A stretch of DNA of 36,867 bases from Bacteroidota bacterium (GTDB lineage: Bacteria > Bacteroidota > Bacteroidia > Chitinophagales > Chitinophagaceae). Positions 1 through 36,867 of this stretch are shown here, piece after piece. Every line of letters starts with the position of its first letter. Positions within the stretch are counted from its first letter, which is position 1. The notes under the pieces are model-generated. The model saw only the letters and a list, made by a program, of their open reading frames with translations, was not told the origin of the DNA and ran no database searches. A program made the position numbers and the translations under genes. The DNA lies in contig JANXUL010000028.1 in the NCBI GenBank assembly GCA_025356235.1, positions 1 through 36,867 on the forward strand, given 5' to 3'.

Positions 1-696
1 CTTGTTTTCCCATCAGCGATTACTGCCATTGACCGGGGAAGTGCGGCAATTTTGGTGCAGAAGGCAAGCGGGGTAGAAAATATTTTACAGGTCAAAGCAG
101 AGAAAAAGGATTTTGAACAGACGAATTTAACGGTGATCACCAGTGATGGTAAACTCTATTCTTTCCTGGTAAATTATGCCGACACTCCGCCTTATCTCAA
201 TATCAACGTATCAAATTCGGCAGACCTGCCTGCTGTGATATATTCACAATCTGTCACAGACGAAAATAACGTTGCCTTGTATGCAGCAAAAGCAGCACAT
301 GCAAAAAATAATATACACACACTTTCCGATGAAAGTTCACGGGTAACCTTAGATATTAATGGCTTCTATATCAAAGACAATACGCTGTTCTGTAAACTTC
401 ATTTTGAAAATAATTCACAGATCAATTATGATATAGAACAGTTTCGTTTTTATATCCGCGACAAGAAACTGTCTAAGCGAACCGCAGCCCAGGAAATTGA
501 GATCCATCCTTTGTATAGCTATGGTGAAACAAATTGTATTAAAGGGAAGTCTGCTCAACTTCTGGTTGCTGCATTCCCAAAATTTACAATCCCTGATGGA
601 AAATATTTGGCGGTGCAGGTACTCGAAAAAAACGGTGGCAGGCAACTATTGATTAAGGCTAAGAACAGGCATATCATGAAGGCACGAATTATCTGA
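1..696 (+). CDS. traN: Conjugative transposon protein TraN (DUF4138), 5' truncated by window edge
   Basis: The reading frame is open from base 1, so the ORF-track start (TTG at 52) is an artefact and the true start lies upstream. The first visible residues (VFPSAITAIDRGS) and the following 'VKAEKKDFEQTNLTVITSDG..YSF' pattern match the conserved N-terminal part of TraN/DUF4138, a periplasmic or outer-membrane component of the Bacteroidetes type IV secretion (conjugation) apparatus, comparable in role to VirB9-like proteins. The signal peptide would be in the missing part. The C-terminal half carries the repeated beta-strand pattern expected for the family and ends in a basic tail. The next gene starts 21 bp downstream on the same strand, so it closes the transfer operon or leads into accessory genes. 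Confidence 0.85.
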   Translation, partial: LVFPSAITAIDRGSAAILVQKASGVENILQVKAEKKDFEQTNLTVITSDGKLYSFLVNYADTPPYLNINVSNSADLPAVIYSQSVTDENNVALYAAKAAHAKNNIHTLSDESSRVTLDINGFYIKDNTLFCKLHFENNSQINYDIEQFRFYIRDKKLSKRTAAQEIEIHPLYSYGETNCIKGKSAQLLVAAFPKFTIPDGKYLAVQVLEKNGGRQLLIKAKNRHIMKARII

Positions 697-716
697 ACAA
701 CATTAATCCAATTTGT

Positions 717-2447
717 ATGAAAATCCTTAATAGTGATGTATCTGATATGCTTGGTGAACTTCGCGCCCACTCCAAAGAGGATAAGCAATGGTTTGCCTAT
801 GAAAAGAACATGACAAACCTGACAACATCGGATATTCTGTATTTCGATACAGAAAGGGAAGCAAAGTCTTTATACCACGCATTTATAAGCCTCCCCATTG
901 ATGCTGCTATTATTGAAATTGAACAATCCTTAGTGATGGGCAGGATGGCTGGGAATCCACTTGCTGATAGCGTATTGATAGAAACTGATATTGTGAACCT
1001 GCATGGCCGCTTACAGTGGAATTATATCATTAGAAATATGCAACTGGAAGAACGAATGGAAGTCATTGATTGGAAAGATGCATTTTATGATCCGCTTGAA
1101 GCAAATACAGAAGCAGAAACACCAGATGATATTTCAAAATTCAATGAAATTGAAAAACTGGTGCATGATCTCCAATTTGTGTATGCATCCAACGCAGAAG
1201 GAAAGCAATTGGTCCTGGATTTAACTGATAAGTATTGGAAAGACTATCCAATGGAACAACAGTTACCTGAATTATTTGATTCTTATCCGCAACAGATTGA
1301 ACAGGCAACTTCAATGATGGTAGGAGAAAGTGATCATCCCATTTCCAATGAGGTATTGGATGCTGTACAGCTTGCTCTATCTAAAGGCGAAAACTGGATG
1401 GCATATAACAACTCGCTTTATTTTATTGATAAAGATGATGTACACTTTTTTAAAGACCAGGCTGCCGCAAATGAATTTGCCCGGAATAATAACAGTGACC
1501 GGGATCATTATAATATCATACACATTACTTCATTAGTGGATGTATTGAAACAAATCCCTTATGGGGAAGAACACACAAAACAAATTTCAAACAATATAAA
1601 ATCAAATGTTATGAACGAGAAAAATTTAGAGTATTTGAAAGACAATGTCAAATACATGGGCTTCGGCGATAAGCAAAATGATGCCCTTGAACAACACTTA
1701 AAAGAAGGAAAGGAATCCTTCCAATTAACCTTCAACACGGAAGTAAATAAAAAGCCGGTTGAGGCAACACTTAACTTCCGAAAATCAGATAATTCGGAAA
1801 TGTATTTTTTCAACAATTACCATGCTTCACTTCAAAGAAGTAATGGCGAAAAAATGGAACAAACTTTCTACCTGAATAAAGGTAAGGGTGTTACCGCCAA
1901 AGAAGCCTATAACCTGCTCGAAGGCCGGTCAGTGTACAAAGAGCTTACCAATAAGGCAGGCGATTCTTACAAAGCCTGGATACAGCTTGATTTTGAGAAT
2001 AAGGACAAGCATAACAATTTTGAAGTGAAGCAATACCATGAAAACTTCGGTTATGATCTGAAAGCTGCGGTGGGTAAATATGCCGTGGCGGAACTGGATG
2101 GTGGGGACAAAGAAAAAGCCCTCCTGCAATCCTTGCAGAAAGGAAATATGCAGTCTATCACCATAGAAAAGGATGGTGCGACCCATAAGATGTTTATCGA
2201 AGCAAATCCTCAATACAAATCTGTTCACATCTATGATGGACAAATGAAAAGGGTGCAGAAAGAAGCCGTGGAGCAATACCAGTCGGTGGGGCAGGCGCAA
2301 GGAACGGCAATGAAGCCGGAGCAACAACCAGAAGTAAAACCGGACGTAAAACTGGAGAAGGCTGATTTAAAGGCGGGGAAAAAGACAAATGATAGCCTGT
2401 TGCCTAAAAAAAGAATCAAGCAAAAGAAAGGATTAGGCGTATCGTAA
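717..2447 (+). CDS. Conjugative-transposon-associated protein of unknown function, 576 aa, with internal repeats
   Basis: Soluble, acidic-to-basic protein without signal peptide or membrane segments. Residues about 20-70 and 220-280 look like two copies of one module: each has W-[FM]-A-Y, then D-[IV]-x-[FY]-F, then a helix rich in Ala/Glu. A third region from about residue 300 (MNEKNLEYLKD) holds a domain containing 'KGKGVTAKEAYNLLEGR' and 'FIEANPQYKSVHIYD', a type I know from Bacteroidetes conjugative transposons (DUF3945-like proteins; the exact Pfam name is uncertain). The C-terminus is Pro/Lys-rich and ends in a highly basic tail (PKKRIKQKKG), which suggests nucleic-acid contact. No enzymatic motif is visible. 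Likely ICE accessory or maintenance function. Confidence 0.7.
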   Translation: MKILNSDVSDMLGELRAHSKEDKQWFAYEKNMTNLTTSDILYFDTEREAKSLYHAFISLPIDAAIIEIEQSLVMGRMAGNPLADSVLIETDIVNLHGRLQWNYIIRNMQLEERMEVIDWKDAFYDPLEANTEAETPDDISKFNEIEKLVHDLQFVYASNAEGKQLVLDLTDKYWKDYPMEQQLPELFDSYPQQIEQATSMMVGESDHPISNEVLDAVQLALSKGENWMAYNNSLYFIDKDDVHFFKDQAAANEFARNNNSDRDHYNIIHITSLVDVLKQIPYGEEHTKQISNNIKSNVMNEKNLEYLKDNVKYMGFGDKQNDALEQHLKEGKESFQLTFNTEVNKKPVEATLNFRKSDNSEMYFFNNYHASLQRSNGEKMEQTFYLNKGKGVTAKEAYNLLEGRSVYKELTNKAGDSYKAWIQLDFENKDKHNNFEVKQYHENFGYDLKAAVGKYAVAELDGGDKEKALLQSLQKGNMQSITIEKDGATHKMFIEANPQYKSVHIYDGQMKRVQKEAVEQYQSVGQAQGTAMKPEQQPEVKPDVKLEKADLKAGKKTNDSLLPKKRIKQKKGLGVS

Positions 2448-2478
2448 TGGCAACATATTTTTTATATGATAAAATGGA

Positions 2479-3204
2479 ATGGTTATGAATATTCAAAATA
2501 TTGCTTCTTTAACGCAAAAACTTACTACCCTCGGTTTTGATGAAAGCATAGGATACCGGCTGTTGCAGCAAATCTGTTTTAAGCCTGCTGAATTTATACT
2601 AACTGAACGAATAGTAAAAGGCAAAGATGCGCTGACCTTTAGTATCTTTTTTGAAAGGAAAGGCGATGAATACAACTTCACCTATTATGATGCAGCTTTT
2701 TTAAAGGAAATGGAAATGCCGGACCTGGTAATTAATTCAATCAATATCAGGGAACTTGATGAAAGGATGGTAGAAATAGCGTGGGTAGCAGTTAACAAAG
2801 CAATGGGTGCATTCAGCCTGGAGAGTGAATTGACTTGGGAAAGGGAAAAACGCATAGAAAAGATCGTTACGGATCTTTCCCGGTTATCAGTCACAGAAGA
2901 AGGTAAAAATTTTGCCGATTGTTTAAAACTCAAACACTGGTCAGGTATTCTCTTACAGGCACCGATGGCTAACCAGAATGTGTTAAAATCCCGCTTCGAG
3001 GTAAGCCAGCGTTTCTACTTTTTTGATGCACAGGGTATTTCGATAGAAGAAGCCCACCGCTTTTTATTAAACCGTTGGCTGGAAAAAAAACTACTCGCCA
3101 AAAAGAAAAAGGATGGTATTGAAATACCCGATGATACTGTGGGAAGCGATAAAAGCCTGCTACAGAAAAAAAGAAGAAGTAAGGTGAATAAGCTAAAGAA
3201 ATAA
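2479..3204 (+). CDS. ICE protein of unknown function, 241 aa, apparent paralogue of the upstream protein
   Basis: No signal peptide or membrane segment. It shares an ordered set of motifs with the third domain of the preceding 576-aa protein: 'LGF' near the start, a 'F-L-T ... A-x-F-x-I-x-F-x-R-K' strand pair, then 'FYFFDAQGISIEEAHRFLLNRW' against 'FYLNKGKGVTAKEAYNLLEGR' upstream, and a basic C-terminal tail (LLQKKRRSK against LLPKKRIKQ). I infer common descent by duplication. Two in-frame ATGs (2479 and 2485) are possible starts; the second gives MNIQNIASL and is equally plausible. It lies 31 bp after its relative and 5 bp before the next gene, so it is co-transcribed. No function can be assigned. 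Confidence 0.65.
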   Translation: MVMNIQNIASLTQKLTTLGFDESIGYRLLQQICFKPAEFILTERIVKGKDALTFSIFFERKGDEYNFTYYDAAFLKEMEMPDLVINSINIRELDERMVEIAWVAVNKAMGAFSLESELTWEREKRIEKIVTDLSRLSVTEEGKNFADCLKLKHWSGILLQAPMANQNVLKSRFEVSQRFYFFDAQGISIEEAHRFLLNRWLEKKLLAKKKKDGIEIPDDTVGSDKSLLQKKRRSKVNKLKK

Positions 3205-3209
3205 AAGAC

Positions 3210-3494
3210 ATGGAAAATTTTCAGCCACTGACGGATTTTTATGAAGCGATTGCAGATGATGCCAGGATTGGCGCAACGCATATCAGCCTTTACATGGCTC
3301 TATTGCAGGAGTGGAATACAGCAGTAGCGCAAAATCCGCTTTCGGTTAACCGGGATACAATGATGAAAGCTGCCCGGATGGGCCGGAAAACCTATAACAA
3401 GTGTATGAAGGAATTGCAGGAATACGGCTACATTAAATATGAGCCTTCATCTAACCCGTTGATCAAAAGCAAAATATACCTGAAAGCAGGTTGA
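3210..3494 (+). CDS. Small winged-helix-like protein of conjugative transposons, 94 aa
   Basis: A compact mostly helical protein. Residues about 20-75 (HISLYMALLQEW ... SVNRDTMMKAARMGRKTYNKCMKELQEYGYIKY) have the layout of a winged helix-turn-helix: helix, helix, recognition helix, then a beta wing with 'YGYIKYEPS'. Such small HTH proteins are frequent next to transfer and integration genes of Bacteroidetes conjugative transposons and are thought to act in transcriptional control or replication initiation; the specific target is unknown. It starts 5 bp after the stop of the previous gene, indicating one operon. The call is by pattern, not by strong family recognition. Confidence 0.6.
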   Translation: MENFQPLTDFYEAIADDARIGATHISLYMALLQEWNTAVAQNPLSVNRDTMMKAARMGRKTYNKCMKELQEYGYIKYEPSSNPLIKSKIYLKAG

Positions 3495-3548
3495 AGAATT
3501 AAGATGGCATTATAAGGAAATAATTGTGTGAACAGAAAAAAGTGAAAA

Positions 3549-3878
3549 ATGGAGACTTTATTTATCCCTACAGAAATGGATTTCCAACGCTGGATTAAAG
3601 AAGCTGTTAAGGCATGCCTGATGGAATCTTTACCTGTTAGGCCGAATTTGCCTGAAACAGAAGAACCTCTCTTAAATCGGCGTGAAATTGCCAAAGTATT
3701 GAGAATTTCCCTGGTAACTCTCACTGACTGGAAGAATAGAGGGTTGCCCTGTCATAAGCAAAGGGGGCGGGTATATTTTCTGCGATCTGAAGTATTATCT
3801 CATATCAAAGCAAACCAAATGGGAGCTTTCAAATCCAGCCAACGGTTTTCTGAAATAGCTAAAGAGGATTTGAAATGA
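3549..3878 (+). CDS. Helix-turn-helix (MerR/excisionase-type, HTH_17) DNA-binding protein
   Basis: 109 aa. Residues about 38-84 (LLNRREIAKVLRISLVTLTDWKNRGLP) followed by 'RVYFLRSEVLSHI' are the signature of the excisionase/HTH_17 family: winged HTH with a conserved W and a basic 'R-G-R-V-Y-F' wing. In Bacteroidetes mobile elements such proteins serve as excisionases (Xis) or regulators of excision. Its position as the last gene before the tRNA-flanked end of the element supports a recombination-directionality role, though the integrase itself is not in this window. A strong intrinsic terminator follows 26 bp after the stop. Confidence 0.75.
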   Translation: METLFIPTEMDFQRWIKEAVKACLMESLPVRPNLPETEEPLLNRREIAKVLRISLVTLTDWKNRGLPCHKQRGRVYFLRSEVLSHIKANQMGAFKSSQRFSEIAKEDLK

Positions 3879-3904
3879 AGTGTTTTAAGAAATAAATTTA
3901 ACTT

Positions 3905-3934
3905 AAACCTGCCCGGAAATAGGCAGGTTTTTTG
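3905..3934 (+). terminator. Intrinsic terminator ending the ICE operon
   Basis: Perfect 9-bp stem AAACCTGCC / GGCAGGTTT with an 8-base loop, followed by a T run. It lies 26 bp downstream of the HTH gene and so ends the + strand ICE transcription unit. Confidence 0.85.
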
Positions 3935-4041
3935 TGTCCATAGATTCAAAAGGTCGTACTTTTAGAGTATTAAGTTCTTATACATTCTCAGGAATTTTTG
4001 CAATCTATAATGATCAATTTAGATGGTTATTTAGGGTGTGG

Positions 4042-4063
4042 ATTTGCAAATTATTTGCAAATT
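4042..4063. repeat. Tandem duplication of an 11-bp near-palindrome beside the tRNA terminator
   Basis: ATTTGCAAATT occurs twice back to back with no spacer. Each copy contains the perfect palindrome ATTTGCAAAT. It lies between the last ICE gene and the tRNA-Leu terminator, where integrase or excisionase arm-type sites, or the element junction, would be expected. Function is inferred from position only. Confidence 0.5.
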
Positions 4064-4067
4064 CCTA

Positions 4068-4096
4068 AAAAACACAAAACCCGCCGAAGCGGGTCT
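4068..4096 (-). terminator. Intrinsic terminator of tRNA-Leu
   Basis: On the minus strand a 6-bp GC-rich stem ACCCGC / GCGGGT closes on the extra-stable UUCG tetraloop and is followed by TTTGTGTTTTTT. It begins 29 bases after the mature tRNA 3' end. Confidence 0.8.
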
Positions 4097-4122
4097 TGTA
4101 TAATTGATTGAAAATCAATAAG

Positions 4123-4204
4123 TGCGGATGGAGGGGGTCGAACCCACACGCCTCGCGGCGCTAGATCCTAAGTCTAGTGCGTCTGCCAATTTCGCCACAT
4201 CCGC
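4123..4204 (-). tRNA. tRNA-Leu (anticodon UAG)
   Basis: Reverse complement reads GCGGATG (acceptor 5') to CATCCGC plus discriminator A, which is the Leu discriminator. The D-loop region is GGCGAAATTGGCAGAC. The anticodon stem CTAGA/TCTAG encloses loop CTTAGGA, giving anticodon TAG. There is a variable arm of class II type and a GGTTCGACCC T-arm. CCA is not encoded. The 82-nt length fits a bacterial tRNA-Leu. The 3' end faces the conjugative element, so this tRNA is the probable insertion target. Confidence 0.95.
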
Positions 4205-4213
4205 TCAGGGGCG

Positions 4214-4221
4214 CAAAAATA
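4214..4221 (-). promoter_or_regulatory. Bacteroidetes -7 element upstream of tRNA-Leu
   Basis: On the minus strand TATTTTTG fits the TAnnTTTG -7 consensus of the Bacteroidetes primary sigma factor. It ends 9 bases before the mature tRNA 5' end, giving a start site just upstream of the tRNA. No clear -33 TTTG is visible, but T-rich sequence lies at about the right distance. Confidence 0.5.
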
Positions 4222-4260
4222 AGGGATTTGATAAAAAACAGCGTTTTTTCATTTGAATAC

Positions 4261-5799
4261 TTAAAATCGTACGGTGAATACACTCCCTTTAGCCACGTCG
4301 CTTTCCGCCGTAATGGTGCCACCAAGGTCCTCTACCTGATTGCGTATCAGGTACAAACCAATACCTTTACTATCATAACCAGAATGAAAACTTTTCTGAA
4401 ACTTAAATAATGATTTACCGAATTTATGCATATCAATCCCCAACCCATTATCCGCAACCGATAAGAAATTTTGCCCTTCTTTAGAAAAAGTACTGATCCG
4501 TATTAACGGTTCTACGTTCTTGTGACTGTATTTTAATGAATTACTAACCAGGTTATAAATGATACTTTGCATGTAAATTTTCGGGTAATGAATTATGGGA
4601 ACCCGGAAGTCCTTAATGACCTGTGCATTTTTTTGTGTTACACTATCCTGTAACTGCAGACAAACACTTTCTGTGATGCCGTTAATATCGCAATCTGTAT
4701 ACGGTATATCTTTTTCCAGGTGGATCTGCAGAATATGCACCAGTTCATTTAGGTTATTGGTCAGATCATCACTTATTTTTTTAAGGTGATGGAAAGCTGT
4801 TTTTTTAAATGTCTCGTCCTGCGAGGTCTCATACATCTCTACCATTTTCTTAATGTTATGTGCCGGGCCACGTACATCATGCGTAATAATACCTGCGAAA
4901 TCTTTTAATTGAACAATCTTTCTTTTCAAAGCCCCCTCGGTTTTTAATAACTCGAGGTTTTGCTCTTCCAGATTTTTGTTCAATTTTTTCAGTTCTGTTA
5001 TTTCCTGTATCTGTGAAACAAAAAAATGCGGTTCATTATTTACATTCCATACCAAGGATACCGTAAGCATGGCCCAAACCAGATGACCTTTTTTATGTAT
5101 ATATCTTTTTTCGAACTGGTAAGTTTCTATTTCCTTACTCAGCATCTGATGTACTAACGCCAGGTCTTTTTCAAGGTCATCAGGATATGTGATATTCTGG
5201 AAAGTTTTTTGTAATAATGCTGATTTGCTATATCCTATCATTTTACAAAAAGCTTCGTTAACATCCTGCAAACTTCCATCAGGCGATACAATGGCCATGC
5301 CGATAGCTGAGAAATGAAAAGACTTGGAAAATTTTTCTTCGCTTGCCCGTAATTTTTCCTGTTCGTATTGGAGTGATTGGTTGCTGGTAACCAGTTTGGT
5401 AATATCAGATAGTGTAGCAAATACAAATACCTCTTCACTGATTTTTACCAGCCGGGTATTAACGGATAACCATTTTATGCTTGCCTGGTCTACCTGTATG
5501 CCAAGGGTTATATTATTTTTTGGTTTACCGGTTCTTAGTGTTTGGATTACCGGGTGTTCATCGCCGGGAATAAAACTGCCATCGGTATGTATTGCTTGCC
5601 AATCTGTATCGTATAAAGCTTTACCAAAGAGCTGGTCTGTAGTAAGACCGAGGATGCCAGTTGCCTTTTTATTAAAACTGATAACCCTGCCTTTGCGGTT
5701 ATGAATGATTACACCTTCCTCAATAGAGTCTATAATTGATTGCAGAAAAGCGAGGTCCTGAAAGTAATCTGTTTCCGGTATGGATGAGGTGAATGGCAT
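4261..5799 (-). CDS. PAS-PAS sensor histidine kinase (soluble, orphan)
   Basis: 512 aa. Two PAS domains (about residues 15-135 and 150-270, each ending in a PAC-like 'SDITKL' / 'IQEITEL' strand) are followed by a short coiled coil (about 270-300). The phosphoacceptor helix is 'IITHDVRGP' with His at about 307. The HATPase domain has the N box (IIYNLVSNSLKYS, about 413-425), G1 (DNGLGID, about 450) and G2 (GYDSKGIGLYLI, about 474-485). There is no signal peptide or membrane helix, so it should sense a cytoplasmic signal through PAS. No response regulator is adjacent, hence an orphan kinase. Autophosphorylation is predicted from intact motifs; ligand and output are unknown. It is convergent with nothing and follows its own ~200-bp upstream region. 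Confidence 0.9.
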   Translation of the reverse strand: MPFTSSIPETDYFQDLAFLQSIIDSIEEGVIIHNRKGRVISFNKKATGILGLTTDQLFGKALYDTDWQAIHTDGSFIPGDEHPVIQTLRTGKPKNNITLGIQVDQASIKWLSVNTRLVKISEEVFVFATLSDITKLVTSNQSLQYEQEKLRASEEKFSKSFHFSAIGMAIVSPDGSLQDVNEAFCKMIGYSKSALLQKTFQNITYPDDLEKDLALVHQMLSKEIETYQFEKRYIHKKGHLVWAMLTVSLVWNVNNEPHFFVSQIQEITELKKLNKNLEEQNLELLKTEGALKRKIVQLKDFAGIITHDVRGPAHNIKKMVEMYETSQDETFKKTAFHHLKKISDDLTNNLNELVHILQIHLEKDIPYTDCDINGITESVCLQLQDSVTQKNAQVIKDFRVPIIHYPKIYMQSIIYNLVSNSLKYSHKNVEPLIRISTFSKEGQNFLSVADNGLGIDMHKFGKSLFKFQKSFHSGYDSKGIGLYLIRNQVEDLGGTITAESDVAKGSVFTVRF

Positions 5800-6005
5800 A
5801 GGCTATTGGATAGCTTAAATGTAAGATTATTTGAAGAGATGATACTATTGTTTCCTAACTGGTGCTTTGTTAATCGTTAATTGTAAATGGTGAGCCGTAA
5901 GTAAATTACGCTGTGATAATCAGTATTTATCCACCATTCACACAGGAGTGAAAGATTAAGCTTACTATAACACTAGTATGAAAATTGCGATTCTGATGCC
6001 CACAA

Positions 6006-7238
6006 TTACCGGCCTATAGCTTCTAGTACTTTTTTAATGGTTGCATCCATTGATTTCATGTCTGCTATCCATCTTACTACGGCTACGAGATCGTGTTCGG
6101 GGTCAACATAAATAATATTATTTCCATTGCCCACATGCATAAAAGAAGAAGCGGGGGCATTAGGCAAAAGTTTCTTATCAGTATTTAAAAACCAGTTCAT
6201 ATACCCATAATCAGTTTTGGCAGTTGTGGGTGTTAATGCCTGTTTAATCCATTGTTCACTTAGCAATTGTTTACCATTCCAGTTGCCACGGTGTAAAGTG
6301 AGCAGGCCAAACCTGGCCATATCATAGGCATTGATAAACATACCGCCACCCCAATGCCCACCGCCACTTACAGATTGTACGGGCTGGCCATCTAATACGA
6401 TCCATGCATTTCTATAACCCGTCCACCGCCACGTATTGGAAGCACCTATCGGGTCCATGATGTATTGCCTGAGTACCTGCGGTAAGGGCTTGCGCCACAC
6501 ACTGGTAGCAGCTAGTGCCAAAGCATTTACCCGAACATCATTGTATTCATAAATAGTACCTGGTGCATTTCTTTTTCTTCCAATCCATTTTGATGCGTCA
6601 GGGTCAGGCCTGTCGGCCCATTCGGGCTTTCCCCATAAACTGCCTTCCCAATCACTTGTCTGGCGAAGCATATGATCCCAGGTAAGGGTTTTATTATGGG
6701 CTGTGGAAAAAGGCTGCAATAATTGGGGTTGCCCGTAAAGATCGGCAGAGCGGTGCACTTCCTGAGGAGTGAACAATTCGATAGGGGGTACATAAGATGC
6801 AACGGTATCATTCACACTCCTGATCAAACCCTGATCCACAGCAATGCCAATAACGCTTGATAAGAAACTTTTGGTAACGCTATGTGTCATATCGCAACGC
6901 AACGGCTCCCCCCAGGTGGCAACAATATATCCTTTGTAAATAATAATACCGGTAGGATCGCCACGTTCTGCAAAAGGGCCTATGCCTTCCCCAAAAGGTT
7001 CTTTGCCAAAACTCTGGTAATGGCTGATCTCCATATTACGCGGGTTCTTTGATTCGGCAGCCTTAGCAATGGCAATGGCTTCCTGTATCCTGGTTGCATC
7101 CAACCCTGATTCGGCGGGCGTTTTTTGTTCCCAGCTTTGAGCCGATGGGAAATAGATTAGTGGGGCTATTGGTTTTTTCTGACCGAACGAAGTCATGCCA
7201 ATCAGCATTAAAAGAAGAAAAATATTTCGCTTTATCAT
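6006..7238 (-). CDS. Secreted serine hydrolase, beta-lactamase class C / penicillin-binding-like family
   Basis: 410 aa with an N-terminal signal peptide (basic MIKR, hydrophobic stretch, cleavage near SFG-Q). The active-site motif S-V-T-K (about residues 120-123) is in the class C context 'MTHSVTKSFLSSVIGIAVDQG'. A Tyr-containing second motif lies in 'YEYNDVRVNALAL', and the third motif appears as 'HVGNG' near the C-terminus in place of KTG. The family (Beta-lactamase, PF00144) hydrolyses amide or ester bonds in peptidoglycan fragments, esters or D-peptides; resistance to beta-lactams cannot be inferred. Probably periplasmic. Monocistronic by spacing. A second, distinct member lies at 22320-23834. 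Confidence 0.85.
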   Translation of the reverse strand: MIKRNIFLLLMLIGMTSFGQKKPIAPLIYFPSAQSWEQKTPAESGLDATRIQEAIAIAKAAESKNPRNMEISHYQSFGKEPFGEGIGPFAERGDPTGIIIYKGYIVATWGEPLRCDMTHSVTKSFLSSVIGIAVDQGLIRSVNDTVASYVPPIELFTPQEVHRSADLYGQPQLLQPFSTAHNKTLTWDHMLRQTSDWEGSLWGKPEWADRPDPDASKWIGRKRNAPGTIYEYNDVRVNALALAATSVWRKPLPQVLRQYIMDPIGASNTWRWTGYRNAWIVLDGQPVQSVSGGGHWGGGMFINAYDMARFGLLTLHRGNWNGKQLLSEQWIKQALTPTTAKTDYGYMNWFLNTDKKLLPNAPASSFMHVGNGNNIIYVDPEHDLVAVVRWIADMKSMDATIKKVLEAIGR

Positions 7239-7320
7239 AGTTACTAAATTAAGTAAAATAACCTTACTAAGATTTAACTGATTGCAACTTTGCGGGGAAA
7301 TATGATCATATGCGGGCGTA

Positions 7321-7356
7321 AAAAAAAGAGCAGGAAAATTGTTCTTCCTGCTCTTT
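7321..7356 (-). terminator. Intrinsic terminator of the DEAD-box helicase gene
   Basis: Perfect 12-bp inverted repeat AAAGAGCAGGAA / TTCCTGCTCTTT with an 8-base loop, followed on the minus strand by a T run, 34 bases past the stop codon. Its right arm overlaps a dispersed repeat that begins at 7351. Confidence 0.85.
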
Positions 7357-7384
7357 TTCTTTGTTCTTCTCTTATCGAAACAAC
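7351..7384 (+). repeat. Dispersed 34-bp intergenic repeat, copy 1
   Basis: Pyrimidine-rich sequence starting CTCTTTTTCTTTGTTCTTCT matches the segment at 23914-23947 in 28 of 34 positions by eye. It sits between the helicase stop codon and its terminator. Confidence 0.6.
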
Positions 7385-7390
7385 AGTTGA

Positions 7391-8665
7391 TTAATTTCCC
7401 CTGTTCGAATTGGTGTTGCCGGAAAACCTTCTGTCGCCACCCCTGAAAGACCTGTTACGGTCAGTATTCTGGTGGTGTCTTTGTACGGGCCTTTGCGGTA
7501 AAGATTTATAGGTGGTAAGTGAAGTATCACTCATCGCATACGGATGATCTGTTACAATAGGTACAGCAGTAGTGATCAGTTTTTGAATATCCCTCAGGAA
7601 TTCTTTCTCTTCTGCGTCGCAGAAAGAGAACGCAATACCACTGGCACCGGCACGACCGGTACGACCGATCCGGTGTACATAAGTTTCGGGTATGTTAGGT
7701 AATTCAAAATTGATTACATGAGAAAGATTATCTACATCAATACCCCTGGCGGCAATATCTGTTGCTACCAATACACGGGTATGCCCTGTTTTAAAATTAC
7801 TCAAGGCACGCTGGCGTGCATTTTGAGATTTATTGCCATGAATAGCTTCTGCACCCACGCCGGCCCTCAGCAATTCTTTCACCACTTTGTCTGCCCCATG
7901 TTTGGTACGGGTAAAAACCAAAGCACTTTGTATGGCTTTGTCTTTTAACAGGTGGATGAGCAAATGTTTCTTGTTGTCTTTTTCAACAAAATACATAGAC
8001 TGCTGTATGGTTTCTGCAGTTGAAGAAACCGGGGTCACTTCAACTCTTGCAGGGTTGGTTAAAATAGTGTTCGACAGTTTGGCGATCTCTGCAGGCATAG
8101 TAGCCGAGAAGAAAAGTGTTTGTCTTTTTGCGGGTATTTTAGTGATGATTTTTTTTACATCGTGAATAAAACCCATGTCGAGCATACGGTCTGCTTCATC
8201 CAACACAAATAATTGTATTTGTGAAAGATTGATATAGCGTTGTTCTACCAGGTCTAATAAACGGCCAGGGGTAGCGATTAAAATATCTACGCCATTGCGT
8301 AAAGCATTTGTTTGCGGCCCCTGTGATACGCCACCGAAAATTACGAGGTGTTTCAGATTGAGATTTTTACCGTAAGCTGCAAAACTTTCATCTATCTGTA
8401 TAGCCAGTTCCCTTGTAGGGGTTAAGATTAATGCTTTGATGCCTTTATTGGCATTGCCTGCTGCTTTTTCTTCGTGCAGGATCTGCAGGATGGGAATAGC
8501 AAAAGCTGCCGTTTTCCCGGTTCCTGTTTGGGCGCAACCCAAAAGATCCCTGCGTTCTAAAACGATAGGGATGGATTGTTCCTGTATAGGTGTAGGTGTG
8601 GTGTAACCTTCAGTGTTGAGCGCCTTCAAGATGGGCTCAATAAGGTTTAATTGTTCGAATAACAA
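7391..8665 (-). CDS. rhlE: DEAD-box ATP-dependent RNA helicase, RhlE type
   Basis: 424 aa with the complete DEAD-box set: Q motif (GYTTPTPIQEQSIP, about 20-33), Walker A AQTGTGKT (45-52), PTREL, GG, TPGRLLD, DEAD (156-159), SAT (187-189), then domain 2 with 'ALVFTRTKHGADKV', 'ATDIAARGIDV' and HRIGRTGRAG. The tail is short, basic and Arg/Gly/Asn-rich (RSFRGGDRRFSG), typical of RhlE and used for RNA contact. It unwinds RNA duplexes with ATP in the cytoplasm, in ribosome assembly and cold-related RNA turnover. A -7 element (8791-8798) predicts a leader of about 120 nt, which would suit post-transcriptional or cold control, though no stable structure is evident. The exact paralogue name is less certain than the family. 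Confidence 0.93.
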   Translation of the reverse strand: MLFEQLNLIEPILKALNTEGYTTPTPIQEQSIPIVLERRDLLGCAQTGTGKTAAFAIPILQILHEEKAAGNANKGIKALILTPTRELAIQIDESFAAYGKNLNLKHLVIFGGVSQGPQTNALRNGVDILIATPGRLLDLVEQRYINLSQIQLFVLDEADRMLDMGFIHDVKKIITKIPAKRQTLFFSATMPAEIAKLSNTILTNPARVEVTPVSSTAETIQQSMYFVEKDNKKHLLIHLLKDKAIQSALVFTRTKHGADKVVKELLRAGVGAEAIHGNKSQNARQRALSNFKTGHTRVLVATDIAARGIDVDNLSHVINFELPNIPETYVHRIGRTGRAGASGIAFSFCDAEEKEFLRDIQKLITTAVPIVTDHPYAMSDTSLTTYKSLPQRPVQRHHQNTDRNRSFRGGDRRFSGNTNSNRGN

Positions 8666-8790
8666 AATGGTATAATTTAATAAATGAACACCTGAAATAA
8701 GCTCAGATGGTATATAGCCTGCCCGTAATTGACTTGATAAACTTTGTCACGGAAGAGTGATCAGTCTGTAGAGAGAGTATATGAATGATG

Positions 8791-8798
8791 CAAAAGTA
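8791..8798 (-). promoter_or_regulatory. -7 element TACTTTTG upstream of rhlE
   Basis: Minus-strand TACTTTTG matches TAnnTTTG. It predicts a transcription start near 8785 and a roughly 120-nt 5' leader for the helicase. No matching -33 TTTG is seen. Confidence 0.4.
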
Positions 8799-8917
8799 AG
8801 GGATTTTTATTTAATAGGTCGTTAAGCGGGAATATTATCCGTTACTGAATGATAATCAACATCCTTGTTAAAGTGTTGTAATTTGTATAAACCCTTTATA
8901 TTTTCTACATTAAATAT

Positions 8918-9430
8918 ATGGATGACAGCCTTTTTGTATACCTGCAGCAACTAGAATTGATTACTTTTTTTTCGGGATATCCTTTTATATATGCCGTTGT
9001 TTTTTCTATTGCAGGAAACCAACAGGACAAAAATAGTTTTAAAAACCAGGTTACTAAACTCTTGCCATCCGGATATGCATTGGTAGGTATATTATACCTG
9101 GGTTTCCAGTTAAAAAATCTCTACCTGGTTTATTTCATTCAAAACAATAATCTCACGATGCAACTGACCTGTTGGCAGATATGGGGGTTCCTCTCACTGC
9201 TTTTCTGGATACCTGCACTTGCAAAAAAGACTATATTAAGTTTACTCCACAGCCTTGTTTTTTTCTTCTTTCTGGCAAGAGATATAATCTTACGATTGTC
9301 TGCATCAACTGTTGATATACATATAGTAAGAAACGATATGCAAATGTATACCGTGAGCCTTTTACTGAACCTTGGAGCCATTTTGGTTATCGTATTGCTC
9401 TCTTTTTTGGTTAAACAGTATAAAAAATAA
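8918..9430 (+). CDS. Small integral membrane protein of unknown function, 170 aa
   Basis: Four or five hydrophobic helices are visible: about residues 16-32 (FFSGYPFIYAVVFSIAG), 50-68, 85-102 (WQIWGFLSLLFWIPALA), 104-125 (ILSLLHSLVFFFFLARDIIL) and 145-165 (VSLLLNLGAILVIVLLSFLV). The tail is short and basic. There is no signal peptide cleavage site or catalytic motif. It is not recognised as a named family; the layout recalls small Bacteroidetes membrane proteins annotated only as hypothetical. It stands alone: the rhlE gene diverges from it upstream and 257 bp separate it from the next gene. The ATG at 8918 is the first in frame and lacks a clear Shine-Dalgarno sequence, as is usual here. Confidence 0.7.
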   Translation: MDDSLFVYLQQLELITFFSGYPFIYAVVFSIAGNQQDKNSFKNQVTKLLPSGYALVGILYLGFQLKNLYLVYFIQNNNLTMQLTCWQIWGFLSLLFWIPALAKKTILSLLHSLVFFFFLARDIILRLSASTVDIHIVRNDMQMYTVSLLLNLGAILVIVLLSFLVKQYKK

Positions 9431-9582
9431 TTCGGCCAAACTTACCACCTCCTGCACAAAAAAAATTGAATGAGAAAGTTTTGTGTGTAAGAATTGAACC
9501 TGGCTAAAACCTGTTTTCCTTCTGATTCGTGGCGTATCAGCACTCTTTGATTGATATCCTGAGGTAATCACTTTTAAATAAC

Positions 9583-9596
9583 ATGATACTTATCAT
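9583..9596. promoter_or_regulatory. Possible Crp/Fnr-type operator upstream of the YceI-cytochrome operon
   Basis: The palindrome ATGATACTTATCAT has the TGAT-N4-ATCA core of Fnr-type sites. Its centre lies about 65 bases before the start site predicted from the -7 element at 9641, a normal position for an activator. This is inferred from the sequence only; no Fnr gene is in the window. Confidence 0.3.
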
Positions 9597-9640
9597 TATT
9601 CAGCTTGAGCGATGTCATAAAAACACCCATTTCTCCGAAA

Positions 9641-9648
9641 TACTTTTG
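9641..9648 (+). promoter_or_regulatory. -7 element TACTTTTG of the YceI-cytochrome-DUF5777 operon
   Basis: Perfect TAnnTTTG match. It predicts a start near 9655 and a leader of about 33 nt. No clear -33 TTTG is seen, which would fit dependence on an activator. Confidence 0.5.
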
Positions 9649-9687
9649 TAGCGTTAAATTTTCATTCACTCTCCTTAATCAATTTTT

Positions 9688-10485
9688 ATGAAACTGCTTA
9701 CTAATAAAACCCTGATGATTTTTCTGATCCTTATCAGTGGTTATGGGTATATAGCGAGTTGCACCCATGAATCTGTTGTTCCTCCTACAGTTGCAACATC
9801 CGGTCCAATCATTACCCGAGGCACAAACATTCAACTTCCAGGGAATATGGTGGTTGGTGATACCACACAATGGAAACTTGATAAAGCCCACTCCAATGTA
9901 TTATGGTCAACCAACTATGTTGGCGTTGCGGGGTTGCTTACGGGCAGGTTTAACCAATTTGGCATGCATGAAGTAATTGATGCTGAAATGCAGAATTATC
10001 TTACTGCCGGTCAGCCTTTAAAGGATACCTCCTGGGCATTTAACGAAGCAGATCCCACCAAAACATATTTTAACGGATACGTTCAGGTCAATCAATCCAA
10101 TACAGGAGAACCAGGCAGGGATGGCGGATGTAATGTAAGTGGTTTGGGTACGGTGCCTATTGTAACTGGTACACAAAACCTAACCCTTACCAATATTGCC
10201 AGGATAAAAACAACATCTGTAAAATTTGACCCGCTTAGCAATGATTATATCGTAACACTAAACTTTACCTGGAAGGGTGGTTTAGCTGCACCCCTTACCC
10301 AATCTATTGTTGGCCGCTTAAAGTATGTGTCAAAGGCTAGAGTTCAAATTGGCACTGGTGCTGCGTATTCTGTTTTTGGCTTACAATTAAAGTTCCAGTT
10401 TAACTGCAGGGATTTTGGTGTTGTGAGCACAAGTATTGCGGATAAAGTAGATATCGAATGTAACATGAACTTCAATAATAAATAA
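9688..10485 (+). CDS. YceI-like lipoprotein
   Basis: 265 aa. A lipoprotein signal peptide ends in the lipobox I-A-S-C (Cys about 25). After a Pro/Thr-rich linker, 'WKLDKAHSNVLWSTNYVGVAGLLTGRF' matches the opening of the YceI fold (W-x-L/I-D-x-x-H-S-x-V-x-F ... G-x-F). YceI proteins are lipocalin-like barrels that bind isoprenoid or other hydrophobic molecules in the periplasm. It is longer than the usual ~170-190 aa YceI core, with an insertion holding Cys residues ('GGCNVSG') and a late 'FNCRDFG'. It is the first gene of a tight operon (16-bp and 22-bp gaps) with a cytochrome lipoprotein and a DUF5777 barrel, which suggests a role at the outer membrane in an electron- or cofactor-linked process. 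Confidence 0.75.
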   Translation: MKLLTNKTLMIFLILISGYGYIASCTHESVVPPTVATSGPIITRGTNIQLPGNMVVGDTTQWKLDKAHSNVLWSTNYVGVAGLLTGRFNQFGMHEVIDAEMQNYLTAGQPLKDTSWAFNEADPTKTYFNGYVQVNQSNTGEPGRDGGCNVSGLGTVPIVTGTQNLTLTNIARIKTTSVKFDPLSNDYIVTLNFTWKGGLAAPLTQSIVGRLKYVSKARVQIGTGAAYSVFGLQLKFQFNCRDFGVVSTSIADKVDIECNMNFNNK

Positions 10486-10501
10486 CCCCAAACGAATTGT
10501 T

Positions 10502-10885
10502 ATGAAAAAAATGATGATATATATCGGTATTTTTTTTACGGTAGCTGTTGGGTTAACCGGTTGTTACCATGATGTTATTTTACCGGATACTGTTGTTGAT
10601 CCCGATGGACCACCGCAGGCGGTAAGTTTTAAAACAGATATTGCCCCTATGGTGAATACCAAATGCGCCTTATCCGGCTGTCATGTTTCGGGTGCACACA
10701 AACCTTTTATGGCAAGCGGGATAGCCTATCAGGAAATTGCTAACGGCGGTTTTGTGAATACGGTTATTCCCAAAGAAAGTATTATATATAAAATGATAAA
10801 CGGTGAAATGCAACAATATATTCCTTCGGCAAGTGACAGGCAAAAAATATATGATTGGATTAGAAATGGTGCGCCGAATAATTAA
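10502..10885 (+). CDS. c-type cytochrome-like lipoprotein with CX4CH haem motif
   Basis: 127 aa. The signal peptide has lipobox L-T-G-C (Cys about 21). The mature part 'VSFKTDIAPMVNTKCALSGCHVSG' contains C-A-L-S-G-C-H, a CX4CH variant of the CXXCH haem-attachment site, then an axial-ligand candidate Met in 'YKMINGEMQQYIP' and the closing helix 'DRQKIYDWIRNGAPNN'. This order is that of small monohaem cytochromes of Bacteroidetes (cytochrome c domain, Planctomycete-type variants). It is likely anchored in the outer membrane and facing the periplasm. Whether CX4CH is actually haemylated cannot be told from the sequence. It lies between the YceI-like and DUF5777 genes in one operon. Confidence 0.75.
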   Translation: MKKMMIYIGIFFTVAVGLTGCYHDVILPDTVVDPDGPPQAVSFKTDIAPMVNTKCALSGCHVSGAHKPFMASGIAYQEIANGGFVNTVIPKESIIYKMINGEMQQYIPSASDRQKIYDWIRNGAPNN

Positions 10886-10907
10886 GTCATTGTAAAAAAT
10901 CATTAAA

Positions 10908-11882
10908 ATGAAACTAAAAACATATATACCTGTTCGCCGGTTTATTTTACCGGCATACGTTGTCTGTTGCCTTCTTTTTTCGCAGACTAAATTATCTGCA
11001 CAGGATAGCACAGTTGCTGCTAAAGAAATAGTGACACCTACCAAGGCAAAGCCGGTAAAAAATACTTTTCAGAGTGTATGGATTATTGATAACCAAACGG
11101 TAATGGTATCAAAAAAAGGAACGTTTGAAATGGATATCATGCACCGGTTTGGAACAGTGAATAAAGGATATGATGATTTCTGGGGGTTTTTCGCCCCATC
11201 CAATATACGGTTGGGTGTAAGTTATGCGCCAGTTAACAGACTTAATGTGGGTATTGGTATAACAAAAAGCAATATGCTTTGGGATGTAAGTGCCAAATAT
11301 GCCATTATCGCACAAACAAAAGGTAAATACCCGGTGAGTATTACTTACTATGGAAATATAGGGTATGATACAAGGAAAGATCCGGATCATAGCCTTTTTA
11401 AATACCAATCGCAAAGAGTAATTTCTTTCAACCAATTGATCATAGCCAGGAAAATAACAGATAAATTTTCTTTACAGGTTGCCCCAAGTATCTCTCATCA
11501 GAATTCAGTGAATGGCTTTTATACCAAAAACGACAGCACGGGAAAGGTAACATTCAAAGAAATGAATTTTGATCACTTTGCGGTTGCTTTATCCGGAAGG
11601 TACAGATGGACCAATGTGACTTCTATAATTTTCAATTATGACCAGCCCATTACAAAACATAATACACATAACCCCAATCCTAATTTGTCTTTAGGTTTTG
11701 AATTCAATACAAGTGCTCACTCATTCCAATTATTCATGGGCAATTATTCGCTGCTTAGTCCGCAACGGAATAATTTGTACAATTCAAATAGCCCTTTCAA
11801 TTATACCCAAGCCGACGGTACAAAAGTGGAAGGTGGTAAGTGGGTGATCGGTTTTAATATAACCCGGTTATGGAATTGGTAG
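10908..11882 (+). CDS. DUF5777-type outer-membrane beta-barrel protein
   Basis: 324 aa. A signal peptide (about residues 1-31, ending near KLSA-Q) precedes a run of alternating-hydrophobic strands rich in aromatic residues ('GTFEMDIMHRFGTVNKGYDDFWGFFAPSN' region, 'RLGVSYAPVNRLNVGIGITKS', then ~8-10 more). It ends in an aromatic C-terminal strand (VIGFNITRLWNW), typical of outer-membrane barrels. The 'HRFG ... FWG' opening matches my memory of DUF5777. Members are often found next to c-type cytochromes and YceI-like proteins, as here, so it may provide an outer-membrane scaffold or pore for a redox partner; no activity is known. It is the last gene of the operon and is followed by a terminator. 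Confidence 0.75.
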   Translation: MKLKTYIPVRRFILPAYVVCCLLFSQTKLSAQDSTVAAKEIVTPTKAKPVKNTFQSVWIIDNQTVMVSKKGTFEMDIMHRFGTVNKGYDDFWGFFAPSNIRLGVSYAPVNRLNVGIGITKSNMLWDVSAKYAIIAQTKGKYPVSITYYGNIGYDTRKDPDHSLFKYQSQRVISFNQLIIARKITDKFSLQVAPSISHQNSVNGFYTKNDSTGKVTFKEMNFDHFAVALSGRYRWTNVTSIIFNYDQPITKHNTHNPNPNLSLGFEFNTSAHSFQLFMGNYSLLSPQRNNLYNSNSPFNYTQADGTKVEGGKWVIGFNITRLWNW

Positions 11883-11910
11883 ATAAAGGTTGATATAGGT
11901 TAATTCAAAG

Positions 11911-11944
11911 TAAGGCCCATGAAATACGGGGCTTTATTTTTTTG
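11911..11944 (+). terminator. Probable terminator of the YceI-cytochrome-DUF5777 operon
   Basis: AAGGCCC and GGGGCTT pair with one bulge around a 9-base loop and are followed by TTATTTTTTTG. The stem is imperfect, hence moderate confidence. Confidence 0.5.
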
Positions 11945-11978
11945 TTAGATTGCTTTGGCGAATGAAAAGAATACTGTT

Positions 11979-12491
11979 ATGAAATTTCAATTTCTTACTT
12001 ATTGTTTACTGGGTTTATTAATTATATCCTGTACTAACAATTCCCATCAAATTGCAGGGATTCAAAATATACCTAAAAATAAACCTGGCAGCATTTTTTC
12101 AGATACAGTGCGTATACAATATCCTTCTGCCGTATTTTATCATCCGGATTCATTGCAGTTACAAAAAATTGCCGCGATTACCGATACAATGGTATTTAAA
12201 AGTACGATGCATGAATTCTTTTACCAGATGCGATATTCACGCATTGCTTTAAAAAAATACTATCCACATATAAAAATTATAGAAGTAATGAAAGCCCGGT
12301 GGCTTCTTTTTGAAAAAAAGGATGGCACAAAAGAATGCATTGATTTAGATGCGAAAAACGATACGGAAGGCCTTTTTGTTTTTGATGGCAAGGGTGAGCC
12401 AAGGTTGCTGGATATGACGAATATTGAAACGGAACTTAGATATTACTTTCTTCCAGAAAAAAATCCAATTAAGAAATCAGTTCAACAATAG
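11979..12491 (+). CDS. Lipoprotein of unknown function, 170 aa
   Basis: I prefer the ATG at 11979 over the TTG at 11955 in the ORF track. It places a normal lipoprotein signal (MKFQFLTYCLLGLLIIS-C, lipobox I-I-S-C) directly at the N-terminus. The mature protein has a helix-rich middle ('MHEFFYQMRYSRIALKKYYPHIKIIEVMKARWLLFEKKDG') and 'CIDLDAKNDTEGLFVFDGKGEPRLLDMTNIE', which looks like a small alpha/beta fold. No family is recognised. The last 23 bases overlap the 3' end of the convergent fRMsr gene, so the two transcripts should be complementary at their ends. Confidence 0.7.
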   Translation: MKFQFLTYCLLGLLIISCTNNSHQIAGIQNIPKNKPGSIFSDTVRIQYPSAVFYHPDSLQLQKIAAITDTMVFKSTMHEFFYQMRYSRIALKKYYPHIKIIEVMKARWLLFEKKDGTKECIDLDAKNDTEGLFVFDGKGEPRLLDMTNIETELRYYFLPEKNPIKKSVQQ

Positions 12492-12939
12492 CTTTAAGAT
12501 ATTGCTTATCTATCTCATCAAACTGATCCAATACTCCACTGTCAACATCTAATACCCCCCAAACCATTCCCTCTTTCATCAAAGGAACTACTATTTCAGA
12601 TTTGGATAAACTGCTGCAGGCAATATGGCCGGGAAATTTTTCTACGTCGGGAACAATCAATGTTTCTGCTTTGGCCCAGCTGCTGCCACATACACCACGC
12701 CCCTTGTTAATTCTTGTACAGGCAACCGGTCCCTGGAACGGGCCTAATACCAACTGCTCATGTTTTACCAGGTAAAAGCCAACCCAAAACCAGCCGAATT
12801 GTTCTTTTAAAGCAGCGGCAACATTTGCCAGATTGGCAATGAGATCGGGTTCGCCTTCAAGCAAACCTTTAATCTGTGGGATCAATGATTGGTATTGTTC
12901 TGTCTTTTCACCTTTATTGATAGAGAGGTCTTCTGCCAT
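12469..12939 (-). CDS. msrC: Free methionine-(R)-sulfoxide reductase (GAF-domain fRMsr)
   Basis: 156 aa, a single GAF domain of the YebR/fRMsr family. It reduces free Met-R-sulfoxide in the cytoplasm using thioredoxin. Three Cys at about 74 (VACTRI), 84 (GVCGSSW) and 108 (IACSS) keep the same 10- and 24-residue spacing as the three active-site Cys of characterised fRMsr, with 'GFYL...LVLGPFQGP' and the C-terminal 'GVLDVDS' also typical. All catalytic residues are thus present. Convergent with and overlapping the preceding lipoprotein gene by 23 bp. A -7 element lies almost at the start codon, predicting a very short leader. Confidence 0.93.
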   Translation of the reverse strand: MAEDLSINKGEKTEQYQSLIPQIKGLLEGEPDLIANLANVAAALKEQFGWFWVGFYLVKHEQLVLGPFQGPVACTRINKGRGVCGSSWAKAETLIVPDVEKFPGHIACSSLSKSEIVVPLMKEGMVWGVLDVDSGVLDQFDEIDKQYLKAIVELIS

Positions 12940-12943
12940 AAGG

Positions 12944-12951
12944 CAAAGATA
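12944..12951 (-). promoter_or_regulatory. -7 element TATCTTTG directly before the fRMsr start codon
   Basis: Minus-strand TATCTTTG ends 4 bases before the ATG at 12939. Transcription would start at or next to the start codon, giving a leaderless or nearly leaderless mRNA. Confidence 0.45.
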
Positions 12952-12969
12952 AATAATTTGATAAAAAGA

Positions 12970-14475
12970 TTATTTTATGAATTTGCCCACAACAGGTAAT
13001 TTCTGAAACTCTTTTTTCTCGATTAATAGAATGAACCAGATAAATGCCCCTAACAATACAGTACCTAAACCTAAACTGAATATCGTTTGAGGAATTAAGG
13101 AAGTAACTCCCTTATGAAATAAAAAAACCAGTACAGCAATTACAATGTAAGCAACTATTTTTTTAGTAGCGTAGGGAATAGGATATTTCTTCTGACCCCA
13201 TTGATAGCAGATTACCATCATACTACCATAACAAAAAAAAGTAGCCCATGCACCTGCCATATATCCGATATAGGGGATAAAAAAATAATTAATAGCAATT
13301 GTAATAGCTGTTCCGATTAAAGTAATGTAAGTGCCGGTAATGGTACTTTTACCTAATTTGAACCAGATACTCAAATTATAATAGATGCCCAGGAATATAT
13401 TGGCCAGCAAAAGTATGGGCACTATTTTTAGTCCCGCCCTGTACCCCGGTCCAATCATTCTTGCCCACACAGGAATGAACAGGCTAACCACAAGGAACAT
13501 GGTGGCAACTACGATTACAAAGAACTTCATTACCCTCGCATATACCCGTTGTGGATTCTGTTCTTCGGCCTGTTTAAAAAAGAAAGGCTCTGCACCCATC
13601 CTGAAAGCCTGAATAAAAAGCGTAATGAGCAAGGATAATTTATAACAGGCATTATAAATACCTACCTGTTCATTTTTAAATTCAACTGTTCCCGGCAACC
13701 AGGCTTTGAGCATGAGCCTGTCGAATGTTTCGTTAATAATCCCCCCAAACCCAACAATCAGTAAGGGTAAAGCATAAAGCATCATCTCCTTCCACAATTT
13801 TATATTGAATGTAAAGTGAAGTCTAGCTATTTCTTTGCTTAATAATAACAGGGTAATAATACTTTGTATAAGATTTGCCAACACAACATACATAATCGGA
13901 TTCTTATTCATGTCGAATATCTTGCCTACCCAATTTTCTGGATCTTTTTGTAATTGTGCAGGGCAATAATTAACAAAGAACCATACCAATATAAGATTGA
14001 TGAAAATACCGGTAACCATTACAAAAGCATATTTCACAGGCCGTTCTTCCTGCCGCAGTTTTGCGAAAGGAATTCGGCATACTGTATCAATGGCTATAAT
14101 ACAAATTGTGAGTTGCGCTATTTGGGGGATATCTGCAAAGCCTACTATATTACTCAGTGTATCCTGATAGAACCATAACACAGTAGAAAAAACTATCGTT
14201 GTGATAAGGAGTGAAAAAAAAGAAGTGCTAAAAATACTTTTTTTATATTCCGGCCTTCCTGAAAAACGGAAGTAAGCAGTTTCGAAACCATAAGTGAAAA
14301 GAATACTCAATACCGGGATTGCAGAATACAACAAACTTTGTCTGCCAAAATCTGCTATTTTTACATGGCTCGAATAGGTAAGTAATGGGGCTAATAAATA
14401 ACCGATAAACCTGGCCGCAATAGAACTCACGCCATACCACATTGTTTGCCCTGCTAATTTTTTTATTCCGCTCAA
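12970..14475 (-). CDS. Polysaccharide/oligosaccharide flippase (MOP superfamily, Wzx-like)
   Basis: 501 aa with about 12-14 hydrophobic helices spread over the whole length. The opening 'IKKLAGQTMWYGVSSIAARFIGYLLAPLLTY' is typical of Bacteroidetes lipopolysaccharide/polysaccharide biosynthesis flippases, which move lipid-linked sugars across the inner membrane. Conserved family features include 'YGFETAYFRF', 'KAWLPG' and 'RMGAEPFFF'. The start is a TTG at 14475: an in-frame stop lies close upstream and the next ATG (codon 12) would cut into the conserved opening. No glycosyltransferases are adjacent, so the substrate cannot be read from context. It could serve an exopolysaccharide or lipid-linked precursor made elsewhere. 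Confidence 0.85.
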   Translation of the reverse strand: MSGIKKLAGQTMWYGVSSIAARFIGYLLAPLLTYSSHVKIADFGRQSLLYSAIPVLSILFTYGFETAYFRFSGRPEYKKSIFSTSFFSLLITTIVFSTVLWFYQDTLSNIVGFADIPQIAQLTICIIAIDTVCRIPFAKLRQEERPVKYAFVMVTGIFINLILVWFFVNYCPAQLQKDPENWVGKIFDMNKNPIMYVVLANLIQSIITLLLLSKEIARLHFTFNIKLWKEMMLYALPLLIVGFGGIINETFDRLMLKAWLPGTVEFKNEQVGIYNACYKLSLLITLFIQAFRMGAEPFFFKQAEEQNPQRVYARVMKFFVIVVATMFLVVSLFIPVWARMIGPGYRAGLKIVPILLLANIFLGIYYNLSIWFKLGKSTITGTYITLIGTAITIAINYFFIPYIGYMAGAWATFFCYGSMMVICYQWGQKKYPIPYATKKIVAYIVIAVLVFLFHKGVTSLIPQTIFSLGLGTVLLGAFIWFILLIEKKEFQKLPVVGKFIK

Positions 14476-14549
14476 AGGATTTATTTATTGGTTCATTTGC
14501 ATTTCATCCGGCATCCAGTATCCCGCCACTAAAGTAACAAATGTGCAGC

Positions 14550-15638
14550 TTACTGGTGAATATCTGCCGGTGGGTTGGCATTGTTTTCAAAACCAGGTGG
14601 TGCAAACCGGGAATCTTTCAGGAAAGTTGAATCTGTTAAAGTGTATAGAAAGGCAGTTAACTGGCCGATTTCGAAATTGGACAAGATTAGTTTTTTTTGC
14701 AGCAATACATCAGTCGTTGGTCCCACCACCATATTTTTCCGGTAATGTTCAAATACACTTAATAACGAAAAAAAGCGGCCATCATGTCCATACGGAAAAG
14801 TCATCGCAACATTTCGTAAACTGGGTACTTTAAATTTTAAAGAGTCATTTTTATCGCCTGTTATTTTCATCCTGCCCATATCACTTACGGAAAGATCCAG
14901 GGGGAGGCCGGTATTGCGGTAAGTGAAATCGGTAAACATGGGTTCTGCATGGCAACCCGTACATTTTTTTTGAAATATTTCGTAACCCAATTGTTCAGGT
15001 AAAATAAAACTGGCTTCACCCCGCATTACTTTATCGTATTTACTATTACTGCTAACCAATTGCAGCAGGAACTGGCTCATCGCTTTTCCGATACGCTGGT
15101 AATTAATGGTTTCATCGCCGAAAGCAGCTTTAAATAATTTCCGGTACTGGTTATCTGAACGCAGCTTACTGGTCACCGATTCCAGGGTTTCTGCCATTTC
15201 ATTTTCAGCGGTTATAGGTGCTAATGGCTGTAGGTCGAGGTGGTTAATCCCGCCATCCCACATAAATTCTTTTTGCCACGCCAGATTAAATAAACCCGGC
15301 GCATTGCGGGTAGTTAATGCATTATTAAAGCCATGGCTAAGGTTATGGTCATAGGTATTGAAAGCGCCGAATTGCTGATGGCAGCTACCGCAAGAAAAAT
15401 TACCATCTTTACTAAGACGGCTATCATAAAATAATTGCTTTCCTAATACAAAGCCTTCTTCTGTCAAAGGATTTTTTGAAAAATCGTAAACAGGTTGAGG
15501 CCAGCCGGGCGGTATTATAAACTTAACAGGCCTGGGTTTAAAATAACGGTTGTCAACAGTTATCCATCCGGTTGCTATAAGTACAATGACAAACATTACC
15601 CATGTATTTTTAGCCAATTTCATATCAGTGTGCTGCAT
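14550..15638 (-). CDS. MbnH-like di-haem cytochrome c peroxidase family enzyme (MauG/CCP superfamily)
   Basis: 362 aa. One N-terminal hydrophobic segment acts as signal or anchor. Two haem sites are present: CGSCH (about 83-87) and CTGCH (about 226-230). Family landmarks 'LGKQLFYDSRLSKDGNFSCGSCH', 'RNAPGLFNLAWQKEFMWDGG' and 'FKVPSLRNVAMTFPYGHDGRF' are all there. The gene overlaps mbnP by 14 bp if it starts at 15638; an alternative ATG at 15623 (MKLAKNTW) lies one base after the mbnP stop and puts the basic n-region at the terminus. Pairing with MbnP points to MbnH, which in methanotrophs oxidises a Trp of MbnP, rather than to a plain H2O2-detoxifying peroxidase. That assignment is inference from context. 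Confidence 0.85.
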   Translation of the reverse strand: MQHTDMKLAKNTWVMFVIVLIATGWITVDNRYFKPRPVKFIIPPGWPQPVYDFSKNPLTEEGFVLGKQLFYDSRLSKDGNFSCGSCHQQFGAFNTYDHNLSHGFNNALTTRNAPGLFNLAWQKEFMWDGGINHLDLQPLAPITAENEMAETLESVTSKLRSDNQYRKLFKAAFGDETINYQRIGKAMSQFLLQLVSSNSKYDKVMRGEASFILPEQLGYEIFQKKCTGCHAEPMFTDFTYRNTGLPLDLSVSDMGRMKITGDKNDSLKFKVPSLRNVAMTFPYGHDGRFFSLLSVFEHYRKNMVVGPTTDVLLQKKLILSNFEIGQLTAFLYTLTDSTFLKDSRFAPPGFENNANPPADIHQ

Positions 15639-16365
15639 TTATGGAGAACATCGTGCTGTAATTATCTGCAATCCGCATGGCCAATGCACTGGGACTATGA
15701 CAAACAGGTGTTTCAGTTATTTTCAGTTCCGACTTACCCTTAAACCATTGGTTGATCTCTGCCGTGATTGTTATTTGATTTGCCCTTACCTCTTTCTCCG
15801 GAAGTTCTAATGAAATCATCCTTGTTGTATTCATACCATTTTTAAAACCACCAATATGATAAGTAAAATAATGCCCCTGCGCCGCTGATACTTCAGAAGT
15901 GCCTTCAAGTTTGGCCATAATATAGCCACTATTCCAGGTCCAGAACATACCGTTTAAAGGATCCAAAGCACCTGTTTGTACACCGGAAACATTTTTGATA
16001 CTATCTACGCCAAGTAAAAAACAAATGCTCTTGATGGATGCACCGGGAATGGTTAATATAATGTTTTTAGATAAGGGATCCGCCTCATCTATCAGGAAAT
16101 ATTGGGCAGGTAATTTTGTGATTTGTCCATTATTGTCTGTTACAGAAAAATTCGACACATAATATTTAAATTTTTCAATAATGATATTTTCCCCAAGAAT
16201 ATTTTTACACGGGGTACCCAATACCAGTTTATCGCCACCCATGGTATGTTGAAAGATCAGGGCAAGCTGACGTTGCTGTATTTTGTTATCCCCGTCTCTG
16301 ATAAATCCCATACTAGTCACAGAAATCAACAGGACGCAGGTAAATATGAAAAATATCGTTTTCAT
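15625..16365 (-). CDS. MbnP-like copper-binding periplasmic protein
   Basis: 246 aa with an N-terminal signal peptide. It carries the MbnP family pattern: 'FKYYVSNFSVTDNNG', 'QYFLIDEADP', 'ICFLLGVDS', and the hallmark 'GMFWTWNSGYIMAKLEG' (about 139-155), ending 'VCHSPSALAMRIADNYSTMF'. Cys at about 53, 115 and 222, His at 40, 165, 170 and 223, and Trp at 142, 144 and 207 are candidate metal or modification sites. In methanotrophs MbnP binds copper after MbnH converts one Trp to kynurenine. Many bacteria have the pair without methanobactin. Its start overlaps the arfB stop (TAATG) and its end runs into mbnH, so the three are translationally coupled. Confidence 0.85.
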   Translation of the reverse strand: MKTIFFIFTCVLLISVTSMGFIRDGDNKIQQRQLALIFQHTMGGDKLVLGTPCKNILGENIIIEKFKYYVSNFSVTDNNGQITKLPAQYFLIDEADPLSKNIILTIPGASIKSICFLLGVDSIKNVSGVQTGALDPLNGMFWTWNSGYIMAKLEGTSEVSAAQGHYFTYHIGGFKNGMNTTRMISLELPEKEVRANQITITAEINQWFKGKSELKITETPVCHSPSALAMRIADNYSTMFSINAAH

Positions 16366-16772
16366 TAATAATCGTTTCTGTTTATTTTCTTACGCTTTTC
16401 TTTTGTGAATGTATTCCGTTTTTTGCTCTCTATCCGTTTTTCCTTTGCAGCTTTGGTGGGCTTCGTAGGGCGGCGGACTTTCTGTTTTACCAGTGCTTTT
16501 TCTATCAGTTGGTTCATTTTCCTGATCACTTCCTGTTTGTTACCCAGCTGCGACCTTTCCGTTTGTGATTTTACCAGCAGGACCCCGTCATCAGTAATTT
16601 TATTATGTAATTTTTCATTTATGAGTTGCTTTTGCTCATCAGAAAACAACTGGGATGATAATACCTGCCAGCGGCCCTCTACCATGGTTTCTACCTTGTT
16701 TACATTTTGCCCCCCTTTACCACCACTGCGGGCTGTTTGGAACAATATTTCCTGTGTAATGTCTATCTTCAT
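16365..16772 (-). CDS. arfB: Alternative ribosome-rescue factor ArfB (peptidyl-tRNA hydrolase)
   Basis: 135 aa, the usual length of ArfB/YaeJ. The release-factor-like domain begins 'ITQEILFQTARSGGKGGQNVNKVET' with the catalytic GGQ at about 20-22. A linker then leads to a long basic C-terminal tail (KVRRPTKPTKAAKEKRIESKK...KRKK), which enters the empty mRNA channel of stalled ribosomes. It hydrolyses peptidyl-tRNA on ribosomes lacking a stop codon. The stop TAA overlaps the mbnP ATG by one base. Divergent from dtd with only 35 bp between the start codons, so the two must share a compact promoter region. Confidence 0.93.
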   Translation of the reverse strand: MKIDITQEILFQTARSGGKGGQNVNKVETMVEGRWQVLSSQLFSDEQKQLINEKLHNKITDDGVLLVKSQTERSQLGNKQEVIRKMNQLIEKALVKQKVRRPTKPTKAAKEKRIESKKRNTFTKEKRKKINRNDY

Positions 16773-16807
16773 CGGGATAAAGTTCGTATAAAAACTGTTA
16801 AGAGATT

Positions 16808-17260
16808 ATGAGAATTGTTATACAAAGGGTCAGTGAGGCTTCCGTAACAGTGGATGCTGAGGTGACCGGGGCTATTAATGCTGGCTTATTGGTATTAATG
16901 GGTATTGAAGATGCGGATTCAGAAGAAGATATTAACTGGCTAAGTAACAAGATCAGTAACCTGCGTATTTTTAATGATGAGAACGGGGTGATGAATCTTT
17001 CGGTAAAAGAAGTGGGAGGCGATGTATTATTAATCAGCCAGTTTACGCTGCAAGCCAGTACCAAAAAGGGGAACCGGCCATCTTATATCAAAGCCTCTAA
17101 GCTGGATATAGCTATACCGGTGTATGAAAAAATGATACTGCAACTGCAACAGGAGTTAGGAAAACAAATACAAACCGGCATTTTCGGGGCAGATATGAAA
17201 GTGAAGTTATTGAATGATGGCCCTGTAACTATTGTGATAGATTCTAAGAACAGGGAATGA
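16808..17260 (+). CDS. dtd: D-aminoacyl-tRNA deacylase
   Basis: 150 aa, the normal length. MRIVIQRVSEASVTV at the N-terminus, the catalytic strand SQFTLQ (about 77-82) and the NDGPVT motif (about 136-141, the cross-subunit Gly-cis-Pro loop) are all intact. The enzyme removes D-amino acids and mischarged Gly from tRNA in the cytoplasm. It is divergent from arfB, another translation-quality factor. Downstream lies an AT-rich inverted repeat before the globin gene. Confidence 0.96.
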   Translation: MRIVIQRVSEASVTVDAEVTGAINAGLLVLMGIEDADSEEDINWLSNKISNLRIFNDENGVMNLSVKEVGGDVLLISQFTLQASTKKGNRPSYIKASKLDIAIPVYEKMILQLQQELGKQIQTGIFGADMKVKLLNDGPVTIVIDSKNRE

Positions 17261-17275
17261 GGGGAATAATTATGC

Positions 17276-17355
17276 AATTACGAATTAAAAATTACAAATT
17301 ATGGGCGATGCGTTCATAATTCATAATTCGTAATTTTAATTTTTAATTCGTAATT
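17276..17355. repeat. AT-rich imperfect inverted repeat between dtd and the globin gene
   Basis: Left arm 17276-17303 and right arm 17322-17355 are inverted copies built of AATTACGAATT / AATTCGTAATT units, with one mismatch and a 6-base insertion in the right arm, around an 18-base centre. It can form a long hairpin in the transcript. It resembles the low-complexity intergenic palindromes common in Bacteroidetes genomes; it might also serve as a weak terminator. Confidence 0.65.
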
Positions 17356-17361
17356 CAAAAT

Positions 17362-17754
17362 ATGAAAGACATTAAAACAAGAAATGATATCCAAACCTTA
17401 CTGGAATCATTTTATCATAAAGCATTAACAGATGAATTGATCAGTTTCTTTTTTACAGAAGTAGCCCCTTTACATATGGAAACCCATATGCCATTGATTG
17501 TTGATTTTTGGGAGACTGTAGTTTTTGGAGTAGCAAAATATAAAGGGAATGTGTTACAGGTTCACCAGCACATTCACCAGTTATCGGCTTTTAAAACAGA
17601 ACATTTTGCGCGATGGGTAGTATTGTTTCAACAAACGGTTAATGAATTGTATGCAGGCAGTAATGCAGAAATGGTAAAGCAAAGGGCTGAATCCATTGCA
17701 ACGGTTATGCGGATAAAACTGCTCCATTCAGGTATTGAACTAAAAAATAATTAA
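17362..17754 (+). CDS. Group III truncated haemoglobin
   Basis: 130 aa, single globin domain. 'LLESFYHKALTDELISFFF' (helices B/C), 'METHMPLIVDFWETVVFG' (E helix with conserved W) and 'KTEHFARWVVLFQQTV' with the proximal haem His at about 81 match group III (P-type) truncated globins. It binds haem and O2/NO in the cytoplasm; the physiological role of group III is not settled and may be NO or redox handling. The stop is two bases before the MazG-like gene, so they are co-transcribed. The start codon lies directly after the AT-rich palindrome, so the leader would be part of that hairpin. Confidence 0.92.
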   Translation: MKDIKTRNDIQTLLESFYHKALTDELISFFFTEVAPLHMETHMPLIVDFWETVVFGVAKYKGNVLQVHQHIHQLSAFKTEHFARWVVLFQQTVNELYAGSNAEMVKQRAESIATVMRIKLLHSGIELKNN

Positions 17755-17756
17755 TT

Positions 17757-18083
17757 ATGACCATAGAATCCGCACAGCAACAGGTGGACAACTGGATAAA
17801 AACTGTAGGGGTAAGGTATTTTAATGAGCTGACCAATCTTGGTATATTGATGGAAGAAGTTGGCGAATTGAGCCGGCTAATGGTTAGAATGTACGGGGAA
17901 CAATCTTTTAAAGAATCGGATAAAGGGAAGGAAATAGCCGATGAAATGGCCGATGTACTTTGGGTACTCATTTGTTTGGCTAATCAAACAGGTGTAGATT
18001 TAACAAGTGCTATGGAAAAAAACTTTGAGAAAAAGAACCTTAGGGATACAGACCGCCACAAACAGAATGATAAATTACAATAA
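17757..18083 (+). CDS. MazG-like nucleotide pyrophosphohydrolase
   Basis: 108 aa, a single all-alpha MazG-like domain. The Mg-binding residues appear as EEVGE (about 33-37) and ExxD in 'ADEMADVLW' (about 63-66), exactly the EExxE...ExxD pattern of the family (similar to RS21-C6/dCTPase and MazG-like proteins). It hydrolyses nucleoside triphosphates, possibly non-canonical or damaged ones, to monophosphate and PPi; substrate unknown. Start ATG is 2 bp after the globin stop, so translation is probably coupled. Followed after 28 bp by the BrkB-family gene. Confidence 0.88.
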   Translation: MTIESAQQQVDNWIKTVGVRYFNELTNLGILMEEVGELSRLMVRMYGEQSFKESDKGKEIADEMADVLWVLICLANQTGVDLTSAMEKNFEKKNLRDTDRHKQNDKLQ

Positions 18084-18111
18084 CTGGTATGATTTTTTAA
18101 ACCGTTAGCTA

Positions 18112-19122
18112 ATGAAATGGCATATTGTAAACATGTGGTCAATATTAAAAGAATCCTTCTTTGATTTTGTTGATAATAAGGCAATGCGCATGAGTGCTGC
18201 TTTAGCCTACTACACTATTTTCTCTATTGCGCCCATGCTTATTGTCATTATCAGCCTGTGCGATATTTTTTATGGTAGGGCGGCTATTGAAGGAACTATT
18301 TTTCAGCATATACAGGGTTTAATAGGTGCAGATGCAGCTTTACAGATTGAACAGATCATCCGTAATGCCACCATTTCAAAAGATATAACATGGGCATCAA
18401 TTATTGGTATATGCGCATTGGTTTTTGCAGCAACAGGGGTTTTTGCCGAGATCCAGGATTCGATCAATTATATATGGCGTTTAAAAGCTAAACCCAAAAA
18501 AGGCTGGCTTAAATTGATATTGAACAGGCTGCTTAGTTTTTCGATGGTGGTTAGTCTTGGGTTCATCCTGCTGGTATCGCTTGTTGTAAATTCTGTTTTG
18601 GATATGGTAGGTCAACAGTTATTAAAACTTTTCCCCGGAATAGCGGTGTATGTTGCTTACGGCATTAATCTTTTTATCACATTCATGACCATCAGTTTTT
18701 TATTTGCAATTATTTTTAAAGTACTGCCTGATGCACGCATACAGTGGCGCGATGTAATTATTGGCTCTGTAACCACAGCCATTTTATTTATGTTGGGTAA
18801 ATTTGCTATTGGATATTACCTGGGCAAAACACATATCAGCAGTACATATGGAGCCGCCGGATCGGTGGTGATCATCCTGCTTTGGGTATATTATTCATCT
18901 ACCATACTTTATTTTGGTGCCTGTTTTACAAGGTCCTATGCAAAACGTACGGGAAGAAATATTTTCCCCAATGATTATGCTGTGTGGATTCAGGAAATAG
19001 AACTGGAAAATAAAGCATCCCTGCAGGTGCAGGAGCAACCTGTGTTAACCAATACCACAGTGAGCGTAGCAGCACCCGTAACACCCGTAGCACCTTTAGT
19101 GGAAGAGACTAAAAAACAATAG
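18112..19122 (+). CDS. YihY/BrkB family inner-membrane protein
   Basis: 336 aa. 'SAALAYYTIFSIAPMLIVIISL' near the N-terminus, 'GVFAEIQDSINYIW', and 'GAAGSVVIILLWVYYSSTILYFGACFTRSYA' near residue 245-275 are hallmarks of the YihY/BrkB (formerly 'RNase BN') family, with six membrane helices. The C-terminal ~50 residues form a Val/Pro/Thr-rich cytoplasmic tail (APVTPVAPLVEE) not needed for the fold. Function is unknown despite old labels; transport or lipid flipping has been suggested. It is the last gene of the dtd-globin-mazG-brkB run and is followed by a strong bidirectional terminator. Confidence 0.9.
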   Translation: MKWHIVNMWSILKESFFDFVDNKAMRMSAALAYYTIFSIAPMLIVIISLCDIFYGRAAIEGTIFQHIQGLIGADAALQIEQIIRNATISKDITWASIIGICALVFAATGVFAEIQDSINYIWRLKAKPKKGWLKLILNRLLSFSMVVSLGFILLVSLVVNSVLDMVGQQLLKLFPGIAVYVAYGINLFITFMTISFLFAIIFKVLPDARIQWRDVIIGSVTTAILFMLGKFAIGYYLGKTHISSTYGAAGSVVIILLWVYYSSTILYFGACFTRSYAKRTGRNIFPNDYAVWIQEIELENKASLQVQEQPVLTNTTVSVAAPVTPVAPLVEETKKQ

Positions 19123-19147
19123 ACCCGTTTTCTATCCTATCGTAAAT

Positions 19148-19190
19148 AATAATGCCGCACTTTTTATAGAATGCGGCATTATTATTTTAA
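19148..19190. terminator. Bidirectional intrinsic terminator between brkB-like and pepP-like genes
   Basis: Perfect 12-bp stem AATAATGCCGCA / TGCGGCATTATT around a 12-base loop, with T-rich sequence (ATTTTAAAC) on the + side. It lies between two convergent genes and can serve both. Confidence 0.8.
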
Positions 19191-19201
19191 ACTTTATGAG
19201 G

Positions 19202-20605
19202 TTATTTAAAAATACTTTTCTGCTTCGCCATTTTCTCGATCTCCGCAACGGTTCTTGGTGAGCCAGCAGAAAGATTTTGATAGCCTGTATCGGTAATTAA
19301 AATATCATCTTCAATCCGCACACCTATGTTCCACCATTTTTTATCACACTTACTTCCGGGTGGGATGTAAATGCCTGGCTCAACAGTAAATACGGCACCT
19401 GTTTGTAAAATGCCGGGATTGGGGTCATGCACATCTAATCCTAATCCATGCGAAGTGCCGTGGGGGAAATAGGTTCTTAGTTCTGCATCTGTTGCTATAA
19501 TACCCAGTTTAGTCAGTCCTCGGGTAATTACCCTTACTGCTGCCTTGTGCGGCTCATTAGAGGCGTTGCCTGATTTGCAAAGCAAAAAAGCCGAATCCTG
19601 CGCTTCCAATACCAGTTCATAAATAATCTTTTGTGCCGGGGAGAATTTACCGTTCACCGGAATCGTTCTGGTAACATCAGCACTGTAACCATGGTATTCA
19701 GCAGCACAATCACTTAATAAAAGATCACCATCTTTCATTAAACGCTGGTTGGTTTCATAATGCAATACACAAGTGTTTTCTGCCGAACCGTTAATGCTTG
19801 GATAACCGGGATATTCCGATCCGTTTTTTTTAAAATAATATTCCATGATGGCCTGTGCCTGGTATTCAGTCATGCCGGTTTTGATCCCTTTCATTACAGC
19901 ATTATGTCCTTCAGTACTAATTGAAGCAGCTTTGGCAATCAGCGTTATTTCCTCCGGCTGTTTGATGGCTCGTAATGTGCGCAGGATATTTCCAATGGTA
20001 CGCGAAGCATTGGGTTTCTTATTGCCTGTAATGGCACTGTCGATCAGCTGGGCCATTTTTGATAATGGGTCACTGCCCCCACGACCATAATATTTTGAGA
20101 TAATATTCTCACTGTATAAAGTAGTCAAAACCGAATCTACTTTACTTAGGTCAATAGCCGTGTACGTAAACTGGTCATGGGTAAATACATTATCGAGTTT
20201 ATAAAGTTCCTGTACGCCTTCAACACCTAATATTTTACCTGTCCACATTTCACGACTCGGGTTACGCGGTTGAACAAACAGGAATTCAGTACCTGTTTTA
20301 CCCAATACAGTTACCGGCTCTTTAAAAATGAGTAACATCGAATTGGGCTCTTCCAGGCCGGTGAGGTAGTAGAAATTCTTATTCTGCGCAAACTGAAAAT
20401 CCACGTCATTATTACGGTTCCGCACCTGCGACGCGAAAAAAATACCGACAGTGTTCTTAGGCATCATTTCCCTAACAGCCGCCCTTCTGCCGGCATGAAA
20501 AGCAGGGGAGAGGTAGTCGTTCGGATACTCGCTGGCCTGTTGTGCCTCTATCAACATCGGAATAAATAGCAGAAATGACACTAAAGGAGTTAATTTTCTA
20601 AGCAT
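19202..20605 (-). CDS. Secreted Xaa-Pro aminopeptidase (M24B, aminopeptidase P family)
   Basis: 467 aa with a signal peptide (MLRKLTPLVSFLLFIPMLIEA-QQ), so it acts in the periplasm or outside, unlike E. coli PepP. The N-terminal creatinase-like domain includes 'NKNFYYLTGLEEPNSML'. The catalytic pita-bread domain shows all five metal ligands: Asp in 'LLSDCAAEYHGY', Asp in 'SADVTRT', His in 'HGTSHGLGLDVHDP', Glu in 'VEPGIYIPPGS' and Glu in 'GVRIEDDI'. It removes N-terminal residues before proline using two Mn2+ or similar ions. A 10-bp inverted repeat ends 5 bases upstream of its start codon and may control it. Confidence 0.93.
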   Translation of the reverse strand: MLRKLTPLVSFLLFIPMLIEAQQASEYPNDYLSPAFHAGRRAAVREMMPKNTVGIFFASQVRNRNNDVDFQFAQNKNFYYLTGLEEPNSMLLIFKEPVTVLGKTGTEFLFVQPRNPSREMWTGKILGVEGVQELYKLDNVFTHDQFTYTAIDLSKVDSVLTTLYSENIISKYYGRGGSDPLSKMAQLIDSAITGNKKPNASRTIGNILRTLRAIKQPEEITLIAKAASISTEGHNAVMKGIKTGMTEYQAQAIMEYYFKKNGSEYPGYPSINGSAENTCVLHYETNQRLMKDGDLLLSDCAAEYHGYSADVTRTIPVNGKFSPAQKIIYELVLEAQDSAFLLCKSGNASNEPHKAAVRVITRGLTKLGIIATDAELRTYFPHGTSHGLGLDVHDPNPGILQTGAVFTVEPGIYIPPGSKCDKKWWNIGVRIEDDILITDTGYQNLSAGSPRTVAEIEKMAKQKSIFK

Positions 20606-20610
20606 ATTGG

Positions 20611-20637
20611 TTTAGTTTAGGTACATGCTAAACTAAA
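20611..20637. promoter_or_regulatory. 10-bp perfect inverted repeat directly upstream of the aminopeptidase start
   Basis: TTTAGTTTAG and CTAAACTAAA flank a 7-base spacer. On the minus strand the repeat ends 5 bases before the ATG, covering the place of a ribosome-binding site. It could be an operator or an mRNA hairpin. Confidence 0.5.
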
Positions 20638-20741
20638 ATTTTTATTGGTATGACGTTAATTTTTAGGATGAATGAAACAAAATATCCGACGAATACAGTA
20701 AAAGACAGGTTCAGGGGTTTCGCAGAGCAAGTGTAAAAGCA

Positions 20742-20749
20742 TATTTTTG
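20742..20749 (+). promoter_or_regulatory. -7 element TATTTTTG just upstream of glyS
   Basis: TATTTTTG matches TAnnTTTG, with TTTCG 19 bases upstream as an approximate -33. Predicted transcription start is within a few bases of the ATG at 20758. GAGG in the same stretch could instead act as a ribosome-binding site if transcription starts further upstream. Confidence 0.45.
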
Positions 20750-20757
20750 AGGCCGTT

Positions 20758-22233
20758 ATGAGCATACAACAGGATAATCGGTTCCAAGCAATTATTTCGC
20801 ATGCCAAAGAATATGGCTTTGTGTTCCCCAGTAGTGAGATTTATGATGGCCTGAGTGCCGTATACGATTATGGCCCTTATGGCAGTGAATTAAAGAAAAA
20901 TATCCGTGATTATTGGTGGAAAAGCATGACGCAGATGCATGAAAATATTGTAGGTATTGATGCTGCCATCTTCATGCATCCCACTACCTGGAAAGCAAGT
21001 GGCCACGTAGATAATTTCAGCGATCCGATGATTGATAACCGCGACAGTAACAAGCGGTATCGCGTAGATCATTTGCTCGAAGCAAAAGCCGATCTGCTAA
21101 GAGAGAAGGGTGATGAAGGAAGTAAAGAAGCAGACGCATTACTTGCTTCTATGGATACTTTACTGGCTGCTGAAGATTTTGCCGGGTTAAAACAATTGCT
21201 TACCGACCAGAAAATAGTTTGTAGTGTAAGTGGTACAGCCAACTGGACAGATATCCGGCAATTTAACCTGATGTTTTCCACCCAATTGGGTTCTGTAGCT
21301 GAGGATGCTGATACTATTTACTTACGCCCCGAAACAGCACAGGGTATTTTTGTAAATTTTCTCAATGTGCAGAAAACAGCGCGGATGAAAATCCCTTTTG
21401 GTATTGCACAAACCGGCAAGGCCTTTCGTAACGAGATCGTGGCACGCCAATTTATTTTCCGCATGCGTGAATTTGAGCAGATGGAAATGCAGTTTTTCTT
21501 TCGCCCCGGCACAGAAGGTGAGTGGTATAAATACTGGAAGGAATCCCGTTTGCAATGGCATTTAAGTATGGGTATTCCTGCCGAAAAATACCGCTACCAT
21601 GATCATGTGAAACTGGCGCACTACGCAAAAGAAGCCTGTGATATCGAATATGAATTTCCTTTCGGCTTTAAAGAAGTGGAAGGCATCCATTCAAGAAGTG
21701 ATTTTGATTTAACGCAGCATCAACTGTTTAGTAAAAAGAAGATGCAATATTTCGATAATGATATTGATGAAGCCAGCGGAAAACCTTTTGGTAATTATAT
21801 ACCCTATGTTGTAGAAACGTCTATTGGCTTAGACAGGATGTTTTTACTTATCATGGCCAATGCCTATGAAGAAGAAGTGATTCCGAAAGGAGACGGCACT
21901 TCTGATAGCCGTGTTGTATTGCATATCCCTACGAAGGTCGCACCGGTAAAACTGGCCATTCTCCCATTAACCAAGAAAGATGGTTTGCCCGAACTGGCCC
22001 GCGACCTTATGAATGAGTGCAAACCTTATTTCAAATGTTTTTACGAAGAAAAAGATGCCATCGGTAAACGATACAGGAGGCAGGATGCCATTGGTACGCC
22101 ATTCTGTGTTACGATAGACCACCAGACCAAAGAAGACCAGACCGTAACCATCCGATACAGGGATTCGATGGTGCAGGAAAGGGTATTGATCAGCAAGATC
22201 AAGGATTTGGTGTTGGAGCAAATTATGGAATAA
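20758..22233 (+). CDS. glyS: Glycyl-tRNA synthetase, single-chain dimeric type
   Basis: 491 aa class II enzyme of the eukaryote/archaeal-like (alpha2) type normal for Bacteroidetes, not the alpha2-beta2 type. N-terminal 'ISHAKEYGFVFPSSEIYDGLSAVYDYGPYG' binds the acceptor and glycine. Motif 2 is 'FRNEIVARQFIFRMREFEQMEMQFF' (about 222-246), and motif 3 is 'VVETSIGLDRMFLLI' (about 350). The C-terminal HGTP anticodon-binding domain runs from 'VAPVKLAILPLTKKDG' to the end. It charges tRNA-Gly in the cytoplasm. Stand-alone gene, divergent from the aminopeptidase. Ends 9 bp before a 31-bp hairpin. Confidence 0.97.
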   Translation: MSIQQDNRFQAIISHAKEYGFVFPSSEIYDGLSAVYDYGPYGSELKKNIRDYWWKSMTQMHENIVGIDAAIFMHPTTWKASGHVDNFSDPMIDNRDSNKRYRVDHLLEAKADLLREKGDEGSKEADALLASMDTLLAAEDFAGLKQLLTDQKIVCSVSGTANWTDIRQFNLMFSTQLGSVAEDADTIYLRPETAQGIFVNFLNVQKTARMKIPFGIAQTGKAFRNEIVARQFIFRMREFEQMEMQFFFRPGTEGEWYKYWKESRLQWHLSMGIPAEKYRYHDHVKLAHYAKEACDIEYEFPFGFKEVEGIHSRSDFDLTQHQLFSKKKMQYFDNDIDEASGKPFGNYIPYVVETSIGLDRMFLLIMANAYEEEVIPKGDGTSDSRVVLHIPTKVAPVKLAILPLTKKDGLPELARDLMNECKPYFKCFYEEKDAIGKRYRRQDAIGTPFCVTIDHQTKEDQTVTIRYRDSMVQERVLISKIKDLVLEQIME

Positions 22234-22242
22234 GTAAATAAA

Positions 22243-22310
22243 AAGTCAAAATTAAAAAGTCAAAAGTTAAAACGAAGCTGTTTTGACTTTTGACTTTTTA
22301 ATTTTGACTT
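22243..22310. repeat. 31-bp hairpin of GTCAAAA-type units between glyS and a convergent gene
   Basis: Arms 22243-22273 and 22280-22310 pair over 31 bases with a single G-T/mismatch position around the loop GAAGCT. Each arm contains repeats of AAGTCAAAA. On the minus strand the hairpin is followed by TTTTTATTT, so it could terminate the minus-strand hydrolase transcript; on the + strand it is followed by A residues. Confidence 0.8.
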
Positions 22311-22319
22311 AAAAAAACG

Positions 22320-23834
22320 TTATTTCATAATCTTACTAAACGATACCCCATCGAGGATCATTTCACTGATCTTCCCTTCTATATTCTGCCTGAATGATAC
22401 ATAGCTTTTGCCATTCCATTTTCTATCGAAGATGATCCGGAACGTATCATAATTCCAGTGCTCCAGTTTACCGGCATAATTTTTATTGATGGCTGCTGAT
22501 AATGAACCGTTCACCAAACTGATTTCAATCATACCATACAAAGGGTCTTCAAATTTTCCGGTATAGGCTTCAGGTGAAAATAAAGGATGCGTATTCAATA
22601 CCCTTTTTGCTTCGTTTTCTTTTGTTCTTTTCTCGGCATCTTTTTTAAGGTTGGTATAGAGCGTTAAGAATTCCGCGCTCCAATCGCGGTCGCCGCCCAG
22701 TGCAAACTGGTCAAGGGCTTTGAACATCAAGGCATGCCTAATTTCTGTATGATCAAGGTTGGCAAAAATATAAACACCTGTTTTTTCTTCTGGCATCTGT
22801 CCATGTATGGCAACTGCCCCGGATAAACTGCCGGTATGAAAATTCAGTTTCCTTCCTTTATAATCCTGTTGAAACCAGCCTAACGCATAGGTAGTAAAAT
22901 TGGGTTTGGTTATTCTTTGCGTGGGATAAAATTCTCCTTCTGAAACTAATGTTTGCGGTTTTAATAACTCTTTCCAGGTATTGGGTTTTACCAACCTGCC
23001 ACCGGCATATTTACTGCTGTCGAGCATGCATTTTAACCATAAAGAAATATCGTCAATAGAAGAAAGTACCGAACCTGCCGGACCAATCGCATCTACAATG
23101 GTATCGTGTTCAATAACGGCAATAGTACTATCTATCCTGAAATGCGGCATGGTAATATTTGCATCTTTCACCTGCCTGAATTCAGATTTGGTGCGTAACA
23201 TGCCAAGTGGTTGAAAGATCCTTTTGTTAATGAAATCCGACCAGGGCATGCCACTTATTTTCTCAATTACTTTCCCGGCAACCAAATAAAAAATATTCTG
23301 GTAAATAAAATCCGAACGGAATGAATATGCGGGCTTGGCCAGTCGCATATGCTGTAAGATCTCATCGGATGAGTAGGCATTATCGGCCCACAAAAAATCA
23401 GTATTGCCTACACCGGAATTATGTAAGAAAAGATCACGTACCCTGGGTTCCCTCGTTACATACGGATCGTATAACTGAAAATCGGGCAGGTATTTGCTAA
23501 CAGGGTCATCCCAGTTTAATTTCCCCTCATCAACCAACATCCCCATGCAGGTTGCCGTCATGGCTTTGGTGGTGGAGGCACAAACAAATAAGGTCTGGTT
23601 ATCTACCATTTTGGCAGTGCCGAGTTCGCGGGTTCCGTAGGTTTTTTTAAAAACTATCTTATTATCTTTTACTACAACAATGGCTAAACCGGGTACATCC
23701 CATTCTTTAATAGCTTTTTGCACGTAAGCATCAAATACGGCTATGGTATCTGGCAGGAATGTCTTTTTCTGTGCAGCGGCTTGTAGTGTAAGCAATAATT
23801 GAATACACGCGAGCAGGCTCATCAATTTTCTCAT
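22320..23834 (-). CDS. Secreted serine hydrolase, class C beta-lactamase family with C-terminal DUF3471-like domain
   Basis: 504 aa with a signal peptide (MRKLMSLLACIQLLLTLQAAA-Q). The catalytic S-T-T-K motif is in 'FVCASTTKAMTATCMGMLVDEGKLNWDDPV' (about 90-93). The Tyr motif is Y-Q-N in 'FIYQNIFYLVAGKVIEK', and the third motif is H-T-G in 'NFHTGSLSGAVA'. After the hydrolase domain a ~100-residue beta-rich tail (HPLFSPEAYTGKFEDPLYGMIEISLVNGSL ...) resembles DUF3471, often fused to this family. Substrate is unknown; esterase or D-aminopeptidase activity is usual. Only distantly similar to the hydrolase at 6006-7238. Confidence 0.88.
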   Translation of the reverse strand: MRKLMSLLACIQLLLTLQAAAQKKTFLPDTIAVFDAYVQKAIKEWDVPGLAIVVVKDNKIVFKKTYGTRELGTAKMVDNQTLFVCASTTKAMTATCMGMLVDEGKLNWDDPVSKYLPDFQLYDPYVTREPRVRDLFLHNSGVGNTDFLWADNAYSSDEILQHMRLAKPAYSFRSDFIYQNIFYLVAGKVIEKISGMPWSDFINKRIFQPLGMLRTKSEFRQVKDANITMPHFRIDSTIAVIEHDTIVDAIGPAGSVLSSIDDISLWLKCMLDSSKYAGGRLVKPNTWKELLKPQTLVSEGEFYPTQRITKPNFTTYALGWFQQDYKGRKLNFHTGSLSGAVAIHGQMPEEKTGVYIFANLDHTEIRHALMFKALDQFALGGDRDWSAEFLTLYTNLKKDAEKRTKENEAKRVLNTHPLFSPEAYTGKFEDPLYGMIEISLVNGSLSAAINKNYAGKLEHWNYDTFRIIFDRKWNGKSYVSFRQNIEGKISEMILDGVSFSKIMK

Positions 23835-23913
23835 GCAGTTTATTTTTCAGAAAGTCTTAAAAATCAGGTACCGGTTATAGCAATGTAAGAATTCTCTAAC
23901 AAATTCGTACGCC

Positions 23914-24005
23914 CTCTTTTTCTCCGTTCTTCTCTTATTGGAACCCCGCCCTCAACTATTATGAATTCCGCATTTTTTTTCAATGAGAAGAACGGAGAAA
24001 AAGAG
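23914..24005. repeat. Inverted pair of the dispersed pyrimidine-rich repeat (copies 2 and 3)
   Basis: CTCTTTTTCTCCGTTCTTCT followed by C (23914-23934) has a perfect 21-base inverted copy at 23985-24005. ATTG/CAAT continues the pairing after a 2-base bulge. The left copy extends to 23947 and matches the repeat at 7351-7384. It may act as a terminator for the flavoprotein gene or be a MITE-like or REP-like element. Confidence 0.7.
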
Positions 24006-24031
24006 AATTACGGTGATTTTTGGAAAATTGC

Positions 24032-24760
24032 CTATCCGTATAACTCCAGGTGAATAGTTTTCTTATCATATCCCATTGCCACTATGCGTTGTTTGGCTTC
24101 ATCAATCATATTCTTCCAGCCGCATAAAAAGAATTTGGCAGGTTTTTTACCTTGATCGGTCAGTGATTCATATACCGGGTGCACATACCCTTTTTGGGCG
24201 CCATCAGGTACTTCTGCTTCGCGCGAGTAGCAGGGATGAAAGAAAAAACCGGGCTCTTGTTTTTCCAGTTCTTTTAATTCATCAACGTATAAACCGTCTT
24301 CTAATTTCCGGCAACCGAAAATAAGGTGTATCGACTGGTGTGGTAATTTATGGTGATGCAGAAAATGCGACATGGCCCGAAAAGGTGCGATACCGGTTCC
24401 TGTACAAATAAAATAAAGGTCTTCTGTAATGATTTCGGGTAAAACAAATTTTCCCTGCGGCCCACGGAGTAATAATTCGCTGCCAACAATTATTTCATTA
24501 AACAGGTAGGTTGTACCAAGGCCACCTTCGAGGTAAACAATCACCAGTTCAAAAATATTGGTTCCATCAGGCGCTGAAGCGATGGAATAACTTCTCCATC
24601 TTTTATTTTTCTGTTCGTGAATGGGAAGATCGAGAGTAACGAATTGCCCGGCTTTAAAATCAAATATCTCGACTTCGGGAACCTCTATCCAGAAACGACG
24701 GGTTAAAGAAGTAGCATTTTCAATTTTAATAACTTTTCCGGTGCGCCATGGTTCCAGCAT
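24032..24760 (-). CDS. Ferredoxin-NADP reductase-like FAD/NAD(P) oxidoreductase
   Basis: 242 aa, FNR superfamily without an iron-sulfur domain. The FAD-binding motif R-S-Y-S (in 'KRWRSYSIAS', about 56-59) sits after 'FDFKAGQFVTLDLP'. Pyrophosphate binding is by 'LLLRGPQGKFVLP', and the NAD(P) site is 'FICTGTGIAPFRAM' with 'IHLIFGCRKLEDGLY'. The C-terminal 'KFFLCGWKNMIDEAKQRI' is the usual family closing motif. It moves electrons between NAD(P)H and a ferredoxin or other carrier in the cytoplasm; the partner is not in the neighbourhood. Monocistronic by spacing. Confidence 0.9.
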   Translation of the reverse strand: MLEPWRTGKVIKIENATSLTRRFWIEVPEVEIFDFKAGQFVTLDLPIHEQKNKRWRSYSIASAPDGTNIFELVIVYLEGGLGTTYLFNEIIVGSELLLRGPQGKFVLPEIITEDLYFICTGTGIAPFRAMSHFLHHHKLPHQSIHLIFGCRKLEDGLYVDELKELEKQEPGFFFHPCYSREAEVPDGAQKGYVHPVYESLTDQGKKPAKFFLCGWKNMIDEAKQRIVAMGYDKKTIHLELYG

Positions 24761-25020
24761 ATAATTTATTTTGGCAATAAAGATAATTTAGTTCTATAAT
24801 AAGCGAATAATCAATTGAATAAAAGTAATACGTTATGCTATAAAATAATAAATAAAAGAAATAAATATTTAATCATTCCGGGAATAACTATCCATCTCAA
24901 TATATTTTTTGGGTATAATGCCTGTAAAAGTGGTCGTTGAGCAATTAAGAAAAAATCTGCAAACCGCAGAAGAACACATGATAATAATTATTGGCAGCAT
25001 CAGAGAGTAAAATTAATTTT
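24761..25020. other. AT-rich intergenic region, nothing identified
   Basis: About 260 bases between the flavoprotein start and the end of the next minus-strand gene. It holds A/T-rich sequence without a convincing ORF, hairpin or TAnnTTTG element. A TATCTTTA near 24780 on the minus strand is one base off the -7 consensus and could serve the flavoprotein gene. Confidence 0.4.
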
Positions 25021-25536
25021 TTATTGGCCTCTTTCAGATTCGAGCGGAGCGATATTCTTAACAGACCTTGTATAAAACCGACCATTTTTATCATGCAACC
25101 GTACAACCAATTCATTTGCAGACACGGCTGCCGCAATACTATTTTTAGGCTTGCTATTGTCTTTTCCTTTACCGGTAATACTGATCTGCCACACCACGTC
25201 ATCGGTATATTGCACCAGCGTATCGTTGCGGCGGCCATTACTAATTACAACAGGTTTACAGGCAACTTTATTAATATCCGCGTGATACAAATGTTGCTTT
25301 ATCCAAATACTTTCTATTACAATACCAGGTACTTTGCAGGCAATCAGGTAAATAAAATATTCCGGCTCTGAAGTATTGCGGGCGGCGGTTTCTTTACCGC
25401 CTATTTCAATGATGGGTGTGGGTGCCACACCACTGATATAATACCGTTGAAACGCTTGTATTTTTACTGTGGGTTTTTGTGCAGCCAATACTAACACAGT
25501 AGAAAAAAGCATCATTAACAGCACTGTTTTTTTCAT
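25021..25536 (-). CDS. Small secreted protein of unknown function, 171 aa
   Basis: The signal peptide (MKKTVLLMMLFSTVLVLAA-Q) precedes a beta-rich domain with 'VKIQAFQRYYISGVAPTPIIEIGGKE', 'YFIYLIACKVPGIVIESIWIKQHLY' and 'NDTLVQYTDDVVWQISITGKGKDN'. Two Cys (IACKV, VACKP) could form a disulphide. No family is recognised. The start lies 12 bp after the stop of the 984-aa T9SS protein, so the two are probably co-transcribed and may work together at the cell surface, but nothing more specific can be said. Confidence 0.7.
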   Translation of the reverse strand: MKKTVLLMMLFSTVLVLAAQKPTVKIQAFQRYYISGVAPTPIIEIGGKETAARNTSEPEYFIYLIACKVPGIVIESIWIKQHLYHADINKVACKPVVISNGRRNDTLVQYTDDVVWQISITGKGKDNSKPKNSIAAAVSANELVVRLHDKNGRFYTRSVKNIAPLESERGQ

Positions 25537-25548
25537 AATGAGTATTGA

Positions 25549-28503
25549 TTAAAGTTTGACTACTTTTTGTATGGCCTTATATTTTTGGGTATCACTGGTT
25601 ATTTGAATCACATATGTGCCGGCCGGAAAATTACTAAGCGGAATACTACCGTCCCCATAGGTTGCCTGTTTTTGGTAAACAGGTTGCCCCAATAAATTAA
25701 ATGCCTGTATGGTAATTGATTTAATGCCAATTAAACTGCCCTTGCCATACTGGTAAACACCCGTACTGATTGTTGGAAATATTTGTATAAATTTTTTGTC
25801 ATTAATAATGGCCGGTACAGCGGTTATAATAGTAGGAGTAAAATTGGGAGATCCGATAGTAGTAAAATACATACCGTTTCCATGTGTACCAATTAACAGG
25901 GTATTGTCTTCGGGACGATAATCTAAAGTAGTAACCACTGCAAAGTTCAGTACACCTGCCCCTTCGCGCGACCAGACAATCGTTCCACCGGCGCCCAGTG
26001 TTTGCTTAATACTTTGTGTAGTATAAAGTCCTACCGAAGTGCCAACATAATATTCTGTAACCGGATTATTGCTGGCATCCTTTTTTACCACAATGGCACA
26101 TGAACGAATAGAAGGAAGTGTAAGGTTGCCCTCTGCATTGGACCAGATGGGGCTGGCACTTTTGGCATTAGCGGTCCACCAGATGGATATGGTATTATAA
26201 TTCGATACCACTGCCATAATTTCATTGTCATCATTTGGGTTAACGGCAATATCCTGTACGTTACCAGACAGGCCTGGCGGAGAAATATCTGTGGGAAATG
26301 ATTGTACATCTGCATTGGCATAATCATCTAACCGGAAAATTTTGCTGTTATTGGTCCCAAAATACATGGCATGTGTTGTTTGATAAGGCCCCCAGGAAAA
26401 ATCCATGGCACGGATAGAAACACTGGTTGTATTACTTGGGTTTACTGTGTTTTCTATACCCAATAAGCGAAGCCAGCTTATACTATCCACTGTACTGGCT
26501 GAATTGGTTTTAAAAAGCCTGTTGTAATTCACATAAAACAACACTTCTGAATTGGCATTACTTAATTTGAAATTGGTAACAAAATCCCCATACCCTCCAT
26601 TGCTGTTATCGGTAAGTTCCGAAGCCTTTGGGCGTATGGAACCACCGCGATAATTCACATTATCTAAAAGCTCATCCCTGATGATTACTCCTGACTGAGC
26701 ACCAAAATACGTTAGTTGTTTTCCCCCACTGATCTTGGCGATATCAACCGATACACCATCGCCCCCGCCTAATTGAATAAAATCATTAACACCGGGCCGG
26801 GTGGCGGGCCTCGCACCAAAATTTAAAGAGGCATCACGATACCAGCTTCCGTTATCCTGCGCGCCGCCCAAAAAATTATTTCTGCCTGTTTCCGGATCAA
26901 TGGCTACAGAATAATATTGAAGCGTTTGGTAATTGGGTATAAAAGTCCAGGTTACCTGCGCGGCAGTAATATCTGCTGATACCTGTATCCCTCCATCATT
27001 ACAACAAAAGGCCCTGTTAGGATTGGTTGGATCGAAAGCAAGAAAATGCATATCCGGGTGGCTATTGGGGTAAATATTGGTTGTAAAGTTGGTAGCATAT
27101 CCACCTATCCAATTGGTTCCGGTAGTATTGGAAAAACCAGTGGTAGAGCGGTATAAATTAGTTCCCCCTAAAAGAATAGTATTAATATCATCGGGTTTTA
27201 TGGTTAAGAGCATATCATACCCGCCCTGAACTGTCAGGGGGTCGGAGCCGGTTTTATTGCCACCCGGCATATCAGGCATATTGCCCGAAAGATTAGTCCA
27301 GTTTGGTGCTCCGCTGGATACATCCAATTTAAAAAAATCCGCTTCCGGCGCAAAAGTCGGGCTTGCCTGGCTGTTACCATTTTCATACATCACGAACAGG
27401 ATATCATCATTTGATGGGGCTATCTTCATTATAATCCTGCCCCAGTTAACACTGGTGCTTGAGCTGTTGTTTACTTGCCATCCCGAAGGTACTGAAGCAA
27501 CATTGCCACCTAATAAGGTCCAACTGCCACTTCCCCCGGTAGTAGATTGCCAGACACCCCTGTCGGCCGCATTTTTCAAGTGAAATGCACAATACAATTT
27601 CGATCCGGTGCTGTTAATTACTATGTCGGTATTACCGGTAACACTGTTTCCGCTTCCCGTTCCTTTAACGATCGACCATGTATTGCCCCCATCCTGTGAG
27701 CGTTGAATACTGCTGTGACAGGCCGCAAACACATCACCATTTGCTGGGTTTACGGCTATGCGGTGAACAAAGTCAAACGGATTGTCAAATGCCGCCAATG
27801 CACCGGATTGGGTACTTGATAAAGCGATCCAGTTAAGCCCATTGTTGACAGATTTATAGATGCCGTTACCCAAATAAAAAGCGCCGGTTCCACTGGCAGA
27901 GTTGCCCAAGGTTTCTCCGGTACCGGCATACCAGGTATCCTCAAAACCGGTCCTGGTATCCTGTGCAATCGTAGTAATACTATGAATCTGCTGATCGGGT
28001 GTTACTAAAGTCCAGTTATTTCCCCCATCGCTGGAGCGCATGATTCCACCACTCACACATCCTGCTATCATTACTTTATTAGTGCCGCCATTATAACGTT
28101 TGTCGAAGGCTAATATTCTTGTTCTGCCACCAATATTGTTAGGACCGGCGGGCAGGTAAGTATTGGTGGTAGGTGTGTTAATGCCGAAAGTTCTGATTTC
28201 CATACCATTGGCAGAAATAGCTTGCTGATGGGTGCCTGCAATAGGTAAGGATTTGGCCTGTGCCATTTCTTCCCGGAAAATATTTGCGGGAATTTTGCCT
28301 GTTTTAGGATCTTTTATAAGATCATACTCATATTGAAGCCTTGCGCCAATCATCTCTGCCCTGTTTTCGGGCGTCTCATTATCTTCAGATAATTCTATCT
28401 GGTAGTCTTTTTCTTTTGCGATACGGAAACCTGTTTTCTTCCAGATAATGCCTGCAGTGATACAGACAATCAATACAAAGGAAATAATTAGCCCCTTTTT
28501 CAT
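25549..28503 (-). CDS. T9SS-secreted beta-propeller protein with Asp-box (sortilin/BNR-like) repeats
   Basis: 984 aa. N-terminal signal sequence (MKKGLIISFVLIVCITAG). Repeated Asp-box motifs S-x-D-G-G-x-x-W or variants ('SSDGGNNWTLV', 'SVNNGLNWIAL', 'SQDGGNTWSIV') indicate a beta-propeller of the sialidase/Vps10/YCF48-like type; no sialidase catalytic residues can be identified, so I do not call it an enzyme. The last ~80 residues ('ITIQAFNLLGQPVYQKQ ... FPAGTYVIQITSD ... KAIQKVVKL') are a type A T9SS sorting domain, so the protein is exported and attached to or released from the outer surface. Separated from the upstream protease gene by a strong hairpin, and followed by a small secreted protein. 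Confidence 0.88.
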   Translation of the reverse strand: MKKGLIISFVLIVCITAGIIWKKTGFRIAKEKDYQIELSEDNETPENRAEMIGARLQYEYDLIKDPKTGKIPANIFREEMAQAKSLPIAGTHQQAISANGMEIRTFGINTPTTNTYLPAGPNNIGGRTRILAFDKRYNGGTNKVMIAGCVSGGIMRSSDGGNNWTLVTPDQQIHSITTIAQDTRTGFEDTWYAGTGETLGNSASGTGAFYLGNGIYKSVNNGLNWIALSSTQSGALAAFDNPFDFVHRIAVNPANGDVFAACHSSIQRSQDGGNTWSIVKGTGSGNSVTGNTDIVINSTGSKLYCAFHLKNAADRGVWQSTTGGSGSWTLLGGNVASVPSGWQVNNSSSTSVNWGRIIMKIAPSNDDILFVMYENGNSQASPTFAPEADFFKLDVSSGAPNWTNLSGNMPDMPGGNKTGSDPLTVQGGYDMLLTIKPDDINTILLGGTNLYRSTTGFSNTTGTNWIGGYATNFTTNIYPNSHPDMHFLAFDPTNPNRAFCCNDGGIQVSADITAAQVTWTFIPNYQTLQYYSVAIDPETGRNNFLGGAQDNGSWYRDASLNFGARPATRPGVNDFIQLGGGDGVSVDIAKISGGKQLTYFGAQSGVIIRDELLDNVNYRGGSIRPKASELTDNSNGGYGDFVTNFKLSNANSEVLFYVNYNRLFKTNSASTVDSISWLRLLGIENTVNPSNTTSVSIRAMDFSWGPYQTTHAMYFGTNNSKIFRLDDYANADVQSFPTDISPPGLSGNVQDIAVNPNDDNEIMAVVSNYNTISIWWTANAKSASPIWSNAEGNLTLPSIRSCAIVVKKDASNNPVTEYYVGTSVGLYTTQSIKQTLGAGGTIVWSREGAGVLNFAVVTTLDYRPEDNTLLIGTHGNGMYFTTIGSPNFTPTIITAVPAIINDKKFIQIFPTISTGVYQYGKGSLIGIKSITIQAFNLLGQPVYQKQATYGDGSIPLSNFPAGTYVIQITSDTQKYKAIQKVVKL

Positions 28504-28547
28504 TTTCCAAAATATGTTTATTTTCCAAGATACAGAAAACCTTAATC

Positions 28548-28579
28548 AACAAAGGCAACCGGTAAAGGTTGCCTTTGTT
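28548..28579 (-). terminator. Terminator-like hairpin after the subtilisin-like protease gene
   Basis: Perfect 13-bp stem AACAAAGGCAACC / GGTTGCCTTTGTT with a 6-base loop, 18 bases past the protease stop and 44 bases before the next start. The following minus-strand sequence (GATTAAGG) has no T run, so it may be a weak terminator or an mRNA-stabilising hairpin. Confidence 0.6.
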
Positions 28580-28597
28580 AAAGATATTCAGTTAGCC

Positions 28598-31500
28598 TTA
28601 TTTCTCTATAAGTATCTTTTGCAAATACGTTTTTTTGTTGTGCTGGATTTTTAAGACATAGAACGCTGTACTCAACGGATCTACACGAATCTGTTTAGAG
28701 AACTTACCCGTGAAATTAGGGTAGCTGCTGTTATACACTCTTTGTCCCGATGAACTTAAAATATCAATAGACAGGTCTGCTTTCGTTGTTACTTCAAATG
28801 AAAGGTTGAATACACCATTGTTCGGGTTTGGTGACACTTTCAGTTTGATCTCCTGTGCAACCAGCTCAGGGATAGCAGTTACAGTGAAAGCAATTGTATT
28901 TGATGTTTTCTGGCAGCCGAATACATCCGTAACAATTACTTTGTAAGTGCCAGCTTTGGTTGGCTTATAATGGTTATTACTTGCATTATTGATTGCCGTA
29001 TCATTCAGGTACCATTGGTTTCCGCCGGCAATACTGCTAAGCAGCGAATCTGCTACCTGTGTAATTACAGGGGTTGGTGCGGTTACTGTTACCACAGGAA
29101 CCCTGTCGCTAACGCAACCAACGGTGTTGATACGCATATCATAATAGAAATAATAAAATTGTGCTTCAGTAAAACCTGCCTGGTTAACGCTATTACCTGT
29201 TATAGAAGCAATGTTGGGTATACCCATGGGATAAGTAGTGCCGGTAATTTGATTATTCCTGAAAATAGAAGCACTGTCTGTTCTGCCTGTTCCCTGGTCA
29301 CACCGTATCAGCAGGATATGGTCACCAACACTTGTAACAGGAAGGTTCAGGTAATACACAGCCCCGGTATCATTGGCAGGATTACCACCGTTACCACCGC
29401 TTACTAAGGTTGGGTTTGTAGCATAGGCATCAAGTACTGTTGAAGCAAATGTTTTAAACGTAAAACCGGTAGACGTTGAACTGAGAATATCAGCAGCTAT
29501 AATAGTAATCTTCCCGGGGTTACCAATGTAGAGTTTTGCCGTTTCTATTACGATCGGTACGGTATTATTGAACTTGACATAGTTGTTATAAAAACTATTA
29601 TAACCACCCTGCGGGAAGACTAATTTATTCAATGGCCCCAAGCTGGCCCGTGCTTCTTTAGCAACATAAAAAGTTTTATCTGAGGGTATGTTAGTGGTAC
29701 TTGTGGTAGGGCCAACTGCAAAAGGTGAGGTGGTAGAAGGAGTTGCATACCAGAAATAATTGGATGCATCCGGCGTATTTACCCTTAAAAGTGCAGAGGT
29801 TGTACAGATACCTCCAATGCCAGAAATGGTAGCTGGTTTTGCAGCGGTAATAATGGTGGCAACTAATTGGTTATTGGCAGAAAATTGATCACCTAAAAGG
29901 TTAACAGATGCCGTAAAAGTATAGGTAGTTCCGGCATTGGAAACGAATGGCGTTTGAAAAGTATAGTTTACAGTACTCAATGCGCTTATCGTACCTGGAT
30001 ATATAGCTGAAAGATTGGCAACCGTAGTTCCACCTGTACTTATGGCAACGGTTACAGGAATATTGGTTTGATCAATCGTACCGTTATTCCTGATTTTGAT
30101 GGTAACATATTGCGATGGGCTCGAACAGTCATTGTCAGCAGGGGATACCAGTTGGCTTAGCAACATATCAACCGAAGGATCAACTACCCTAACCCTATAA
30201 TCCTGCGTTTCGCCTTTTCCATAAGGGCCACATGGAAGAATATCAGAAGCTGTACTTGTTTCCTGTACGATAATTCTCATCAGGCAATTGGCACCCACAA
30301 TTAAAGAACCTGGGGTGGTAATGGTAAGCGTTGTAGAACTTGCCGCGGCGGTAATAAGAGGGCTGGTTGCTGCCAGCTCGCCCGCATCAAATATACCGTT
30401 GGTATTGTAATCAATAAATACTTTTACGATTCTTGGATTGGATGTTGCATCCGCCGTACCCACTTTTATAAAAATAGGTGTGGACTGCGAAGGTTCAATA
30501 TTTGCTATCAGGTTGGTATTGTTGGTATAGGTTTTAGAACCGGCTGTATTTCCTTTTTGGATGGTTTTAAAACTCACACTATCTATCCTGGCACCGCCGC
30601 CACCTGATGCAGATGCACAATAGGCGGTACCGCCCACCCCACTTACCAATAAAGAATAAGCCTGTAAACCTCTTGCCAACGTTCCTTTGTGGGTAACGGT
30701 AATTGTATAGGTTTGCCCCGGGATGGTACTGTCTATCAATTCTATTTTTTCTACGTTGTCGGTTACATTATCTCCCGGAACAGCTGGGGATTGAGGATTG
30801 TTTACATCGAGTGTCCATGGCAAATAAGTCCTTAATGAGGAACCGCTTCCGCTGGTAATCCTGATATCAAGATCGTGTACTAATTTCTTGGCCCGGCCGT
30901 TTAAAGTATTTAATTGATCAACACTTCCTTTTGGGTCTGTCCAGCTAATGGTTGCCGATAAAGGTTGTTTACCGGAAGCGACAACGGTGGTGCTAAATGT
31001 TTCTCCGTTATTTAACACCTTTTCATACAAGAGGTGGGCACTGGTTGCTGCATTGTTCGATGGAACGGCAGCAGTTATAACGGCAGCGGCTTTTTCAACG
31101 TTTAATAATCCCCATCCAAACTGGTAATCAGGGCCTGGAAAAGATCCTGCTTCATTTGCGGTATGAATTGCAAGACCTTTAATGGTGGCAGAACGCAAAA
31201 AAGCACCTGCTTTAAGTTTCGAATAATATTCCTGCAATAAAAACAATGAGCCTGCCGCATTCGGAGAAGACATTGAAGTGCCATTAAAACTGGCATAACT
31301 GGTGTTGGAAGTATTAACAGGGGATAATACATTTACCCCATCAGCCACAATATCCGGTTTAATCCGGCCGTCATCTGTAGGGCCCCAGCTACTGAAATAA
31401 CTCATCACCACATCTTCTTTCCTGCTATAACCAACAGGAATACCGTTAACAGCACCTACGGTTAAAATATTTTTTGCGCCATTAATGGTGGGGATACAGT

Positions 31501-32407
31501 CATAACTATCGTTAGAACTTATATCTGCAGGCCGGTTGCCTGCTGAAATCATTGTACCACTGGAATTTAAACGGAAATAGGGGTCACCAATCGTAGGCCC
31601 GGTCTCACCACGGTTGTTTCCTGCAGAAAATACCATCAGGTAATTAGGGGCATTGTACGCGAGGGAATCCAGTGTTTGTGATTCATCACTATAAAACCCG
31701 AATTTATAATCTTCTGTTGAAGTGGGCAGGCCCCAGAATTCCCAACGGGACTCAGTGTCGTTATAAGACCAGCCTGCCGGAAATCCATAAGAGTGATTGG
31801 AGATAAGGAGATTGGGTGATTCAGTAAACATTTCTGCCAGGCGGTTTTGGGTATCATAAGAAACAAGGCTTTGTACCCCAAATGCCATTCCTTTTGCGGC
31901 AGGGTTTACGCCAGACGCAATCAGTGTTCCGGCAACGTGCGTAGCATGGTCGCCACTCGCAGCCGGGTTATCTTTTTGATTGATACGATTAATCAGCTCT
32001 ACGTGTGTCTTAAGCGGAAAAGCGTTTCCTGCCTCCCAAAGACCGATCTTATCTTTCATGTTTGCAGAACTGCCCGAGAGGTTTAAACCCGAAGCCCCAC
32101 CCGGCCACAACTGGTTAGCCCTGGTAGTAGCCGCTGCAATCGCATTGGAATGTGAAACGATATACATGGGCAAATCCATCTTATCCACACCATCAAGTAT
32201 GGCTATTTTCCCGTTCTTTCCTTTAATGGTGAGGGGCCAGCCTCTTTGCTTAGCTAAAGTAAGTGCCCGGGCATAGCTTGCATCGCTTGATATCTTATAA
32301 CCTATCGCTGCCTGATTTAATATCCTGTTATTGGTTTCTAACTGGGCATAAACAATCGAACAACATCCGCAAATCCATACAAAAGACAAGACAATTTTTT
32401 TCATCAT
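28598..32407 (-). CDS. T9SS-secreted S8 family (subtilisin-like) serine peptidase, multidomain
   Basis: 1269 aa. Signal peptide (residues ~1-21), then an S8 domain (about 115-440): catalytic His in 'DHATHVAGT' (about 154), oxyanion Asn in 'FSAGNNRG' (about 264) and Ser in 'FNGTSMSSPNAAG' (about 378). The catalytic Asp position reads 'IGLWEAG' with Glu at about 125 (subtilisin V-I-D-S-G). A P-domain-like jelly roll follows (about 455-595), then a GEVED domain ('IFIKVGTADATSN ... DYNTNGIFDAGEL ... GETQDYRV'), a CARDB-like segment ('IKIRNNGTIDQTNIPVTV'), further Ig-like parts, and a type A T9SS sorting domain at the C-terminus ('SPNPNNGVFNLSF ... LQKILIEK'). A secreted protease for external protein or host/prey material. 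Its promoter is not obvious. Confidence 0.92.
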   Translation of the reverse strand: MMKKIVLSFVWICGCCSIVYAQLETNNRILNQAAIGYKISSDASYARALTLAKQRGWPLTIKGKNGKIAILDGVDKMDLPMYIVSHSNAIAAATTRANQLWPGGASGLNLSGSSANMKDKIGLWEAGNAFPLKTHVELINRINQKDNPAASGDHATHVAGTLIASGVNPAAKGMAFGVQSLVSYDTQNRLAEMFTESPNLLISNHSYGFPAGWSYNDTESRWEFWGLPTSTEDYKFGFYSDESQTLDSLAYNAPNYLMVFSAGNNRGETGPTIGDPYFRLNSSGTMISAGNRPADISSNDSYDCIPTINGAKNILTVGAVNGIPVGYSRKEDVVMSYFSSWGPTDDGRIKPDIVADGVNVLSPVNTSNTSYASFNGTSMSSPNAAGSLFLLQEYYSKLKAGAFLRSATIKGLAIHTANEAGSFPGPDYQFGWGLLNVEKAAAVITAAVPSNNAATSAHLLYEKVLNNGETFSTTVVASGKQPLSATISWTDPKGSVDQLNTLNGRAKKLVHDLDIRITSGSGSSLRTYLPWTLDVNNPQSPAVPGDNVTDNVEKIELIDSTIPGQTYTITVTHKGTLARGLQAYSLLVSGVGGTAYCASASGGGGARIDSVSFKTIQKGNTAGSKTYTNNTNLIANIEPSQSTPIFIKVGTADATSNPRIVKVFIDYNTNGIFDAGELAATSPLITAAASSTTLTITTPGSLIVGANCLMRIIVQETSTASDILPCGPYGKGETQDYRVRVVDPSVDMLLSQLVSPADNDCSSPSQYVTIKIRNNGTIDQTNIPVTVAISTGGTTVANLSAIYPGTISALSTVNYTFQTPFVSNAGTTYTFTASVNLLGDQFSANNQLVATIITAAKPATISGIGGICTTSALLRVNTPDASNYFWYATPSTTSPFAVGPTTSTTNIPSDKTFYVAKEARASLGPLNKLVFPQGGYNSFYNNYVKFNNTVPIVIETAKLYIGNPGKITIIAADILSSTSTGFTFKTFASTVLDAYATNPTLVSGGNGGNPANDTGAVYYLNLPVTSVGDHILLIRCDQGTGRTDSASIFRNNQITGTTYPMGIPNIASITGNSVNQAGFTEAQFYYFYYDMRINTVGCVSDRVPVVTVTAPTPVITQVADSLLSSIAGGNQWYLNDTAINNASNNHYKPTKAGTYKVIVTDVFGCQKTSNTIAFTVTAIPELVAQEIKLKVSPNPNNGVFNLSFEVTTKADLSIDILSSSGQRVYNSSYPNFTGKFSKQIRVDPLSTAFYVLKIQHNKKTYLQKILIEK

Positions 32408-32497
32408 AACCTATGGGGTTTACTTTCAACCTGTTCCGTAGAAAAAAACAGACCTAATATTCACTAAATTAGATACTTTCATCATTCAAAGTGATGT

Positions 32498-32962
32498 ATG
32501 AAACAGATTCTTTTTTTTCTTTTTTCTTCCAGTATCGTTATTCTTGGCTGTTCCTCAGCAAGAAATGTTAAATCTTCTGCCGTGAAACAAGGTATTACCG
32601 GATTCGTTACCGAAGTAAGGGGCAACCAAATGCCCAATCCTGATGCCGCCCCTAAATCACCCAAGGGCATTCATACAACCGTTTTTGTATACGAACCCAC
32701 CCATATTTCCGATGTAATAAGGGAAGGTACTTCTCCGGTATATACGGCCATTCGCACTAAATTGGTTGCTTCTATTGAAACTGATAGTACAGGTGCATTT
32801 ACCGTTGCCTTGCCTTCAGGCGCTTATTCACTTTTTGTAGCGCATGGTAAAGGATTTTACGCCAATCTGTTCGACACAAACAACCATATTGCCTTGTTTG
32901 TGGTGGAAGACGATAAACTTACTCAGGTAAAGTTAACGGTTAGTTCAAGGGCAACTTATTAG
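32498..32962 (+). CDS. Lipoprotein with a carboxypeptidase-regulatory/transthyretin-like domain
   Basis: 154 aa. Lipoprotein signal with lipobox I-L-G-C (Cys about 18). The mature part 'GITGFVTEVRGNQMPNPDAAPKSPKGI...TVFVYEP' then 'ETDSTGAFTVALPSGAYSLFVAHGKGFYANLFD' follows the layout of a CarboxypepD_reg-like beta-sandwich (G-x-V ... D-x-x-G-x-F-x-x-x-L-P-x-G-x-Y). Such domains occur as small outer-membrane-anchored proteins in Bacteroidetes without known activity. It stands alone between the divergent protease gene and mfd. Confidence 0.8.
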   Translation: MKQILFFLFSSSIVILGCSSARNVKSSAVKQGITGFVTEVRGNQMPNPDAAPKSPKGIHTTVFVYEPTHISDVIREGTSPVYTAIRTKLVASIETDSTGAFTVALPSGAYSLFVAHGKGFYANLFDTNNHIALFVVEDDKLTQVKLTVSSRATY

Positions 32963-33026
32963 TGAATGATAAGTTGGCAACAACCACTATTAACCCACAA
33001 CTGGCCTCTCACAACCCATCACTACC

Positions 33027-33034
33027 TATCTTTG
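33027..33034 (+). promoter_or_regulatory. -7 element TATCTTTG upstream of mfd
   Basis: TATCTTTG matches TAnnTTTG and predicts a start near 33041 with a leader of about 30 nt. No -33 TTTG is visible at the standard distance. Confidence 0.5.
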
Positions 33035-33071
33035 CCCATCTTTCTAAGAACCGGATGTTGATTTTGCAGTT

Positions 33072-36000
33072 ATGAATTTGAATGTGTTGTTGGAGCAGTA
33101 TCAAAATTCACCCCACCTTTTTCAGCTGGCGGACAAGCTTTCTTTTGCCCAAACCCAGCAATTATACCTTAAAAATTTACAGGGAAGTAGCTCTGAATTT
33201 GTGGTGAGTGCCGTTTTCATGCACCCCAATTGCCAGCAGTTAAACCATCTTGTTGTGGTAAATGATGCCGAAGAAGCGGCTTATTTTCATAATACCCTCG
33301 AAAACCTTACCAATGCCCTGGACCTGTTTTATTTCCCTTCCTCTTTCAAAAACAGGAAGAATTTCAGGTTGTTGAACAGCTCACATGTGATGTTGCGTAC
33401 AGAAGCCCTCACCAAACTTTCTGCCGGCGGTAACAGGAAAATTATCGTTACTTACCCCGAGGCCCTTTTTGAAAAAGTAGTACTCCCCAAAACACTCAGC
33501 AGCAATATCATCAGCATCAAAACAAATGACACCATCAACTTAAACAGCCTCATGGATTTGTTTGTGATGTATGGGTTTGACCGGACTGATTTTGTTTACG
33601 AACCCGGACAGTTTGCCTTGCGTGGTGGTATTTTAGATATCTATTCTTTCGGGAATGAAAAACCTTACCGGGTAGAATTATTCGGGAATGAAGTTGACAG
33701 TATCCGCATTTTCGACCCCGAAACACAATTGAGTGAAAGGAAATTATTACAGGTTAACATTATCCCCAATGTAGAAACGCAATTCGACAGTGGTGAAAAA
33801 GTTTCACTCCTTGACTTTGTTTCTGAGAATACCATCGTATGGCTGAAGGACTGGGATGTGATCAAAGAAAAAATTATACAGCAGGAAGAAGACCTTGCAG
33901 GGTTTATAAACATCCTCGACAGCGGCTACCGGATGCAAAACAGCGATGATGAAGATGATACCAAAGTGGTTAAAGAAGTTAGCTGGAATGATTTTGTAAA
34001 AGCCGAAACCATCGAACAATTGCTGCTGTCCCGTCATATCGTTGAGTTTGGTTTCAAACCTAATTTGTCAACGGTTGAAATTGAATTCAAAACCAAAATC
34101 CAACCTTCATTCAACCGCAGGTTTGATTTATTGATCAGTAACCTGAAAGCACATGAGGCTGAGGGTTACAACATATATATTTTTGCCGAACAGGCGAGAC
34201 AATTAGAACGGCTCAACAGCATTTTTGTTGACCTTCAGACCGAGATACAATTTGTACCCCTCGTTACGGGTATCCATGAAGGATTTATTGATGAGGAACT
34301 GAAAGTGGTTTGTTATACTGATCACCAGATATTCCAGCGTTACCATAAATACAAGATCAAACAGGCTTATAACAAGAACAAAGCCTTAACACTAAAAACC
34401 CTACGCGATCTGCAACCCGGTGATTATGTTACGCATATTGATCATGGTGTTGGAACGTATAGCGGGCTTCAGAAAATTGAAGCCAATGGCAGGGTACAGG
34501 AAGCAGTACGTATCATTTATAAAGACAGTGATATTTTGTATGTAAATATTAATTCACTGCACAAAATTTCCAAATACACTGGTAAGGAAGGAACCGTTCC
34601 CAAGATCAATAAACTGGGTTCGGATGTTTGGACAAGACTGAAAGAAAAAACCAAAATTAAAGTAAAGGAAATTGCGTTTGACCTGATCAAGCTTTATGCG
34701 CAGCGCAAGTCGCAGCAAGGGTTTGCGCATACCCCGGATACCTACATGCAAACGGAACTGGAAGCCTCTTTTATTTATGAAGACACACCGGACCAGAGCA
34801 AAGCAACTGCCGATGTAAAAAAAGATATGGAAAGTGAATCGCCTATGGACAGGCTGGTATGTGGCGATGTGGGTTTTGGTAAAACAGAGATTGCCATACG
34901 TGCCGCATTCAAATCGGTAGTAGATGGAAAACAGGCTGCCGTATTGGTTCCTACTACCATTCTGGCTTTTCAACACTTTAAAACATTTAGCGACAGGTTG
35001 AAAGATTTTCCCGTAACGGTAGATTATATTAACCGTTTCAGGTCGTCGAAAGAAAAAAAAGAAATCCTGAAACGGCTGGAAGAAGGCAAAGTAGATATCA
35101 TTATAGGCACACATGGCTTATTGGGTAAGGAAGCAAAATTCAAAGACCTGGGTGTAATGATCATTGATGAGGAACAGAAATTTGGTGTGGCACATAAGGA
35201 AAAATTGAAGACCCTCAAAACAAATGTGGATTGCTTAACCCTAACGGCAACACCCATACCCCGCACTTTGCAATTCAGTTTAATGGGGGCAAGAGATCTG
35301 AGTATCATTAATACGCCACCGCCCAACCGTCAACCTATTCAAACAGAAGTTCGGCTGTTCAATGATGATTTTATAAGGGATGCAATTTATTATGAAACCG
35401 AAAGGGGCGGGCAGGTTTTCTTTATACATAACCGTGTACAGGGGTTGGCGGAAATGAGTGCCATGATACAGGGGCTTTGCCCCGACCTGAGTATTGGGTT
35501 TGCCCACGGCCAGTTAGATGGCCATGAACTGGAAGAAAGGATATTGGATTTTATTGATAAGAAATATGATGTTTTGGTGTGTACCAATATTGTAGAAAGT
35601 GGCGTTGATATACCGAATGTGAATACGATTATCGTTAATAATGCGCATCATTTTGGGTTGAGCGATTTACACCAGTTGCGGGGAAGGGTAGGGCGCAGTA
35701 ATAAAAAAGCATTTTGTTATTTATTAGGTCCGCCCATAAGTACCCTGCCAACCGATTCGCGGAAACGGCTTCAGACATTGGAACAATTCAGTGACCTGGG
35801 TAGTGGTTTCCAGATTGCCATGCGGGATCTTGATATTCGCGGTGCCGGTAACTTACTGGGCGGCGAGCAGAGTGGTTTTATGGCGGAGATAGGGTTTGAA
35901 ATGTATCAGAAAATATTGGAAGAAGCTATACGTGAATTGAAACGGACATCTTTTAAAGACCTGTTCAAAGAAGAGATCAGTAAGCAGGATGATTTTGTAA

Positions 36001-36467
36001 GCGACTGTACCATTGATACCGATCTGGAAATATTAATTCCGGATAGTTATGTAGAAAGTATTACAGAGCGCCTGTCACTCTATACCCGTCTGGATAATTG
36101 CGAAAAAGAAGATGAATTACTGGATTTTCACAAAGAAATGCTCGACAGGTTTGGCTCCATTCCACCCCAGGTGGAGGATTTATTTACAACCGTCAGGTGC
36201 CGCTGGCTGGCTGTACAACTTGGATTTGAAAAAATGACATTGAAGGATGCTATCCTGCGCTGTTATTTTATTAACCGCCCCGATTCGCCTTATTTCGAAT
36301 CCCAATTATTTAAAAAAGTATTGGCTTACCTGCAAACCGGCACCAATAAAGCGCGCCTCAAACAAACCGGAAGAATGTTCCTTTTAATTGTAGACGATGT
36401 GAAGGAAATGGAGGCCATGCATAGGTTTTTAAAACAGATGCATAAAGAAGTGGTGGGTTTGCAATAA
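33072..36467 (+). CDS. mfd: Transcription-repair coupling factor Mfd
   Basis: 1131 aa, near the usual length. The N-terminal UvrB-like region includes 'FVYEPGQFALRGGILDIYSFGNEKPYRVELFGNEVDSIRIFDPETQLS'. The RNA-polymerase-interacting domain starts at 'DLQPGDYVTHIDHGVGTYSGL'. The RecG-like translocase has Walker A 'CGDVGFGKTEIA' (about 595-606), motif II 'DEEQKFGV' (about 700), 'TATPIPRTL', and motif VI 'LHQLRGRVGRSNKKAF'. The C-terminal TRCF domain (ILIPDSYVESITERLSLYTRL) is complete. It displaces stalled RNA polymerase and recruits UvrA to damaged template strands. Its stop is one base from the stop of the convergent retropepsin-like gene, leaving no room for a terminator between them. Confidence 0.98.
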   Translation: MNLNVLLEQYQNSPHLFQLADKLSFAQTQQLYLKNLQGSSSEFVVSAVFMHPNCQQLNHLVVVNDAEEAAYFHNTLENLTNALDLFYFPSSFKNRKNFRLLNSSHVMLRTEALTKLSAGGNRKIIVTYPEALFEKVVLPKTLSSNIISIKTNDTINLNSLMDLFVMYGFDRTDFVYEPGQFALRGGILDIYSFGNEKPYRVELFGNEVDSIRIFDPETQLSERKLLQVNIIPNVETQFDSGEKVSLLDFVSENTIVWLKDWDVIKEKIIQQEEDLAGFINILDSGYRMQNSDDEDDTKVVKEVSWNDFVKAETIEQLLLSRHIVEFGFKPNLSTVEIEFKTKIQPSFNRRFDLLISNLKAHEAEGYNIYIFAEQARQLERLNSIFVDLQTEIQFVPLVTGIHEGFIDEELKVVCYTDHQIFQRYHKYKIKQAYNKNKALTLKTLRDLQPGDYVTHIDHGVGTYSGLQKIEANGRVQEAVRIIYKDSDILYVNINSLHKISKYTGKEGTVPKINKLGSDVWTRLKEKTKIKVKEIAFDLIKLYAQRKSQQGFAHTPDTYMQTELEASFIYEDTPDQSKATADVKKDMESESPMDRLVCGDVGFGKTEIAIRAAFKSVVDGKQAAVLVPTTILAFQHFKTFSDRLKDFPVTVDYINRFRSSKEKKEILKRLEEGKVDIIIGTHGLLGKEAKFKDLGVMIIDEEQKFGVAHKEKLKTLKTNVDCLTLTATPIPRTLQFSLMGARDLSIINTPPPNRQPIQTEVRLFNDDFIRDAIYYETERGGQVFFIHNRVQGLAEMSAMIQGLCPDLSIGFAHGQLDGHELEERILDFIDKKYDVLVCTNIVESGVDIPNVNTIIVNNAHHFGLSDLHQLRGRVGRSNKKAFCYLLGPPISTLPTDSRKRLQTLEQFSDLGSGFQIAMRDLDIRGAGNLLGGEQSGFMAEIGFEMYQKILEEAIRELKRTSFKDLFKEEISKQDDFVSDCTIDTDLEILIPDSYVESITERLSLYTRLDNCEKEDELLDFHKEMLDRFGSIPPQVEDLFTTVRCRWLAVQLGFEKMTLKDAILRCYFINRPDSPYFESQLFKKVLAYLQTGTNKARLKQTGRMFLLIVDDVKEMEAMHRFLKQMHKEVVGLQ

Positions 36468-36468
36468 A

Positions 36469-36861
36469 TCAGCTCTTACTGATCAGGTTAATGAGTATTA
36501 ATTTGGCTACTCCTGGATCAACGATTACCGTATCATGCTCAAAATCTAATTTCAAGCACCATTTCTGCATGGTGTTGGCCCCAATAATCACTTCTTCACT
36601 AAGTCCGGGCACTACCAAAAATTCATCACTTAACCGAATATCCTCATGATAAAAATCCAGTGTTGTGCGGCTTGTAATTTCCATATATACAGTATCGCTT
36701 GCCGTTGCTAATCGCATGGGGGTATGAATAGGTGTTAGCATTTCTAAATCTTCCACCAATGTTTCATTTATGCAAGAATAATTTGCGCCACTATCAAATA
36801 ATGCATAAAGATTTTTTTCTCCTTTACTGCCTTCGAAACGTAATGGGATGCGGATGATCAT
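36469..36861 (-). CDS. Retropepsin-like aspartic protease (clan AA), possibly 5' extended beyond window
   Basis: 130 aa. 'LYALFDSGANYSCINETLVEDL' carries the catalytic D-S-G-A motif (about 23-26) of single-domain retroviral-like aspartic proteases, which work as dimers. A second conserved strand 'EEVIIGANTMQKWCLKLDFEHDTVIVD' matches the flap/hydrophobic G motif (I-I-G). No signal peptide is visible with this start, but the frame is still open (GTT ACC) at the window edge, so a longer N-terminus is possible. Bacterial relatives are cellular genes, not retroviral remnants. Substrate unknown. Convergent with mfd, one base apart. Confidence 0.8.
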   Translation of the reverse strand: MIIRIPLRFEGSKGEKNLYALFDSGANYSCINETLVEDLEMLTPIHTPMRLATASDTVYMEITSRTTLDFYHEDIRLSDEFLVVPGLSEEVIIGANTMQKWCLKLDFEHDTVIVDPGVAKLILINLISKS

Positions 36862-36867
36862 GGTAAC

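Follow-up and report, generated by a model that had tools for sequence, protein, structure and literature searches.

The window analysed here is the whole of a 36,867-nt stretch of contig JANXUL010000028.1 from a Bacteroidota bacterium of the Chitinophagaceae (GCA_025356235.1), and it carries three neighbouring minus-strand open reading frames, arranged head to tail, at the positions given in the initial annotation. The first, arfB (16365-16772), encodes an alternative ribosome-rescue peptidyl-tRNA hydrolase that features a GGQ motif and scores 115 bits against NF006718 (cut-off 100). The second, mbnP (15625-16365), encodes a 246-residue putative copper-binding protein of the MbnP family (PF20243) with an N-terminal signal-like helix, and the third, an mbnH-like gene (14550-15638, with a probable start at 15623), encodes a di-heme enzyme of the MauG/CCP superfamily (PF03150). 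The mbnP start codon lies within the arfB stop codon, as had been described, in a TAATG string (minus strand 16367-16363) in which one base is common to both. The 14-bp overlap that had been described between mbnP and mbnH holds for the ATG at 15638 alone and probably reflects a wrongly assigned start codon. A second ATG, at 15623, which corresponds to Met6, lies one base beyond the mbnP stop codon (TGA-T-ATG), and aligned mbnH homologues have Met at this position in 85% of cases versus 26% at Met1; the start is therefore more likely to be at 15623, and the real junction is probably a one-base gap. MbnH residues are numbered here from the ATG at 15638.

No copper gene adjoins the mbnP-mbnH pair within the window. 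A sigma-70 promoter scan found 7 sites, compared with 7.2 in shuffled sequences; Bacteroidota promoters are of another type. A phage or plasmid origin was considered and rejected, as there is no phage match and the only plasmid matches are two distant ones to Deinococcus. The window also features a plus-strand run of three genes at 9688-11882 that encode a YceI-like protein, a 127-residue lipoprotein with a CX4CH heme-like motif and a weak LIC11213 match, and a DUF5777 beta-barrel protein, which is possibly a separate redox/outer-membrane unit. On the minus strand, 25549-32407 encodes a pair of large proteins that carry type 9 secretion sorting tails, one of which falls under the Pfam cut-off; the second protein is a subtilase-family protease of 1269 residues.

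The window MbnP matches PF20243 with an E-value of 6.9e-50 and 170 bits in a Pfam profile search (gathering cut-off 27). Methylocystis MbnPs that adjoin methanobactin genes score lower than the window protein, at 90 and 100 bits, and thus the Pfam family already takes in the Chitinophagaceae branch. The score against the NCBIfam equivalog TIGR04052 is 40.6 bits, which is under the cut-off of 140. An AlphaFold2 model calculated with 74 sequences has a mean pLDDT of 92.5, and its sole significant PDB match in Foldseek is 7L6G (E 4.8e-11, probability 1.00, TM 0.62), the MbnP of Methylosinus trichosporium OB3b. At the sequence level, neither the window MbnP nor a 41-member profile retrieved an MbnP structure from the PDB; the sequence bridge between the window protein and 7L6G is the MbnP of Methylocystis parvus. 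The fold is established by the model comparison, and the identities that had been assigned to MbnP and to the MbnH-like enzyme are upheld by profile, fold, and residue evidence.

The residues of note in MbnP are the WxW motif formed by W142 and W144, M140 ahead of it, H170, and the C222-H223 pair. The codon of W142, the first Trp of the motif and the predicted kynurenine site, is located at 15940-15942, that of the candidate copper ligand H170 at 15856-15858, and those of C222-H223 at 15697-15702, all on the minus strand. Three sets of MbnPs were aligned: 81 clade members, 18 further loci drawn across Bacteroidota, and six reference proteins from Methylosinus, Methylocystis (two), Trichormus, Pseudoalteromonas, and Deinococcus. 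The motif is conserved throughout: M140, W142, and W144 show no substitution in any of the 81 clade members or of the 18 other Bacteroidota loci, both Trps are also kept in all six references, and the GMFWTW string of the window aligns with GMAWNW in OB3b MbnP. H170 is His in 77/81 clade members, 18/18 other Bacteroidota loci, and 6/6 references, and it is replaced by Asp in four clade members, among them L080 and L089, the nearest relatives. The initial annotation had proposed W142, W144, and W207 as substrates, and all three are present; W142 and W144 are the likely targets, while W207 is a clade feature and was set aside as a modification site because the six reference MbnPs all have Leu or Val in its place.

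Position 223 is the point at which the window protein departs from the OB3b type. This position aligns with the Met of a conserved Cys-Met in OB3b-type MbnP, which makes C222-H223 a candidate copper-ligand position, and in the window it is His. Among the 81 clade members, 59 have His at this position, 11 have Thr, 10 have Met, and one has Asn, whereas Met is found in 5/6 references and 15/18 other Bacteroidota loci. Residue 222 is Cys in all 12 clade members that have Thr or Asn at 223, and residue 223 is His or Met in all 20 that lack Cys222 (Fisher p 0.03, uncorrected for ancestry). The 7L6G record names a four-Cys motif that is absent from the window protein, and in the alignment C222 alone coincides with an OB3b MbnP Cys. 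OB3b MbnP has Met at the positions of both residue 140 and residue 223 of the window, which gives two candidate ligand positions. DSSP assigns two isolated two-residue strands in the MbnP model, 141-142 and 221-222, and these strands may pair, which would set residue 223 beside the WxW strand. Manesis and co-workers are said to have found in 2021 that the first WxW Trp of OB3b MbnP is converted to kynurenine and that a His and a Met coordinate Cu(I). Judged from the alignments, the candidate second copper ligand of MbnP is changed from Met to His in the window protein. The alignment with characterised MbnPs, which had been suggested as a check, finds the WxW Trps and one His conserved, with His at 223 in the window versus Met in OB3b, and does not refute the kynurenine reading. 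At four loci (L094, L112, L128, and L142) the WxW motif of MbnP is intact though no MbnH adjoins, and the enzyme for these proteins may act from another site in the genome.

The MbnH-like product matches the CCP_MauG family (PF03150) with an E-value of 2.6e-50. Among NCBIfam models it matches TIGR04039 (MbnH) best, at 190.6 bits, which is under the cut-off of 362.85, and its best PDB match by both sequence and fold is 6E1C, OB3b MbnH, a MauG-like protein tied to copper homeostasis. The pLDDT of the enzyme model is 83.4. The two CxxCH heme motifs, at 83-87 and 226-230, are invariant in 74/74 clade MbnHs (C83/C86/H87 and C226/C229/H230). The axial Y299 is Tyr in 69/74 and aligns with the MbnH Tyr and with the Met of the Shewanella CCP 3o5c. 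Q137, P141, and E147 are spaced like Q103/P107/E113 of MauG, which form a conserved distal pocket (PMC6405878). The inter-heme Trp, W127, occupies the position of Trp93 in MauG and precedes the distal Gln by ten residues in both proteins; it is missing in 28/74 clade MbnHs, where Ala, His, Leu, Gln, or Tyr is found (e.g. L092, L095, L109, and L121). BthA has Ser at the Trp93 place and still forms bis-Fe(IV). A covariation between MbnP residue 223 and MbnH residue 126 (Fisher p 2e-11) was rejected as evidence of a contact because the tree holds only four independent pairs (p 0.5). In the gene tables of two plasmids (L074 and L078) the di-heme enzyme of the MbnH family goes under the name 'methanobactin export MATE transporter MbnM', which is apparently an annotation error.

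The 3.55-Mb genome contains one MbnP and two CCP_MauG genes. The second CCP_MauG enzyme (contig C214, locus L054, 1264-2343) has no adjoining mbnP; its C-terminal loop is shortened, and Asn stands where the axial Tyr or Met would be. MbnP is found in 174/249 genomes of Chitinophagaceae and in 78/297 genomes across Bacteroidota. The pairing is near-constant, with mbnH directly 3' of mbnP in 75/80 named loci and accompanying mbnP in 19/19 phylum-wide loci examined. The initial annotation had seen no mbnA, mbnB, or mbnC-like gene, and for mbnB this absence extends to the whole 3.55-Mb genome, which has zero TIGR04159 matches in a model search that covered mbnB alone. The pair without methanobactin is supported, and it is not novel: mbnP/mbnH pairs are documented far outside methanobactin producers (PMC3621798), MbnPH-like genes occur in copper-related operons of other bacteria (PMC9426467), and most genomes of the family carry MbnP. 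The locus is therefore a Bacteroidota, Chitinophagaceae-type MbnP/MbnH pair, a member of an already described kind.

The coupling to a ribosome-rescue gene, which had been called unexpected, is real and conserved in the family. arfB is located directly 5' of mbnP in 49/79 named loci, and since both main branches of the family tree have this linkage, with five changes, the ancestor of the sampled clade probably carried it, with several later losses. The arfB-linked loci also share their flanks, with dtd divergent upstream in 33/39 and a flippase gene next in 40/42. Co-regulation of ribosome rescue with copper or peroxide stress in a functional arfB-mbnP-mbnH operon would fit the frequency and spread of the linkage and the 1- or 4-base overlaps that are possible at 26/50 arfB-mbnP junctions (and at 33/61 mbnP-mbnH junctions), although these counts overstate the tightness of the junctions because the closest possible start codon was chosen, which biases them towards short gaps. 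Such an operon is nonetheless unlikely, as the entire dtd/arfB/mbnP/mbnH/flippase block travels as one, the arfB linkage is absent in the loci examined outside Chitinophagaceae, and mbnP-mbnH frequently sits elsewhere, as in Chitinophaga or near sprA-ruvA in other relatives. Since the block is inherited together, the arfB link is best explained by an ancestral order of genes on the chromosome that has been passed down and that possibly gives co-expression with mbnP-mbnH. In four loci (L044, L051, L056, and L057) the pair adjoins ruvA and sprA, the latter a type 9 secretion gene; the identity of both was confirmed in L044 only. The neighbours of the non-arfB copies revealed no shared copper context.

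The explanation that best accounts for the locus, and which we consider probable, is that MbnH oxidises W142 to kynurenine and that the matured MbnP binds extracytoplasmic Cu(I). MbnH would be exported and given two c-type hemes, and peroxide would then convert it into a high-valent di-heme species, which would oxidise the leading Trp of the WxW motif, W142. The matured MbnP would bind one Cu(I) outside the cytoplasm, beside the kynurenine, by means of H170 and residue 223, which is His in the window protein and Met in OB3b-type MbnP, and would be used for copper storage, delivery, or scavenging independently of methanobactin. Profile, fold, and residue evidence make the Trp-to-kynurenine chemistry that had been raised as a possibility likely, and by analogy with OB3b the window MbnP is predicted to form kynurenine and to bind copper. 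Against this explanation, neither protein comes close to its NCBIfam equivalog cut-off, the window has no copper gene beside the pair, Asp replaces H170 in 4/81 clade members, and residue 223 is Thr or Asn in 12/81. The missed MbnH cut-off would also suit an ordinary periplasmic cytochrome c peroxidase that removes H2O2, with MbnP as a mere neighbour or a structural or electron-transfer partner, and the CCPs of Nitrosomonas and Shewanella, members of the same superfamily, score nearly equal to MbnH in sequence and fold. This is improbable given that Tyr replaces the axial Met of CCPs, as in MauG and MbnH, that the pairing with MbnP is near-constant, and that the partner has an invariant WxW; the axial Tyr, the distal pocket, and the heme motifs favour MauG/MbnH chemistry over that of an ordinary peroxidase. 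It is very unlikely that MbnH makes a different Trp product on MbnP, such as a WxW cross-link or a hydroxylated Trp, for redox use and not for copper binding. Both WxW Trps are indeed invariant, MauG itself forms a Trp-Trp cofactor, and the chemistry of MbnH may vary since 28 of the 74 clade enzymes lack the inter-heme Trp; the conserved His/Met candidates, however, suit a metal site, and the closest characterised relative reportedly makes kynurenine at the first Trp.

To our knowledge, kynurenine-copper sites are proven in methanotroph proteins only. The Chitinophagaceae feature the same machinery, with motif and enzyme intact, as an ordinary pair of chromosomal genes in Bacteroidota, and therefore a general role in copper homeostasis can be tested in a cultivable host that is not a methanotroph. 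The spread of His, Met, and Thr at MbnP position 223 is a natural series for finding the residue that holds copper. Two features of the locus are less expected: the replacement of Met by His at 223, and the stability of the link to arfB. A more tentative suggestion, which we hold to be possible but rather doubtful, is that the lineage is converging on the MopE/CorA site of two His plus kynurenine by way of this replacement, often next to an unpaired Cys, in a pair that is fixed and translationally coupled behind arfB. If true, the exchange of ligands would adapt copper affinity or oxidation state to a function beyond methanotrophy.

The closest known system is the MbnP/MbnH pair of M. trichosporium OB3b (7L6G, 6E1C), which shares with the window the mbnP-mbnH order, the MbnP fold, the MxWxW motif, a conserved His after it, and a di-heme enzyme with an axial Tyr. 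The window differs in that it has no methanobactin operon, no four-Cys motif, and Cys-His where OB3b has Cys-Met at 222-223; identity to OB3b is about 37% for MbnH (aligned) and 14% for MbnP (structural). MopE/SACCP and CorA/CorB of gammaproteobacterial methanotrophs likewise pair a di-heme peroxidase-like enzyme with a Cu(I) protein, secreted or at the surface, that has kynurenine and histidines. Kynurenine at the Cu(I) sites of CorA and MopE, both paired with di-heme enzymes, has been proven crystallographically, and their two-His site resembles the one proposed for the window MbnP. The CorA site is formed by Kyn62-x-His64 and His114, whereas the window MbnP has WxW and not WxH; MbnP lacks marked sequence similarity to MopE/CorA (PMC3621798), and neither protein is among the PDB fold matches listed for the window model. 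A Deinococcus radiodurans plasmid pair (NZ_OV024759.1) also consists of MbnP and an MbnH-like gene, with MxWxW and no methanobactin genes nearby, and has Val-His at 222-223; it differs in adjoining copC/copD and has 27% identity. MauG of Paracoccus is likewise a Tyr-His ligated di-heme enzyme that oxidises Trp, but it makes tryptophan tryptophylquinone in methylamine dehydrogenase, whereas the partner of the window enzyme is MbnP.
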